Assembly: GCA_021842405.1 (NCBI GenBank)
Contig: JAKBZR010000008.1
Span: 1 to 59,290, forward strand
Direction of reading: 5' to 3'
DNA: 59,290 nucleotides
DNA from: a bacterium
GTDB taxonomy: Bacteria > Armatimonadota > Chthonomonadetes > Chthonomonadales > JAMCWF01
Part shown: positions 1 through 59,290 of the stretch, piece after piece
Layout of the letters: each line of letters starts with the position of its first letter
Numbering within the stretch: position 1 is the first letter of the stretch
Program-made: the position numbers and the translations under genes
The notes under the pieces: model-generated
What the model was told of the DNA's origin: nothing
The model's input: only the letters and a program-made list of their open reading frames with translations
Database searches by the model: none

Positions 1-1041
1 GCGCACGATCTTCTATCCTACCCTTCGCTGAAGGCGCCCAACTTTATCGGTTCCGCCCGGGACTGGATCAACACTCCTCCCCTCACGATGGCTGGTTTGC
101 GCGGCAAAGTGGTTTTGGTTGATTTCTGGGAATATACGTGCGTGAACTGCATTCGAACATTGCCCTACTTAAAGGATTGGTACCAGCGGTACCACAACGA
201 CGGCTTCGTGATCGTGGGGATACATACGCCCGAATTTCGGTTTGCGCATGACCGCGCCAACGTCATCGCGGCGGTAAAACGCTTCGGCATCACCTACCCA
301 GTCCTCATTGACGATCAATACGCGAACTGGAACGCCTATCACAACTCCTTCTGGCCACACGATTTTTTGATAGACCCTTCGGGCGACATCGTGGAGGATC
401 ACGCCGGTGAGGGAGGTTATACGCAGACCGAGTTGGCGATTCAAGAGCTGCTTCACCGACTTCACCCCAACCTGCGTTTTCCAGCGCCGGTGGCGCCCAT
501 CCACAGCGCCGATCAGCCGGATGCGGTGTGCTACCCCATGACGCCGGAGACTTACGCCGGGGAGCGGGGCTTTATGGAGAGATCGCTGAACAATATCGGT
601 CGTTTCGAGCCCGGTAAGGTGGCCTTCTATCAGGACCCCCATGACTATCCGGACGGTGTCATCACGCTTCAGGGGTTATGGGCGACCGATCCGGAGTCGC
701 TCCGTCACGCGAGGTTAACCACCCAAAATCAAGATTATATCGCGCTCCGATACCATGCAATTCAGGCGAACGCAGTCATCCGCCCGATCGGCAATGCGGC
801 CTTTAAGCTCATCGTTACCCAGGATGGCAAGCCGGTCCCGCATCAGGATGCCGGCGCCGATATTCGATACGATAAATCGGGCGCCAGTTATATACTGGTT
901 CGCTCATCTCGGATGTATAACATTATCAAAAACCGACGATACGGCAGCCATCTGCTCGAGTTATCGGCCAATTCAAACCGTTTCGCGCTCTACTCTTTTA
1001 CGTTCAGCTCCTGCGCGATGCCGGTCAGCCGCCTGCCGTAA
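1..1041 (+). CDS. Thioredoxin-like (TlpA/DipZ-type) protein, 5' partial
   Basis: The frame is open from the first base of the window, so the N-terminus lies outside; the internal ATG at 88 is not the true start because residues before it continue the redoxin domain. The visible 346 residues hold a thioredoxin fold with a CVNC redox pair (visible residues 47 and 50) in the typical DFWEYTC context, then a beta-rich C-terminal domain like that which follows thioredoxin domains in DipZ-family proteins. Such proteins act in thiol-disulfide exchange outside the cytoplasm, often for cytochrome maturation. Neither a signal peptide nor DipZ membrane segments can be judged because of the truncation. 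It converges on the sulfatase-like gene, with five bases between the stop codons. Confidence 0.85.
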   Translation, partial: AHDLLSYPSLKAPNFIGSARDWINTPPLTMAGLRGKVVLVDFWEYTCVNCIRTLPYLKDWYQRYHNDGFVIVGIHTPEFRFAHDRANVIAAVKRFGITYPVLIDDQYANWNAYHNSFWPHDFLIDPSGDIVEDHAGEGGYTQTELAIQELLHRLHPNLRFPAPVAPIHSADQPDAVCYPMTPETYAGERGFMERSLNNIGRFEPGKVAFYQDPHDYPDGVITLQGLWATDPESLRHARLTTQNQDYIALRYHAIQANAVIRPIGNAAFKLIVTQDGKPVPHQDAGADIRYDKSGASYILVRSSRMYNIIKNRRYGSHLLELSANSNRFALYSFTFSSCAMPVSRLP

Positions 1042-1046
1042 TCGGC

Positions 1047-2387
1047 TCAGTTTGCGGCGGCCGGTTGGAAGGTGAGCCAGCGCTGGCCCAACGTAATCGG
1101 CTGCGTTACTAACGGATCCGCTGTCTTACCGCCTCTCTTTAACTCGGAGGCGATCCAACCCTCCAGTCGCGCTTCCAGCATCGCGGCGCGCTCCGGCTGC
1201 TCCTCCACCAGATTGTGCTCCTCGCCTGGGTCCGCTTTCAGATCATATAGCTCTCGCATCGGCATTCCGTGGTGATCCGGCTCGCGGGATAAAATCAATT
1301 TTTGACTCTCGGTGCGCAGACCCCATTTCGATTGCCAGGTATTTTCACATAAAACGACATCGCGCCACTCCGCAGCGCCTCCATCCGATAGGTACGGCCA
1401 GAGGTCAATCCCATCCAGCGGATAAGTCAATCGGCGATTGACCCGCTCGCGCGCCTCTTCCGATATGCGGTTCAGCAGAGTGGGCAATATATCGAGATGC
1501 TGCGCCCCCACTGTCACCCGGAGACCCGGCTTGATATGGCCCGGCCACCGCATCATGAGCGGCACGTGAACGTTGTCCTCATACAATCCGTGGTGGTCGA
1601 AAAAGATGTCATGACGATACATCATTTCGCCGTGATCACTCAACAAAATCACGAGCGTTTCTTCCGCAATGCCGGCCTGATCGAGCGCTTCCATCAGCTC
1701 CGCAATGCCGTCATCCACATGCCGGATTTCACCGTCGTACAGCGAGGCGATAAATTCCGGGTCGGTAACCGGTCCCAGCTTGCGAAACCAAGTGTCTTCC
1801 CACATCTTCCAGAACGGCTGCCTCTTCATCGGCTCCAGGCCGTGGTTGCTTGGATTGAAAGGATCCCCGCCATTATAAAAATTCCGGTAACGCATTGGGG
1901 GAAGGTAGGGCGTGTGCGGCTCCCAATAGTGAACGAAGAGGAAAAACGTTTCGTTCGCATGCTGTTTGATCCAGGGGATCGCGCGCCGATTGACCTCCTC
2001 GCAACTGATGAGCAGCCTCATTCGGTGGTGGAATGAGGGATTGATATAAAACTCATAACCTCGCGCCAACCACGGCTTGATATCATATAGATTATCCACC
2101 GCGCAGGTCGTAAGGCCGGCCTCCTGAAGAAGCTGAGGCAATACGAGGCACTTGTGGTCCAGCTCGGCCGATCCGCCGTGCGAGACGATGTTGTGCTGGA
2201 TCGGATGGAGGCCGGTGTATAGGGTGGTATGGGCGGGGGTGGTTGGAATTCCGGGCGCGAAACACCGCTTGAAGAGGGCTCCCTCTGAGGCTAAGTGATC
2301 AATGGCGGGGCTGGTTGGCTTTGGATAACCGTAACAATGAAGGTGATCGGCGCGCAACGTGTCTATGTTAATGAGTAGAATGTTCAT
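1047..2387 (-). CDS. Sulfatase-like hydrolase (alkaline phosphatase superfamily)
   Basis: The 446-residue protein starts with the metal-binding strand INIDTLRADH and has a later LSDHGE metal motif, both typical of S1 sulfatases and related phosphodi/monoesterases. At the position of the CxPxR motif that carries formylglycine in true sulfatases it reads T49-T-P-A-H53. The modified Cys/Ser and the Arg are therefore both replaced, leaving Thr as the likely nucleophile. Substrate class is open: sulfate ester, phosphate ester or phosphonate. No signal peptide is visible, so a cytoplasmic location is likely. It stands alone, converging with the upstream thioredoxin-like gene and diverging from the oxidoreductase operon. 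Confidence 0.88.
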   Translation of the reverse strand: MNILLINIDTLRADHLHCYGYPKPTSPAIDHLASEGALFKRCFAPGIPTTPAHTTLYTGLHPIQHNIVSHGGSAELDHKCLVLPQLLQEAGLTTCAVDNLYDIKPWLARGYEFYINPSFHHRMRLLISCEEVNRRAIPWIKQHANETFFLFVHYWEPHTPYLPPMRYRNFYNGGDPFNPSNHGLEPMKRQPFWKMWEDTWFRKLGPVTDPEFIASLYDGEIRHVDDGIAELMEALDQAGIAEETLVILLSDHGEMMYRHDIFFDHHGLYEDNVHVPLMMRWPGHIKPGLRVTVGAQHLDILPTLLNRISEEARERVNRRLTYPLDGIDLWPYLSDGGAAEWRDVVLCENTWQSKWGLRTESQKLILSREPDHHGMPMRELYDLKADPGEEHNLVEEQPERAAMLEARLEGWIASELKRGGKTADPLVTQPITLGQRWLTFQPAAAN

Positions 2388-2680
2388 AGTGGATGGGATT
2401 ATGCCGGTTTAATACCAAAGTGTCAAGATCAAGAGGAGGTTATATCCTGCACTGACAAGAAGAGCGGCCGGAGTATGCCCTTTCGAACTTTTTCAACGAA
2501 TTGCGCGAGGCGATGCCTCCGGTAAATGTGTTATACTTCGATTATTGAACGTTGCGACTCAACGGAAGCTGGAGCCTCTACCCGGTAGAGAGGTCGTTGT
2601 TTTGTCGGGAAGGTCGACCGCCGGCCATTAGGATCAACATCTAAATGGCCGACAAACATATTATACGAGGAAAAGGACAG
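2388..2680. promoter_or_regulatory. Divergent intergenic region
   Basis: About 290 bp between the sulfatase-like gene and the oxidoreductase-GH4 operon. A TATACT -10-like hexamer lies at 2532-2537 reading right, but no good -35 sits 16-18 bp before it. A short hairpin (CTCTAC, loop CCG, GTAGAG) lies near 2576-2590. It must hold at least the rightward promoter, but I cannot place it firmly. Confidence 0.3.
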
Positions 2681-3670
2681 ATGACGGTTAAAATTGGTAT
2701 GATGAGTTTCGCTCATTTGCATGCGCACAGTTACGCGAGCTGTGTGAATCAGTTGCCCGACGCGAAGCTGGTCGGCATTGCTGACGATGATATGGACCGA
2801 GCGCGGGCAATGGCCGATCATTTTCACACCCGTGTTTTTGGCAGTTACCATGATCTGCTCTCATCCGATATCGAGGCGGTGATCATCGCCTCCGAAAATG
2901 CGCGACACCGCGAGCTCACCGAGATGGCGGCCGCAGCCGGCAAGCATGTTCTCTCCGAAAAACCGCTGGCGACCACGGCGGCGGATGGACTGGCTATGAT
3001 CTCGGCGTGCCGCAAAGCGGGCGTCTTTTTAATGACGGCATTCCCCTGCCGCTTCTCACCCGCCATGCAGCGTCTGAAAGCAGCTTGCGATGCCGGCAAA
3101 ATCGGCGCGATCGTGGCCATTCGTGGGACCAATCGCGGCTCCAACCCGGGCGGCTGGTTCAATCAAAAAAAGCTGAGCGGCGGCGGTGCAGTGATGGATC
3201 ATACCGTGCACGTCACCGACCTCATGCGCTGGCTGACCAGCTCTGAGGTGGCCGATGTGTACGCCGAGATTGGAAACGGCTTTTACCACCAGGATTACGA
3301 TGACGCCGGATTTTTGACCATGACCTTTGAAAACGGTGTCTTCGCCACGCTGGACGCGAGCTGGTCACGAACGAAGTCATTCCCCTTCTGGGGGGATGTG
3401 ACGATGGCGGTGGTGGGTGAGGGCGGCGTGCTCACCCTGGATATGTTCTCGCAAAATATCGTCCACTACTCGGATGCCGATATGCGGGTCTACTGGCACA
3501 ATTGGGGCAGCAACATTGATCTGGCGCTGATCGGCGCCTTCGTGCAGTCGGTAGCGAATCATACCGTGCCGCCCGTCACCGGGGAGGATGGCTTGCGGGC
3601 GGCGGAGGTCGCCTTCGCCGCCTATCAATCGGCGGAGGAAGGCGCTCCGGTGAAGATAAAGCGAAACTAG
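2681..3670 (+). CDS. Gfo/Idh/MocA-family oxidoreductase
   Basis: NAD(P)-dependent oxidoreductase of 329 residues: an N-terminal Rossmann fold ([16 protein letters not shown]), the EKPLATT segment with the usual catalytic Lys, and a C-terminal alpha/beta domain with GGG[14 protein letters not shown]. These enzymes oxidise or epimerise sugars, inositols or glycosides. I chose the ATG at 2681 over an in-frame ATG at 2645, because a GAGGAAAAGGA Shine-Dalgarno lies just upstream and the Rossmann strand begins immediately. Seventeen bases separate it from the GH4 gene. GH4 enzymes work through NAD-dependent oxidation at C3, so a shared glycoside catabolic role is plausible; the substrate is unknown. 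Confidence 0.92.
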
Positions 3671-3687
3671 GTTTAGAAAGGAACCAT

Positions 3688-5025
3688 TTGAAGGACATGC
3701 CGAAAATCACATTTATTGGGGCGGGCAGCTTGGGTTTCACCCGCGGGTTGGTGCGGGATATTTTAACCTTCCCCGAGCTGGCCGATTCCACCATCAGTCT
3801 GATGGACATTGATGCGGAACGGCTGGAGTTTTCACAAACCACCGTTTCGCGCATCATCGAAGCGGGAAAATACCCCGCGAAATTGGAAGCGACCATGAAC
3901 CGCAAGCAGGCGCTGGATGGCGCCGATGCGGTTTTATGCACCATTCTGGCCAGCCCCTTCGACATCTGGAAGCACGACATCTTAATTCCTAAGAAGTACG
4001 GCGTGGACACCAACGTGGGGGACACCCGAGGACCGTCCGGTGTGTTTCGTTTCTTGCGCACCGCGCCCGTCATGCTCGACATCTGCAAAGATATGGAGCA
4101 GGTATGCCCCGATGCGATCTTGCTGAACTACACCAATCCGATGGCCATGCTTTGCCGCGCCTTGCAGGGACAGAGCAAAATCCAGATCACCGGACTCTGC
4201 CACAGCGTTCAGGGCACCGCGATGATGCTGGCGAATTGGATCGGCGCCAAGTACGAGGAGTGCACCTACGTCAGCGCCGGTATCAACCATCAATCCTTCT
4301 ATGTCGAGTTTAAATGGAAAGGGGAGGACGCCTACCCCCTCATTCGCAAAGCGGTCGAAAAGCCGGAGATTTATCAGGAAGAGATCGTCCGCAACGAGAT
4401 GTTTAAGCACCTCGGTTACTATGTGACCGAATCGAGCGGCCATAATTCGGAGTACAACGCATGGTTCCGTAAGCGTCCCGATCTCATCGAGAAGTACTGC
4501 ACCCACGGCACCGGCTGGAACCCGGGCATCTACGGTTACATCATGGATGAGTACGGGAAGCGGGAGGGGACGTGGAAGAAAAATGTGGAGGCTGAGCTGG
4601 CCCGCAATGAGCCGGTTAACTTAAAGCGAGGCCACGAATACGCGGCCAGCATTATCAACGCCTACTGCGGGGACGGCGCGCTCTTTCAATTCAACGGCAA
4701 TGTTCGCAACTTCGGCTTAATTGACAACTTACCGCCGGGCTGCTGTGTGGAGGTTCCGGTCCTTGCCTCCAAGCGCGGCTTCTCGCCGATGCATGTCGGG
4801 CCGCTGCCTCCCCAATGCGCCGCGCTGGTCAATATCAGCGCCAACAACGAGGAGATGGCGGTGATGGGCTCGCTGACCGGGGATCCGCGCCATATATTCT
4901 GGAGCATCTGCTATGACCCGCTGACCTCCGCCGTTTGCTCGCTGGATGAGATCCGCAGCATGGTCAAGGAGATGTTTGAGATGAACCGGGACTACCTGCC
5001 GCAGTTCAAGCACTTCGATATCTAA
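3688..5025 (+). CDS. GH4-family glycosidase (alpha-galactosidase/alpha-glucosidase type)
   Basis: The 445-residue protein has the NAD-binding strand [11 protein letters not shown], a conserved NYTNPMAM segment, GLCHS near residue 171 and GINH near 199. The Cys and His of the last two are the metal ligands of GH4. The family hydrolyses glycosides by NAD+- and Mn2+-dependent redox elimination rather than ordinary acid-base catalysis. Absence of an obvious phosphate-binding signature makes a non-phosphorylated substrate (melibiase or galacturonidase type) more likely than a 6-phospho-glycoside, but this is inference. Start is TTG at 3688 after AGAAAGGAA; the ATG at 3697 is an alternative. It is cotranscribed with the preceding oxidoreductase. 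Confidence 0.9.
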
Positions 5026-5120
5026 AGACCGCTTAATTACAGGAGCCGATGATGGCGCAGATTGCTCAACAATTAGCGAGCGTAGTGTTATTACGAGGGA
5101 TCTCAGTTCGGCGGGAAGAA

Positions 5121-5233
5121 ACCCCCACCCCGTCCCTCCCCCGTCAACGGGGAAGGGAGTTGGTGATTGCGGCCCAACCCTCTTCCCCCACGGAGGAGGG
5201 AGGGTGTCATTGCGAGCGAAGCGAAGCAATCTC
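5121..5233. repeat. C-tract/G-tract intergenic repeat plus GCGAGCGAAGCGAAGC repeat
   Basis: Two adjoining hairpin-forming repeats: CCCTCCCCCGTCAACGGGGA and a second C-run/G-run pair at 5180-5203. The stretch ends at 5206-5233 with a GTCATTGCGAGCGAAGCGAA-type palindromic repeat known from intergenic regions of many bacteria. Related C-tract/G-tract copies occur near 12.6, 19.9, 35.0 and 52.9 kb. Confidence 0.75.
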
Positions 5234-5263
5234 TTCCCCCAGCCCTCTCCCAGGATTGGGAAA

Positions 5264-5605
5264 ATGGTAGAAAACATTTTCTCGAAAAGGCCGAGTGCCA
5301 ACGTATTTTCCACTTTTGTAATGGGAGCAGCGCTCATCGGTTTAATGATGCTCACTGGCTTGCCCAGTCACGGCGCCACCAATCCACTGCTGGGAGGCAA
5401 CGTTAAGAATTTCGGAGCCAAGGGCGACGGCGTGCATGATGACACCACCGCGTTTCAGCGCGCAATGCAGGTGGCTGCCAAAAAGGGTGATGGCTTCTAT
5501 TGGCCCGACAGTCGGATGTTCCCGCGCTTCAAACGCATCCGAACCTTGTGGGTGCTTGATGCCGCCCTCCAAGAAGTCGTTGATAATCCCGAAAAAGTAG
5601 CGTAG
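5264..5605 (+). pseudogene. Truncated pectate-lyase-like (right-handed beta-helix) gene
   Basis: From ATG 5264 the frame encodes a signal-like N-terminus (hydrophobic VMGAALIGLMMLTGLPSHGA). NVKNFGAKGDGVHDDTTAFQ follows, the hallmark start of the pectate-lyase-3/beta-helix fold in phage tailspikes and polysaccharide lyases. Homology stops after about residue 72; the tail is unrelated and the frame ends at 113 residues, whereas the family runs to 400-700. Beyond the stop, 5606-5660 still reads like degenerate coding sequence in one frame. I read this as a decayed, probably exported, carbohydrate-active gene with a replaced 3' part. A repeat lies directly before the start. Confidence 0.7.
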
Positions 5606-5689
5606 AATAATGGCAGGCTACCGGCCGATTTCCACTATGGCTGGGACAATCTCAAGGTAAATTATGTTTACGCAGGAGAGAAAATTAAA

Positions 5690-6307
5690 ATGCATGAAGA
5701 ATGGACAAATGCCTGGTTTAGCGAATCGGAAGCCCTGGAATGGAGGAATGCCGGATTTACCTTAAAACAAGCGCTTGTATTTAGGGGAGCTAAGATTACC
5801 GTAGATCAAGCAATTGTGATGAGAGAGCATCAAGTTAGATTAAATGCCCAACCTAACTATACTAATGAGATTATGCATAAGGCTGTAAGCATAATTAAAG
5901 TATATCCTAAATTAATAGGAACTATAATGGGTATAATATTTTTCATACTCTTAATGGTTGTACTATTGAAACCAGGTAATAACCAAGTCAATGTTCTCGG
6001 AGACTGGAGTGGTCAAATCACAACTATGGGCACATCTAGCTCAACTGGCACAATAGAGATTGATAGGGAAGATGAGGTGACCGGAAACATCAGCGGTCTG
6101 GAGGAAGGGATGCCATTTACGGGAAACGTTAATGGTAATAATATCGATATCACATGGTATCTAGACAATCCTCCTCAAACAACGGTCGAGCTGACCGGAA
6201 CCGTAGAGGGGAATGAAATTACCGGCAATCTTGAGATTACATCTCCTTCCGGTTCCGAGTCGGGCACGATCACGCTGCAAAGAGATCGATCTTTGGAGGC
6301 GCAATAG
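5690..6307 (+). CDS. Single-pass membrane protein, first of two tandem paralogs
   Basis: I do not recognise a named family. The 205 residues divide into an N-terminal helical part of about 50 residues with a W-x5-F-x3-EA then AGF-x4-QA pattern, a membrane segment at about residues 76-98, and a beta-rich C-terminal domain with repeated ITGN/TGTVEGNEITGN turns. The turns suggest a small beta-barrel or sandwich outside the cytoplasm. The next gene is a clear paralog: near-identical first 45 residues and the same C-terminal pattern. Start ATG follows AGGAGAGAAAATTAAA. Base composition is markedly AT-richer than flanking housekeeping genes, consistent with transfer. Function unknown. Confidence 0.7.
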   Translation: MHEEWTNAWFSESEALEWRNAGFTLKQALVFRGAKITVDQAIVMREHQVRLNAQPNYTNEIMHKAVSIIKVYPKLIGTIMGIIFFILLMVVLLKPGNNQVNVLGDWSGQITTMGTSSSTGTIEIDREDEVTGNISGLEEGMPFTGNVNGNNIDITWYLDNPPQTTVELTGTVEGNEITGNLEITSPSGSESGTITLQRDRSLEAQ

Positions 6308-6381
6308 AAGATGCCATTGTATTGAAACATTTTTAATTCTGGTTTTTATATCTTTTATTTGGTCATACAGAGGAAATTAAA

Positions 6382-7077
6382 ATGAATGAAGAATGGACAA
6401 ATGCTAGGTTTAGCGAATCGGAAGCGCTGACATGGAGGAATGCCGGATTTACCTTAAAGCAGGCGCTTGTATTTAGAGAAGCTAAGATTACCGCCGAGCA
6501 AGCCATTGCTTTGAGGGAGCAGCAAGTTAGCTTAGATCCCCAACCTAATGAGGTTCTGCAAAGGGCGGAAGGCATGCTTAATGAGGTTTTGCAAAAGGGT
6601 GAAGGCATACTTAGTAAGATTAGGCATAAGGTTGCAGGCATAATTGAAGCACATCCTATATTAATAGGAGTTACGTCTGGTATAATGCCGTACATAATCT
6701 TAATGTTTGTAATAGGAATAACAGGAGGTTTTAGTAACCCAGTCGATGTTACCGGAGACTGGAGCGGCCAAGCCTCATTTATGGGCGGATCTGGCTCAAT
6801 TAACTCAATGGAGATTGACGTGGAAAATCCGGATGACGGGAGCATTAGCGGTTTGGTTGGGGATGAGGAGACACCAATTACGGGAAACGTTGATGGTAAT
6901 AAAATCGATATCAGATGGAAGCAAGGTAATCCTCCTCACGCAATGGTCGAGCTGACCGGAACGGTAGCGGGGAATGAAATTACCGGCAATATTACGTTTA
7001 CACCCCCCGATCCTTCAAGCAACCCAATATCGGGTTCGATCCAACTGCAAAGAGATCAATCTTCGGGGGGACAATAA
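6382..7077 (+). CDS. Single-pass membrane protein, second tandem paralog
   Basis: This 231-residue protein repeats the architecture of its upstream neighbour: a helical N-terminal module, an extra amphipathic stretch with two NEVLQ repeats (residues about 54-80), a membrane segment near residues 95-117, and a beta-rich domain. The beta domain opens VTGDWSGQ and carries ITGNVDGNKID and TGTVAGNEITGN turns. Even the leader (GAGGAAATTAAA before ATG) matches the first copy, so the duplication included the ribosome binding site. The tails and the inserted coil have diverged while the N-terminal module is conserved, as if the N-terminus meets a fixed partner. Its stop is one base before the next gene. 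Confidence 0.72.
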   Translation: MNEEWTNARFSESEALTWRNAGFTLKQALVFREAKITAEQAIALREQQVSLDPQPNEVLQRAEGMLNEVLQKGEGILSKIRHKVAGIIEAHPILIGVTSGIMPYIILMFVIGITGGFSNPVDVTGDWSGQASFMGGSGSINSMEIDVENPDDGSISGLVGDEETPITGNVDGNKIDIRWKQGNPPHAMVELTGTVAGNEITGNITFTPPDPSSNPISGSIQLQRDQSSGGQ

Positions 7078-7078
7078 A

Positions 7079-7882
7079 ATGAGGCGGTGTCTGGTCAGTT
7101 GTATTATAACATTTTTAATTGTATTGTTCGGTCTGTTTTTTCTTGGTAATTTTATGGTAAATAGGGAAACACGCGCTGAAAAAGAATATCAAGAAAAAAA
7201 TAATGCCATACTTTGTCTCTCTAATATGAAGCAGATTGGTCTGGCCGTTCAAATGTACGAGCAGGACTATGATGAACATCTTATGTTGGGTCATGAGGGG
7301 CCACTAACAAATAAGTATGGTCAAGTGGGAACTGCATGGTGGCAATATGAAGTTATGCCCTACGTAAAGAACTTGGGACTTTTTACATGTCCGGATGTGG
7401 TTAATCGGGTCTATTGGGGAGAGACTTCGCCCAGCCCGGACTCAGCGATATCTTATCAATTTAGATCAGGTATCGGATTGAATTGGTATCTGCCCAGAGT
7501 AGGGAGTGCGGTTGGCAATGCGGAAGGAACTTATAGCAGTGATGCCGGCTGGTGGGGATACAATGGCTGTAAATTATGTGGATTAGACGTTGCCCAGGTG
7601 CAAGTACCAGCCAAACGAATTATCTTGATGGATACCAACAATTATGCAATGGGGGGCCCAAATCCATCACTTGGTTGGCTCAACTATAAACAATGGAAAT
7701 CAGGGGAGCACGGAGGTGCTTTTGGTGGTCGTTATGGTTATGCTCGTCATAATGGAACGTCAAACTATGTGTTTTTTGATGGGCACACTCACGCCTACCG
7801 CCCAAATCAAGTTTCAGAAATTTATTTTGATTTGAAAGCGCCTGACTTAAATATAGGTAAAGGATCAACATGGGGAGAGTAA
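7079..7882 (+). CDS. Pilin-like H-X9-DG protein (DUF1559-related)
   Basis: The true start is ATG 7079, eight bases after a GGGGGG Shine-Dalgarno; longer frames overlap the preceding gene. The 267 residues have a membrane anchor (residues about 8-27), then NMKQIGLAVQMYEQDYDEH, typical of DUF1559/pseudopilin-like proteins of Planctomycetes, Verrucomicrobia and Armatimonadota. Near the end is RHNGTSNYVFFDGH, an exact H-X9-DG motif. A classic prepilin peptidase site (G-FTLIE) is missing, so it may be a non-processed membrane-anchored relative. Translational coupling to the paralog pair suggests the three act together at the cell envelope. Composition is AT-rich like the pair. Confidence 0.8.
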   Translation: MRRCLVSCIITFLIVLFGLFFLGNFMVNRETRAEKEYQEKNNAILCLSNMKQIGLAVQMYEQDYDEHLMLGHEGPLTNKYGQVGTAWWQYEVMPYVKNLGLFTCPDVVNRVYWGETSPSPDSAISYQFRSGIGLNWYLPRVGSAVGNAEGTYSSDAGWWGYNGCKLCGLDVAQVQVPAKRIILMDTNNYAMGGPNPSLGWLNYKQWKSGEHGGAFGGRYGYARHNGTSNYVFFDGHTHAYRPNQVSEIYFDLKAPDLNIGKGSTWGE

Positions 7883-8274
7883 AAGTCAGTGATAGACGAC
7901 CGGATGCCTTAAGAGCGATTGAAGTGAATAAAATTTAAATTTTTAATCAAATCTTCATGGTTTCTCACTATTTCAAGTGGATTAAGAACGATCAATTACC
8001 GAATTAACCAGTGTAAAAGGTACATGTCAACGTGCCCTGCAATGGAGGGTCGTGAGGCCATCGACCGTGCTTAATTCGCCTGCTCACAAAATGCTCCAAA
8101 CGCAGAACCCTTTAAGGTTGATGCGCCAATCACGATCCCGATAAAATACTTCTCAATCGCCCTGGATGCCAAATGATGGTGGAATAGGCATGTGAAAACG
8201 TAGATAGGATACTGTTGACAATTTTTCTATTCGGTGGTATACTTTAGTTATCATATGATTTAGGAAGGTAGCAA
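7883..8274 (-). pseudogene. Relic of the 3' end of a glycoside-hydrolase-like gene
   Basis: No intact gene lies in this 392-bp stretch. Bases 7986-8038 and 8083-8113 match 8747-8799 and 8814-8845, which are the downstream flank and last codons of the large gene at 8800-11334. On the minus strand the relic still spells LRLEHFVS, as in the intact copy. A former second copy, now lost except for its tail, is the simplest explanation. The last 60 bases hold the promoter and Shine-Dalgarno for the small gene at 8275. Confidence 0.6.
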
Positions 8275-8568
8275 ATGAATCCCTTAAAATGCTCAAGATT
8301 CCACGGAGTGGAGATCAATCCGGACATACAGGAGCTTACGGATGAGATACGCGAAGCAATTCGGAGATATTACCTACTTGCCGTAGAAGCGAACTATGGT
8401 TCTAATATCCCAGTCGGATTATCCAACGAAGAGGAACCAATAGTTTTCCAGGGTGACCACATGACCGAGGCTGAGCGCAAAAACGTAAAGAACAAGATAA
8501 TGCAAGAAGTCGAGCCAAAAATCAAGCGCTTGATGGACACAATTAAGGATTGTTGTAAAGGTAGGTAA
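8275..8568 (+). CDS. Small hypothetical protein
   Basis: Ninety-seven residues, charged and mostly helical by eye, with no recognised domain, signal peptide or membrane segment. A strong AGGAAGG Shine-Dalgarno lies seven bases before the ATG, which supports a real gene. A pair of cysteines sits next to the C-terminus (DCCKGR), and the middle carries NEEEPIVFQGDHMTEAE. AT-rich like the upstream cluster. It lies between a gene relic and the large glycoside-hydrolase-like gene, in a stretch that looks rearranged. Function unknown. Confidence 0.6.
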   Translation: MNPLKCSRFHGVEINPDIQELTDEIREAIRRYYLLAVEANYGSNIPVGLSNEEEPIVFQGDHMTEAERKNVKNKIMQEVEPKIKRLMDTIKDCCKGR

Positions 8569-8746
8569 CTTGTCTTTACCCGACTCATGCAAAATTGGAG
8601 GTATTGTTGCGATTAACCTGATATTGCCAATCAAAATAGTATCGGACACCCCCAACCTTTTGTCCGATCCACGATAAAACGCCCACAACCGCGGCAGATG
8701 ACATGTAGAGCGCTATCTCAAATTCGGGTGGGTTTACTGCCATAAT

Positions 8747-8845
8747 AATAACGATCAATTACCGAATTTACCGCTGTATAAGCACGTTGTCACGTGACCC
8801 TACACAACCTTCACGCTCACGAAATGCTCCAGCCGCGGAACCCTT
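8747..8845. repeat. Intact partner of the duplicated gene tail
   Basis: The segment spanning the stop codon of the 8800-11334 gene is the source or sister of the degenerate copy at 7986-8113. The two share the unbroken block AACGATCAATTACCGAATT. The copy at the gene end keeps the reading frame; the other does not. Confidence 0.6.
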
Positions 8846-11334
8846 ATCTCAATCCGATGGGGAGCGGTTGTTATTTCGACCGGCGGCACATCGTCAGGGC
8901 TTAGCGTCATCACTTTACTGTGGCTGCTCTTGATATACAAAAGGGAGAAGGTCAAATGTTCAATCGGCTGAACGCGATCGTTTTCGATATCCACGTTGAA
9001 ATTGACCAGATCGGCGAATACAGCGTCTCCCTCAGTGGATCGCCATAAAAATAGCCCCACCTCTTTCGGCAAGCCGGAGCCGTCCAGCAAAGACGATTGG
9101 GGCAGCATGGCGCTCATCGCCGGTAATCGGCCGGCTCGACCCGGGATATCCAGATAGTAGCTCATCCCCAGCGGCTCGGAGCTCCAGCGCACCGATCCAC
9201 GGCCGTAGCGGACAAAACCGGTTGAGGTAGCGGGCGCCAGCACCGATTCCAATGCCGGCTTGGCGCGCTTGGCAAAATTGCCGGCCGGCCCGTATCGAAG
9301 CCCGATTCCGCCGGTCGCCACCAGATTTCCGCCCGCCTCGACCCACCGCTGAATCGCGGCGGCCGCCGCATCCTCCAGGCAGATCGCATCGGGAACAATT
9401 AGAGTTTTAAAGCGGCTAAGGTGGCGGTCGTCCAGCTTCCAATCCGGCACCGCCTGATAGGGATGGTGGGCGTCAATCATCATGGTTGCCCAACCCCAGT
9501 GCCCGAAGATATGGGGTTGCCGATCCATATCGGGGAATCCGCCCGGCGCCATCAGGTAAAGCTGATTATCGGGAGAGAAGAGCAGGCCGGTATCCGCCAT
9601 CTGCAGGCGAATTCCAAAGGCGGACCGATTTTTTTGAATAAAGAGGTTCCACCAGGCGTGATCCTCCGTCGAACCGGCCACGTTGTTGGCGTTGTGGGGA
9701 TCGCACATCAAAAAAGCGCCGTTGGCGAAAGCCTCCACCATCAGTGCCCGCGCCAATTCCGACTTGCCCTTAAATTTTGAGTAGGGGCCGTTTAAGTAGT
9801 ACCAAGCGCCCGAGAAGGGGCCTTTCTGATGCTCCAGCGCCGCCCGGTAGACGACCGACATCTTACCGTGCGGCGGCAGCGTGATCCCGCGACTGCCGGT
9901 ACCCATGTGCCAGCCCGGCGTCAGCTCGCAGCTCACCATATCGAGCCACTCATCCCGCACCCAGCCCAAGCCGTAGAGGGGAATATCGTTCCCGTTGATG
10001 CAAAAATCGGGGCGGCCGAGCCGATCGGCCTCCTGGTGAATCACATCATAAAAAGCCTTCAAGTCACCCCTTGCCGCAATTTGGCGAAATGCCTTGAATG
10101 CGTTCCAAACCGGATCCTCCAGCCAGCGTTCGGCTTGCCAGGCCGGGTCATTGTAGCGGGATGAGTCTTTCGCGCCGAACTCGATTGCCTTTCGCTTGAG
10201 ATATCGGCGCACATCGAAATGAGGTTGTTGCGGCCGGTACGAACGGTGGAATCGGTGGCGCGACCAATCCCCGAACGCCTTTTGCACCGGAGGATAGCCG
10301 AAATTATCCCAGGGTGACCAGTTATCGCACCAAACCCCGTCCACCCCCGCCTTTACGATCTCACGGATTGAGATGCGAATGTACTCTCGCCAGAACGGCG
10401 CCGACAAGTCCTTATGGACACTGATCACACCACAGTAGACGGTTCGCGCCGGTCCCGATGCCGGAGCGCCGCTCACATCCTCGATGCGGGGATCGGCCGG
10501 GTATAACCCGGCAACCGGTCCCTTGGGTCGGCCGATTGTCGGGTTCAAACTGTTGACGCCCTCGGTGGGACTGAACTCCGGATGGAGCCGACCGTTGATA
10601 TCTTTAGAGCCGCACGCATCGTATAATTTGGCGCTCAAAGGATAGACCACCCCTGAATTCCAGCCGACCGCCGATCGTCCGTCCGGATATCGCGGCGCCG
10701 GCAGCCCTAGACGTCGGGATGAGAAATAGGGCATCACGAAATCCTCATCGTTGACCGTGTTGTGAATGCCCACCCATCGGAAGGCGTTGCCGGCCGGCAG
10801 CTTCGGGTTTGCCCAGTCCCAATGGCTTCGAATCACCCGCGTCAGGCGTGGATCGTCGCGGCTCCGCTCAAAGCTCCCATCCGACAGGCGATTTAAAGCA
10901 ACCGCATACATCATGCAGTCACCAAAGCCCTCGATATAGGTAATGACGCGGGCGCCCTTCCTTTTAAGCTGCTCAAATCCGGACTTGCTCTCCAGCTCGG
11001 ATAGCCTCTGAGCGTAAGTTCCCCAGGTCGGGTCGTCGGCCATCCCATAGATGTCCATCCGGGCGTCGGCCTTGAAAAAGAGGGTTGGATCGCCCTGCGT
11101 AAAGCTCGGGAACCAATGCCACCAACAGACTCCTTCAGGGGGGCCGGCCGCTTCATTCTCGCCGGATGTTGCCGCATTGACCTCGGCTCCGTTGAAGCTC
11201 AAAGGATCACCGCTTACAAAGCCGGGCAGGAAGAGGGTGGCGGCGCCCCCGACTAAAAAGAGGCAGAAATCGCGCCGGGCCATCGTAACCCCAACCGATT
11301 CGGTGCCGTTTTCACGCGGGTCGGTTTCAGCCAA
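8800..11334 (-). CDS. Tat-exported putative glycoside hydrolase with GH42-trimerization-like C-terminus
   Basis: The 844-residue protein begins with a twin-arginine signal (ARRDFCLFL then a hydrophobic stretch), so it is exported folded. The central part has features of a TIM-barrel glycosidase: VDGVWCDNWSPWDNFGYP near residue 335, a conserved Trp-rich setting, and INGNDIPLYG near 455. The last third (about residues 600-790) resembles the beta-galactosidase trimerization/amidotransferase-like domain (FKTLIVPDAICLED, VEAGGNLVATGGIG). I cannot assign a GH family. Start is TTG 11334 with GGAG seven bases upstream. It lies opposite the peroxiredoxin gene and probably degrades an external polysaccharide or glycoconjugate. 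Confidence 0.75.
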   Translation of the reverse strand: MAETDPRENGTESVGVTMARRDFCLFLVGGAATLFLPGFVSGDPLSFNGAEVNAATSGENEAAGPPEGVCWWHWFPSFTQGDPTLFFKADARMDIYGMADDPTWGTYAQRLSELESKSGFEQLKRKGARVITYIEGFGDCMMYAVALNRLSDGSFERSRDDPRLTRVIRSHWDWANPKLPAGNAFRWVGIHNTVNDEDFVMPYFSSRRLGLPAPRYPDGRSAVGWNSGVVYPLSAKLYDACGSKDINGRLHPEFSPTEGVNSLNPTIGRPKGPVAGLYPADPRIEDVSGAPASGPARTVYCGVISVHKDLSAPFWREYIRISIREIVKAGVDGVWCDNWSPWDNFGYPPVQKAFGDWSRHRFHRSYRPQQPHFDVRRYLKRKAIEFGAKDSSRYNDPAWQAERWLEDPVWNAFKAFRQIAARGDLKAFYDVIHQEADRLGRPDFCINGNDIPLYGLGWVRDEWLDMVSCELTPGWHMGTGSRGITLPPHGKMSVVYRAALEHQKGPFSGAWYYLNGPYSKFKGKSELARALMVEAFANGAFLMCDPHNANNVAGSTEDHAWWNLFIQKNRSAFGIRLQMADTGLLFSPDNQLYLMAPGGFPDMDRQPHIFGHWGWATMMIDAHHPYQAVPDWKLDDRHLSRFKTLIVPDAICLEDAAAAAIQRWVEAGGNLVATGGIGLRYGPAGNFAKRAKPALESVLAPATSTGFVRYGRGSVRWSSEPLGMSYYLDIPGRAGRLPAMSAMLPQSSLLDGSGLPKEVGLFLWRSTEGDAVFADLVNFNVDIENDRVQPIEHLTFSLLYIKSSHSKVMTLSPDDVPPVEITTAPHRIEIRVPRLEHFVSVKVV

Positions 11335-11470
11335 TTGGCAGCTCCTTTCAAAAAAAGATCATTTTCAGGGCGAGGTATTCATTTCAGGCTGATTATGCGT
11401 AATAATATTTAGCGCCAATAAATAGTGTCGGGGCGCCCATTCGCAATCTTTAACAAAGGAATCATCCCGT

Positions 11471-12517
11471 ATGAAGAATACCTCTCGCCGCTTCGCTTTG
11501 ATGGCGCTGACCCTGTTGTACAGCGGTCTATTTGCCGCCCAGGCCGGAGCCGTCGTGCTCAAGCCGGGAGACGCCGCCCCCGATTTCACGCTGCCGGACC
11601 AGTACGGCCATTTTCACCGTCTGGCCGGCTATCGGGGTCATACCGTGGTGCTCGCCTTTTACCCGGCCGATTTCACCCTTGGCTGAACATGCGAGGTTCG
11701 CTCTCTCCGGGATGAGATGAGCCAATTCATCAAGAAGCATGTTATTGTTTTTGGGATCAGCGTCCAGGATATCGCCTCCCATCGCGCCTTCGCCGCAAAA
11801 GAGCATCTGAACTTTCCTATATTGGCCGACAGCCAGAAAAAGGTAACCGCTGCGTATGGGGTGCTGGGCGCCAACGGCCTGGCTGACCGCGTCACCTTTA
11901 TCATCGGCCCAAACGGGCGGATCCGGCAGATTGACCGTGAGGTGAACGCCGAATTTCAATTCAGCAATCACCAGCTTGTCTCCAGCCGCCACGGTAAGGA
12001 TCTGGTGCTGGCGCTTTCAAACTGGAAGGCGCAGATCGGCCGGCCGGTGCCCAACTTTTCTCTGCCCGACACGCAGGGTCAGATGGTATCGCTGCTGCAG
12101 CCGGGTCACAAAGCCTCGGTGTTGATCACCCTCAGCTCCCGTTGTCCCAAAGACCGATTGGATACCGGGCGCTTGAAACAGTTAGCCGATCTCTGCCAAA
12201 AAAGCGGCGTTACCATCCGAGGCATTACCATCGCATCATCGTCCATCAATGGTCGGAACGATCCATCATTCTTTCAAAGGCTCACTTTTCCGGTCATGGC
12301 GGATAAGGGCGGCGTATACGCTCATCACTTCGGCGCTCGCCGCAGCTTAACCGCCTATCTTGTCGCTTCCAATGGCCGCCTGCTCTATATCGGTGGAATT
12401 GGGGGCGATACGGCTGCCGACAGCCCTCACTCCTCGATAGCCGCCGCCATCAAAGCCTACCTGGCCGGAAAGCCGGTGCCCAAGTCGAACACCCATACAT
12501 CCGGTTGCCCGATTTAG
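11471..12517 (+). CDS. Two-domain peroxiredoxin with in-frame UGA at the peroxidatic position (probable selenoprotein)
   Basis: ATG 11471 after AAAGGA opens a frame with a signal peptide (residues 1-27) and a PrxQ/Bcp-like domain (KPGDAAPDFTLPDQYG, FYPADFTLG). It meets TGA at 11684-11686 and continues in the same frame as TCEVRSLRDE to 12517. In Bcp/PrxQ proteins the residue after DFTPG is the peroxidatic cysteine, so UGA falls exactly there: residue 72 of 348 would be selenocysteine. Residues about 175-345 form a second thioredoxin-like domain with SSRCPKD (Cys about 225) and a C-terminal GCPI. A stem-loop follows the UGA. The alternative, a nonsense mutation or base error, would have had to hit the catalytic codon by chance. 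Confidence 0.82.
11695..11723 (+). promoter_or_regulatory. Candidate bacterial SECIS stem-loop
   Basis: Starting nine bases after the UGA, GGTTCG and TCTC (11695-11700, 11702-11705, C11701 bulged) pair with GAGA and TGAGCC (11714-11723). This gives ten base pairs, some G-U, capped by the eight-base loop TCCGGGAT about 20 bases after the UGA. Position and size suit a SelB-binding SECIS, with G residues in the apical loop. Fold derived by eye only. Confidence 0.5.
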
Positions 12518-12547
12518 AGCCAATCAGGTCTCGGCCGCCCCATCCCT

Positions 12548-12715
12548 CTCCGCAGGCGGGGAGGGCGTTTAGCGGCGGTGCTTTTATCTTGTCCCCCAGT
12601 CCCTCTTAATCCCCTCCCCCGTTGACGGGGGAGGGTTAGGGTGGGGGTGCACCCAATATGGTCGCAAATCATTCCCATAAAACTGAACTCTTACCAAAAC
12701 TGAATTCTTACTTCG
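12548..12715. repeat. C-tract/G-tract intergenic repeat region
   Basis: The gene-free stretch 12518-12819 holds two hairpins of the C-tract family (CCCTCTCCGC/GCGGGGAGGG at about 12550-12571 and CCCTCCCCCGTTGACGGGGG near 12611-12630). These are followed by AATCATTCCC-x-TAAAACTGAACT, which recurs near 35.04 kb. They may act as a terminator for the peroxiredoxin gene. The promoter of the next gene must lie in 12720-12819, but I see no convincing -35/-10 pair. Confidence 0.65.
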
Positions 12716-12819
12716 TGGGGTAAATTATAGAGTGAAGCCATGGAATTCGTCTTTTGCCAACCGGCTCTAGTATGATAATGTATGCGGTTGCGCCGGTTTT
12801 CTCATCAAATTGTTGAAAG

Positions 12820-13188
12820 ATGATCAAACCGAATCTCCCCGATATTCAAATTAAGCGAGTGTACGATCCGCCTTCGCCCGATGATGGCTACCGGGTGCTG
12901 GTTGATCGTCTCTGGCCGCGCGGCTTGAAAAAGGAGATCGCGGCGTTGAACGAGTGGCTGCCGGACATCGCGCCAAGCCACCGCCTGCGCAAGGAGTTCG
13001 GCCACATCGCCGAGCGGTTTGACGCCTTCGCCGAAGCGTACCGGCAGGAGCTCGCCGATAATCAGCAACTGGCGCTGCAACTGAGAGAGCGTGCGGAGGC
13101 GGGCCGATTAACCCTGCTGTACGGCGCTAGGGATTCGGAGCACAACCAGGCGATCGTGCTTCAGAAGTATCTAAAGGAGATGAAGTAG
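12820..13188 (+). CDS. DUF488 (YeaO-like) family protein
   Basis: This 122-residue protein matches the short DUF488/YeaO family: IKRVYDPPSPDDGYRVLVDR, LWPRGLKKE, and a late LTLLYGARDSEHNQA segment are the conserved blocks. The biochemical function of the family is not established; members are often uncharacterised or linked to metal or stress contexts. Length is normal for the family and both ends look intact. The ATG has a weak upstream purine run (TTGAAAG). It is followed within about 30 bases by the GHMP kinase, so they are probably cotranscribed. Confidence 0.88.
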   Translation: MIKPNLPDIQIKRVYDPPSPDDGYRVLVDRLWPRGLKKEIAALNEWLPDIAPSHRLRKEFGHIAERFDAFAEAYRQELADNQQLALQLRERAEAGRLTLLYGARDSEHNQAIVLQKYLKEMK

Positions 13189-13219
13189 CATATTCCACTT
13201 TGAGGAGAAGCACGACGCG

Positions 13220-14215
13220 CTGCTGGCCTCGGCACCGGGACGGGCCGGTATTGTGGGCAACCCGTCCGATATGTACGGCGGCAGGGTGGTCTCTATAACC
13301 ACCCAAGAACGAGCCTACTGCACCATCCAAGAGAATGATCGGCTCGAAATCATTGCTGGTGAAAAGCGGGCAACCATCCAGCATGATGAAGACCTGCGAT
13401 TGACTGGCGATCGGCTGGATATCCTGCGGGCGACGCTGCTGGAGGCGGGGGTGAGCCCTCAAACGGCACGTTTCAGGATCGAAACCAGAACCGACATCCC
13501 GATGCGAGCCGGACTGGCCGGCTCAACCGCCATCGTGGGGGCGGTGGTGGGTGCGCTCAACTCTTATTTTGGCTGGGAGTTGAACCGATATCAGCTTGCC
13601 GAGTTCTGTCGGAAGGTGGAAGCGCGCCGGATGAACATTATGTGTGGCTTTCAAGACCAGTACATGACGATTTTCGGCGGCGTTAACTTCATGCAGTTTG
13701 CGGGCAAGGAGAGCCTACAACAGCAGCCGGAGGAGCCCTTTGCGGTTGTGGAACCATTACAGTGGCCGAATACACCGGATACGCCCGACCTGGTGCTGGC
13801 TCACACCGGTATCCAGCACGATTCCGGCACCGTTCATCGCTCTCCACGCCAGCGGTGGGAGGCGGGTGAAGAGCCTTTTCGACGAAATTATGCCCGCATC
13901 GGTGAGCTGGGCTGGCTCGCGCGGGATGCCATCTTGAAGCGTCAATGGGAGGCGTTGGGCGAATTAATGAACGAAAACCACCGGCTGGTTCAGGAATTGG
14001 GAGGATCGGGACCTCAAAACGATGCGCTGATCGAGGCCGCCCGTAAAGCCGGCGCACTGGGAGCCAAGCTGGCCGGCGCCGGAGGGGGTGGAACCGTAAT
14101 CGTTTTGACCCGTGACCGGGGAGGAATGGCAGACGCACTGCGGCGTGCCGGTGCGGAGCAGCTTCTTGCACCGGCAGCGGCGGAGGGCCTGGCCATCAAA
14201 TCCATTCGTGAGTAA
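13220..14215 (+). CDS. GHMP-family sugar kinase (glucuronokinase/arabinokinase-like), non-standard start
   Basis: The kinase shows all three GHMP motifs: SAPGRAGIVGNPSD, MRAGLAGSTAIVGAVVGALN (the ATP loop) and GAKLAGAGGGGT. It should phosphorylate a sugar at C1 with ATP. The only standard start in frame, GTG 13253, lies inside motif 1 and would destroy it. The frame stays open back to 13184 without ATG, GTG or TTG. CTG at 13220, nine bases after GAGGAGAAG, is the best-placed start, giving 331 residues; ATA 13190 or an upstream base error are alternatives. It follows the DUF488 gene closely. Confidence 0.82.
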   Translation: MLASAPGRAGIVGNPSDMYGGRVVSITTQERAYCTIQENDRLEIIAGEKRATIQHDEDLRLTGDRLDILRATLLEAGVSPQTARFRIETRTDIPMRAGLAGSTAIVGAVVGALNSYFGWELNRYQLAEFCRKVEARRMNIMCGFQDQYMTIFGGVNFMQFAGKESLQQQPEEPFAVVEPLQWPNTPDTPDLVLAHTGIQHDSGTVHRSPRQRWEAGEEPFRRNYARIGELGWLARDAILKRQWEALGELMNENHRLVQELGGSGPQNDALIEAARKAGALGAKLAGAGGGGTVIVLTRDRGGMADALRRAGAEQLLAPAAAEGLAIKSIRE

Positions 14216-14220
14216 CCCTC

Positions 14221-14448
14221 CTACTCCGTCATGTCGTCGAAATCGGAGTCGTTGATGGAGAGCGGGTGAACGTCAAGCTCTTCCGTCTCCCAATTATCAC
14301 AATCCAGTCTTTTGCAATGTAACATTCGGCGAGTATCTCCGTTATCCATTTCCACCGTCGCGATTGAAGCGTAACGGCAGGATAGACAGAGCGATGGCTC
14401 CGTTAAGCGGACGATCTTTAAGCGCGTCCTTTCGTCCCTTCGAGACAT
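14221..14448 (-). CDS. Small zinc-ribbon-like protein
   Basis: From ATG 14448, seven bases after a GGAGGAG Shine-Dalgarno, the frame encodes 75 residues with four cysteines in two pairs (C21/C24 and C45/C50). This would suit a structural zinc site. The N-terminus is basic and the C-terminus strongly acidic (NDSDFDDMTE). No family recognised; a regulatory or nucleic-acid-related role is possible but unsupported. It converges on the GHMP kinase gene with five bases between stops and is read away from the outer-membrane protein gene. A longer frame to 14520 lacks a ribosome binding site. Confidence 0.65.
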   Translation of the reverse strand: MSRRDERTRLKIVRLTEPSLCLSCRYASIATVEMDNGDTRRMLHCKRLDCDNWETEELDVHPLSINDSDFDDMTE

Positions 14449-14766
14449 GGTTCGCTCCTCCATGCGAGAAATGACACGGTTTCTTCCATGAACCGTGCTG
14501 CCTCTCCGTATAGAATCCATTAACTGCCCAAAACTCCGGCAATCACGCGGTTGGGTTACGGCAGGCGCTCAGCGACATTGGAATTTTACAACCATTTCAT
14601 TATCGGCAGGCGGTATGGGTGCAGTTATGGATTCGTGCTGGTATCGTTGCGGGAGTTTATCAAGGCGGGACGTAACATAGCGAATAAAATTTACGTCATA
14701 TATAATTGGAGCACAAACAGATCGTCCATAAGCCTCAGTTTAGGCGAAGATAATGTGGCAAAAAAG
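14449..14766. promoter_or_regulatory. Divergent upstream region of the outer-membrane protein gene
   Basis: Gene-free by my reading, although the frame of the next gene stays open back to 14551 without domain-like sequence. A perfect TATAAT lies at 14701-14706 in an AT-rich setting, about 65 bp before the chosen start, but the -35 is poor. CGGCAGGCG occurs twice, near 14561 and 14604; its meaning is unknown. Confidence 0.35.
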
Positions 14767-16641
14767 ATGAGCAAGCGAGGGCAATTATCACAAATATTTC
14801 TAATCGTTCTCTTATTGGGCGTGGTCGGCATTGCGAGCCGGGCGCAACAGCCCTCCGGCGCGTCTCTACCCAACAACCCCCCCGCCGTGCTGACGAGCGG
14901 CAACATGATCACCGATATTTTTCTGGGGCGCGATTCCACCGGCCCTTACGTGCTTTCCTGGAAAAATGTGGATGCCAACGGCGTGGTGGTGATCAAAAAC
15001 GGGGCGCAATTGGTGCCCGGCGCCGGTTATCAGTTCAATCCGCAGGCGGGCATCATTACCTTTCCCAATCCGTTGAAGTCGGGCGATATCGTTCGGGTGA
15101 GTTATCTGCTGCAGGCCGGCTCGACTAAAAACACGGGATCGGTGGCGTTGCCTTTCACCCTAGATTTGCTGAAAGGTGGAACGAACCGTCTCAGCCTGAA
15201 CGGCTCGTATCAGGTTCCCGGTTACAGCCCCGGATTCGCCGTTTCCCATCAGCAGGGGCAACTGGCGCTCGGATTGATTGGTTCCGCTCATTCCAGCTTG
15301 CTGGGTAATTTGAGCAGCAAATTGCTGGTGAACGGAACCGGCGGCAATCTTTACACCCACTCCGGCTTTCAGCTTCAGCAGAGCCTGAATGAGAAGCACT
15401 TCGGCATCTCGGCCGGATTTGCACAGGCCGGCAACCAGTTTAATGACGCCGGGCAGTTGGGGTTGCAGCCGGGGAACCAGTTGTTGACCGCCGGCGGCAC
15501 CTTCAGCCCCCTGGCTGGTGTGCAGGCCGCTGCCTCCTTTCGCCAAAATCGGACGCTGCCCCTATCGGGCGCAAGCACCCTGACCACTCAGTTGGATCAG
15601 AGCCTGGCGGCGAAAATCGGAACCGGAGCGTTTTCGGCATCCCGCAGTGAAACGAGTGTGCAACCGGGCGCCGGCGCGACCTCTTCTCAAAACGTCACCG
15701 CGCTTCAGTTTAGCCAGCCGTTCGGAAGCCGCACTAACGTTCGATTGGGGTTTAACAGCAGCGTAGCCGGACAAGCCGCCGGCGCGGTCCGTTCTCAACA
15801 GGAGACGCTTTCGCTGACCAGCCGGCCGACCGCCGACATACAACTTCATTCCAATATTCAGCACTCGTTGGTGCCGGGCGGACCCCAGGAGCAGGCCGAT
15901 CTGAATTTGACCTATACTCCATTGCCCACGTTGCGGCTAAATGCGGCCAGCAATAACCTGTTTGCGCCAACCGGCCAGACAAGCCAGCACCAGTTGCAGC
16001 TCAGCTATGCGGTCAGCCCGCGCCTCGATCTGAATAGTGGAGTTACGATGGAAAACAGCCCCGGGCAGGGATTGCTGACTGGCGCCATTGGCGCGAGCTC
16101 CAAACCGATCAACGGCCTGTCGCTGACCGGCACCTACGTCAATCGGGGGATTACCGGGGGTACGCCGGAAACCGCTTTAGGCCAGCCCAACTCTTACAAC
16201 CTGGGAGTGGGTGTCGAGCTGATGCGAAGCCGGCTCCAGATCACCGGTGCACTGGCCGGGAATCCAGTTGCGCCCAATGGGACGGTCACGCCGGGATTGA
16301 CCCGCTCGGTGGGCTTGACCGGTGCGTTGGGCACCCTGTCGTTTTCGGGAAATTACAACTGGCAGCGGAACACCGCCCTATCCGCCCTCGATCGAGCCAT
16401 CTCGATGCGGATGAACTGGCGACTCAGCCCCTTCGATCAGATCACCAGCAGCTATCAGTTCCAGAACACGCTCGGACCGCAGCCGTTTGACAGTCAGAGT
16501 TACTCGCTGGCGTTCACCCGGAATTTGGGCGGCGACTTCAATCTGTCGCTAGGTGGCACGCTGACCCGCTACAACCAGTATCCAGCTTCGCAATACCGTA
16601 CCGACTATCAGGCGCAAGCCCAGTTGGGGGTGCGTTTCTAG
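14767..16641 (+). CDS. Outer-membrane beta-barrel-like protein
   Basis: I start at ATG 14767 because a clean signal peptide begins there (SKRGQLSQIFLIVLLLGVVG then Ala-rich cleavage region); GTG 14755 is an alternative. The 624-residue protein opens with a small beta domain (residues about 40-125: YQFNPQAGIITFPNPLKSGD, IVRVSYLLQ). Its remaining 480 residues alternate polar and hydrophobic residues with Asn/Gly turns, rich in Gln, Ser and Gly and lacking hydrophobic helices: the look of a large transmembrane beta-barrel. It ends in GVRF, a C-terminal aromatic expected of BAM substrates. It indicates a diderm envelope. Transport or structural role unknown. Confidence 0.78.
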   Translation: MSKRGQLSQIFLIVLLLGVVGIASRAQQPSGASLPNNPPAVLTSGNMITDIFLGRDSTGPYVLSWKNVDANGVVVIKNGAQLVPGAGYQFNPQAGIITFPNPLKSGDIVRVSYLLQAGSTKNTGSVALPFTLDLLKGGTNRLSLNGSYQVPGYSPGFAVSHQQGQLALGLIGSAHSSLLGNLSSKLLVNGTGGNLYTHSGFQLQQSLNEKHFGISAGFAQAGNQFNDAGQLGLQPGNQLLTAGGTFSPLAGVQAAASFRQNRTLPLSGASTLTTQLDQSLAAKIGTGAFSASRSETSVQPGAGATSSQNVTALQFSQPFGSRTNVRLGFNSSVAGQAAGAVRSQQETLSLTSRPTADIQLHSNIQHSLVPGGPQEQADLNLTYTPLPTLRLNAASNNLFAPTGQTSQHQLQLSYAVSPRLDLNSGVTMENSPGQGLLTGAIGASSKPINGLSLTGTYVNRGITGGTPETALGQPNSYNLGVGVELMRSRLQITGALAGNPVAPNGTVTPGLTRSVGLTGALGTLSFSGNYNWQRNTALSALDRAISMRMNWRLSPFDQITSSYQFQNTLGPQPFDSQSYSLAFTRNLGGDFNLSLGGTLTRYNQYPASQYRTDYQAQAQLGVRF

Positions 16642-16720
16642 CGCCCATTTACCAAGGGCTTTAAGAAGATCGGTTCCTCGAGGACTTCCCCAGCCGGTAC
16701 AGGCATCCCATCCTTACCGA

Positions 16721-17719
16721 TTACAATGCAGCGATGATTGCATCAGTGATTTCGGTGGTGGTTGCGTTGCCGCCCAGGTCGCAGGTTAACGTTTTACCTG
16801 CTTTGATTACCTGTAGAATCGCCGATTGAATGCGTTGAGCGGCCTCTTCTTGTTCCAGGTGGGAGAGCATCATCGCGGCGGATAGGGTGATCGCGATCGG
16901 ATTGGCCAGATTCCGGCCCGCAATATCGGGGGCGCTGCCGTGAACCGCCTCGAAGACGGCCACACCCTCCGATCCCACGTTCGCGCTGCCGGTCAATCCC
17001 AATCCCCCGATCAGGCCGGCGCACAGGTCGGAGATGATGTCCCCGTAGAGGTTTTCCATCACCATCACGTCGAAGCGGCTGGGGTTCATCACCAGTTGCA
17101 TGCAGGTGTTGTCCACGATCAGCTCTTCGTATTCGATCTGGGGGAACTGGGAGGCAACCCGCCTCAAGCACTCCAGGAAAAGGCCGTCGGCCAATTTCAT
17201 GATGTTTGCTTTGTGAACAGCGGTCACCTTTTTTCGGCCGTGGCGCACCGCATAGTCAAAGGCATATCGCCCGATTCGCAGCGAGGCCGACTCGGTGATG
17301 ATTTTGAGGCTCTCCACCACGCCGGGCACCACGATATGCTCCAGTCCGCTGTAGAGATCCTCGCTGTTTTCGCGGATGACGATCAGATCCACCCCTTCAA
17401 ATCGGGATTTCATGCCGGGGAACGATTTCACCGGTCTCACGTTGGCGTACAGGTTCAGGCGTCGCCGCAGCGTAACGTTCGCGCTCGAAAATCCGCTGCC
17501 GATTGGCGTGGTGAGGGGTCCCTTTAAAGCCACGCCGTTCCGGACGATGGAGTGGATAACCGAATCGGGGACCGTCTCTCCGTATTTGGTCATCACCTCT
17601 CCGCCGGCCTCCCGAATATCCCATTGGATCGGTGCGCCGGCCGCCTCTACGATCCGCACCGCGGCATCGGCGACCTCCGGCCCGATTCCATCCCCTTTTA
17701 TTAAAGTAGCAGTTAGCAA
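16721..17719 (-). CDS. NAD-dependent isocitrate/isopropylmalate dehydrogenase family enzyme
   Basis: The 332-residue beta-decarboxylating dehydrogenase has GDGIGPEV at the N-terminus, the substrate loop SANVTLRRRLNLYANVRPVK, IRENSEDLYSGLEH, HKANIMKLADGLF, and FEAVHGSAPDIAGRNLANP. The SxNxxLRRRL loop and overall pattern favour NAD-isocitrate dehydrogenase, or possibly homoisocitrate dehydrogenase, over LeuB. It would oxidise isocitrate to 2-oxoglutarate in the TCA cycle. Start is TTG 17719; its Shine-Dalgarno AAGGAGA is embedded in the last codons of the rhomboid gene, so translation is probably coupled. Essentially full length. Confidence 0.88.
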   Translation of the reverse strand: MLTATLIKGDGIGPEVADAAVRIVEAAGAPIQWDIREAGGEVMTKYGETVPDSVIHSIVRNGVALKGPLTTPIGSGFSSANVTLRRRLNLYANVRPVKSFPGMKSRFEGVDLIVIRENSEDLYSGLEHIVVPGVVESLKIITESASLRIGRYAFDYAVRHGRKKVTAVHKANIMKLADGLFLECLRRVASQFPQIEYEELIVDNTCMQLVMNPSRFDVMVMENLYGDIISDLCAGLIGGLGLTGSANVGSEGVAVFEAVHGSAPDIAGRNLANPIAITLSAAMMLSHLEQEEAAQRIQSAILQVIKAGKTLTCDLGGNATTTEITDAIIAAL

Positions 17720-17722
17720 AGA

Positions 17723-18937
17723 TCAGTCTCCTTGATGTGGCGGGGGAGCCGATTCGTCATTTATCTGGTTTATCAGCTCCTCCGCATAGTGGCGCAATGC
17801 GCTGTTCGGATAGCGTTTCAAAAAGAGGGTTAATCGCTCTTCCGCCAGCGCACGGTCACCGATTGAACTAGCATATAGTGTACCCGCCTTCAACAAAGCC
17901 ATCTCGCACTCGGCGCAGTCCGGATAGCGCTCCACTAAATCCTCGTAGGCTTTGGCGGCAGCGTCACGCTCGCCCATCTGCTCTAACGTGCAGGAAACCT
18001 CATAGAGGAGCTCGGCCGGCAGCGGAATATCACCCACGAGTCGTTGAAATTCTATGTATCGGCGAGCCATCTGCTCACGCTGATGATTTTTGGACAACTG
18101 CTGCATTCCCGATATGAAATGGCCGACAGCGGCCGGATGATCTCCCAATAACGCCCAAGCTTTAGCCAACTCGAAATGGGCGGTCTCGTGCTCGGGGTGA
18201 TGACGCAACACACGCTCCCACTGATGAACGGCTGCGCTCAAGGAGCCTTGTTCCGATTCGCGGCGGGCATCCGATTCCAGATAGGCCCCGCGGCCGACCC
18301 GCTCCTGCTGTAAGATCGTTGCCAGTAAAATTCCCCAGATGAAACCGGTCAAATGGGTCCAATCAGGGATTGGAGAGCCGACTCCACGGTTCAGCCGCCA
18401 TAGGATGACCGTCACTTCGGCCAGCAGGTAGACCGCCACCAGCAACAAGGCTGGAATTCCCTTCGTTAGCTCGGTTATTCTGATGCGCGCTCTGTAAAAG
18501 CGGATCGCATAAAACCCGATCACCCCAGCGATCGCACCGCTGGCGCCGATGAGCGGGTAAAGGCTGACATCACCGGCTGCCCGGTTCAGGGCAAAAGGGA
18601 AAAGTCCACTGATAATGCCGGCGCTGAAGAAGACCAGTAAAAAAAGCCACCCGCCCACCGCCTCCTCCAAGCCGGCGCCGAACAGCCAGAGAAATAGCAT
18701 ATTACCGGCCAGATGAGCTACCCCTTCGTGTAAAAACATGTAGGTGATGAGCGATAGTGGATGACGGCTCACCGAAGTCAGACCAAATCGGGAGTAGATG
18801 GATTGTGGATAGCGATGTGGGTCGTAAATGGAGAGATAGGCAACAACCCCACTGATTACCAGATTTAAACCAATCAGTGAAAAAGTGGCAATCGGGCGGT
18901 GACGGGGCCGGTTTTCAATGGGATTGAAGCTACGCAT
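17723..18937 (-). CDS. Rhomboid intramembrane serine protease with C-terminal TPR region
   Basis: The 404-residue protein has six or seven membrane segments in residues 15-210 and carries the rhomboid active site: HLAGN (Asn79, oxyanion), GASGAIAG (Ser133) and HLTGFIWG (His195). Residues about 220-395 form helical tetratricopeptide-like repeats, likely cytoplasmic and used for partner binding. Rhomboids cleave transmembrane substrates within the bilayer. It is the first gene of a two-gene unit with the isocitrate dehydrogenase, three bases apart. A functional link between them is not obvious. A miniature repeat element lies immediately upstream and may carry or disturb the promoter. Confidence 0.92.
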   Translation of the reverse strand: MRSFNPIENRPRHRPIATFSLIGLNLVISGVVAYLSIYDPHRYPQSIYSRFGLTSVSRHPLSLITYMFLHEGVAHLAGNMLFLWLFGAGLEEAVGGWLFLLVFFSAGIISGLFPFALNRAAGDVSLYPLIGASGAIAGVIGFYAIRFYRARIRITELTKGIPALLLVAVYLLAEVTVILWRLNRGVGSPIPDWTHLTGFIWGILLATILQQERVGRGAYLESDARRESEQGSLSAAVHQWERVLRHHPEHETAHFELAKAWALLGDHPAAVGHFISGMQQLSKNHQREQMARRYIEFQRLVGDIPLPAELLYEVSCTLEQMGERDAAAKAYEDLVERYPDCAECEMALLKAGTLYASSIGDRALAEERLTLFLKRYPNSALRHYAEELINQINDESAPPPHQGD

Positions 18938-18973
18938 GGGTTATTGATCAGGGCGGATCCTTAAAACATTTAC

Positions 18974-19093
18974 GAGATTATTGAAAAAGTCGCTAGATTC
19001 TACCACTCCGTCATTCCCGCCATCCACTCCACTGGAGTGGAGCCATGCGGGAATGACGAAACGGCAGGATTCGGTGGCTTTTTCAACATCCTC
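18974..19093. mobile_element. Miniature inverted-repeat element, copy 1
   Basis: A 120-bp element whose ends are imperfect inverted repeats (GAGATTATTGAAAAAG at left, CTTTTTCAACATCCTC at right). The core is a long palindrome (CGTCATTCCCGC ... GCGGGAATGACG) with an inner CCACTCC/GGAGTGG stem. The core recurs inverted at 48.06 kb and a related end recurs at 45.06 kb. There is no coding capacity and no clear target duplication. Confidence 0.75.
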
Positions 19094-19108
19094 AAAAAAC
19101 CGAATAAC

Positions 19109-19726
19109 TCAGCCACGCATTCTCCTGGATCGGCCCGGCACACCGTAAGTGACCGACATGGCCGGCACATCCCGCGAAACGACGGTTCCCGCTCCGACCA
19201 CCGCCCCGCGCCCAATTCGGGTACCCGGCAGCACGATGACACCGGCGCCCAGGTAGGCATCGTCCTCAATCACCACCGGCGCCAGCTTTAATCCCTGCGC
19301 CACGATCGGCTGGTCGCTGCGCTCGAAATGATGATCGGCTGATAAAATGACGCAATGGGGGCCGATAAGCACCCGATCTCCGATGGTGACGCCGCCGGCG
19401 CCGTTGATGAAACTGAAGTGGTTGACACAGGTATAGACTCCGATTTCAATCCAGCCGCCATAGGTGTGCAGCATCGTCATGGAGCGGATATCCGAATCTT
19501 CTCGGACGGTAATTGCGCCGACAGCACCATCGGGGTGGTGGTGAAATGCCCAAAGGTCGGCACCTGACTCAACCTTAACTCCTCGACCTAATCGTATAAA
19601 GCGAGGGTCACGGATGCGGGCGGAGCGTGAAATGCGAAGGCTGGGTCCGCATCCGTAAAAACGGTAGGTCAGGAAGAAGGTTCGGCACCGCAACACTGAA
19701 AGGAACGCCCGTACCCGCTGTAACAA
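19109..19726 (-). CDS. Left-handed beta-helix acyltransferase (hexapeptide repeat family)
   Basis: The 205-residue protein shows the hexapeptide-repeat pattern from about residue 85 onward (VTIGDRVLIGPHCVIL, VVIEDDAYLGAGVIVLPG, IGRGAVVGAGTVV). SADHHFE supplies the catalytic His region typical of WbbJ/LacA-like acetyltransferases. Such enzymes move an acetyl group from acetyl-CoA to a sugar hydroxyl, often in cell-surface polysaccharides; they act as trimers in the cytoplasm. N-terminal hydrophobicity is modest. It stands alone, with a gene-free region upstream and a miniature element downstream. Substrate unknown. Confidence 0.9.
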   Translation of the reverse strand: MLQRVRAFLSVLRCRTFFLTYRFYGCGPSLRISRSARIRDPRFIRLGRGVKVESGADLWAFHHHPDGAVGAITVREDSDIRSMTMLHTYGGWIEIGVYTCVNHFSFINGAGGVTIGDRVLIGPHCVILSADHHFERSDQPIVAQGLKLAPVVIEDDAYLGAGVIVLPGTRIGRGAVVGAGTVVSRDVPAMSVTYGVPGRSRRMRG

Positions 19727-20107
19727 CTTAAAGTCGCTCCTTCTCTTTCGTTGAACTACGATGAAAAAATCAACTTTTATTACCGAGGACCCAATATATT
19801 TGACATTCGCGATGAGCCCAATCTTCTTCCCTTCATGCTCTACACCGAAAGGCCGTTCGGTCTTGCAGGGAGTTCACTGAAAACGACATCTATTTTTGAA
19901 CCCGGCTGAAATCGCCGACTCCCCTTCCCCCTTGATGGGGGAAGGTCGGGATGGGGGTGAACCTTTTAAATTAGAATGAGTCGGAGTTACGGCACTGGAG
20001 AAGTAACCTCATCTGGGGTCACACTCCGAACAAAATCAGTCATTATGTCCAATATTTAACGTCCCCTGTAATAATTGTAAAGCTTCATAATCGCCTCGAA
20101 AGGCTCC
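19727..20107. other. Gene-free stretch with a C-tract/G-tract repeat
   Basis: This 381-bp stretch holds one repeat copy at about 19920-19962 (CCCCTTCCCCCTTGATGGGG followed by a G-rich arm). It otherwise has no gene-like frame that I can support. The left end must contain the promoter for the acyltransferase; the right end is the 3' flank of the zinc-ribbon protein. Confidence 0.5.
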
Positions 20108-20956
20108 CTAAGGACTCAATGAGTTCAGTGACTTTAACCGGTTCATATCTACCGAGATATTGGATACTTTCCACTGAAAGTAGACTCGTTTCAGGGTGAT
20201 CGTTTGTGGGATTTTAATTGTTCTGCCAAATAATGAGAGCGATCGGACAACCCGTATGCTCGCCTCTCCATTACTATAGGTCGGCTCGCTCATTTTAATG
20301 CCTTTAAACAACTGCGGATAGACCGCATCGGGGATTTGGCTTGTTGATTGTGTCATAAACTTTACGAAAGAAGCCTCATCCGGATACTTGGTAACGATGG
20401 TTGAATCGGGTCCCATCAAGGTATACATGGTGGCCCAGTCTTTCGCTTTTTCGGCATTTACCACCTCATTGACGACCTGTTTGGGGTCAGGGCGGGTGTA
20501 AATCCACAACCCGGCCGCTCCACCGGCGGCCAGTATCAATATCAGCACGATGATCCAGGTGAGACCGCTTTTTCGTTGGCTGCTCTCATGTCGAGTGGAA
20601 ACGATGCGAGATCGGGCAACCTCGACCCCACGAGGGGTTGGCGTCGAGTGAAGCGGCGGTATGGGAGAGGCGCTTGGCGGAGAAATGGGGCCACTTCCTA
20701 CCGGGCCGATTTTCGGTGGCGAAGGAGCCACCTCGATCACCTCGCCGGTCAATGAAACCCGATGTTGTGATGAAGCGGCGGACTGCGATTCCGATTGGGT
20801 TGCGCCGGCGGCTGGCTGATTGTCGGCTGTATAGAGACCTGGAATTCCACCTCCGGCGATCGTCCGCTCCTCCTTCGCTTCTTTCAAGGGCTTAAAGCAT
20901 TTTGAACAAAGTTCGGGGCCTTCTGGCACTTCGGCTCCGCAATGAGGGCATTTCAT
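20108..20956 (-). CDS. Zinc-ribbon membrane protein with NTF2-like extracytoplasmic domain
   Basis: The 282 residues begin with a zinc ribbon (C3, C6, C17, C20), followed by a long Pro/Ser/Thr-rich linker (about 30-130) and one membrane helix (about 132-152). The C-terminal domain has the alpha+beta look of DUF4878/NTF2-like proteins (VVNEVVNAEKAKDWATMYTL). The Cys spacing is identical to that of the protein at 25337-25879. The family likely senses or scaffolds; no enzymatic residues are evident. Twenty-one bases upstream ends a second membrane protein with a similar extracytoplasmic domain, so the two are probably cotranscribed and functionally paired. Confidence 0.75.
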   Translation of the reverse strand: MKCPHCGAEVPEGPELCSKCFKPLKEAKEERTIAGGGIPGLYTADNQPAAGATQSESQSAASSQHRVSLTGEVIEVAPSPPKIGPVGSGPISPPSASPIPPLHSTPTPRGVEVARSRIVSTRHESSQRKSGLTWIIVLILILAAGGAAGLWIYTRPDPKQVVNEVVNAEKAKDWATMYTLMGPDSTIVTKYPDEASFVKFMTQSTSQIPDAVYPQLFKGIKMSEPTYSNGEASIRVVRSLSLFGRTIKIPQTITLKRVYFQWKVSNISVDMNRLKSLNSLSP

Positions 20957-20977
20957 CTTCTGCTCCTTTCTTTCGGG

Positions 20978-21535
20978 CTAATGCCACAAGTTTGTGCGTG
21001 CCAACTGGCTGATCGGCAAGTAGCACCGTTCAAGCACAATGCGCCAGTTATTGTTATCATCCTTCCGCAAGATGAAAATATCGGACACACTGGTGGTAGA
21101 AGCCTGCCATATCTTTTGGTGGGGCTTTCTTACCGCGCTGACGGCAGTGACTTTCGCCCAATTCCCCTTGTTGATCACACTGGTGATATTGGTGCTTGTG
21201 ATGATATCAACCAGTCCATACGAGATCGGATTCTTTTTGTAGGATTGCAAGTCCGGGTAGTGCGCCTTGAGGGTTGCGGTTGGATAAAGCATGGAGTACT
21301 GAGTGGCGGCATCGGCTGAGTTCATTGCGTTGATAAAGTTTTGCACCACCACGGAAGGTGACCGGAGATAGACGGAAAAGTAGTAGTGCACTCCATACAC
21401 AATGCCGCCGATGATGAGCAAGATGACGATGTAGTCGAGCAGCCGCTCACTGAAGCCACCATAGTTGTCATGAGAACGGGCATACCGGCCGGACATGATC
21501 TCCTCAATTCTTCGGAATTCATCCGAACTGATCAC
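20978..21535 (-). CDS. Single-pass membrane protein with NTF2-like domain
   Basis: The 185 residues comprise a short cytoplasmic head rich in charged residues, one membrane helix (about 33-53), and a domain opening VVVQNFINAMNSADAATQYS. That opening is the same kind of start seen in the downstream neighbour (VVNEVVNAEKAKDW). The beta-rich rest and length suit an NTF2/DUF4878-type fold. It lacks the zinc ribbon of its neighbour. I infer the two arose by duplication or act as a complex. Function is unknown; start ATG 21535 has only a weak ribosome binding site. Confidence 0.7.
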   Translation of the reverse strand: MISSDEFRRIEEIMSGRYARSHDNYGGFSERLLDYIVILLIIGGIVYGVHYYFSVYLRSPSVVVQNFINAMNSADAATQYSMLYPTATLKAHYPDLQSYKKNPISYGLVDIITSTNITSVINKGNWAKVTAVSAVRKPHQKIWQASTTSVSDIFILRKDDNNNWRIVLERCYLPISQLARTNLWH

Positions 21536-21818
21536 TCAAACTGAATATCCAGGCTTGCGGGAACGTATTGAATATGATACTATTTAGACATTAAAGGCGA
21601 GCTTCCTGCATGCAGAGACTAAAACGGGGAACAAATTCAATCGGAAATGGCGAATTACAACCAGCCCAGCAAATGACCTGGCTCACTCCATTCACCAATC
21701 GGCAAATCGGCAGCGATTTAAAAGGCGGTTCGCCGGGTATCGCTCGACCTCAAGTTGATTTGAGAAGAGCCTCTCACCCATCAATGACCGCCGTCCATCA
21801 TAAACCATTGAGCCGATA

Positions 21819-22763
21819 ATGGGAATTCCGATCCTACTCGATACTGACATTGGTACCGACATTGACGACGTTTACGCCTTAATTTTAGCCGCCGCCTCGC
21901 CGGAGCTGGATTTGCTGGGGGTGACGGTCGTCAATCACAATGTCTACCTACGGGCTAAATTAGCCCGTTTAATCTTGAATCACCTTGGTGGTCACTCGAT
22001 ACCGGTCGGTGTGGGCTTCAATCGGGCGCTGGATGGCAAGATGCACCCTGGGTGGGGCGGCCATGAGGGCTGCGGGGTAGAGTTGCACGATTCGGAGCTG
22101 GGTGATCCGGCCCAATACCCAACTGCCGATGAGGTGATTGGCCAGGCGATGCAAAGTTGCTTGGAGCGAGGAGCTCGCTTGACGATGGTCACGATCGGCG
22201 CTATGTCCAACGCGGCCGCTTTTCTGGCTTATCAACCGGAGCGGGCAAAACTTTTGGCCGGGATTACCGCGATGGCCTCTAGTTTTAGAGGAATCGGGGC
22301 GGATAATGCCGAAAAGGAACACAACATTGCTTGTGACGCGCTTGCTGCAAAATGGGTATTTGAAAGTGGGGTACCCCTTCGAGTGGTTGGGCTGAATGTG
22401 ACCCAGTTTACCGCTTGGACGGCCGATGACCTGGAAACCGTTTGTCGTTCGGGAGGTCGTCTGGCGCGCGATCTTTGTGAGCTTCACCGGGTCTGGTTCC
22501 AGCGGGTCGGAAGTGATCGCTCGCCGATGCACGACGGCTTGGCAGTGGCCACCGTATTTAAGCCCGATCTGGTGGCATGGGAGCCGGTAAACCCATCCGT
22601 TTTTACGGATGATGAGCGGCGCGGGATGATTGAATACAGGGCAGGCGATAAAGGATCTGCCTGTCATATCGCAACAGCGGTGGATGCGGTAAAATTTCAT
22701 GAACTGTTACGAGGGCGGATTGAGAAGGCAATTCGCAAAACGGAGCGGAGTCCGCTGAGCTGA
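21819..22763 (+). CDS. Nucleoside hydrolase (IUNH family)
   Basis: The 314-residue protein opens with LLDTDIGTDIDD, the DxDxxxDD calcium-binding signature of inosine/uridine-preferring nucleoside hydrolases, and later has EHNIACD and MHDGLAVA, which supply further metal and ribose contacts. The reaction releases a base from a ribonucleoside, giving ribose. It starts a run of sugar genes (isomerase/epimerase, xylulokinase, transaldolase), so ribose released here could feed the pentose-phosphate pathway. Start ATG 21819; a 69-codon frame just upstream looks spurious. No signal peptide. Confidence 0.9.
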   Translation: MGIPILLDTDIGTDIDDVYALILAAASPELDLLGVTVVNHNVYLRAKLARLILNHLGGHSIPVGVGFNRALDGKMHPGWGGHEGCGVELHDSELGDPAQYPTADEVIGQAMQSCLERGARLTMVTIGAMSNAAAFLAYQPERAKLLAGITAMASSFRGIGADNAEKEHNIACDALAAKWVFESGVPLRVVGLNVTQFTAWTADDLETVCRSGGRLARDLCELHRVWFQRVGSDRSPMHDGLAVATVFKPDLVAWEPVNPSVFTDDERRGMIEYRAGDKGSACHIATAVDAVKFHELLRGRIEKAIRKTERSPLS

Positions 22764-22831
22764 CCGAACGCTCCGACGAAATAAATTGGACAGATGGCGA
22801 CGACTTCGATATAAAAGGAGAAGCGAGAACT

Positions 22832-23692
22832 ATGTATGTCGGTATATTGACGGCCCCATTTGGCAACGAGCCGTTGGAGCATGTAGCGGCCTTTGCCGGC
22901 GAATACGGATTTGGCGGTATGGAGGTAGTCTCTGGCCCCGGCAGTCCACACATTGATCTAACGAATTTCACGGAGAAGGATGCCTCTCGCATTAACGATC
23001 TGATGGAGCATCGCGCGCTGCAGATCTCTTCACTGGCCGCTTACGCCAATATGACCGATCCTAACCAGGATAATCGCAAGGCGAATGCCGATCGGGTTCG
23101 CAAGGCGATTGATGCTGCTTCGTTGCTTGGGGTCGAGGTGGTTTGCACATTGGCGGGTCACCCGGTGCCGGGGAAGAATAAGATGCAGACCATCGAGAAA
23201 GATTGCGTGGAGGTATTCACGCCGCTGGTGGAGTACGCTGAGCGAAAGGATATCAAATTAGCGATTGAAAATTGGTACGCGACCAACATTCAGCACCTCG
23301 ATCACTGGAAGCGTTTATTTGAGTTGGTGCCAAATAAAAATTTCGGACTGAATTTCGACCCATCCCATCTTCTTTGGCAAGACATAGACTACATCCATGC
23401 GGTGGAAAAGTTCGCCGATCGCATCTTCCATACCCATGCGAAGGATACCGAGGTGAACGAGGCCAGGAAACAGTGGGTCGGTAATCAAGACGGCGGCGGC
23501 TGGTGGCGCTACGTAATTCCGGGATTGGGTCAAATTAAATGGGGTGAGTACATTGCCGCGCTTCGGCGAAACGGGTACAACGGTGTTCTTTCCATCGAGC
23601 ATGAAGATGGCGCGGTTGGCCGCGAAGAGGGCTTTCTGCTCGGCAAAAAATATCTGGAGCAGTTTTTCATTCCCGGTTTCAGCTCGGTCTGA
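22832..23692 (+). CDS. Sugar phosphate isomerase/epimerase (xylose isomerase-like TIM barrel)
   Basis: The 286-residue protein has the AP-endonuclease-2/IolE-type TIM barrel: conserved metal ligands in LAIENW (Glu), NFDPSHLLW (Asp, His), IFHTHAKD (His) and LSIEHED (Glu). Members isomerise or epimerise ketoses, inositol derivatives or 3-keto sugars. A strong AAAAGGAGAAG Shine-Dalgarno precedes ATG 22832. It lies 68 bases after the nucleoside hydrolase and 90 before xylulokinase, suggesting one operon for pentose or pentitol use; the exact substrate cannot be read from sequence. Confidence 0.9.
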   Translation: MYVGILTAPFGNEPLEHVAAFAGEYGFGGMEVVSGPGSPHIDLTNFTEKDASRINDLMEHRALQISSLAAYANMTDPNQDNRKANADRVRKAIDAASLLGVEVVCTLAGHPVPGKNKMQTIEKDCVEVFTPLVEYAERKDIKLAIENWYATNIQHLDHWKRLFELVPNKNFGLNFDPSHLLWQDIDYIHAVEKFADRIFHTHAKDTEVNEARKQWVGNQDGGGWWRYVIPGLGQIKWGEYIAALRRNGYNGVLSIEHEDGAVGREEGFLLGKKYLEQFFIPGFSSV

Positions 23693-23782
23693 GTGCCAAT
23701 CATTGTGGACCGGCTTCAGCGCCTTCTCGGTATAAGAAGCGCGGCCGATCGGTAAAGGGCATTCGAAGATAGGGAAGATAAA

Positions 23783-25309
23783 ATGACCTACCTGCTGGGA
23801 GTTGATCTCGGTACCAGCGGCGTAAAAACCATATTAATTGATCCGGAGGGCCGAGTGGTCGGCCGTGCGACGGCAGGCTATCCACTATATAGTCCACGGC
23901 CTTTATGGTCGGAGCAGGATCCAGGGGATTGGTGGAGCGCAACCCGCCAGACGATTCAGGAGACGATCCGCACCGCCAAGATTGAGCCGAAATCCATTGG
24001 GGCGGTAGGGCTTTCCGGCCAGATGCATGGAGCGGTCTTTCTCGATGAAAGCAACCTGGTCATTCGCCGGGCCATCCTATGGAACGACCAACGCACCCAG
24101 TCGGAATGCGATTGGATCACCGAGCGAGTCGGGCATAACCGTGTCATTGAACTGATCAGCAACCGGGTGTTGACCGGTTTTACGGCCGGTAAAATCGTCT
24201 GGTTGCGGAACAATGAGCCGGAAAACTACCGGCGCGTTAAAAAGGTGCTACTCCCGAAGGATGCCATTCGCTACTGGTTGACCGGGGAGTATGCCACCGA
24301 GGTTTCAGACGCTTCCGGAACGGCCCTATTTGATGTAAAGCAGCGCCGGTGGTCGGAGGAGATGCTGGCAGGCGCCGATATCCCCATTTCGTGGATGCCG
24401 CGTTGTTACGAGTCGCCCGAAATAACCGGACGAATAACGGAGCGAGCTTCCTCCGAAACGGGGTTGGCAGCGGGGACGCCGGTGGTGGGGGGCGGAGGCG
24501 ATCAGGCAGCAGGTGCGGTTGGCAACGGTATCGTTGAATCCGGCATCGTTTCGACTTCGGTGGGAACATCAGGGGTGGTCTTTGCCTATAGCGATACCCC
24601 TCGTGTGGATCCGGAGGCGCGGCTCCACACATTTTGCCATGCGGTACCGGGGAAATGGCATCTGATGGGTGTCATGCTTTCAGCAGGCGGCTCTTTGCGC
24701 TGGTACCGTGATGCCTTTTGCCAGCAGGAGAGCACGGTCGCGGCCGCAATGGGCAAAGACCCTTACGAAATTATCACCGCCGAGGCGGAGCAAGCGCCAC
24801 CCGGTTGTGAAGGACTGATATTTCTGCCGTACCTGACCGGCGAGCGGACGCCCTATCCGGATCCGCATGCGAGGGGCGTATTTTTTGGCCTCACCCTGCG
24901 ATGCAATCGGGCCACTTTCGCACGATCGATCTTAGAGGGAGTGGCCTTCGGTTTGCGCGATTCGTTTGAAATTATGAGAAGCATAGGCCTACCAATGAGC
25001 GAATCAAGGGCTTCCGGTGGAGGATCACGCAGCGGGCTTTGGCGACAAATCCTGGCTGATATCACCGGTGTTCCCCACAGTACCATCAACATGGATGAGG
25101 GCCCGGCGTTGGGGGTCGCCCTGCTGGCTGGTGTGGGATGCGGGGTTTATCAAAACGTAGAGCAGGCTTGTTCAACGGTTATCCGGACGGTATCTCGAAC
25201 CGTACCCGATCCAAAAACGGCCGCGGAAGCCAATCGAAACTATCCGATATATCGGAATTTATACTCCGCCTTGAAGCCGGCATTTGACCATGTGGCAACT
25301 GCGGAGTGA
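23783..25309 (+). CDS. xylB: Xylulokinase (FGGY family)
   Basis: The 508-residue sugar kinase starts LLGVDLGTSGVKTILID (phosphate-1 loop) and contains GLSGQMHGAVFLDE, the xylulokinase-specific SGQMHG motif with the catalytic Asp downstream region. Late ASGGGSRSGLWRQILAD and GPALGVALLAG complete the FGGY signature. It phosphorylates D-xylulose to xylulose 5-phosphate. Placement after an isomerase-like TIM barrel and ahead of a transaldolase fits pentose entry into the pentose-phosphate pathway. Length is normal, both ends intact. The ATG follows AGGGAAGATAAA. Confidence 0.93.
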   Translation: MTYLLGVDLGTSGVKTILIDPEGRVVGRATAGYPLYSPRPLWSEQDPGDWWSATRQTIQETIRTAKIEPKSIGAVGLSGQMHGAVFLDESNLVIRRAILWNDQRTQSECDWITERVGHNRVIELISNRVLTGFTAGKIVWLRNNEPENYRRVKKVLLPKDAIRYWLTGEYATEVSDASGTALFDVKQRRWSEEMLAGADIPISWMPRCYESPEITGRITERASSETGLAAGTPVVGGGGDQAAGAVGNGIVESGIVSTSVGTSGVVFAYSDTPRVDPEARLHTFCHAVPGKWHLMGVMLSAGGSLRWYRDAFCQQESTVAAAMGKDPYEIITAEAEQAPPGCEGLIFLPYLTGERTPYPDPHARGVFFGLTLRCNRATFARSILEGVAFGLRDSFEIMRSIGLPMSESRASGGGSRSGLWRQILADITGVPHSTINMDEGPALGVALLAGVGCGVYQNVEQACSTVIRTVSRTVPDPKTAAEANRNYPIYRNLYSALKPAFDHVATAE

Positions 25310-25336
25310 TTCTGGTCTAAGACAAGGATATACGGA

Positions 25337-25879
25337 TTGCGATGTTCACACTGCGGCGCTGAAAATCGAGAAGGCGCCGCAATATGTTCCACTTGCACCA
25401 TGCCACTTACCGCTTATGAAGCATCACTCGGGCCAAGTGCAGAAACACGAAAAAAAGCGGAGCGATTGTCGAACCGGCCGGCTGCGGTGCCGGTGATGGG
25501 GGCTCTTCAATTCTTGGCGGTGGTTCGGATGCTCTGGCTGGTGGCGGAAAATCTCAGCGATACTCAAATTCCGAGTCAGCATCTAACGAACTATATGGGA
25601 GCTGCTTTGGGATCGGTGATGGCGATCATCATTGCTGTTGTTTGGCTGGCAGTAGCGGTCGTATTCGGGACCTTGGTGTACGGCACCTTCACTCAACGTC
25701 GGTGGGCTTGGCCATTGGGGATTGTATTTTTAATTTTAATGGTCATAGCGGCGCCCAATCCACTTATTGGTGGAGGGTTCCTTGGCTTCATAAAGCTGAT
25801 CGCCGGCATCGCAATGGGAGGGATATGGATAGCACCATCAACTAAGGATTGGTTCGGATGGTTGACCCATACATCCTGA
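25337..25879 (+). CDS. Zinc-ribbon multi-pass membrane protein
   Basis: Start is TTG 25337, eight bases after AAGGA. The 180 residues begin with a zinc ribbon (C3, C6, C17, C20, same spacing as the protein at 20108-20956), then three or four membrane helices between about residues 55 and 165. There are no catalytic motifs. The zinc-ribbon-plus-membrane layout is common in uncharacterised bacterial proteins. It follows xylulokinase by 27 bases, so it may share its transcript, although no metabolic role is apparent. Function unknown. Confidence 0.75.
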   Translation: MRCSHCGAENREGAAICSTCTMPLTAYEASLGPSAETRKKAERLSNRPAAVPVMGALQFLAVVRMLWLVAENLSDTQIPSQHLTNYMGAALGSVMAIIIAVVWLAVAVVFGTLVYGTFTQRRWAWPLGIVFLILMVIAAPNPLIGGGFLGFIKLIAGIAMGGIWIAPSTKDWFGWLTHTS

Positions 25880-26096
25880 TGGCCTCCCAGTTGGACTCAA
25901 TGGCGTTAAAATGGTGACCGTTTCGGCATAGTTTGCTAAAAGGGATCGTCCATATCTGCCGCAACGAGGCATTTCATCGAGATTGCCCAGGCAATATCGG
26001 AACTGCAATTCGGTACAATATATTTGGTTTCAAGTTGAGATAACCATTCATTTTCGGCTAATTGGTATGGTTTTGAATAATTAATGAGGAGCAAAG

Positions 26097-27347
26097 ATGA
26101 GTATAACCAACGAGACAAAATTACATAAAATCGCACACGAATTGGCCAGCCAATTGCAGGGCAGCTATCCGCCCGCCCATGGTGAAACGAACGCCTGCTT
26201 AGATCGCTTGGTAAATCTTGGCACTCAACTATGGTTGGATACCGGCGATTTAGAGCTAGCGCGCTCACTCTGGCATCGGGAATTTACCGCGCTGACCACC
26301 AATAACACGCTGGCCAACCAGGTCGTCCAGACCGGTTCACTGGATGAGACGATTAGAGCGGCCGCACGCCGATTTCGGGATGTAGAGCCCAACATGACGC
26401 CGCAAGAGCTGGTGATGGAGATCGGTTTCGTGGTGAACTCGCACTTGGCGCTGCGCTTGGCGAAAACATTCGGCACTAAGGTGAGCGTAGAGCTACATCC
26501 GAGCGTTGCGGAAGATATTGAACAAACGGTAAGCTTTGCGGAACGATATTATTCGGTTTGCCCGGAGCAGTTCATTATTAAAATTCCGCTTACGCCGGAG
26601 GGATACTGCTCGGTGGCGCGGGTGCGTGCCAAGAATATCCCGGTCAATTACACGCTGGGGTTTAGCGCGCGCCAAAATGTGCTGGCGGCGCTGGTATCAC
26701 GGCCGTCTTACGTGAATGTGTTTCTTGGGAGATTGAATTCGGTTGTAATCGAAAACGGGTTGGGCGATGGCAAGCACGTAGGAGAAAAAGCAGCGCTGGC
26801 CACCCAGAGGGCGATCCTTGAGATCCGAAAGACGAATAAGGAAGTCGAGACCCACGTCATTGCCGCCAGTATGCGGGATGCTAATCAAGTTATCGATTTG
26901 GCTGGGATGGACATCTACACGATGCCCCCCAAAGTCGTTTCCGACTTTTTGAAACTCGGTGTTTCGCCCGAGTCGCTGCAATCTAAGGTCAGCCAGGATT
27001 ACCCTGTTTCAATAAAGCCGGAAGGGGCAGCACAAGAAATCGGCTTCCATTGCCTATGGGAGGTAGAAGACCGGTTCTGGGATTACGCTCAAAACTTGGC
27101 AAAAAGCGATCGCTTAGCCCTGACCGGCGAGGATATCCGTCGTGAGGCAAAGGAGCGAGGAATAGACCTTTTCTATCCCTACACCAAATCGGAGCGAGAG
27201 GATATCCGACAAAAAGGAAAGATTCCCGAATTGGTGAGATGGAAAGGACGAGCGTCGCTCGACTCCTTGATGACCGAATCGGCGCTGCAATCCTTTACCA
27301 GTGACCAGCGTCAACTGGATGATCGCATCTTAAAGTTCCTTTCGTAG
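26097..27347 (+). CDS. Transaldolase-family protein
   Basis: The 416-residue protein carries the transaldolase barrel: ALTTNNTLANQVV at the first strand (with an aspartate-to-asparagine-type change to note), FIIKIPLTPEG with the Schiff-base lysine, and NYTLGFSARQ, FLGRLN and HVIAASMRDANQVIDLAG. It is longer than classical TalB (about 320), with C-terminal extra helices. It should transfer a dihydroxyacetone unit between sugar phosphates in the pentose-phosphate pathway, matching the xylulokinase upstream; an atypical transaldolase with altered specificity is possible. Start ATG 26097 follows GAGGAGCAAAG. Confidence 0.85.
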   Translation: MSITNETKLHKIAHELASQLQGSYPPAHGETNACLDRLVNLGTQLWLDTGDLELARSLWHREFTALTTNNTLANQVVQTGSLDETIRAAARRFRDVEPNMTPQELVMEIGFVVNSHLALRLAKTFGTKVSVELHPSVAEDIEQTVSFAERYYSVCPEQFIIKIPLTPEGYCSVARVRAKNIPVNYTLGFSARQNVLAALVSRPSYVNVFLGRLNSVVIENGLGDGKHVGEKAALATQRAILEIRKTNKEVETHVIAASMRDANQVIDLAGMDIYTMPPKVVSDFLKLGVSPESLQSKVSQDYPVSIKPEGAAQEIGFHCLWEVEDRFWDYAQNLAKSDRLALTGEDIRREAKERGIDLFYPYTKSEREDIRQKGKIPELVRWKGRASLDSLMTESALQSFTSDQRQLDDRILKFLS

Positions 27348-27400
27348 TCGCAACTTCATCGCCAAGTGCCAGTCGTTAAAAGTATCAAACGATCCATATT

Positions 27401-27488
<88 letters not shown>

Positions 27489-27528
27489 AGTATTTAGTCG
27501 AGTAAACAGCAATTCTTTGCGTTGCGGA

Positions 27529-27557
27529 TTGACTCTTCTTTCCTAGTAGGGTAACCT
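27529..27557 (+). promoter_or_regulatory. Possible sigma-70 promoter for riboswitch-flgM
   Basis: TTGACT at 27529-27534, a 17-base spacer, and TAACCT at 27552-27557, about 65 bases before the riboswitch. The -35 is good, the -10 mediocre. A TATAGT at 27585-27590 without a -35 is an alternative. Confidence 0.35.
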
Positions 27558-27620
27558 GAAATAGGAATAAAAGGTAAAATAGCCTATAGTATTGGTATGG
27601 AATACCGATAATTGATTTAA

Positions 27621-27752
27621 CCGAGATGTTCAGGGCAAACCCATAGAAATGTGGGGACGCAAAGCCGTGGGCCTAACAAAGCATCGTAAAGCTGGATACA
27701 ACCAGCGTATCTATGTTGGCGGTGCATTTATGGTAGCCAGGTTGCCGTCTTG
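27621..27752 (+). ncRNA. Cyclic di-GMP-I (GEMM-I) riboswitch
   Basis: The conserved blocks of the class I cyclic di-GMP aptamer appear in order: AGGGCAAACC (27632-27641), a P2 stem capped by a GAAA tetraloop (27646-27649), GGGACGCAAAGCC (27654-27666), GGCCTAA (27670-27676), a second variable stem, and GGTAGCCAGGTTGCC (27732-27746). It lies in the leader of flgM, ending about 55 bases before the ATG. Between aptamer and Shine-Dalgarno is a seven-base-pair hairpin (27759-27777) without a strong U-run, so control at translation or through an alternative fold seems more likely than simple termination. Confidence 0.92.
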
Positions 27753-27801
27753 ACTTGGAAGAGCAAGTGGTGCTCTTTACAATGAAAGGGGGCAAATAAA
27801 A

Positions 27802-28113
27802 ATGAAGATATCCGTTGACGAGGTTGCGCGCATTCAGGCACTAGCCCATGTGCAGCGGTCAAACGGAGCATCCACTAATGGAAATGGAACAGACGGTGTG
27901 GGGAATGGACATACGCCTGCAGCAAGTGTTGAAATATCTGCCCGCAGTCAAGAGATACAGCAGATTAAAAAGATCATCTCGATCTTGCCCGAAGAGCGGA
28001 ATGATCTGGTTGCTTCCCTTTCACAGCGTGTGAAATCGGGCAGTTATCACGTTTCAGGGTCTGACATTGCTGATTTAATGATGCGCAGAGCCATTGCGGA
28101 TCGAGTTCGATAA
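27802..28113 (+). CDS. flgM: FlgM-like anti-sigma factor
   Basis: The 103-residue protein has the FlgM layout: a short basic start (MKISVDEVARI), a disordered Asn/Gly/Thr-rich linker (about 20-45), then the conserved C-terminal helix pair VEISARSQEIQQIKKIIS with ERNDLVASLSQRVKSGSY and ADLMMRRAI. FlgM binds and inhibits the flagellar sigma factor FliA (sigma-28) until the hook is finished. No other flagellar gene is nearby. The Shine-Dalgarno AAAGGGGG precedes the ATG. A class I cyclic di-GMP riboswitch sits in its leader, and a strong terminator follows, so it is a single-gene unit under second-messenger control. Confidence 0.85.
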   Translation: MKISVDEVARIQALAHVQRSNGASTNGNGTDGVGNGHTPAASVEISARSQEIQQIKKIISILPEERNDLVASLSQRVKSGSYHVSGSDIADLMMRRAIADRVR

Positions 28114-28131
28114 CCGAATAGAGTAGTGATT

Positions 28132-28172
28132 AGGGGCGGGTAAACTGAAAGTGATTTACCGGCCCCTTTTTT
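28132..28172 (+). terminator. Rho-independent terminator of flgM
   Basis: A 13-base arm (28132-28144, AGGGGCGGGTAAA) pairs with 28155-28167 (TTTACCGGCCCCT) with one mismatch, ten-base loop, followed by a T-run to 28172. It separates flgM from parA. Confidence 0.92.
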
Positions 28173-28215
28173 ACGTCCGGGGATTGAAACCAAACGGGGT
28201 TATAGGAGCAGGATC

Positions 28216-28977
28216 GTGGGTCGAATTCACGCTATTGTAAACCAGAAGGGAGGTGTTGGCAAGACCACAACCGCAGTGAACGTGGCTGCTTATATGGCTG
28301 CAATGGGCGCCCGAATTTTACTCATTGATATTGATCCACAAGGCAATGCGACGACTGGTTTAGGCATTTCAAAGTTAAATTTATTGAATACCACCTATCG
28401 CGTAATTTTGGGTGAAGTCACGGCCGAACAGGCTATAGTCAATACAAAGGTTGCGAATCTGGATTTAATGCCCGCCACGCTGGATTTAGCAGGAGCAGAG
28501 CTGGAGCTAATTGCCCGAATTAGCCGTGAGACGTGTCTCCGAAACGCGATAGCGGGAGTTGCGACAGGTTATGACCACGTTATCATTGATACTCCGCCCT
28601 CTTTAGGTCTTTTGACCTTGAATGCATTGGTTGCAGCAGATGGGGCGATTGTTCCGATGCAGTGTGAATTTTATGCGATGGAAGGTGTGGGACAATTAAT
28701 CCGCACGATTGATTTGGTCAAGCAGCATCTTAACCCTGAATTAGTTATCCGAATGGTTATATTAACGATGGTTGATAATCGGATGCGGCTGACTCAACAA
28801 GCGGCGGAGGACATCCGTCGTTTTTTCGGTTCGAGGGTAGCGAAAACTCAGATCCCTCGCAATGTTCGTCTTTCCGAAGCTCCCAGCCATGGGGAGCCGA
28901 TCTTATTGTACGATGCAGGTTCACGCGGGGCGATTGCTTATCGTTCATTAGCAGAGGAGGTGCTTTCGCTTGGATAG
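28216..28977 (+). CDS. parA: Chromosome partitioning ATPase ParA (Soj)
   Basis: This 253-residue ParA/Soj ATPase has the deviant Walker A KGGVGKTTTAVN near residue 11, DIDPQGNATTGLG, and the Walker B-type IIDTPPSLGLLTLNAL. It lacks an N-terminal helix-turn-helix, as in chromosomal Soj rather than plasmid type Ia ParA. ATP-dependent dimers bind DNA nonspecifically and drive segregation of ParB-parS complexes. Start is GTG 28216 with AGGAGCAGG upstream. It overlaps parB by eight bases; a parS site lies 1.4 kb downstream, completing a chromosomal parABS locus. Confidence 0.95.
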   Translation: MGRIHAIVNQKGGVGKTTTAVNVAAYMAAMGARILLIDIDPQGNATTGLGISKLNLLNTTYRVILGEVTAEQAIVNTKVANLDLMPATLDLAGAELELIARISRETCLRNAIAGVATGYDHVIIDTPPSLGLLTLNALVAADGAIVPMQCEFYAMEGVGQLIRTIDLVKQHLNPELVIRMVILTMVDNRMRLTQQAAEDIRRFFGSRVAKTQIPRNVRLSEAPSHGEPILLYDAGSRGAIAYRSLAEEVLSLG

Positions 28978-29809
28978 ATCACGGTTGGGAAGAGGAATTG
29001 CATCGTTAATCCCGGGCGCAGAAAGCGCGCAGATATTGCCCATTGACAAAATTCAGCCCAATCCATTTCAACCTCGCACTCATTTTGATCCCGAGAAGTT
29101 CAAGGAGTTGGTGGATTCCATTCAACGTCATGGGGTGTTGGAACCGGTTTTAGTGCGCCCGGTTGGAGCTGATGAGTATCAGCTTATTGCAGGCGAGCGA
29201 AGGTATCGTGCAGCCAAGGAGGCTGGAATGAGCCACATTCCGGCGGTCTTTCGGCAGTGCGACGATGCCCAGATGGTAGAGCTCGCATTGGTTGAGAACG
29301 TTCAGCGCGAGGATATCAGCCCGATCGAATCGGCGGTTGCTTATCAGCGGTTGATGAAGGAGTTCCACTGGACTCAAGAGCAGGTTGCGCAAAGGGTTGG
29401 AAAGAGCAGGGTTGCGATTTCGAATACGATGCGCCTGCTTTCACTGCCAATCAGATACCAAGAGAGTGTTGATCGAGGTGAGGTTAGTGAGGGTCATGCG
29501 CGAGCGCTTTTGATGTTGAATGACCAAAAAATGTTGGATGAGGCATGGGATGAGGTAAAACGTCGTGGCCTTTCAGTGAGAGAGACTGAAAGGATGGTGA
29601 GGATGTTGCTGAATCCACCTCAAAAGGAGCCTCCCTCGTCCACCGAGATGCGGAACCCTGAGTTGAGAGCGTTGGAGGAGGAGTTGCAAAGCGGTTTGGG
29701 TACGCGGGTGCATATCGAGAAGATGTACTGGGGGTGGCGCTTATCCATTGACCTCTTTTCCGAGGAAGAGTTAACAGCACTGGCAGACCATCTATTGGCA
29801 AAGCGGTAA
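28970..29809 (+). CDS. parB: Chromosome partitioning protein ParB (Spo0J)
   Basis: The 279-residue protein contains the ParB N-terminal CTPase domain (IQPNPFQPRTHF, then the GERRYRA nucleotide motif), the ENVQREDISPIE segment, and a helix-turn-helix (EQVAQRVGKSRVAISNTMRLL). The C-terminal dimerisation domain has GTRVHIEKMYWGWRLSIDLF. ParB loads at parS and spreads as a CTP-bound clamp. Start TTG 28970 lies inside parA after GAGGAGG. Its stop overlaps the nudix start by one base. All functional residues appear intact. Confidence 0.95.
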   Translation: MDRSRLGRGIASLIPGAESAQILPIDKIQPNPFQPRTHFDPEKFKELVDSIQRHGVLEPVLVRPVGADEYQLIAGERRYRAAKEAGMSHIPAVFRQCDDAQMVELALVENVQREDISPIESAVAYQRLMKEFHWTQEQVAQRVGKSRVAISNTMRLLSLPIRYQESVDRGEVSEGHARALLMLNDQKMLDEAWDEVKRRGLSVRETERMVRMLLNPPQKEPPSSTEMRNPELRALEEELQSGLGTRVHIEKMYWGWRLSIDLFSEEELTALADHLLAKR

Positions 29810-30291
29810 TGGCTGATAAGCAGGCACAGTTTTTATTTCATCATCCTAACGCTCCGCGCCCAAATGTCCCTCTACAGCCGGGAGTTTGTGCGGTGATTCA
29901 TGATAGTGGAGGCCGAGTGTTGCTGATTCGCCGCACGGACGGTCCATACTGGTGCTTGCCGGGTGGCCGGATTGATATCGGAGAGAGTGCGGCAATCTGC
30001 TGCCAAAGAGAAGTATATGAAGAGACAGGGTTAACCGTAAGCTTGGTGCGGATTATTGGCATTTACACCGATCCGGCCAGTATCTGTGTTTACCCGGATG
30101 GGAACATTCACCAGAGCTTTGTAATCGGATTCGAAACTAAGGTGGAGGATGGTAGCCTCAACACAAGCGATGAGAGCTCGGCGGTCGAGTGGTTTCCGCC
30201 AGAGGAAGCTTTGAAGTTAAACTTGATACCGGATAGTCGCCTTTGCCTCATTGACCTACTGGCGAATCAAACGACGGCATTTATTCGGTGA
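29809..30291 (+). CDS. Nudix hydrolase
   Basis: The 160-residue protein contains a perfect Nudix box pattern (GGRIDIGES then REVYEETGL, residues about 47-70) in the usual alpha/beta/alpha fold (VCAVIHDSGGRVLLIRR, YWCLPGGRID). It hydrolyses a nucleoside diphosphate linked to another group; the exact substrate cannot be predicted. The ATG overlaps the parB stop (TAATG), so translation is coupled to the partition genes. This may be housekeeping linkage rather than a partition role. Length is normal. Confidence 0.9.
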   Translation: MADKQAQFLFHHPNAPRPNVPLQPGVCAVIHDSGGRVLLIRRTDGPYWCLPGGRIDIGESAAICCQREVYEETGLTVSLVRIIGIYTDPASICVYPDGNIHQSFVIGFETKVEDGSLNTSDESSAVEWFPPEEALKLNLIPDSRLCLIDLLANQTTAFIR

Positions 30292-30389
30292 GCGCGAGAC
30301 AAACCCACTACAGACCTTATTAAGAATTTGTTCCGCCCATCAATGATCTGAAAAATTCTCACCCAAAGTAATAGATGAGGAGGAGTGTT

Positions 30390-30405
30390 TGTTTCACGTG
30401 AAACC
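30390..30405. promoter_or_regulatory. parS centromere site
   Basis: TGTTTCACGTGAAACC at 30390-30405 matches the bacterial parS consensus TGTTTCACGTGAAACA at 15 of 16 positions; the palindromic core is intact. It lies about 600 bp after parB, where chromosomal parS sites are commonly found, and should nucleate ParB loading. It also implies that this part of the genome is near the replication origin. Confidence 0.93.
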
Positions 30406-30474
30406 TCCCCACCGCCAACTTCCGATCAAAAGGAATGCCAGGGGAATTGCAAAACTCTAAGTTGTTGGAATCCT

Positions 30475-31752
30475 CTAACTCGAATAATTACACCATTGCA
30501 TGATTGTATTCGCAATAAATGTGGCTGCTAATGCGATCGCCTCATCGTTAATAAACTCATTGCTGGAATGGGCTGCACCCATATCACCTGCTCCGAAAAC
30601 AACCGTTGGCATATTGCCGCGACGTGCGTAGAGACGGGCGTCACAGCTTGCGTTCCAGCCTCGCACTACTGGAGCGATTCCAGTGGAATGAGCCGACGCC
30701 ACCAGTGTGGTCACCAAGGGATGGTCTAATGGTGTTGAAAATGCCTCATTACGAAGGCCCGGGAAATCCAGCTCGAAGTGATCGGATAGCCAATTATCGT
30801 CGCTAGTCGAAAATAAACTGTTTAATTCCTGCTCAACTGTCTTGATATCCCGATCCGGTAAAAACCCCACTCCACCTTCCAAGGTTGCTTTACCGGCCAC
30901 CATCGAAGGCCATTCTCCAGCATTCAATTGCCCTATATTTACCTGAACGGGCATAGGATAGTTCGAAAAGAGTGGCTGCTTTACCGACTCTTCAAGAAGT
31001 TGTTTTTCATACTTATAAAGCTTTGCAATAGCGATCACTGCCTTATCGATCGCGTTGATTCCTTCGTATTTCCGTCCCATGTGGGTAGATTTTCCCGTTA
31101 TTTTTAATCTAAACCACAATGCCCCCCGACATGCAGGATGTATGTTCATACTGGTTGGTTCCAGTACAATTACTCCATCAGCACGTGGCCGGTTTAGAAT
31201 AGCAGCCAGTGCGCCAATCCCTCCGATCTCCTCTTCACCGACAAACTGAATGTCTACACGACCGTTGAGTTCAATCGCCAGATCTCTGAGTGCTGCCATC
31301 GCCAACCAGATAACGACTGCCTGACCCTTACAGTCACAAGCTCCTCGTCCATAAATTCGCCCATCACGGTGTATTGGTGTAAAAGCTTCACCCCATTCAC
31401 CGGCTGGAACTACATCGAGATGCGTTTGAAGGATTATTGAACGGCCGTGGTTGCTAATGCTTTGATTCCTGGTCGGAAAACCGCTGTAGAGGTTTCCTCT
31501 CTCATCCGAATCGGTGGGCGGTGACGAGGGTAAATCGGGATCATTTGGAGGCATAGGAGGCATCGGCTCCCATTGACTGGGTAGGCCGATTGATGACAGA
31601 GCTTCTGCTAATCGTGCGGCCACCTTTCTTTCATATCCGGATATGCTACGGATTGAAACGAGATCACACAGCAGGGCGGTTGCCTGATTTAAACGTGAAT
31701 GGATTACCTGAGAAAGATCCGGATTTACTAATTTGAAAACCAGATTCCTCAA
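30475..31752 (-). CDS. M20-family metallopeptidase/deacylase (ArgE/DapE type)
   Basis: The 425-residue protein shows M20 metal-site motifs: QTHLDVVPAGEW (first His and Asp), GRGACDCKGQ (bridging Asp), FVGEEEIGG (catalytic Glu pair) and late AAHSSNEFI (His). It has the lid domain with the ITGKSTHMGRKYEG turn. It should hydrolyse an N-acyl amino acid or peptide bond with two zinc ions. Start TTG 31752 overlaps the stop of the aminotransferase gene, so both are translated from one message and probably work in the same amino-acid pathway (acetylated intermediate or omega-amino acid use). An unusual Pro-rich insert lies at residues about 62-90. Confidence 0.88.
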   Translation of the reverse strand: MRNLVFKLVNPDLSQVIHSRLNQATALLCDLVSIRSISGYERKVAARLAEALSSIGLPSQWEPMPPMPPNDPDLPSSPPTDSDERGNLYSGFPTRNQSISNHGRSIILQTHLDVVPAGEWGEAFTPIHRDGRIYGRGACDCKGQAVVIWLAMAALRDLAIELNGRVDIQFVGEEEIGGIGALAAILNRPRADGVIVLEPTSMNIHPACRGALWFRLKITGKSTHMGRKYEGINAIDKAVIAIAKLYKYEKQLLEESVKQPLFSNYPMPVQVNIGQLNAGEWPSMVAGKATLEGGVGFLPDRDIKTVEQELNSLFSTSDDNWLSDHFELDFPGLRNEAFSTPLDHPLVTTLVASAHSTGIAPVVRGWNASCDARLYARRGNMPTVVFGAGDMGAAHSSNEFINDEAIALAATFIANTIMQWCNYSS

Positions 31753-33095
31753 ATGGATAACTCCCTCACCGCTGCTTCTATCAGATCCATGGCCCGAAGC
31801 AGTAGATGCTCTGAAATAACGAGAGGGGGAGCAAGGCGAATTACATTTCCATAAGAGCCTATCGGAGCGATGATAAGAACTCCCTTGTAAAAGGCGGAAT
31901 AAATAATTCCCTTCGCAATTTCCGGCGCTGGCTGATGGGTTTCCGAATCGGTTACAACCTCAAGACCCCATACAAGCCCTCGTCCTCGCGCCTCATCCAC
32001 AATGGCATAACGGCTGGCGAGACCTTTTAACCGATCTGCCATCATCTTACCAAGCTGAACAGCTCTACCCGCTAAGTTTTCCTTCAACACAATATCAATT
32101 GAATTTAACGCGGCTCGGCAAGCGAGTGGATTTCCACCGGATGTGGTTGAAAAACTACCTGCGTCGAGTTGATCCATGATGCCAGCCGGACCCAATACGG
32201 CTGATATCGGGATTCCACTGCCAAGCCCTTTCCCGACGCATAAAAGGTCAGGAATAAAGCCCTCCTGCTCGAAAGCGAATAGAGTACCGGTGCGGCCAAA
32301 AGAAGATTGCACCTCATCGAGGATGAAGACAATATCCCGCTTCTTGCACCATTCGGAAACCATCGCCAACCAACCGGGGGGTGGGAACAGCGACCCTCCG
32401 GCTCCCAGATAGGGCTCGATGATCAGTGCGGCCACTTCACCGCTCAGCGAGGTTCGTACGATCCGATCCAACTCTTCCGTTGTGTGGTAAGGGCATCGTT
32501 CCGGAATATCTGCCATCGAGCAACGACCGCAGAAAGGGAAATGAGCGTGATGTACGCCGGGCAACGTTGGACCGAAGCCCTTTCTCAAAGAGCTCTTTCC
32601 CCCTACACTCAGGGAGCCATAAGTTCGCCCATGAAAGCCATCGTCGAAAGCGATAATTTCAGTGCGTCCGGTATATCTCCGTGCGATTTTTACCGCCGTT
32701 TCGATTGCCTCCGCACCCGTTGTCATCAAAATGACCCGCTCAAAAGTCGGTGGAGTAATCTCAATGAGCTTTTCTACCAGCTTGGCTCGCCATTCGGTTG
32801 TAAAATCGTAGCAGTTCAGCAACAAGCCCGCTTGATCTTGAATGGCTTTCACATGTTCGGAGTGTGAATGTCCGATGTTAGTCACCAAAACACCGGATGT
32901 CATATCGATGAAGACATTGCCATCTACATCCGTAACCTGAGCGCCAGTCCCGCTCGCCCATACAATGGGAACCTGTTGGTTAAACACCGGAGGCTCATAT
33001 CGCCGAGCGAGTGCCAACAACTCTTTAGAGCGGGGGCCAGGAAGTTCGGTTCGAATATGTGGAATCTCAATGTAATCAGTCATTTCTCTACGCAT
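31749..33095 (-). CDS. Class III PLP-dependent aminotransferase
   Basis: The 448-residue protein has fold-type I class III features: TTGAEAIETAVKIAR, FDDGFHGRTYGSLSVGGK, IIEPYLGAGG, FILDEVQSSFGRTG with the PLP-contacting Asp, and CVGKGLGSGIPISAV with the Schiff-base Lys. GabT-like and ornithine/acetylornithine-like enzymes share this pattern; I cannot choose the substrate. A Cys-rich stretch (FCGRCSMADIPERC, then PYHT) around residue 190 is unusual and seen in a subset of the family. Start may be 33095 or the in-frame ATG at 33083. It is followed directly by the M20 peptidase. Confidence 0.88.
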   Translation of the reverse strand: MRREMTDYIEIPHIRTELPGPRSKELLALARRYEPPVFNQQVPIVWASGTGAQVTDVDGNVFIDMTSGVLVTNIGHSHSEHVKAIQDQAGLLLNCYDFTTEWRAKLVEKLIEITPPTFERVILMTTGAEAIETAVKIARRYTGRTEIIAFDDGFHGRTYGSLSVGGKSSLRKGFGPTLPGVHHAHFPFCGRCSMADIPERCPYHTTEELDRIVRTSLSGEVAALIIEPYLGAGGSLFPPPGWLAMVSEWCKKRDIVFILDEVQSSFGRTGTLFAFEQEGFIPDLLCVGKGLGSGIPISAVLGPAGIMDQLDAGSFSTTSGGNPLACRAALNSIDIVLKENLAGRAVQLGKMMADRLKGLASRYAIVDEARGRGLVWGLEVVTDSETHQPAPEIAKGIIYSAFYKGVLIIAPIGSYGNVIRLAPPLVISEHLLLRAMDLIEAAVRELSI

Positions 33096-33298
33096 TCTTT
33101 GTCATTCATTGATATCGTTACCCCATCTCCACGAGAGTAGAATCAGTAACGACTATTACATTGAAAATCACTGCAGCTCTCGTTTTTCTAAACGCTGGCT
33201 GGTAAGCGGAGCCCCGTTGCCTTTTTCGCTGCGATGGATTTTTGTGTTTACAGACAACCTCCCCCATTGAGTTCGACGAAATAAAGAGCGTCTGATCT

Positions 33299-34390
33299 TC
33301 AAGAGTTTAAACGGATGATCTCTCCCGTTTCAAGGCTGCGATGGGCGGCCGCCGCAATCCGTGTCGCCTCCAACCCATCGTATCCATCCGGGTAATGGCC
33401 GCTAAGTTTGTAGAGTGAGACGCCTGAATTGATGCGGTTCACATTGCGGGCGAACTCTTGTATGCTCTCCACTACGTATCCGCCGATCCGAGATTGTCCC
33501 TCAACATTAGAGTACTCCCGCATCGCGTTGTTGTTCCATGTCCGCATTCCCTGGTCCTTGAAGCAGCTTTGAGACCCTCGCATCTGGGAATCCACTTCCC
33601 AGATGCCCCTCGACCCAATTATCCGTAGCCCTTGATTGACGATCGCTTCAAATTCGCGTGGCAAAATCCAGGACGACTGGAATTGAAATTGAGCGCCGCT
33701 CTCGAATTCAACCTGAACGCTGATGCTATCCCAGGTATCCACGCCATACTCTTTACTTAAAAATCCGCGGTGCCCCAGCGCATTAACGCTTTTCGCCTTG
33801 CTTTTGATGATCCATCGTACTAAATCGTAAAAGTGAACCCCCAAAAACCATACTGGCGAGCTCGATGGCGCCCATTCAGACAGCCAATCAACTGGAACCT
33901 CCAGACGATCCTCCATCCAGCAGTAGCCATACAGCAGGTCGCCCATGTCACCCTGCTTCGCTGCCCGTTCCAGCGCCTGATGCTCCGGATCATAGCGCTT
34001 ATGAAAATCCACCTGCAACAGGACGCCCTTCTCTTCCGCTGCTCGAATGATTGCCCGGCATCCCTCCTCAGTGGTATCCATCGGTTTCTCGATTAAAACG
34101 TGCTTTCCCGACTCAATGGCAGCCAGCGCCATTTCGCGATGAAGATGATCCGGGGTTGCAATCGAGACCGCGTCTAAGTTCGCGTCCAAGATCATTTGCC
34201 GGTAATCGGCGTAGTAAGCGATTCCATACCGCTTGCACTGTTCAGCACCGGATTGCTGGTCCCGCCGGCATAAAGCAATGAGCTTTGCCTCACCATCCAA
34301 CTCCATTTGGTGAAACGCCTGAAGATGAATTTGACCGAACTTCCCGCCGCCGATTACGCCGACACGTACCGGCTTGTAATCCCGCTTCAA
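33299..34390 (-). CDS. Gfo/Idh/MocA-family oxidoreductase
   Basis: The 363-residue protein starts with VRVGVIGGGKFGQIHLQAF (Rossmann loop), then ALCRRDQQSG and EKPMDTTEEG carrying the catalytic Lys, and DFHKRYDPEH. The C-terminal domain has WFLGVHFYDLVRWI, a family landmark including a catalytic His. It is an NAD(P)-dependent sugar or inositol dehydrogenase or epimerase. The WEVDSQMRGSQ stretch and final GETGEIIRLNS-type region are typical. The gene stands alone; neighbours are an aminotransferase and a NIL-domain protein, giving no substrate hint. It is distant in sequence from the similar enzyme at 2681. Confidence 0.92.
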   Translation of the reverse strand: MKRDYKPVRVGVIGGGKFGQIHLQAFHQMELDGEAKLIALCRRDQQSGAEQCKRYGIAYYADYRQMILDANLDAVSIATPDHLHREMALAAIESGKHVLIEKPMDTTEEGCRAIIRAAEEKGVLLQVDFHKRYDPEHQALERAAKQGDMGDLLYGYCWMEDRLEVPVDWLSEWAPSSSPVWFLGVHFYDLVRWIIKSKAKSVNALGHRGFLSKEYGVDTWDSISVQVEFESGAQFQFQSSWILPREFEAIVNQGLRIIGSRGIWEVDSQMRGSQSCFKDQGMRTWNNNAMREYSNVEGQSRIGGYVVESIQEFARNVNRINSGVSLYKLSGHYPDGYDGLEATRIAAAAHRSLETGEIIRLNS

Positions 34391-34517
34391 TCAAGAATTC
34401 CTTTCATGATTTAAATAGCCTTCCGTTAAGGCTCGGTGATAATAGGCTGTTTGTCCATTCCACCAGCAATTTTGTTACCCCGGTGGGGTCACCGGTCATC
34501 CTCAATTATCAAAGGTT

Positions 34518-34775
34518 CTAGATAGCCGGTTCCATTCCGACATCTTCAATGGTGATGCCTAGTCCTCGCAAAAAGTGAATTCCGGCCTCCAGTTTGGCTG
34601 GATTGCCGCTGATCTCCAGCACAATGAAACCACCGGTGTGTACGTCAATTTGCGCGCGGCGGATGTTGGGAATTAACCCGTAATCGGTAACCAAGCGGTA
34701 GAGGATCGGCTCCTTAACCCGCTCCAATGGGTAGTTCAACTGTATTCGTCGGGTCTCCGTCGCTTCGTTTTCCAT
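34518..34775 (-). CDS. NIL-domain protein
   Basis: The 85-residue protein is a stand-alone NIL (ACT-like, ferredoxin-fold) domain: IQLNYPLERVKEPILYRLV, then GLIPNIRRAQIDVHTGGF, ending in LGITIEDVGME. NIL domains are found at the C-terminus of methionine ABC-transporter ATPases and in ferredoxin-linked proteins of sulfur metabolism, where they sense an amino acid; a free-standing copy may be a partner of a thiol or homocysteine synthesis enzyme not in this window. The ATG follows a strong GGAGGGGAAA. No SAM or methionine riboswitch is visible upstream. Confidence 0.9.
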   Translation of the reverse strand: MENEATETRRIQLNYPLERVKEPILYRLVTDYGLIPNIRRAQIDVHTGGFIVLEISGNPAKLEAGIHFLRGLGITIEDVGMEPAI

Positions 34776-35246
34776 GGTTTCCCCTCCTGCATCATAGGTA
34801 TAAGTGATGGTATTTTATGCCGCTATTATACGCACGCCGGTATCATCTCCGTCAAGAGAGCCTTACTTTTACAAGGAATGGGAGGCAGTTATGGCAAAGG
34901 TATTGGTATTGGAGCAGGAGGATCGGTGGGAATATCATTTGGAATTATAGAGCCTGTCCGACAAACCTATAATAACAAGGACTGACAGCAGAAGGTATCA
35001 CCCTCCCCCATCGGGGAAGGGCTGGGGTGGGGGCGAACGAAAATCATTCCCGTAAAACTGAACTGTTACGTGGTTCAGACGATAGTGGGGTGCAGGCTGG
35101 GGGTATGATATGGAAAGGCTTCTGCTGTAATGGTAGTGGTTTCTGGCCTCCAAGGGAGGGAACTGTTGGGACGATATGAGGGCGGCGCAGTGTTAACGAT
35201 ATCTTTCGATCGCGGGTGTAACGTAATCAATCCTGGACCATATAAA
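34776..35246. repeat. Gene-free stretch with composite repeats
   Basis: At 34953-34968 the sequence AGCCTGTCCGACAAAC matches the end of the miniature element at 42054-42170. At 34997-35040 there is a C-tract/G-tract hairpin, and at about 35043-35068 AATCATTCCCGTAAAACTGA recurs from 12.67 kb. The start of the methyltransferase-like gene may lie in the last part. Confidence 0.6.
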
Positions 35247-35717
35247 ATGGCAATCGGCGGCAAGTTTTGGGGTAAGCGCGGCGAGATATGGGTGCTCCTT
35301 CAGATTCTCGCCTTTGTTCTCGTCATCTGGTCACCGGCTGGAAGCCGCGTTCGCTTACCGGATCCGATCAGATGGATAGGAGCATTACTGATTATATCGG
35401 GGCTGGTTCTCTGCTCTATGGGCGCAATTAACCTGGGCCGCAACATCACTCCGTTTCCCATCCCGGTTAATCAAGGTTCTCTGGTTGTCGGCGGCGCCTA
35501 TCGGATTGTGCGCCATCCCATCTACGGCGGTTTGATCTTGTGGGCATTCGGATGGAGCTTGTGGAGCGGCAACCTTTCCCGGCTGCTCTTCTCATTGGCG
35601 CTTTTCGGGTTGCTCGATGCCAAATCCCGCTATGAAGAGGCGCACTTAACCCGGAAGTATGACAATTACGATGAATACCGGCAGCGGGTAAAGAGGCTGA
35701 TCCCGTGGATTTACTGA
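35247..35717 (+). CDS. Isoprenylcysteine carboxyl methyltransferase-family membrane protein
   Basis: From ATG 35247 the 156-residue protein has four membrane segments and the family signature GGAYRIVRHPIYGG with the late EEAHLTRKYDNYDEYRQRV, which bind S-adenosylmethionine and the lipid substrate. Members methylate isoprenylated or other hydrophobic molecules; bacterial substrates are largely unknown. An upstream in-frame ATG at 35130 adds 39 residues that look unlike coding sequence and overlap a repeat-rich region, so I prefer 35247 although its ribosome binding site is weak. It is read towards the large membrane protein 80 bases downstream. Confidence 0.85.
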   Translation: MAIGGKFWGKRGEIWVLLQILAFVLVIWSPAGSRVRLPDPIRWIGALLIISGLVLCSMGAINLGRNITPFPIPVNQGSLVVGGAYRIVRHPIYGGLILWAFGWSLWSGNLSRLLFSLALFGLLDAKSRYEEAHLTRKYDNYDEYRQRVKRLIPWIY

Positions 35718-35796
35718 TTCTGATCTCCCTTCAGACCCGCTTGAGAACAAATGGTAATCCCCCTCTCCTTGATCAAAAAATGCGGGTTGCCTGCCG

Positions 35797-37929
35797 ATGC
35801 GCTTGAAGCGTTTCGGCCTCATTACGCTTATCCTAGCCGCCTCTTTGCTGGGTGGCCGATCCGCAAAGGCTGATAAGGTGACGCTGGTGTTCGTCCCAGG
35901 TCTTAGCGCCGGTGATTTTCTATCCCCTCGTTCCATCGCGCTCCAGCAACTCGTCAGGGGCGGTGAGGTCGCCTGGATGATGTCTCGTACCGCCCGCGTC
36001 GCCTCAGCTCCGAATCCCGATACGGTGATGGCGGAGGCGACCGGTTATCTGACGCTGTCATCCGGCGCCCGAGCCGCCCCTTGGCGGGATAAGGGCGGCC
36101 TCCCGCTGGCTAGGGGTCGGCTGAATCCAATGGACGCCGAAAGGCTGCGTCAAGCACAACAATGCCTCGATTATGCGGTTCCGATCGGCGCCTTGTCAAA
36201 ATCGCTGGCCCGCCACGGGCTCTCGGCCGCCCTCTTCGGTAACGCCGATACCAGCCGGCTCGATCGCTCCGCCGGTCTATTTCTATTAGGGTCAAACGAT
36301 ACCGTCCATGGAACGGTGGACGATTCAAATTGCAACCGGCTGGATCCAACCGCTCCTTACAGCCTCCGTTTCGATATCGGCAAGGCCGCTCGCTGGCTCA
36401 AGGTAAACGAAAACACTCCCTTATGCGTCATTGTCTTCGGCGATCTGCTTCGAGCCGAGACCGATGCGCCGTTCTGTACTCCGGTCATGGCGCGCCTACA
36501 CCGTGACCGGGCGCTCAGCCGACTTAACCGTTTACTCATGGTGGTGCAACAGCAGGCTGGGAAAACGGGTCGCACCATCATCCTGGGCAGCCCGGCGCCG
36601 ACCGCCGCCCAGCAAAAAAATGGAGACGTGCTGACCCCACTGGTCATCTGGAGCCCGTCACATAGGGTCGGCTGGCTCTATTCACCCGCCACCCATCGCA
36701 GGGGGCTTTGTCTGAACACCGAATTTCAAGACATCGTGCTGCACCGGCTTGGAATTCGTACCAGTCAGCCGGCTCCGAGTGTAGCCATCCACATCAAATC
36801 AGGCGCTCAAACCGCCAATTCGTATGTTGCGCTTTACCACCATCTTCGGCTAAACGCGGAGGAGCAACATGCGATCGGAGGTTGGCCGACTCTGCAGGCC
36901 GCGCTGGTGATCATCGCCGGATTAGCCTGCTTTTTTGCCCTTAAACGGAAGGAACCGGGATTCCAAAAATTTGTGCAATTCACTGTTCGCTCGGCCGGAA
37001 CGGTGGTGATTGCCCTGCCACTGGTTGTGCTGCTGGTGCCGCTGCTGAATCCGTTGAGCGTCGCCGTCGCGGCGCTGGAGTGCGCGGCCGTTCTCGTTTT
37101 GGTTGCATGGTTGGGAGCCGCCCAATGGAAAATCGTGACGCTGATGCTCGCTGGCCTCTTGATTGGGATCACACTGCTAGACCTCTGGATGGGTGGGCAT
37201 CTACAGCGCGATTCCTTATTCGGTTACTCCGTGATGGAGGGCGCCCGCTTTTATGGGATCGGCAACGAGGCGGCCGCATCGCTCATCGCGGCGGCGCTGG
37301 TGGTGGGAACCGGTCTGCCCTTCGGTTGGGCGGCGCTGCTGTGGGCGATCATAGCACTGACCATCGGCGCGCCGGAGTGGGGCGCCAACGCCGGCGGGTA
37401 CATTGCGGCAGCGGTTTCTTTTTGCGGAGCAGCCTTTATTTGGCGGATCGGGCGTTTGGGATTGCGCCAGTGGCTTGTAATTGCGGGGATTACCTTATCC
37501 GGCCTGATATTGTTGGTTAAACTGGATATGCTCCGCAAGATCAGCGGCCAAACTCACATCGCACGCGCGCTGGAGGTTTCTCGACACCAAGGGATGATCC
37601 ATCACCTCGGCGATATCATGTTGCGTAAGCTGGCGATGGATGGCCATCTGTTGGTGCACAGCGTATGGATGTTTCCTTTACTTGCGATCGCGTTGATTGC
37701 GACCCAGCTTTATCGCGCCGGAGCGCTCGGCCCGATGCCCCGCACCGCATCCGCGCGCGCTCTCGCCAAAGGCCTTTTGATCGCCATGGTAAGCACCATG
37801 ATATTTAACGATTCGGGAGTTGTGATGGCTTCTCTCATTGCGCTGTACGGGTGGGGAACACTTTTCCCATCACTCACTCATAATAATCAACCGCCTTACA
37901 ATTCCCGATCTTCTTCAACGGCCGGTTGA
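35797..37929 (+). CDS. Large multi-pass membrane protein with N-terminal extracytoplasmic alkaline-phosphatase-like region
   Basis: The 710 residues divide into a signal peptide (1-25), a soluble extracytoplasmic region (about 26-345), and ten or so membrane helices. The soluble region has KVTLVFVPGLSAGD and FQDIVLHRLGI, reminiscent of the alkaline phosphatase superfamily but without clear metal ligands. GARFYGIGNEAA, GAPEWGANAGGYIAAAV and NDSGVVMAS lie in the membrane half; similar segments occur in uncharacterised membrane proteins of Gram-positive and related phyla. I do not know its function; polymer or cell-surface metabolism is plausible. Its 3' end overlaps the converging rmuC gene by 34 bases. 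Confidence 0.8.
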   Translation: MRLKRFGLITLILAASLLGGRSAKADKVTLVFVPGLSAGDFLSPRSIALQQLVRGGEVAWMMSRTARVASAPNPDTVMAEATGYLTLSSGARAAPWRDKGGLPLARGRLNPMDAERLRQAQQCLDYAVPIGALSKSLARHGLSAALFGNADTSRLDRSAGLFLLGSNDTVHGTVDDSNCNRLDPTAPYSLRFDIGKAARWLKVNENTPLCVIVFGDLLRAETDAPFCTPVMARLHRDRALSRLNRLLMVVQQQAGKTGRTIILGSPAPTAAQQKNGDVLTPLVIWSPSHRVGWLYSPATHRRGLCLNTEFQDIVLHRLGIRTSQPAPSVAIHIKSGAQTANSYVALYHHLRLNAEEQHAIGGWPTLQAALVIIAGLACFFALKRKEPGFQKFVQFTVRSAGTVVIALPLVVLLVPLLNPLSVAVAALECAAVLVLVAWLGAAQWKIVTLMLAGLLIGITLLDLWMGGHLQRDSLFGYSVMEGARFYGIGNEAAASLIAAALVVGTGLPFGWAALLWAIIALTIGAPEWGANAGGYIAAAVSFCGAAFIWRIGRLGLRQWLVIAGITLSGLILLVKLDMLRKISGQTHIARALEVSRHQGMIHHLGDIMLRKLAMDGHLLVHSVWMFPLLAIALIATQLYRAGALGPMPRTASARALAKGLLIAMVSTMIFNDSGVVMASLIALYGWGTLFPSLTHNNQPPYNSRSSSTAG

Positions 37930-39065
37930 GCCTCCAAGCTGCGAATCGGCTGCTCGATCGGTTCCGGTGAGATGAGGTCATCCTTGATCGCCCCCTGAGC
38001 TCGCAGCTTGTTTGCGGCCGGAATGATGCGGCTTTCAATCGAGCCGACCGCCTTGTTGTAAAGATCAACCGCCCCGCCCAGCGATTTGCCCAGCTTTTGA
38101 AAATGGTCGAGGAAAACCACGAATCGCTTATAGAGCTCAATGCCTTGATCGCGGATGGTGCGGGCGTTATCGGTCAACTGCTGCTGCTGCCAGCCATAAG
38201 CAACCGCCTGAAGCAGCGCCAGCAAAGTGATCGGTGAAGCCGGCAGCACCCGCTTTTCGAGCGCAGCATCCAGTATGTTGCTGTCCGTTTCAAATGCGGC
38301 GCTCAAGCACGCTTCATTTGGGATAAACATCACTACAATTTCGGGTGTGCGCTCAAATTGGGACCAGTAGCCCCGCTGCGCCAGCTCCTGGATCCGCTTT
38401 CTCATGGCGGCGGCATGGGCGGTGAGCTTCTGCTGACGCTCTGATTCGGAGGTTGCGCTGACAGCCTCCAGATAGGCATCCATCGGAGTTTTAGCATCCA
38501 CCGGCAGGATGCCGCCGTTGGGGAGGTGAACGATCATATCGGGCCGACCCGAGTCGGTTACCGCCTGCTCCTCGAAGTCCACTTGCTTAACCATGCCGGC
38601 CATCTCAACCACCCGGCGAAGCTGCATTTCACCCCACCGTCCGCGTGCGGTCGGTGACTTCAAGGTGCTCACCAACGTGGTGGTGGTCTCTTGCAGCATG
38701 CGGTTTGATTTCACCATTTCGTTGATTTGCTGGCCCAACCCTTGATAAGCGCCCTCCCGTTTTGCCTCCAACAGCCGGATCTGCTCATCCAGCTTATCCA
38801 GGTTCTTCCCCATCGGCTGGACCATATTTTGTATCTCCGCTTTCTGGGTGTTCCAATCGCCCTTCACGCCGGTCAGAATTCCTTCCAACTGCTCCTTGGA
38901 GCGTTTCAGGAACTCGTCGGTATTGGTCTGTAGAGCCTGCCCGGCCAGCGATTGGAAGGTGTCGCGCATCTGCTGGTGTGAGCGGGCGGTAATAACCCAG
39001 ACGGCCGCCCCGCCGACCACCAGCCCAATCACGAAAGCGATAATTCCAATCAGAGCACCTTGCAT
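37896..39065 (-). CDS. rmuC: DNA recombination protein RmuC
   Basis: The 389-residue protein has an N-terminal membrane anchor (about 5-27), a long coiled coil (about 30-120), and the RmuC domain with SPTARGRWGEMQLRRVVEMAG, DMIVHLPNGGILPVDAKTPM and VVMFIPNEACLSAAFE. The D and K residues of the second block form a PD-(D/E)XK-like nuclease core. RmuC limits inversions between short repeats and affects genome rearrangement. It converges on the large membrane protein gene and lies before nth, another DNA-repair gene. Length and motifs are normal. Confidence 0.93.
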   Translation of the reverse strand: MQGALIGIIAFVIGLVVGGAAVWVITARSHQQMRDTFQSLAGQALQTNTDEFLKRSKEQLEGILTGVKGDWNTQKAEIQNMVQPMGKNLDKLDEQIRLLEAKREGAYQGLGQQINEMVKSNRMLQETTTTLVSTLKSPTARGRWGEMQLRRVVEMAGMVKQVDFEEQAVTDSGRPDMIVHLPNGGILPVDAKTPMDAYLEAVSATSESERQQKLTAHAAAMRKRIQELAQRGYWSQFERTPEIVVMFIPNEACLSAAFETDSNILDAALEKRVLPASPITLLALLQAVAYGWQQQQLTDNARTIRDQGIELYKRFVVFLDHFQKLGKSLGGAVDLYNKAVGSIESRIIPAANKLRAQGAIKDDLISPEPIEQPIRSLEAQPAVEEDREL

Positions 39066-39104
39066 GAGTCACCTCGACGAACGATCGTTATTCGGTATTT
39101 TCGG

Positions 39105-39797
39105 TTATTTTAACTCTTGATAATAGCGGCAGCCGGTCCTGATCGGGCATAGTTCGCATCGCGGCCGCTGAGCGTGGCAGATTTGGCGTCCGTGCCGGAT
39201 CAACGCGATGTGCAGCCGATAGGCGTTTCCATCCTGAACCAGCGTCTGCAGCGCACCATGCGCCCGTCCCTCCCCGATGCGCTTCTCAATCCAGCCGATT
39301 CGATGCGCTACCCGAAACACATGGGTATCAACCGGAATAACCGGCCGGCCTAGCGCAAAACATAAGACAATGGCGGCCGTTTTCGGTCCCACTCCCGGCA
39401 GGCTGAGCAGGTATTCGCGGGATTCTTCATCGTTACAGCTTCGAAGGGAATCCAGACTGAAGGACCCCTCGCGTTGTTGGATCTCCCTCAACACGGCCTG
39501 GATTCGGGGCGCTTTGCTGCGCGCCAGGCCGCCATCCTGGATTGCCGCCACCACCGCCTCAGTAGGGGCACTGACCAGCGAGTGCCATTCCGGGAATAGC
39601 TCCTTCAAGCGGGCAAAGGTTCGATGCGAGTTTCGGTCGGAGGTGTGTTGAGAGAGGATGCAAGCGATCAGCTCGTCGAGCGGATCGCTGAGCGCGGGCG
39701 GCGCCGGCCTCCCGTATTGGGCCTCCAACCGCTCAAGGACCCAGTCAATCGGAGCATCGGCAATAACGGTTGGCAGGTTATTATTCCGTTTTAACAT
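39105..39797 (-). CDS. nth: Endonuclease III
   Basis: The 230-residue helix-hairpin-helix DNA glycosylase has LPGVGPKTAAIVL with the catalytic Lys, VDTHVFRVAHRIG with the catalytic Asp, and C-x6-C-x2-C-x5-C near the C-terminus (CHAQRPRCELCPIRTGC), ligands of a [4Fe-4S] cluster. It removes oxidised pyrimidines in base-excision repair and nicks the abasic site. It starts with a basic patch (MLKRNNN). It follows rmuC in the same direction by 39 bases, an apparent DNA-maintenance pair. Complete. Confidence 0.95.
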   Translation of the reverse strand: MLKRNNNLPTVIADAPIDWVLERLEAQYGRPAPPALSDPLDELIACILSQHTSDRNSHRTFARLKELFPEWHSLVSAPTEAVVAAIQDGGLARSKAPRIQAVLREIQQREGSFSLDSLRSCNDEESREYLLSLPGVGPKTAAIVLCFALGRPVIPVDTHVFRVAHRIGWIEKRIGEGRAHGALQTLVQDGNAYRLHIALIRHGRQICHAQRPRCELCPIRTGCRYYQELK

Positions 39798-39913
39798 GTT
39801 CGAGGATCAACTTTGGTAGAGATATTTGTAGGGGTATGCCACATAATTCATATCATAGAGCCAAATGTTGACGATTGATTTTTCTTTAATATTATCAAGT
39901 TACGATGATATAC

Positions 39914-40318
39914 TCAAAAAGTCCAACCTTCCATTTCCATAAAACCTTCGAGGTCAGTGCACTCAATCTTAAAATACTCACATACGTTGGGTATTTTGGC
40001 TCCATTCGGCTTCTTGCTTTCCTGAGTGACGACACATCCTCCTCTGCTGTGTGCGGCGGCGATGACGAAAGGGTCGGCGACTGGGGTTCCTTTCGCAATG
40101 TGTTTCTGATCTATCAACGCCTTAAAATGGGATATCTGAAATATTTGTGCGACGAATAAGGATTCTTTGTCGCTTGGCACCTTGAAAAATGTATTAATAC
40201 TTGACGGCCCTTTTTTTAATAAAATCACTGCCGCAGTAGGAATTCAATTCATTACCATTGCACGTAGTGCGTCAAAGATTCGTGTTACTGTCAATCCTTT
40301 TCTCGGTTCGTTTGTCAT
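39914..40318 (-). pseudogene. Truncated DUF4411 (PIN-like) toxin gene
   Basis: The frame from GTG 40228 holds the C-terminal half of a DUF4411 PIN-fold protein: GTPVADPFVIAAAHSRGGC, VVTQE, and KIPNVCEYFKIECTDLEGF. The N-terminal half with the first catalytic Asp (a YLIDTN-type strand) is missing. Upstream, the same frame continues through a TGA at 40244-40246 to ATG 40318, encoding only 24 unrelated residues. DUF4411 proteins are suspected toxin RNases of toxin-antitoxin systems. I read it as a degraded accessory gene; unlike the peroxiredoxin, the TGA here does not fall at a catalytic cysteine, so selenocysteine is unlikely. Confidence 0.65.
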
Positions 40319-40329
40319 AATTTCACCTC

Positions 40330-40785
40330 TCAACTCACCGCTTTCTTCACGAGCGCAACGATCTTCGCCTCTTCGGCGGCAGTCAACTTCGTCAGCGCGA
40401 AAGAGGTCGGCCACATGGCGCCTTCGTCGAGGTGCGCCTTGTCGCTGAAGCCTAATGTCGCGTACCTCGTCTTGAATTTCTGCGCGGTTTGGAAGAAGCA
40501 GACGACCTTGCCGTCCTTGGCATACGCGGGCATCCCGTACCAGAGTCTCGACGATAGGACTGGAGCGCTGGCTTTGATGATATCATGGAGCCGCTTGCCC
40601 ATGGCGCGATCAGGTTCAGGCATTTCGGCGATCTTCGCGAGCACGGCGCTTTCCAAGTCCGCCTTGTCCTCGCCCGCATTCAACTCTTGGAGGCGCTCCT
40701 TCATCGCGGCGCGTTCCTCTTCCGTTAATCCCACGGCCTTCTTGGTTGCCTTTTCCCTCTTTGGTTCATTTACCAATAATTTCAC
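40330..40785 (-). CDS. DUF1801 (YdhG-like) family protein
   Basis: The 151-residue protein has a basic Lys-rich N-terminus, then [20 protein letters not shown] and [20 protein letters not shown] with [15 protein letters not shown], the landmark pattern of DUF1801. The family, including YdhG/FraH-type iron chaperones, has an SH2-like fold of uncertain role. Base composition in the coding part is higher in GC than the relic next to it. The ATG at 40785 has a poor ribosome binding site; an internal start is possible. Neighbours are a decayed PIN gene and a beta-propeller gene, giving no functional link. Confidence 0.85.
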
Positions 40786-40806
40786 CCGTTGTTTTAGCGT
40801 CCCTCA

Positions 40807-41965
40807 TCATTGGAATGCATACAGGTTATGATCCCAACTACCCACATATATCGTGCCATCCTTGCCGATTATCGGAGAGGAGCCAATCCAACCACCGATC
40901 TTGAATAATCTCTTTCCTTTCCCATCTTGATTATAGGCAATAATGGCCCCCCCCTTGATCATATACATCGTCGTAGCCAACATAAATCATTCCATTCTTG
41001 CCGATTGCAGGAGGGAAATTTATTGGGCCACCCGTTGTGGATGCCCACTTTTTCGTGCCATTGGGGTTGATGGCGTAGAGACTGGGTCCGGCACACAAAT
41101 AGATGGTTCCATCCGAAGCTATAATGGGCGGAAGAATTATCGGAATAGTACCGGTCTTAAGTGACCATTTCATGACGCCATCCGAGTTAACAGCATACAA
41201 GCTGCCATCCGCATCGCCCGCATAAATGGTACCATCCCGGCCGATTGCAGGAGAGGAAACGTTCCCTCCGATTTGGAGCGCCCATTTTTTTGTTCCACCC
41301 CGATTGATGGCGTAGAGATCGGATCCGCTTCCCACGTAGATCGTTCCATCTGCAGCTATGGCGGGCGGGAAAAGAATCGGGGTACCTTTTTGAAATTGGA
41401 ATGCCCACTTTTTGGTTCCGTTGGGGTTGATGGCATACAGATTACCATCTCTGCTCCCTATATAGATGGAGCCGTCCGCAGCAACCTTCGATGAGGAAGC
41501 TCCTAATTTACTTATTTTGCAAATCCACATCTTGGTACCGTTAGGGTTGATAGCATAGAGATCGTTATCCCCGCTACCCACATAGATGACGCCGCCTGGA
41601 CCGATTGCCGGGGAGGATGCAATCGGCTTCCCCGTTTTGCAAACCCACTTTTTGGCACCATTGGGGTTAATAGCATACAGATTACCATCTCTGCTGCCCA
41701 CGTAGATGGTGCCGTTCGAGCCTATTGCTGGAGTGGAAAAGAAGATCGCTCCGCTGGTGTTAAATGCCCATTTTTTGTGACCAAGGATGCCTCCCATCGG
41801 CCCAGAAGGAAATTCTTGGATCGCGCTTGCTAATTCGTTGGATCGAGCAATAGCACCTGACTTAGTGTGGTACCCACCATGCGTATATCGGAATATGGCA
41901 AAACCAATACCACACGCAACAACGATAACTCCAAACAAGAACCAAGATACTTTTGTTTTGCTCAT
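40807..41965 (-). CDS. Membrane-anchored PQQ-like beta-propeller protein with a frameshift in a G8 tract
   Basis: The uninterrupted frame (41965 to 40931, 344 residues) has a membrane anchor (about 8-26) and about seven propeller repeats of the type DGTIYVGS-x-DGNLYAINPNGTKKW, like BamB/PQQ-binding proteins. It stops at 40931 just after eight Gs (C8 at 40947-40954 on the plus strand). Removing one G restores AIIAYNQDGKGKRLF and a last repeat (GKDGTIYVGSWDHNLYAFQ) ending at 40807, giving 385 residues. Either the tract is phase-variable or one base is wrong. It probably scaffolds or binds partners outside the cytoplasm. Confidence 0.8.
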
Positions 41966-42053
41966 TCTTCACCTCGCAATTTAAGAGTTTTTCCTCTCGC
42001 ACCTTACGGTTCGAGAGGCTCACCACACCCTCCTGCTATATGCTCAGCCATAA

Positions 42054-42170
42054 AGCCTGTCCGACAAACTTCAAAATTGACTCCAATGATACGATATATA
42101 GTATATATTGAATTTATATTTACAATAAATTGTATATCATATTTTTATTATTGGGTTTATCGGACGGGCT
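42054..42170. mobile_element. Miniature AT-rich element with 16-bp inverted ends
   Basis: AGCCTGTCCGACAAAC at 42054-42069 and GTTTATCGGACGGGCT at 42155-42170 are inverted repeats with three mismatches, enclosing a very AT-rich 85-bp interior. The left end recurs at 34953-34968. No transposase and no convincing target duplication. It resembles a MITE derived from an insertion sequence absent here. Confidence 0.65.
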
Positions 42171-42270
42171 CCATGCTGGTGTTCCTCTATTTCCATTCAC
42201 TCCATACTACACTTGTGTATGCGCTATCGTACAGCGAAATCAGATGCGCGAAGAGGTAAATTTCAGCCTA

Positions 42271-43380
42271 TTATATGCCAATTGGCTCCGGGCGGCCCGC
42301 GTTCTTTCGAATTCGCTCGATCTCCTGCTGCGTGATCGCCTTCTCAAAGGAGCGAAAGCCGGCTAACCGAAAACCATGGCGGCGGCAGATGTGGTTGATC
42401 TCCTCCACTTGGCGAACCGTTACCTCTTTTCCCAGCGTAAAGCTCTCATAACGGTCATCCAGGGCGAGCGCCATCGTTTCGGCCATGCACGCATAAGAGG
42501 TTCCGGGTGGGAAGCTGAAATCAAACTCGCCCGGTTTGCGCTCAAACGGGAAGTGAACGTCGCCGGGCAATTGCACCACCCCGCCTTCGATGACCAACAC
42601 GTCCTTACGGCGTTTGGCAACCTCCACCGAGACATCGCGGGGTCGCGCCACATCGCAGACCACCGCGCCCGATTTAATGTGCTCGGGCCGAACGATCGCC
42701 TTCGCCGCGCTGCTCACCGTAATGACGATATCGGCATCTCGCAGGCCGGCTGCAATATCGGTTGTCACCGTTAGTTTCGCGGTGGCGAGCGAGCCAAGCC
42801 GACGTTTCAAATCATCCAACCGGCCGGTATCCCGTCCAACCAAATTCATCGCCCGGACCTGGCGAGCCAACATTTCAGCACAGGTGGCCCCGATGGAGCC
42901 GGTCGCTCCGACCACCGCCACGGTCGCCTCAGCCGGGTTGATTCCCATCTGGTGTCCCGCTTCGACGGCGCCCTCGATCGCGGTAGCGACGGTGTAGCTG
43001 TTTCCGGTCGTGACGGCACTCCGCAGCCGCTTTGATAGGGTGATGCCCCCATCGCCGACCACCGAGGTAAAGGCGCCCAGCCCGACGATGCCGGCGCCCA
43101 GATCCTGCGCGATCTCACCGCAGCGGGTCAGCTTCTCCCACACCTTTTCAAGCGGAAAGGATAAAAGTTGGCGTGGGGTCATTGGGCAGAGGATGAGCCA
43201 TCCTTCCGCCTCGACGCCGGTCATCGAGCGTAAACCGGTAACCTTACAAACGATCTGCGGCTCCGCATTGGCCAGGTACCACTCGATCGCCCTTTCAGGA
43301 AAGAGGCGCGCAATGGGATATTTGCGGGCGACATCCCTTTTGGCTTCAAGCGGATGGATGATGAAAGCAAATCGTTGCAT
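42271..43380 (-). CDS. Acyl-ACP-reductase-like/shikimate-dehydrogenase-like oxidoreductase
   Basis: The 369-residue protein resembles cyanobacterial long-chain acyl-ACP reductase (aldehyde forming): an N-terminal domain with FAFIIHPLEAKRDVARKY, LGAGIVGLGAFTSVVGDGG, VTTGNSYTVATAIEG, then a Rossmann domain ATVAVVGATGSIGATCAEML and the VIEGGVVQLPGDV segment. In the cyanobacterial enzyme a Cys in the middle of the protein forms the acyl-thioester; I cannot place it here with certainty. It may make a fatty aldehyde from acyl-ACP, or reduce another acyl group. It is followed upstream by a quinate-dehydrogenase-like gene, 90 bases apart. Confidence 0.75.
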   Translation of the reverse strand: MQRFAFIIHPLEAKRDVARKYPIARLFPERAIEWYLANAEPQIVCKVTGLRSMTGVEAEGWLILCPMTPRQLLSFPLEKVWEKLTRCGEIAQDLGAGIVGLGAFTSVVGDGGITLSKRLRSAVTTGNSYTVATAIEGAVEAGHQMGINPAEATVAVVGATGSIGATCAEMLARQVRAMNLVGRDTGRLDDLKRRLGSLATAKLTVTTDIAAGLRDADIVITVSSAAKAIVRPEHIKSGAVVCDVARPRDVSVEVAKRRKDVLVIEGGVVQLPGDVHFPFERKPGEFDFSFPPGTSYACMAETMALALDDRYESFTLGKEVTVRQVEEINHICRRHGFRLAGFRSFEKAITQQEIERIRKNAGRPEPIGI

Positions 43381-43470
43381 TGCTAGTGGAGCTTGGTCGG
43401 CCGTGAAAGTGATCGGGTGAGGCGCTGGGCAATGAGAGGGTGAAGGCTACGGCCTGAACGGAGCGTGATA

Positions 43471-44433
43471 TTAAACCTGTCCATCGAGTTGTTCGCCGCT
43501 TTCTGCTTCCAGCGAGGTTTCCGGGGAGGCGGGTTCTAGCTCGAGCACCCTCGGCTGCCACCCCAACCGTTCCAGTGTACCCAGATAATCGGTCGCTGTC
43601 AATTCAGCCGGCCGCTTACCCAGCAGCGCCACGATGACCGCCTCCATCACATTGGTGCCGAACGACTCGCCGCCGAACTCGGGCGTGGTGGTGATGAGCC
43701 GTGATACACCGCGCTCTCGCAAAAACTCCAGATCGGCCTGACGGATGGTGTTGGTGATGATCGTCTTTCCGTTTAACTGAGCCGGGGCGTAACGGCGGAT
43801 GAGGTGCCAATCCCCCGCAATCACATCTGCCCACTGGAAATAGCGCTCATATTTCGGCGTATTCACCTCTTGCTTTTGGCCGGTTGGATAGACCCATTGA
43901 AACGGCAGCCTCACGATAATGGGCAGTAAAATGGAGGCCAGCCGCTTGAAAGTTGACCAAGATCGGATTGCAATCGGTATCCCCAGCCCGAACATGAGGT
44001 CACCGTAAACCATCGCCTTTGCCTGCCCGGCCATCGCTTCCGCCATGCCGAAGCGATCCACTCCGCTAACCATCAGCACGTTGAGGCGGCTGAAGTCCAT
44101 CACCCCCTTTTCATGCAGCCATTGGATGGCGCGGCGTTCCAGCGTGTGCTTGAGGCCGCTGCCATCCACATAAGGGGATTTCACCGCGCCGGCCATCATT
44201 TGGAGCGGCTCCCGAAAAGTGTAGCGCCGATTTCCGGCATATAGATAGAGATCCATACCGCCGACCCCGAAAGCGTCCACTTTGCCGTCAAGGTCTCGAA
44301 CCAGCTCGCCGTAACGTTTCCGATCCCCATCCGCGCCGATGCGCTCTATCGTAAATTCCACCCCGTCAAAGGTGGCTTGAACCTTCTTATCCCGCTTGGA
44401 CGACCCCAAGCTGACGCTTACAACACGCTTCAT
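43471..44433 (-). CDS. Quinate 5-dehydrogenase-like family protein
   Basis: The 320 residues begin MKRVVSVSLGSSKRDKKV, with IERIGADGDRKRYGELV, DGKVDAFGVGGMDLYLY and VDGSGLKHTLERRAIQWL. This is the pattern of a conserved protein annotated as quinate 5-dehydrogenase in Thermus, Chloroflexi and related groups, but without biochemical proof known to me. The second half has alternating alpha/beta strands (NGKTIITNTIRQADLEFL). It is read with the acyl-ACP-reductase-like gene, the usual neighbour of this family in my recollection, suggesting that the two act together. True substrate unknown. Near the start the ATG has only a weak purine run. Confidence 0.75.
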   Translation of the reverse strand: MKRVVSVSLGSSKRDKKVQATFDGVEFTIERIGADGDRKRYGELVRDLDGKVDAFGVGGMDLYLYAGNRRYTFREPLQMMAGAVKSPYVDGSGLKHTLERRAIQWLHEKGVMDFSRLNVLMVSGVDRFGMAEAMAGQAKAMVYGDLMFGLGIPIAIRSWSTFKRLASILLPIIVRLPFQWVYPTGQKQEVNTPKYERYFQWADVIAGDWHLIRRYAPAQLNGKTIITNTIRQADLEFLRERGVSRLITTTPEFGGESFGTNVMEAVIVALLGKRPAELTATDYLGTLERLGWQPRVLELEPASPETSLEAESGEQLDGQV

Positions 44434-44563
44434 CTAACCGCATCCCCGTCCTTTCACCGGATTTTTAGTCATCCAACCTTAAGTGCCGGATTTTCCCCTA
44501 ATTAGGTGCCTGGTCAGGCCGATAATTAAACCTGGAATTAAACTCTCAATTCAGGTGTCATTA

Positions 44564-45055
44564 ATGTACACGAAAATTGATACGATTCTGCTTGAATCGG
44601 TTTTAAGTGATGTTTACGATGAATGTACCGCCCTGATTGAAGTTCAGGACCGCCATTTCGAGATCGAGATGATCACCTGGGAGCCGCTATCGGTTATCAC
44701 CAACGCCAGTCTGTTGGTTAATGCGCTGAGCTCGCTGGCCTTTGCGATGCTTGAATTACCGCTGGTTCAGACCATCAAGATACGAGCATACCCCAAGAGC
44801 GATCGGAGCGAGGTTTCATTCGAAGTGGAGGGCTGGTTTGATCCCCTCGAATCGCCCGATCGAGAGGAAACCGAAGGCCGTTCCGTGCCCTCGCATAATC
44901 TGCTTGCCGCCGCATCCTGGCTGCGCCGTTTAGGGGCAAGCCTCACCCTGAACAATGATGAGGTTAATGGGATCACCCGCGCCACCTTTAGCCTCCCGCT
45001 TGTAAGGGAGCAGAGGAACCAGACCGGTCGTCTCACTATGCCCCACGCTGCCTAG
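44564..45055 (+). CDS. Degenerate histidine-kinase-type ATPase-domain protein
   Basis: From ATG 44564 the frame encodes 163 residues. The helical N-terminal half (LLVNALSSLAFAMLELPLVQT) and the later AAASWLRRLGASLTLNNDEV then TRATFSLPL resemble the N box and last strand of an HATPase_c domain. The conserved Asn, DxG and glycine-rich loops needed for ATP binding are missing. It may be a signalling adaptor or an anti-anti-sigma-like relic. An upstream ATG (44483) adds residues without a ribosome binding site. Its stop codon overlaps the first base of a miniature repeat element. Confidence 0.55.
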   Translation: MYTKIDTILLESVLSDVYDECTALIEVQDRHFEIEMITWEPLSVITNASLLVNALSSLAFAMLELPLVQTIKIRAYPKSDRSEVSFEVEGWFDPLESPDREETEGRSVPSHNLLAAASWLRRLGASLTLNNDEVNGITRATFSLPLVREQRNQTGRLTMPHAA

Positions 45056-45175
45056 AGGTTGTTGAAACAGTCGCTGGAGACTGCCACATCGTCATTCCCG
45101 CCTGCCTACCGCAGGCGGGCGCACAGGCAGACAGGGGGCTGCGAAGCGGCGTGTGTAACCCTATTTTTCAACCTC
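45055..45175. mobile_element. Miniature inverted-repeat element, copy 2
   Basis: A 121-bp element with ends GAGGTTGTTGAAACAGTCGC (45055-45074) and TTTTTCAACCTC (45164-45175). The core includes CGTCATTCCCGC, shared with the other copies, then an unrelated palindrome CCTGC-x-GCAGG (45101-45115). It begins exactly at the last base of the preceding gene's stop codon. Confidence 0.7.
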
Positions 45176-45208
45176 TGCCTAACTTCTATCCGACGGGCGG
45201 CAGCGGGA

Positions 45209-46291
45209 TCATTGACCATCGCTGCTTTCCAGGAAGATGCGCAAACAGGATTCCACCTCCGCAATGGTTTTTGCAGCGACGATTTCGGCCCGGGCTCGCG
45301 CGGCGCCCGGCAGCCCCTTCACATAGAGCGGAAGCTGACCGCGCAGGTGAGTGACCGCCTGCACCTCGCCCCACTCCTCAGCCAATCGGCGGACATGCTC
45401 CATCGCCCACCCAACGCGCTCGGCTGGCAAGGGGTCGGGAAGCAGTTCGCCGGTCTCCAGGTAATGCCCGATTTGCCTCAGCGCCCAGGGCGCTCCAATG
45501 GCCGCCCTTCCAACCATCACCCCATCGCAGCCGGTCTCGCGAATCATCGCGATCGCATCCAGCGGTGTCCTCACATCCCCATTTCCAATGACCGGCACTG
45601 AAACGCTCTCTTTCAGGCGCCGTATCCAACTCCAATCGGCGGAACCCTCATAACCCTGGGAGGCGGTCCGGGCATGCAGGGTGAAGGCAGCCACTCCAAG
45701 CCGCTCCATCTCTTTAGCCAGCGGGATCGAGGTGAGATGGCTGTAATCCCATCCCAGACGCATTTTGACGGTAACCGGCACGTTTACTGCATTAACCACC
45801 GCCTCGACTACCTTTAAGGCGCTCTCCTCATCCCGTAGCAACGCCGCGCCCGCTCCGGTACGACAAACCTTCGGGACCCAGCAGCCCATATTGATGTCCA
45901 CGATACCGGCGCCCGCCTCCTCCACGATACGGGCGGCCTCCGCCATGATCTCCGGGTTGCCCCCGAAAAGCTGAACCGACAGGGGGTGCTCCTCCAGTTG
46001 CCAGTCGAACATATTGAGCGTCTTTTGATTGCGGTAATGAATGGCGTAGGTGCTGATCTGTTCGGTGCAGACCAGACCCGGCTTACCGACTTTTTTTACA
46101 AGGCGGCGAAATACCCCGTTGGTGACATCGGCCATCGGAGCTAAAACGACGGGCGGATAGATCGAGGTGTTGCCGATCTGAAAAGGAGAGCAACGAAATT
46201 TAACCACCATCGCTGCTTCGCCGGCGTGACGGCGGGATTTATACCGGCCGGTCGGTTCATTTAAGGAAGAGAGTAGGTTACTCATTGGCAA
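45209..46291 (-). CDS. dus: tRNA-dihydrouridine synthase
   Basis: The 360-residue flavoenzyme has IYPPVVLAPMADVTNGVFRR, the catalytic GCWVPKVCRTGAGAALL (Cys as proton donor), VKMRLGWDY, FTLHARTASQGYEG and DGVMVGRAAIGAPWAL. It reduces uridine in tRNA D-loops with FMN and NADPH. The first 28 residues lie before the TIM barrel and may be untranslated: an ATG at 46210 (MVVKFRCSPFQIG) is an equally good start. It lies 82 bases downstream of the queuosine operon, forming a tRNA-modification block. Confidence 0.93.
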   Translation of the reverse strand: MPMSNLLSSLNEPTGRYKSRRHAGEAAMVVKFRCSPFQIGNTSIYPPVVLAPMADVTNGVFRRLVKKVGKPGLVCTEQISTYAIHYRNQKTLNMFDWQLEEHPLSVQLFGGNPEIMAEAARIVEEAGAGIVDINMGCWVPKVCRTGAGAALLRDEESALKVVEAVVNAVNVPVTVKMRLGWDYSHLTSIPLAKEMERLGVAAFTLHARTASQGYEGSADWSWIRRLKESVSVPVIGNGDVRTPLDAIAMIRETGCDGVMVGRAAIGAPWALRQIGHYLETGELLPDPLPAERVGWAMEHVRRLAEEWGEVQAVTHLRGQLPLYVKGLPGAARARAEIVAAKTIAEVESCLRIFLESSDGQ

Positions 46292-46373
46292 AACGTTGCA
46301 ACTTACACGGTTCCATAATGCTATTCACTTCGATTGGAAGCTTCCCCATTTCATAATCTTCCGGCGAATCCCA

Positions 46374-47159
46374 TTATAAGGCGCCGTAAACTTTGTGACA
46401 TTGCGGGATAATGCGAACATCTTTCAAAACGGCCAACGCCGCCGATTGCAGCTCGAAAAGGCGGCTTGGAGCGACCGGCTCGGTAATCCGATCGAAGGGC
46501 GTGACCGGCTGTAAGATCAGCGGCGTCCTCGGAGCCGTTTCAGCGATGATCCGGGCGCATCGAGTGATCTCGGCTTGGGTGGCGCTTGCCGCCACCACGA
46601 CCTTCACGAACACCTCCCTGTCCTTACCGACAGATAAAAAGCGGCGGTGCTCCTCCCACATTTTCCGCTCGCCCGAGGAGGAGGGTATCTTCATATCCAT
46701 CGCCACGATATCCACCCACTCCAGCACCAGCTCCAGCGCGCGCCATTGCTCGCCGCTCGTTTCCAGATAGATACGTTGATTGCGGAGTTTCAACTCGGGG
46801 AGCAGATTTTTTAAAAACCGGTGCTGCAGCAGCGGCTCGCCGCCGGTCAATGCGATGGAGTGCAATCGGCCGCCGTTTCCCATTTCCAAAAAACGATCCA
46901 CTATTTGAAGCAGACGATCCCGCTCGATCGGGTTAGGAACCATCTCAAATTCACCGGCGCCGGGAGCCGCCTCAATCCGGCAAAAGGGCGCTTTTCGCTT
47001 GGTTTCTGGTGAATCGCAGTAGTAGCAATCCAGGTTACAGCCCAAAAATCGGAGGAATAACTGCCTTACTCCCACATAGGGGCCCTCACCCTGTGCTGAG
47101 ATGAATATCTCGGTGAGGTGGCCGCGCGCCGCTTCCACCTTCGGAATCAAAGTAGCCAT
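46374..47159 (-). CDS. queE: 7-carboxy-7-deazaguanine synthase QueE
   Basis: The 261-residue radical SAM enzyme has [20 protein letters not shown] followed by C41-x3-C45-x2-C48 for the [4Fe-4S] cluster, then LTGGEPLLQ (SAM contact). It converts 6-carboxytetrahydropterin to 7-carboxy-7-deazaguanine in the pathway to queuosine and related deazaguanines. The start overlaps the queD stop by one base, so they are translationally coupled. The insertion between about residues 60 and 80 is longer than in the smallest QueE proteins. Complete. Confidence 0.94.
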
Positions 47160-47515
47160 CAGCCTGCATTTTCCGAGGGGGCATATCGGCAGGCGGCGTA
47201 GTCGGTTTCCCAGACCGTTACCGCCGTAACCGGCAGATCCGCCTTCCTCAACCTATCATAGATCCAGCGTGCGATATTTTCAGCGGTGGTGGGAAAATCC
47301 ATCAAATCGTTTAAGTAACGGTGATCGGGCAATAGGTCGGTCAATATTTGGCGCAAATCGCCGAAATCGGCCACCATTCCGATTTCATTGAGGCTCTCCC
47401 CGCTGAATTCGGCCTCCACCCGGTAGCCATGACCATGTAGGTTGGCGCATTTCCCCGGATGGCCGGGTATGCAGTGGGCGGCCTCAAATCCCGATCGAAC
47501 AATCAGGGTGTACAT
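47159..47515 (-). CDS. queD: 6-carboxytetrahydropterin synthase QueD
   Basis: The 118-residue protein has zinc ligands H14, H27 and H29 (EAAHC, NLHGHGY) and catalytic C23 (PGKCANL), with [10 protein letters not shown] and LNDLM later: the QueD/PTPS pattern. It converts dihydroneopterin triphosphate to 6-carboxytetrahydropterin. It is the middle gene of queF-queD-queE, three bases after queF. The short length is normal for QueD of this type. Confidence 0.94.
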
Positions 47516-47518
47516 TGC

Positions 47519-47887
47519 TTACGGCTCGTTGTGCGGATTTACTGCATCGTACTTCGCGGTGATGACGGAGTAGATGCCGCCCCGCACGTTGAATTTGCCG
47601 GTCACCGTCATTCGCCGAGGATGTGATGCGGCGACCAGGTCATCAAGTATCTGGTTGATAACCGCCTCGTAAAAGATGCCGCGCTGCCGATATGAAAAGT
47701 AGTAGAGCTTCAACGACTTTAGCTCGATGCAGAGGCGATCGGGCACATACTCCACCGTTATCTCGCCGAAATCGGGGTTGCCGGTAATCGGGCAAACCGA
47801 GGTGAACTCAGCGCAGGCGTGAGTGATGGTATAGTCACGCTCCGGGCGCGGGTTTGGAAAGGTATCCAGTTTAACTTCGTTATTCAT
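47519..47887 (-). CDS. queF: NADPH-dependent 7-cyano-7-deazaguanine reductase QueF
   Basis: I start at ATG 47887 (122 residues); longer starts (47896, 47905) add weakly coding residues. The catalytic Cys is C32 in [19 protein letters not shown], with Asp39 seven residues later, as in type I Que[17 protein letters not shown] is the substrate-binding segment. It reduces preQ0 to preQ1 on the way to queuosine. It opens the queF-queD-queE operon. No preQ1 riboswitch is evident in the 130 bases upstream. queC, needed to make preQ0, is absent from this window. Confidence 0.94.
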
Positions 47888-48022
47888 GCTCACCATTCTA
47901 CCCACGCGCAGCCGATACGGTCAATCACGGGCCTCAGCGGGTGAGGCGCCGATAGGACGTCACCCTACGATCGTGATTCGGGATCAGCGAGCTGGAATCT
48001 GGAGCAATTTTTGTCTTTTAAA

Positions 48023-48213
48023 GGGCGTTGAAAAAATCGCCGAATGCTGCAACTTCGTCATTCCCGCATGGCTCCACTCCAGTGGAGTGGATGGCGGGAA
48101 TCCGGTTGACGTCCCATCGGCAGGTAGGTATGCTGTTTTTCTGGATTCCGGGTTTCGCATAGAGACCTAGGAATGATGATCCGGTGGATGGTACCGGATT
48201 TTTCAACAACCTC
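48023..48213. mobile_element. Miniature inverted-repeat element, copy 3
   Basis: A 191-bp element with ends GGCGTTGAAAAAATCGCC (48025-48042) and GATTTTTCAACAACCTC (about 48197-48213). Its core, CGTCATTCCCGCATGGCTCC onward, is the reverse complement of the core of copy 1 near 19.04 kb; about 100 further bases distinguish it. It lies in the gene-free stretch 47888-48248 between queF and galU, which otherwise shows nothing I can name. Confidence 0.72.
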
Positions 48214-48248
48214 TAAAGATGAGATGGGAAGTGGACTACAGCCGGAAG

Positions 48249-49232
48249 CTACGGCTCTTTGAAAGCATCCGGCACGATTCGTGATGGGGCCGCCAGCGTT
48301 CTCACCAGCGCCGAGAGAACCTGCTCGCGGTAGATCGAGTTCAAGGCGAGCGCCATCTGCGTTTCAGCGTAACCGAACGGAATCCCAATATCGAAGCGCT
48401 CGCCGATAACCTCAGCTGCCAGATATCGCCCGCCACCCGCTCGCAAGCGCTCCTGGGCGCTGGTAAGCTGGAACTCCCCTTTTTCACGCCGGCCATGGTC
48501 AATCGCGTCTTGGATTTGTTCGAAGATGGCTGGCGTGAAGACGTGCATCCCGAAGAAGCAGAGGAACATTCCCCGCGCCAATCCCTGCACCCGTAAGTTT
48601 TGTTCGGCGAACTCGATCGAGGGCTTTTCCTCGATGAGATCAGCTTCGTAAGTGCGGGGATTTTCAGCGATGAGCCGACCCCGGACGGTGCCGAAGAGGT
48701 GCAACAGCTCTTCCGGCGTCTGCTGCACCGCCGAGATTCCGGCTACCCCTTGATGCTGTTCGAAAACTTCGCAGAGCTGGAGGGCGCAGCGAGCGGTGTC
48801 GGCCGCCACATAGATATGATCTCCCAGCATCAGCAAAAATGGCTCATTCCCCACAAAATTACGGGCGCACCAGACCGCATGCCCGTACCCCTCCGGTGTC
48901 TCCTGTACCACATAGGTGAGTCGGCTCGCGATCTGCTGCAGCCGCGCCGATTGGAGCAGTGCCCAATCTTTGCCCTTGAAAAGCCGTATCTCATCCGGCC
49001 GTAATGGGCGAAAGTGATCCTCGATCTGACGGCGATTGGTTGGATTGACCACCAGGCATATCTCCTCAATCCCCGATTCGAGCGCCTCCTCGATAATGAT
49101 TTGAATGGCCGGTTTAACGATCCCGTCTCGATCCATCAACGGCAGCATCTCTTTTTGAACGGTGGTGGTAGCCGGATACATCCGGGTGCCGCGCCCAGCC
49201 GCCGTGATGACCGCCTTCTTTACACTCGCCAT
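48249..49232 (-). CDS. galU: UTP-glucose-1-phosphate uridylyltransferase
   Basis: The 327-residue protein starts with VKKAVITAAGRGTRMYPATT (nucleotide loop, G-x-G-T-R) and has KEMLPLMD, KPAIQIIIEEAL and FLLMLGDHIYVA metal-site region, plus a late GIPFGYAETQMAL. It makes UDP-glucose for cell-surface sugars and glycogen-type pathways. Substitutions such as KEMLPL are usual. It lies in a three-gene minus-strand run with a Pro-rich membrane protein and a mannose-1-phosphate guanylyltransferase fusion, consistent with exopolysaccharide or glycan synthesis. Complete. Confidence 0.9.
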   Translation of the reverse strand: MASVKKAVITAAGRGTRMYPATTTVQKEMLPLMDRDGIVKPAIQIIIEEALESGIEEICLVVNPTNRRQIEDHFRPLRPDEIRLFKGKDWALLQSARLQQIASRLTYVVQETPEGYGHAVWCARNFVGNEPFLLMLGDHIYVAADTARCALQLCEVFEQHQGVAGISAVQQTPEELLHLFGTVRGRLIAENPRTYEADLIEEKPSIEFAEQNLRVQGLARGMFLCFFGMHVFTPAIFEQIQDAIDHGRREKGEFQLTSAQERLRAGGGRYLAAEVIGERFDIGIPFGYAETQMALALNSIYREQVLSALVRTLAAPSRIVPDAFKEP

Positions 49233-49250
49233 GGATCGAGTTCTACCTCT

Positions 49251-49802
49251 CTAAAAGTTTAATGGGGATTGCGGGGTTTCCGGCTGCTGCAGATTAGGTT
49301 GGGCTGGAGGAGCGCTCGGCCGCGACCGCTCTCTCCGGTGATGATGCTTTTGAACGGGCGGCGGGACGGCTGCGGATCGAGTGTTTTGCCCTGATATCGG
49401 TGCGGCGTGTTGCAGAGTTCCGCTGGATTGAACGGTCGGTCTGGGATGAATGATGGGCTTTGGCGCTACCGGTACGCTCACTTGTGGTTGCGGGGCCGGA
49501 TTGTTATTGGGTGCTGAATTGATGATGATGCCGGGCGTCGTAACGGTAGACGCCGCATTGGGTTGAGTTGCGCCGGATGCAGCCGGCGCGGACGAGGTCT
49601 GCGACGTGGTCGGGACGGCTGGTGGCATCGCTGTCGTGACGTCCGGCTTGCTTCCCAGTAAATAATGCTGCATGTACGGGCCGATCGCATAGGCACCGGC
49701 CAGATAGGCGATCGCCAAAATCACCAGCCAGCCGGTCCATACCATCAGGCGAGAGCCGCACCCGACCTGCTCTTGATTATATACTGAATGTCGTCGCGCC
49801 AA
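49251..49802 (-). CDS. Single-pass membrane protein with long Pro/Ala/Ser-rich tail
   Basis: The 183-residue protein has one membrane helix (about 22-45) and then a disordered Pro, Ala, Ser, Thr and Gln-rich tail to the end, with a His-rich patch (KHHHRRERSR) near residue 150. There is no catalytic domain. Such tails occur in envelope-spanning adaptors (TonB-like) and in wall or sheath anchors. Start TTG 49802 lacks a good ribosome binding site; ATG 49745 is an alternative. It lies 18 bases before galU on the same strand, hinting at a role in the glycan cluster. Confidence 0.6.
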   Translation of the reverse strand: MARRHSVYNQEQVGCGSRLMVWTGWLVILAIAYLAGAYAIGPYMQHYLLGSKPDVTTAMPPAVPTTSQTSSAPAASGATQPNAASTVTTPGIIINSAPNNNPAPQPQVSVPVAPKPIIHPRPTVQSSGTLQHAAPISGQNTRSAAVPPPVQKHHHRRERSRPSAPPAQPNLQQPETPQSPLNF

Positions 49803-49831
49803 TCCCTATCTACCCCTTTCAGCCGCGAAAG

Positions 49832-52339
49832 TTATACCTGAAGCTCTTCCACACGTCGGGCATACTGTTGAACCAACTCATTTGCCTCATCGGTTGAAGT
49901 GCTCTCCGCGAATACGTGAAATACCGAATCCCAGGCATCCGGAACGATCAGCACCCAGCTCTTGCCGTCCAGATAGTATTTGACCCCGTCAATCGTCTCC
50001 ACTCGTTCATACGAACCGATCTGATTATTTAGCTCTCTCATCACTTTACCCTTCGTTTCCCACGGGCAGCGCACCTGCATGCGGGCAAGGTGTACATCGG
50101 GGATTGATTCGCGGAGTGCAGCAAGATCCACCCGATGGGCGGTCATCATCTCCAGCAGCTTGGCAAACGCAAACATACCATCAAAAGCGGGTTGAAATTC
50201 GGAGAAAATAAAGCCGCCCGCATCGTCTCCGGCAAAGTAGACACGCTCCTTTGATCGTGCGGCTGAGAGCATCAGCGCTTGATCGTTTAATGGGGACCTC
50301 AGCACCCTCCCTCCGTGCAACTGGGCGAGCTGATCAATCACATCGGGCGAGTTTACCGGAACCGCGATGAGGGCGCCGGGAACCGACCTTGTAACGAGGA
50401 TAACGAAGATGGCCAGCAGGTCGTTCTCTTCAATGATACCGCCCCTACGATCAACCAGGGTGATCCGCTCGCCGTCATGCTCAAATATAACTCCAACATC
50501 GGCGTTGAGCGACACAACCATATGGCTGAGGGTCTGCAGCCTCTCTTGTCGCTCATCCACATTACGCGGCCTTTTCGACGGTTCGGGATAGGCGTTGAGT
50601 GAAATCAGATCGCAGCCCAGATGGCCCAGCACACTGGTATAGACCAGCCCGACCCGGCTGAATGCAAAATCGGCCACCACTTTCAGCACTTGCTGATCGA
50701 GCGATGTCCGGTTGATGTGGCGATAGAAGGCTTGGTGATACTGCTCAATGCTGCGGCCGGCAAATTCGATTGACCCCACCTGATCAGGCGGAACCCGGTG
50801 ATAGTCCTCCCGAAAGAAGATGGTTTCAACCTTACGTTCAGCCGCCTTGGAAAGATTGATCCCGTTGCTGTCTAACAATTCAATCATCATCTCACGGGGG
50901 TCGCTCGGTGAGGTCCGCACATAGACACCACCGGCTGCCTTTTCTCCCCGCACTGTTTGTCGGACGATGGGGGCCGGCATCGAGCGCATATCAAAAACAT
51001 CGCACCCCACTGAAAGAAGGCCGGAAATGATGGCCCGTTTGATCATCCGCGATACCCGGTAGGAATCGCGGGCGGTGATAACGCTGGCGCCCCGCTTGAG
51101 ATGAGCGCCGAAGCTGGCGCCCAGCTTGGTTGCGAATTCGGGGGTAATCTCCACGTTGGCAAGCCCGGCAACCTCCATGGCTCGGAATAGGGAACCCGAC
51201 CATTGCCGCCCCCATACCAGGCTCATGGTAACGGTGGAACCCGCCTCGATGATTTTGTCGGGCCAAAGCTTAATCTCGCTGCGGATTGTGGAGCCGGAGT
51301 GGATCGAGCAGTTATCACCGATTACCGCTCCTTCATGAATCGTGCAATCCCGTCCGATCGTCGCCTTCTTGCAAACGGTGCAGGCGTAGAGAGAGCTGTT
51401 GTAACCGATGTAGACATCCTCCCATAAGATGCTGCGCTCGATTTTAGCGTCCGGCCCTATCTCATCGTGATCTCCCAGCACGGTATAGGGGCCGATGACC
51501 GCATTTTCACAAATCGTCACGTGATCGCCGATAAAAACGGGAGGATGGATCAAGGCGCTGGGATCGATTTGGCAGCCTTCCCCAACCCAAATCCCGGGGC
51601 GACTGGATTTGTGCCGCAGGCCGGTTTGTGTCTGCCCATTTAAAACCTGATACTGGGCTTCACGGTATTGGATCAGGTTACCCACATCGCACCAGTACTC
51701 CTGAGCGATGTAACCGTAGAGCGGCTTGTTTTCACGGAGCAATTGAGGAAAGATATCCTGGCTCCAGTCGTAGCTCTTATCGGGCTGCATATAATTAAAA
51801 ACATCCGGTTCGAGGATGTACATGCCGGTGTTGACCGTATCGGAAAAGACCTCTCCCCAGCTCGGCTTTTCAAAAAAACGCTGGATGCGTCCCGATTCGT
51901 CGGTGATGACCACACCAAACTCTAGCGGATTGGGCACGTGAGCCAGAATCATGGTGGCGAGAGAGCCTTTTTCACGGTGAAAGCGCAGCGCTTTGGGAAT
52001 ATCGAGATCGGTTAAGGCATCTCCGCTGATGATTAAAAAGGTTTCATCGCGCAGATGTTTTTCCGCCTTCTTCACGCTGCCGGCGGTGCCCAGTGGAATA
52101 TCTTCAACCGAGTAGACGATCTTGACCCCCAAATCTCGGCCATCGCCAAAATAGCCCTCGATGGTATCGGCTAAATAGTGCAGAGTCACTACGATCTCAG
52201 TGATGCCGTGCTCTTTAAGCAGTAAAATGATGTGCTCCATGATCGGCCGGCCCAAAATCGGCACTAGCGGTTTGGGATGCAAAGTGGTTAGTGGACGAAG
52301 TCTTGAGCCCTCACCACCAGCCATTACTACCGCCTTCAT
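49832..52339 (-). CDS. Mannose-1-phosphate guanylyltransferase/phosphomannomutase fusion
   Basis: From ATG 52339 (eight bases after GGGAGGT) 835 residues: a nucleotidyltransferase domain ([20 protein letters not shown], residues 1-230), left-handed beta-helix repeats (about 255-370), and a phosphomannomutase-like module (about 380-835). The catalytic serine loop of the mutase, normally TASHNP, is TSPSDP here, and the magnesium loop DxDGDR is EHDGER. The mutase half may therefore be inactive or regulatory. The first domain should still make GDP-mannose or a similar NDP-sugar. Fusions of this kind are known. It is probably cotranscribed with galU. Confidence 0.88.
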
Positions 52340-52416
52340 TGCAATGTACCTCCCATTTCCCATCGTCCGATGTGATCGTGGAACTCGTTATCCATTGAAA
52401 AGATCGTACTCCATAC

Positions 52417-52836
52417 TCATTTACTCCGTTCGGCGCCGCCCCATACCAGCAATCCCCCGCCGGCCAAACAGACCAGAACTCCAGGCATGATGGAGATGTG
52501 CATCAAGGCGATCAAGATGCAACCGGCACCTAGCGCAATGTGCATGGCAAAGACAAATCGCTTGGTTTCGTTCGTCGGTGTCCATAACAGCAGTAAGCCG
52601 GCGGCTGCCGAGCAGGCAACTAAAAGCCAACCCACCCCGATCTGGTAGGCATTGGCGGCGAAGGTTAACTCTTTAATTCGAAACAGGGCGGCGGCCGGCA
52701 GCGCCGGCAAATGAGCCGGTTGGAGAACCGCCCAATGCAGCGGTGCGCTGGCTACCACCAACACCATCCCAACCAGCGTGAGCAGCTCTCCCCGGCTAAA
52801 CAGCTTTCGACCGGGCTGCTTATCAACTTTTGTCAA
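52417..52836 (-). CDS. Small four-helix membrane protein
   Basis: The 139 residues include four predicted membrane helices (about 16-35, 62-82, 90-108 and 112-133) and a basic N-terminal tail. No motif is recognised. The frame is long for its setting, has consistent GC-rich codon use and a Shine-Dalgarno-like GGAGGAGGTATTAG 10 bases before the start on the minus strand. It lies 78 bases upstream of the guanylyltransferase fusion on the same strand and may be cotranscribed. Function unknown. Confidence 0.65.
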   Translation of the reverse strand: MTKVDKQPGRKLFSRGELLTLVGMVLVVASAPLHWAVLQPAHLPALPAAALFRIKELTFAANAYQIGVGWLLVACSAAAGLLLLWTPTNETKRFVFAMHIALGAGCILIALMHISIMPGVLVCLAGGGLLVWGGAERSK

Positions 52837-52936
52837 CTAATACCTCCTCCTGAAAGTGTTCAGGGTCGTAGGATTGTAGCGGGTGAGGGTTCCGCTGCCG
52901 TTGGCTTTGACGTTCATGATATTGAGAGCGGTAAGT

Positions 52937-52985
52937 TCGGCCCCCCACCCAAACCCTCCCCCCCCGTGGGGGAGGGTGTTAGATT
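52937..52985. repeat. C-tract/G-tract intergenic repeat
   Basis: CCCACCCAAACCCTCCCCCC followed by GTGGGGGAGGG, the fifth copy of the hairpin family in this window; no coding content in the surrounding 52837-53035. Confidence 0.65.
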
Positions 52986-53035
52986 ACCGATTACGCATGC
53001 CCATCGCCGCTATGATTTTTATTAAGTGCATTTAA

Positions 53036-53386
53036 TTATGATCGCTTGCGATGGATTCGCCATACGTTGAGCCATGTGAACAGCGATATGATCAGCAGCG
53101 CGCTCCAGACTGGAAAATAGACCCAACCAAGCTCGAAGCGCAGCAATCCGGCTAAAACGCTGACCGCCAATAACGGCCACCCGTTCCAATAAGAGGCAGG
53201 AGCCGATTCTTGCACCGCTGCCAGATGAATGTCAATGAGCTGAATGGCCCAGACCGACATCCCGATGAACGCAATTAAGCTCCTGTATTGAGCGGGGCAG
53301 AGAGCGATCGAGAAAACAACCGCCGAACTCTCTAGCGCAATCCGCCCTGAACTATCGGGAAACTCTTCGCGCCGGGTCATCGTCAT
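53036..53386 (-). CDS. Small membrane protein with three helices
   Basis: The 116-residue frame has three hydrophobic segments (about 21-45, 70-85 and 88-105) and ends in a basic tail (RIHRKRS). It resembles SPW-repeat-type membrane proteins in size and layout but I cannot confirm that. The ATG 53386 has no strong ribosome binding site. The neighbouring small membrane gene on the same strand is 200 bases away with a repeat between. A real gene is likely, function unknown. Confidence 0.5.
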   Translation of the reverse strand: MTMTRREEFPDSSGRIALESSAVVFSIALCPAQYRSLIAFIGMSVWAIQLIDIHLAAVQESAPASYWNGWPLLAVSVLAGLLRFELGWVYFPVWSALLIISLFTWLNVWRIHRKRS

Positions 53387-53692
53387 CGGAATATGCCGCC
53401 AAGCAAATCAACATCTTTTTTACGTTGAAATCCACTCTTCATCTCGCCGGTCATTGAAATTCACCTTCAACTGGATGAGACGAGCCACCGATTTGATGCC
53501 ATTTTACCGGCTAACCGAAAAAGCACCTGTTTCTTAGCTATGATAGGTGTAGTTCATAAAGACTTGTGTAAATACCGGTGAAATTTACCATACCTTACCC
53601 TATAATCACGATACACAAAACAATATTATGGCAAATGAGGCAATCCGGAAAACAGTGTCGTCAACGACCCTCATACAGAAGGAGTGCAGAAA
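53387..53692. promoter_or_regulatory. Upstream region of the PEP-CTERM gene
   Basis: Gene-free 306 bp between divergent genes. TATAAT at 53601-53606 lies about 90 bases before the PEP-CTERM start; no convincing -35 sits 16-18 bases upstream of it. The Shine-Dalgarno AAGGAG lies eight bases before ATG 53693. Confidence 0.4.
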
Positions 53693-54463
53693 ATGCAAAT
53701 CATCCGGACGCATCAACTATTCCGCCTGCATGTACTCGCCCTGGTCGGTGTGTGCCTGCTCGCGGCACAAAGTCCACTCTACGCGGTGACTTTTACCGCC
53801 ACCAATGGATCCAACCTATCGGCCAGCGCCGATTTTACCATAGTCGGAGGCAATCTCGACATTCATCTGGTCAATACCTCAATCACGCCGGTTTCCAACA
53901 ACCCCGACGTCTTGACCGGTCTTTTCTTCGATGTATCGGGCGCTCCATCGCTGACCGCCGGCTCCATCAACCAGGATGGCTCATCGAGCTACGTCAACAC
54001 CTCGGTTAATCCACCATCCGGCGCTTTGGGCGATCACTGGGCCTATACATCCGGAAGCATCACCGGTCCTTCCAGCGGTGGCACCTACGAATACGGGATC
54101 GGGGCGGCCGGTTTTGGAGTGTTTGGTCCGTCCGATACCTTCACCGGTCTCGGCGGCTCGCCCGGCGGCGTGGATTACGGACTGGTCGGCGTGCTTGGCT
54201 CGCCCTCACTCGGACTTAAGAACAACGGTCCTCAGGTGCAAAACGGCGTTGATATCGTGCTTGACGGCAGCTTGACCGGCAATGAGACCATCTCCAATGT
54301 CTGGCTTCAGTACGGCTCCGCTTTTAATGAGCCAGGCTTTCCAGGAACCCCGCCGGTGCCGGAGCCCGGCGCCGGCGCAATGGCGCTTGCCTTGGGGCTG
54401 GTGGCGGTCGTTTTTGGGGCGAGCCGCCTTACCAAACGCCTCGCCCCATCGCACCGTATTTGA
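53693..54463 (+). CDS. PEP-CTERM sorting-domain protein
   Basis: From ATG 53693 the 256-residue protein has a signal peptide (about 1-32, ending SPLYA), a beta-rich secreted body (VTFTATNGSNLSASADFTIV, Gly/Ser-rich), and at the C-terminus PVPEPGAGAMALALGLVAVV then SRLTKRL: a VPEP motif, hydrophobic helix and basic tail. This is the exosortase (EpsH) recognition signal, by which proteins are processed and sorted to the surface in diderm bacteria that make exopolysaccharide. It implies an exosortase elsewhere in the genome. The body has no known domain. Confidence 0.93.
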   Translation: MQIIRTHQLFRLHVLALVGVCLLAAQSPLYAVTFTATNGSNLSASADFTIVGGNLDIHLVNTSITPVSNNPDVLTGLFFDVSGAPSLTAGSINQDGSSSYVNTSVNPPSGALGDHWAYTSGSITGPSSGGTYEYGIGAAGFGVFGPSDTFTGLGGSPGGVDYGLVGVLGSPSLGLKNNGPQVQNGVDIVLDGSLTGNETISNVWLQYGSAFNEPGFPGTPPVPEPGAGAMALALGLVAVVFGASRLTKRLAPSHRI

Positions 54464-54607
54464 AATGAATGAATACTGAGACCGGCGACTCCACTTGGGC
54501 TTGACGGTTAAAAAGTATTTCGTTCTTTCAGGAGAATTGACTTGAACCGAACTTTGGGCTAACATAACGGAGGAGTTCTTCGCGGTGGTCCGGGGAGGTT
54601 CATTAAG

Positions 54608-55693
54608 GTGAAAAAAAACGCATTCATCCAGATATTATGGATGGGGCTGCTGGCGGCATCCATAATATCAGCTAACGCGCAGACGAAGGTATGGGCTACG
54701 GGACAGATTCTGTCCGCTCGTGAACATCTCCCGATGGCCAACGCGGTGGTCGCCTTCTTTAACAATAAAAACAAGGTGGTGGATTACGCGATCACCGATG
54801 CCAACGGCTACTACACGGTCGCGATCCCTAAAAACGATCTTCACCTGATGCGGCTGAGTGGGGGGGGCTTTTTGCACCAGGTGTTCTCTTCGGTTGGTCG
54901 CTTCGTGGGCGATATAACCCACAATGTGGCGGTGCCGTTAAAGGCGGCCGTCAATGCGGTAACCTCCGCCACTGAATCGAACATCACCGATCCGCTCAGC
55001 CGGGCCGGAATTGCGGCGGGTGGCTCGGTGGCCAATCGTTTGATTGACACGATGTCCCCACCCAGCAAGCCTAAAATCAAGTTCCTTCGCAAACAGCCGG
55101 GAGTGATTGTCGCGAAAGTCATTCATCGTGGCGAAGCCGATTCGCTGACCCTGGAGCACGTCTACTGGATGCAGCAGGAGGTGTACCGCGTTCGCGGCCA
55201 TACGGAGCGCGCAATAACCGCCTGGTTGGACCCCATCTACCTGAGTCAGCAGGGTATGCAGCCCATCATCGAGAACCCGCGCTACCTCTTCTTTCAGGAT
55301 GCCACGCTGACACCCAGCATCGCAACGGTCGGCACCCAGGTGACGATTTCGTTGAAGTTGAAGCTGCCGCCGTCACCACCGGTCGCCCTGGTGGTGGCCG
55401 CTCGAAATGACCGTACCGGCCAAATCATGCCGCTTCAACCGGCGGGTGGAGACCAGTATACCGGCCGCTTTACGGTGACCCGAAAGTATCCCAAAAACGA
55501 TCAGGTGATCAGCGTGCTGGCCTATCCGGAGCAACCCAGCGGACCGGGACGGGACAAGAAGGTTGAAGCGGCCATATTAAAAGCGGGCCTCTGGAACCCG
55601 AAGCGCCCCTTCATTTACAATCCACTGCTGGTTGCCAGCCGCAACCGTGCTGATCTGACATTGACGGTAGTCGGTAAACTGCCGAATTTCTAG
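54608..55693 (+). CDS. Exported protein with carboxypeptidase-regulatory-like domain
   Basis: From GTG 54608 (GGGGAGG eight bases upstream) 361 residues: a signal peptide (about 1-24), a carboxypeptidase-regulatory-like beta sandwich (VWATGQILSAREHLPMANAV, ITDANGYYTVAIPKNDLHLM), a Gly/Ala helical part, and a C-terminal immunoglobulin-like portion (PSIATVGTQVTISLKLKLP, then GDQYTGRFTVTRKYPKND). It looks like an adhesion or surface-binding protein. The next frame on the minus strand overlaps its stop by four bases. No lipobox. Partner unknown. Confidence 0.75.
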   Translation: MKKNAFIQILWMGLLAASIISANAQTKVWATGQILSAREHLPMANAVVAFFNNKNKVVDYAITDANGYYTVAIPKNDLHLMRLSGGGFLHQVFSSVGRFVGDITHNVAVPLKAAVNAVTSATESNITDPLSRAGIAAGGSVANRLIDTMSPPSKPKIKFLRKQPGVIVAKVIHRGEADSLTLEHVYWMQQEVYRVRGHTERAITAWLDPIYLSQQGMQPIIENPRYLFFQDATLTPSIATVGTQVTISLKLKLPPSPPVALVVAARNDRTGQIMPLQPAGGDQYTGRFTVTRKYPKNDQVISVLAYPEQPSGPGRDKKVEAAILKAGLWNPKRPFIYNPLLVASRNRADLTLTVVGKLPNF

Positions 55694-56238
55694 ACGACGA
55701 CCTGAAACTCGATCCGGAGAGCGCGCCGCGAGGGATCAGTCGGGTCAGTAACCAACTTGATTTGAGTGAAGTTGGTCTGCAGCATCTTCAGATCGGCGAT
55801 GTAGGGCCGGTCATCTCGAGTGATTGCACCCAGATCAAGTAGGAGGGTGAGAATAGGTATGCCAAATAAAAAGAGAATCTGGATATTTTGGGGTGTTATT
55901 GGTTCAATAGTTATTTTATGGTTTTTTCTGCCTCTAACAGTGCCCCGTGCCACCCGCGCAGTCATTTGGGCATCTCGAATGTGCCATAAACCCTGGTTTG
56001 CGGCACTGAAAAAAAACAGTGGGTATCCCAGTTCGATGGCTTTTCCTCTTTGATCTTCCAACTGTCGTGGATTTTCATCTAAAGTCGTAAAATGATGCGA
56101 AAGTGAAACACGATGCAAGATGGTGCCAAATATTATGACACAATGAAAATGTCAATCGACTTTTTTCACGACGAGTTATGGCACACCGTTAGGGAAAAAG
56201 TACGTACATGTGGGTTATCATATAGGCAAAGGGTGCCA
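55694..56238 (-). pseudogene. Gene relics without a confident intact gene
   Basis: A minus-strand frame (56118 to 55690, 142 residues) ends in protein-like sequence (DLKMLQTNFTQIKLVTDP and SRRALRIEFQVVV) but its N-terminal half looks random. On the plus strand, ATG 55859 opens a 64-residue frame with one membrane helix (RIWIFWGVIGSIVILWFF). Each looks like a fragment, and they overlap. I read the stretch as degraded coding DNA at the edge of the accessory zone; 56119-56238 shows only the AT-rich upstream flank of the toxin gene. Confidence 0.4.
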
Positions 56239-56512
56239 ATGCAATTTGAATGGGATTTCGAAAAAGGCGGTTAAGAACAAGCGAAAGCACGGAATTGCAT
56301 TTGAAGAGGCGGCAACGGTCTTTTCCGATCCTTTGGCTATCACCTTCGTCGATCCGGATCACTCTTTTGACGAAGACCGTTACCTTACGTTTGGTCTCTC
56401 AAAACTGGAACGGCTCATAGTTGTCTCGCACACTTCCCGTGGGGATCGGACCAGGATAATCAGCGCGCGGCCTTTAACCCGCCAGGAAAGGAATATTTAT
56501 GAAGAAGGATGA
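56239..56512 (+). pseudogene. brnT: BrnT-like toxin with a one-base frameshift
   Basis: ATG 56239 opens with QFEWDFEK, the usual BrnT start, but after GAAAAAGG (56260-56267) the frame hits TAA. Skipping one base restores AVKNKRKHGIAFEEAATVF, DPDHSFDEDRYLTFGLS, and RIISARPLTRQERNIYEEG to 56512. These are the conserved BrnT blocks (KHG, VF-DP, R-x-R-x-ISARxxxxxE). BrnT is a RelE-fold RNase toxin inhibited by its BrnA partner. The extra base may be a true inactivation, a sequencing error, or frameshifting in an A5GG run. It overlaps the antitoxin gene by 14 bases, the usual operon order. Confidence 0.82.
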
Positions 56513-56750
56513 GATTGACGAACTGCGCCCGGAGTATCTCCCTGAGGACTTGGGGCCGGGTGTTCGGGGAAAGTATTTGGAAGCTTATCGGGCTGGAACC
56601 AACTTGGTACTGCTCAGCCCGGATGTCGCAAAGGCATTTCCAACCGAGGAAGCCGTTAATGAAGCGCTGCGCTCGCTGATCGAGGTGGCACAAAAACCTG
56701 TCGCCCCGAAAAAACGTTCCGGCCTACAACGGAAAGAGCCTCAGCCTTGA
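56499..56750 (+). CDS. BrnA-like antitoxin
   Basis: The 83-residue protein starts MKKDEIDELRPEYLPEDLG, then GVRGKYLEAYRAGTNLVLLSPDVAKAFPTEEAVNEALRSL. That is the RPEY, GVRGKY, V-LxPDVxxxFP pattern of antitoxins paired with BrnT, whose C-terminal part is a ribbon-helix-helix-like DNA-binding domain. The start overlaps the toxin gene and follows AGGAAAGGAATATTT. It would bind BrnT and repress their shared promoter. Its frame is intact while the toxin frame is broken, the configuration expected of a decaying or silenced pair. The Lys-rich tail may be disordered. Confidence 0.8.
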   Translation: MKKDEIDELRPEYLPEDLGPGVRGKYLEAYRAGTNLVLLSPDVAKAFPTEEAVNEALRSLIEVAQKPVAPKKRSGLQRKEPQP

Positions 56751-56791
56751 TGTTTCGCAAGACGCGGCTTGTATTTGGACGAGGACTAGCA

Positions 56792-56911
56792 ATGCTCGTT
56801 GGTTACGCCAGAATATCAACATCGGATCAAAACTTTGCCCTCCAGCTTGATGCTTTGAGAGCATCTGGATGTGAAAAAATTTTACTGCTGATTGCCGATA
56901 GTAAAATTTAA
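56792..56911 (+). pseudogene. Truncated serine recombinase (resolvase) N-terminus
   Basis: Thirty-nine residues opening MLVGYARISTSDQNFALQLD match the start of Tn3-type resolvases and DNA invertases, including the catalytic Ser of ARIST-S. The frame ends inside an inverted repeat. The catalytic domain needs about 140 residues, so this is a fragment. It marks recombinase activity at this site and sits 26 bases before a fragment of a methyltransferase gene. Confidence 0.75.
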
Positions 56912-56930
56912 GCCCGAAATTTTACTATCG
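56896..56930. repeat. Perfect 14-bp inverted repeat at the resolvase/methyltransferase junction
   Basis: CGATAGTAAAATTT (56896-56909), loop AAGCCCG, AAATTTTACTATCG (56917-56930). It lies exactly between the truncated resolvase frame and the methyltransferase fragment. It could be a recombination site, a hairpin end or a terminator-like fold (no T-run follows). Confidence 0.85.
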
Positions 56931-56937
56931 ACTCTGC

Positions 56938-57211
56938 TGTTGCTTGGTTTATTGACCCGCCGTATACAGTGGCCGGAAAGCGACTCTATCGGTATTCCGA
57001 TATAGACCATGAAGAGCTGTTCGACTTGGCAAGCAAGGCTGCTGGTAATGTGCTGATCACCTACGATAATGCGCCGGAGATTCGATATCTGGCTGCAAAG
57101 TACCAATTCGAGGCGCGATTAATCTCTATGAAGACAACCCATCACAGGGCGAAAACGGAGATCCTCATTGGGAAGTCGTTGGCGTGGCTGCCGACATCAT
57201 TGCCGGGCTAA
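56938..57211 (+). pseudogene. 3' fragment of a D12-class adenine methyltransferase gene
   Basis: The frame begins abruptly with VAWFIDPPYTVAGKRLYRYS, motif IV (DPPY) of D12-class methyltransferases, and ends normally at 57211 after EILIGKSLAWLP. Bases 56938-57064 equal 59157-59283 with one difference (A57047 versus G59266, Asn/Asp). This is the C-terminal third of the same kind of gene as that starting at 58348. It provides the missing 3' end of that gene by sequence. Its stop overlaps the converging endonuclease gene by 15 bases. No start codon of its own. Confidence 0.85.
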
Positions 57212-58138
57212 TTTGGCTTTAATGCGCTCCTCAAACTCGGTTAGACTGACCGGCATCCCTGCGGTGAGTCCTTCTACGGATCGCTCAAGTGTCGTAAGAT
57301 GAACAGAATCCGGGCGAAGGTGCGCGCCTTCCTCATCCTCATCGTATCGAACTACAAACCAGGCAATATCACAGTTCGATACATCAGGCACCGTTTCCAT
57401 GCGTCCGAGAGCATCAAAGAACATACGATCCACCAAGACGCACATCTTCTTCCCCCATCGGCGCAAGGTTGGCACCTTGATTTGCAACTGGGGCATTAAG
57501 CGTTTCGGACCGCTGCTGCGAAAGTCCGGATGGCGACGACCGACTGGAAATGGAGTATCCTCTCCAGTAGCGATGGCGATATGGCGAAAATCTTTCGCCA
57601 TCGATTCACCTGAAAAGTAGACCGCTTGCATCTCAAGAGCGCACCAAGTCAAGTGGGATCTGTCAGGGTGCACTAACACATGATCAATTCGGCCCACGTC
57701 TTCACGACCGAATCGATCATCGAGATCGGCGCCGGCATTCTCCTCACGCTCGAGGAAACCCACTTCACCGACTATGGTTGGCTTGGCGTGCCTTAGAATC
57801 TTTTCACCAATCCATTGGAAGACCAGATTGCTTTCATAAAAACGATACGGACATGTCGTGCACAACTGTCCTGCGTCGCCGGAAACACCGAAGACATCCC
57901 CAACTACCGATTGTTGATAACGGCGAAGCGAACAAATGCCTCCATCCTTCGTGCAAGGGATATCCCTGCCAATTGAACGAGGAGGACACGCTATGGTTGG
58001 CCGCTCCCGTTTTGGACGTAATTGAATCTCGGCGAACCGGCGGCGCTCACTGCCGGACATTTGCACGAATGAGCGCCCATACCACTCACCAATTCCGTAT
58101 GTTGACCGTTCGATAATTCGTTTGTGCGAGGATGGCAT
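57197..58138 (-). CDS. NotI-family restriction endonuclease
   Basis: The 313-residue protein has Cys ligands of the NotI iron site (C51, C62, C69, C93, C96 in IACPPRS, IPCTKDGGICSLRRY and CTTCPYRF) and a PD-(D/E)XK catalytic core: GRIDHVLVHPD (Asp152) and CALEMQAVYFSG (Glu169, Gln171). The E-x-Q arrangement is that of NotI. It should cut double-stranded DNA with Mg2+. NotI octamers (GCGGCCGC) are common in this window (at least eight by eye), so recognition of that exact site is unlikely. It converges on a methyltransferase fragment and diverges from an adenine methyltransferase with HTH. It appears complete. Confidence 0.85.
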   Translation of the reverse strand: MPSSHKRIIERSTYGIGEWYGRSFVQMSGSERRRFAEIQLRPKRERPTIACPPRSIGRDIPCTKDGGICSLRRYQQSVVGDVFGVSGDAGQLCTTCPYRFYESNLVFQWIGEKILRHAKPTIVGEVGFLEREENAGADLDDRFGREDVGRIDHVLVHPDRSHLTWCALEMQAVYFSGESMAKDFRHIAIATGEDTPFPVGRRHPDFRSSGPKRLMPQLQIKVPTLRRWGKKMCVLVDRMFFDALGRMETVPDVSNCDIAWFVVRYDEDEEGAHLRPDSVHLTTLERSVEGLTAGMPVSLTEFEERIKAKLARQ

Positions 58139-58297
58139 ATTGTAAGATTTGATTAACCGCTCGATTTATCCTGCAAAAATTTGCAAGATCATTGCCCATG
58201 GTTTCAATTGCAGTCGCTTCCAGCTTGCCGCTCCACCCGAGTGATGAGAATTAACGTTTACCTCTTATTTCGGTTGCGAGCGTGCAGGGAAGAGGGC

Positions 58298-58327
58298 TTG
58301 ACATTACCGCCCGTAAAACGGTATATT
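58298..58327 (+). promoter_or_regulatory. Sigma-70 promoter of the HTH-methyltransferase gene
   Basis: A perfect TTGACA -35 (58298-58303), 18-base spacer, and TATATT -10 (58322-58327), only 21 bases before ATG 58348. The spacer carries an ACCG/CGGT inverted repeat (58306-58309 and 58319-58322) that could bind a regulator, possibly the HTH domain of the gene it drives. Confidence 0.75.
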
Positions 58328-58347
58328 CCTTAAAGAAGATGGAAGAT

Positions 58348-59290
58348 ATGATTCAACAGCAGTATATGACAACCAGTGAGGCAGCGGAATATCTCGGGTA
58401 TACGATTCAGCATACTCGTTTTCTGATTCGCGAAGGTTCCTTGCATGCGCGTAAATTCGGTCGCGATTGGCTGGTTGATCGCCAAACTGTGCTCGATTTC
58501 ACCGATGGAGGCAAATTAAGCGGCCAGGCGATCTACGCCGCAACCGATGATGTCATGTCATCTCCAATACCTTCCATCACAGAATTACAGGCCGTCAACG
58601 TGGCGCAAGTGCCACAACGGAGTCCATTTCGATATCCGGGTGGCAAGACCTGGCTTATTCCGTGTATCCGTCAATGGCTTCAGGCACAACCTACCGGTGT
58701 GACGGAATTAATCGAGCCTTTTGCCGGCGGCGGTATTGTCAGCTTAACGGCAATATTCGAGGGTTTGGCCAACCATGCAACACTGATAGAGCTTGATGAG
58801 GATGTGGCGTCTGTTTGGATGGCTATCCTTAATGGACATGGAGATTGGTTAGCAGACACGATTGCTGAGTTTAAGCCGACACTTCCCAATATTCAGGCTC
58901 TTTTTGCCCAACAAGATAAACCCCTCGATCTTCAAGCCCTTGCGACCTTAGTCCGCAATCGGGTTGCGCGCGGTGGTATCCTGGCTCCTGGGGCGGGAAT
59001 GGTGAAACATGGCGAAAACGGCAAGGGATTGACATCGCGCTGGTACCCGGAAACACTACGTCGGCGCATTCTCGATATTATTGAACGTCGAAAGCGCTTT
59101 ACCTTTATCAATGGCGATGGGCTTAAATCGCTCCGTGAATACGCCGATCGCTCGGATGTTGCTTGGTTTATTGACCCGCCGTATACAGTGGCCGGAAAGC
59201 GACTCTATCGGTATTCCGATATAGACCATGAAGAGCTGTTCGACTTGGCAAGCAAGGCTGCTGGTGATGTGCTGATCACCTACAGATCGG
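58348..59290 (+). CDS. D12-class adenine DNA methyltransferase with N-terminal helix-turn-helix, 3' partial
   Basis: From ATG 58348 (AAGAAG nine bases upstream) 314 codons run off the window. Residues about 7-50 are an excisionase/MerR-type helix-turn-helix (MTTSEAAEYLGYTIQHTRFL). Motif X FRYPGGK (94-100), motif I EPFAGGG (123-129) and motif IV DPPY (276-279) identify an N6-adenine methyltransferase of the Dam/D12 class. The last seven bases are not real continuation. Joined to the tail at 57065-57211, the protein would be about 360 residues. It is divergent from the NotI-like gene, so it is probably the cognate modification enzyme and, by the HTH, may bind its own promoter. An in-frame ATG at 58339 is an alternative start. 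Confidence 0.88.
   Translation, partial: MIQQQYMTTSEAAEYLGYTIQHTRFLIREGSLHARKFGRDWLVDRQTVLDFTDGGKLSGQAIYAATDDVMSSPIPSITELQAVNVAQVPQRSPFRYPGGKTWLIPCIRQWLQAQPTGVTELIEPFAGGGIVSLTAIFEGLANHATLIELDEDVASVWMAILNGHGDWLADTIAEFKPTLPNIQALFAQQDKPLDLQALATLVRNRVARGGILAPGAGMVKHGENGKGLTSRWYPETLRRRILDIIERRKRFTFINGDGLKSLREYADRSDVAWFIDPPYTVAGKRLYRYSDIDHEELFDLASKAAGDVLITYRS
59157..59283 (+). repeat. Direct repeat of 56938-57064, 2,219 bp apart
   Basis: The 127-bp segment equals the start of the methyltransferase fragment at 56938 with a single difference (G59266 versus A57047). The offset is 2,219 bp throughout and both ends of the match are sharp. The enclosed unit carries the full endonuclease gene and most of the methyltransferase gene. 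Confidence 0.9.
59284..59290. other. Probable sequencing-adapter remnant at the contig end
   Basis: The last seven bases, AGATCGG, diverge from the otherwise matching repeat (which continues GATAATGC) and equal the first seven bases of the Illumina TruSeq adapter (AGATCGGAAGAGC). They are probably not genomic. Confidence 0.7.

Follow-up and report, generated by a model that had tools for sequence, protein, structure and literature searches.

A predicted cyclic di-GMP riboswitch on the leader of the anti-sigma-28 gene flgM in Armatimonadota

The window, the whole stretch of 59,290 nucleotides analysed here, carries a c-di-GMP-I aptamer directly upstream of flgM, the gene of the anti-sigma-28 factor. 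It comes from a genome of the order Chthonomonadales, phylum Armatimonadota (3.5 Mb, 97% complete). The arrangement is best read as a negative feedback loop that acts on the flagellar sigma factor and is gated by c-di-GMP, and we give this reading a probability of roughly 0.78. The parts seen in the sequence itself are the aptamer, flgM, a promoter motif, a conserved potential pairing between an anti-Shine-Dalgarno (anti-SD) strand and the Shine-Dalgarno (SD) region, one FliA-like sigma factor, one FlgM and several GGDEF genes. From these we infer the identity of the ligand, the ON direction, the binding of FlgM to the sigma factor and the outcome for motility. In the proposed loop, sigma-28 would transcribe the flgM mRNA from the upstream sigma-28-type promoter. 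In the ligand-free state, the aptamer's 3′ strand would pair with the SD and block translation; with c-di-GMP bound, this strand would be held in the aptamer, leaving the SD free and allowing FlgM to be made. FlgM would then hold sigma-28 and bring down both the flagellar genes and its own mRNA. High c-di-GMP would thus lower flagellar gene expression, with the brake made only where sigma-28 is active.

The aptamer occupies positions 27624–27749 of the forward strand and matches Rfam RF01051 over the full model length with 68.8 bits (gathering score 35, E = 2e-11). It is the only RF01051 match in the 3.5 Mb genome, and in both sequence and structure it passes the cut-off of the c-di-GMP-I riboswitch family. 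Its position in a 5′ leader, followed by a platform that excludes the ligand-bound fold, is likewise that of a riboswitch, as predicted by folding. The flgM gene (27802–28113, forward strand, 103 aa) starts 52 nt beyond the aptamer end, and its product scores 49.9 bits against PF04316 (cut-off 25). The genome contains no second FlgM match; the family profile also matches the solved FlgM chains 9wsf_B and 1rp3_B. The initial annotation had placed a class I c-di-GMP aptamer ahead of flgM, and both identifications were borne out. FliA_WhiG sigma factors are represented by a single match over the cut-off (C99:15295-15966), and the flgM product is a FlgM family member: its domain scores above the cut-off, and the genome also encodes a sigma-28 partner. 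Seven GGDEF matches in the genome point to a capacity for making the ligand.

A sigma-28-type promoter is predicted on the forward strand at 27585–27611. It consists of TATAGTAT (27585–27592), an 11-nt spacer and ACCGATAA (27604–27611), has TATA in place of TAAA and scores 11.5 of 14 points against TAAAGTTT-N11-GCCGATAA; the aptamer follows after 12 nt. A TAAA-N15-GCCGATAA-like motif, characteristic of sigma-28, lies upstream of the start, as a promoter predicted from its score. The transcript start is expected at about 27617. It was claimed earlier that a start downstream of 27750 would speak against the riboswitch; the predicted one lies upstream of that position. A motif close to TAAAGTTT-N11/12-GCCGATAA is found 12–20 nt 5′ of the aptamer in most copies of the arrangement, reaching at least 10 of 14 points in 26 of 29 loci; the corresponding shares were 3% for shuffled sequences and 1.9% for other windows taken from these loci. 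The same motif occurs in this genome 141 nt before flagellin, 79 nt before a flgB-flgC-fliE-fliF-fliG operon and 66 nt before a fliL/fliM-like operon, where, flagellin, fliF and fliG aside, we assigned the gene names by reading the sequences. Sigma-28-type promoters on flgM are known in enterobacteria. Since such a promoter stands immediately 5′ of the aptamer, the putative riboswitch control is stacked on sigma-28 control and does not replace it. The initial annotation had regarded riboswitch control as notable against the usual control by sigma-28; the predicted riboswitch stands, and the contrast with sigma-28 does not.

The expression platform was studied by folding. In the minimum-energy fold of the window leader, the anti-SD strand UUGCC-G-UCUU (TTGCC-G-TCTT in the DNA, 27742–27751, forward strand), which overlaps the 3′ end of the aptamer and keeps its register in relatives, pairs with the SD region (AAAGGGGG and the overlapping GGCAA, 27785–27795, forward strand). 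The two are juxtaposed by a predicted inner hairpin, GGAAGAGC...GCTCTTT (27755–27782, forward strand), and the pairing is imperfect. As UUGCC is part of the aptamer, the SD-sequestering fold and the aptamer fold should be mutually exclusive. When the aptamer 3′ strand was held unpaired in the fold model, exposure of the SD clearly increased in 17 of 18 members of the order, the exception being G014, where the SD was buried in both modelled states. Because the sequestering helix uses the aptamer's own 3′ strand, the ligand-bound fold should free the SD, and a translational ON switch is the natural reading that the modelled leader predicts. The earlier suggestion that ligand turns the gene on thus gains support from the predicted fold.

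The anti-SD/SD pairing appears to be kept across the order, judging from sequence comparison. Within the order, aptamers linked to flgM have GCCGUC at the 3′ end, and the other aptamers of the phylum mostly have GCCGAA, a change of the 3′ end (GUC for GAA) that would fit pairing with the SD. The flgM SDs pair with their own aptamer 3′ ends with a mean of −13.6 kcal/mol, compared with −7.0 kcal/mol for the ends of other aptamers. Permuted pairings were as good as the real ones in 6 of 5000 trials within the order and 0 of 5000 across all 29 loci, both tests being inflated by relatedness. Column-wise covariation was weak (6 cells changed on both sides against 3.1 in shuffled data, 21/500), since most paired columns hardly vary. 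Two changes speak for the pairing: in G005 and G015 the SD variant GAAAGGGGC is accompanied by UCUUUC, and in G042 the helix is replaced by CGCUU/AAGCG. Outside the order, the platform is not clearly present in G041, G054, G050, G055 and the G033 group.

A survey of flgM leaders in relatives, proposed in the initial annotation, was carried out. Among the 61 genomes of the phylum that were sampled, FlgM was found in 40 and the aptamer in 38, and the aptamer stood directly upstream of flgM in 29. This recurrence argues that the arrangement is not due to chance. It is present in all 18 genomes of the order that have flgM, and in 11 further genomes elsewhere in the phylum. An order-wide search returned 31 genomes, all of them already in the sample, and the platform was assessed within this sample. 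The weak aptamers of G041 and G054 likewise precede flgM, which is a further argument against chance. The sole flgM of the order lacking an aptamer is a second copy in G019. This copy lies on contig C7 together with an additional FlhA and FliA, and the contig suggests a second flagellar system in that genome.

None of the flagellar families searched was found on the contig of the window. Flagellin, FliF, FliG and FliA are encoded on other contigs of the same genome; the earlier remark that no flagellar genes accompany flgM thus holds for the window and fails for the genome. A search for FlhA gave no match in this genome, which is 97% complete. Loss of flagella was considered as an explanation and rejected, given the matches to flagellin, FliF and FliG; the missing FlhA is probably an assembly gap. 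Two relatives present a different picture. G035 and G042 (98–99% complete) retain aptamer-flgM and a FliA-type sigma factor, and none of the four markers FlhA, flagellin, FliF and FliG was found in either. Since the module is retained without these markers, motility may not be its output in every case.

This observation supports a module that mostly serves sigma-28 targets outside the flagellum (pili or surface functions, for example), with flagellar control secondary or lineage-specific. In G042 the sigma-28-type motif precedes a prepilin-like operon and, at a distance of about 46 nt, a gene recognised by eye as GGDEF-EAL (L068, G042:C2:701500-705000). The latter arrangement could link sigma-28 to c-di-GMP turnover; these pilin and GGDEF-EAL targets are a lead, not a result. 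Against a mainly non-flagellar role are the motifs before flagellin and the flgB and fliL operons in the window's genome, which has a single FliA over the cut-off. The FliA-type sigma gene of G042 (L077, G042:C4:216500-225000) also has one in-frame TAA between its halves, which may reflect decay, an error or a split sigma factor. We find this explanation unlikely.

Slightly less likely still is an OFF switch, in which the ligand would lower FlgM and hence promote flagellar gene expression. The sequence alone is no proof against this direction, and there is a precedent in Cd1, a c-di-GMP riboswitch that acts as an OFF switch before the flagellar flgB operon of Clostridioides difficile (PMC6366702). 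However, the only conserved SD-sequestering helix that was found competes with ligand binding for the aptamer 3′ strand. A simple scan (loop limit 8 nt; the flgM terminator at 28132–28172 is absent from its list) gave no intrinsic terminator in the window's aptamer–flgM interval, which counts against OFF control and led us to reject a transcription-termination platform here. T-rich stretches in G035 and G049 hint at possible terminators in those genomes. The least probable of the alternatives is that the element senses another cyclic dinucleotide. The best match within the clan is the canonical RF01051, and the GGCAAA core, in which we take position 20 to lie from the Vc2 structure, is intact. 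This makes it very improbable that the ligand is, for example, 3′,3′-cGAMP, which is bound by a class I GEMM aptamer with a G20A change (PMC6274999).

In the proposed feedback loop gated by c-di-GMP, the parts are known and the wiring appears new; the closest known systems are as follows. Vc2 of Vibrio cholerae is a c-di-GMP-I (GEMM-I) riboswitch of the ON type. Cd1 of C. difficile is a c-di-GMP riboswitch before the flgB operon, which includes sigD (PMC6366702). The aptamer family is the same as in Vc2 and Cd1, and Cd1 also ties c-di-GMP to flagellar genes and SigD, whereas here the target is an anti-sigma factor, control is predicted to be translational and ON, the promoter is of the sigma-28 type and the loop would be closed. 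In the RsiG-(c-di-GMP)-WhiG switch, known from Streptomyces and Rubrobacter, the second messenger is bound directly by the anti-sigma protein, and the output in Rubrobacter appears to be type IV pili (PMC8325347). There, too, c-di-GMP acts on the anti-sigma factor of a sigma-28/WhiG-type sigma factor, whereas here the mRNA of a different anti-sigma factor, FlgM, would be the target. The FlgM-FliA checkpoint of enterobacteria and Bacillus shares the FlgM family protein and the sigma-28-type promoter on flgM, but a second-messenger gate on FlgM synthesis is predicted as an addition here. The open literature that was searched gave no earlier description of flgM under a c-di-GMP riboswitch.

If the loop operates as proposed, c-di-GMP would control the flagellar sigma factor through mRNA-level synthesis of its inhibitor, and feedback would ensure that the brake is produced only during sigma factor activity. 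Control of anti-sigma-28 by c-di-GMP would then have been reached differently by different phyla, through RNA here and through protein in Actinobacteria. The system offers a simple testable circuit for a phylum with few genetic studies. A broader and decidedly tentative extension, which we think more likely wrong than right, is a phylum-wide RNA-gated sigma-28/FlgM module that is ancestral in Armatimonadota, has been re-used, for example for pili, where flagella were lost, and parallels RsiG-WhiG.

Upstream of aptamer-flgM lie a transaldolase-family gene and a tRNA-Ser gene, and downstream of flgM are parA, parB and a NUDIX gene. The strong terminator reported earlier after flgM was confirmed as an intrinsic terminator at 28132–28172 on the forward strand (GGGGC-stem-GGCCCC and a T run, z = −3.0), which closes the gene. 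The position of parA, a chromosome partitioning gene, 3′ of flgM recurs in several families of the phylum (window 27802–29809; L024, L027, L044, L054). In several relatives, c-di-GMP-I aptamers occur as close pairs, some about 20 nt apart (L035, L036, L037, L043, L047).
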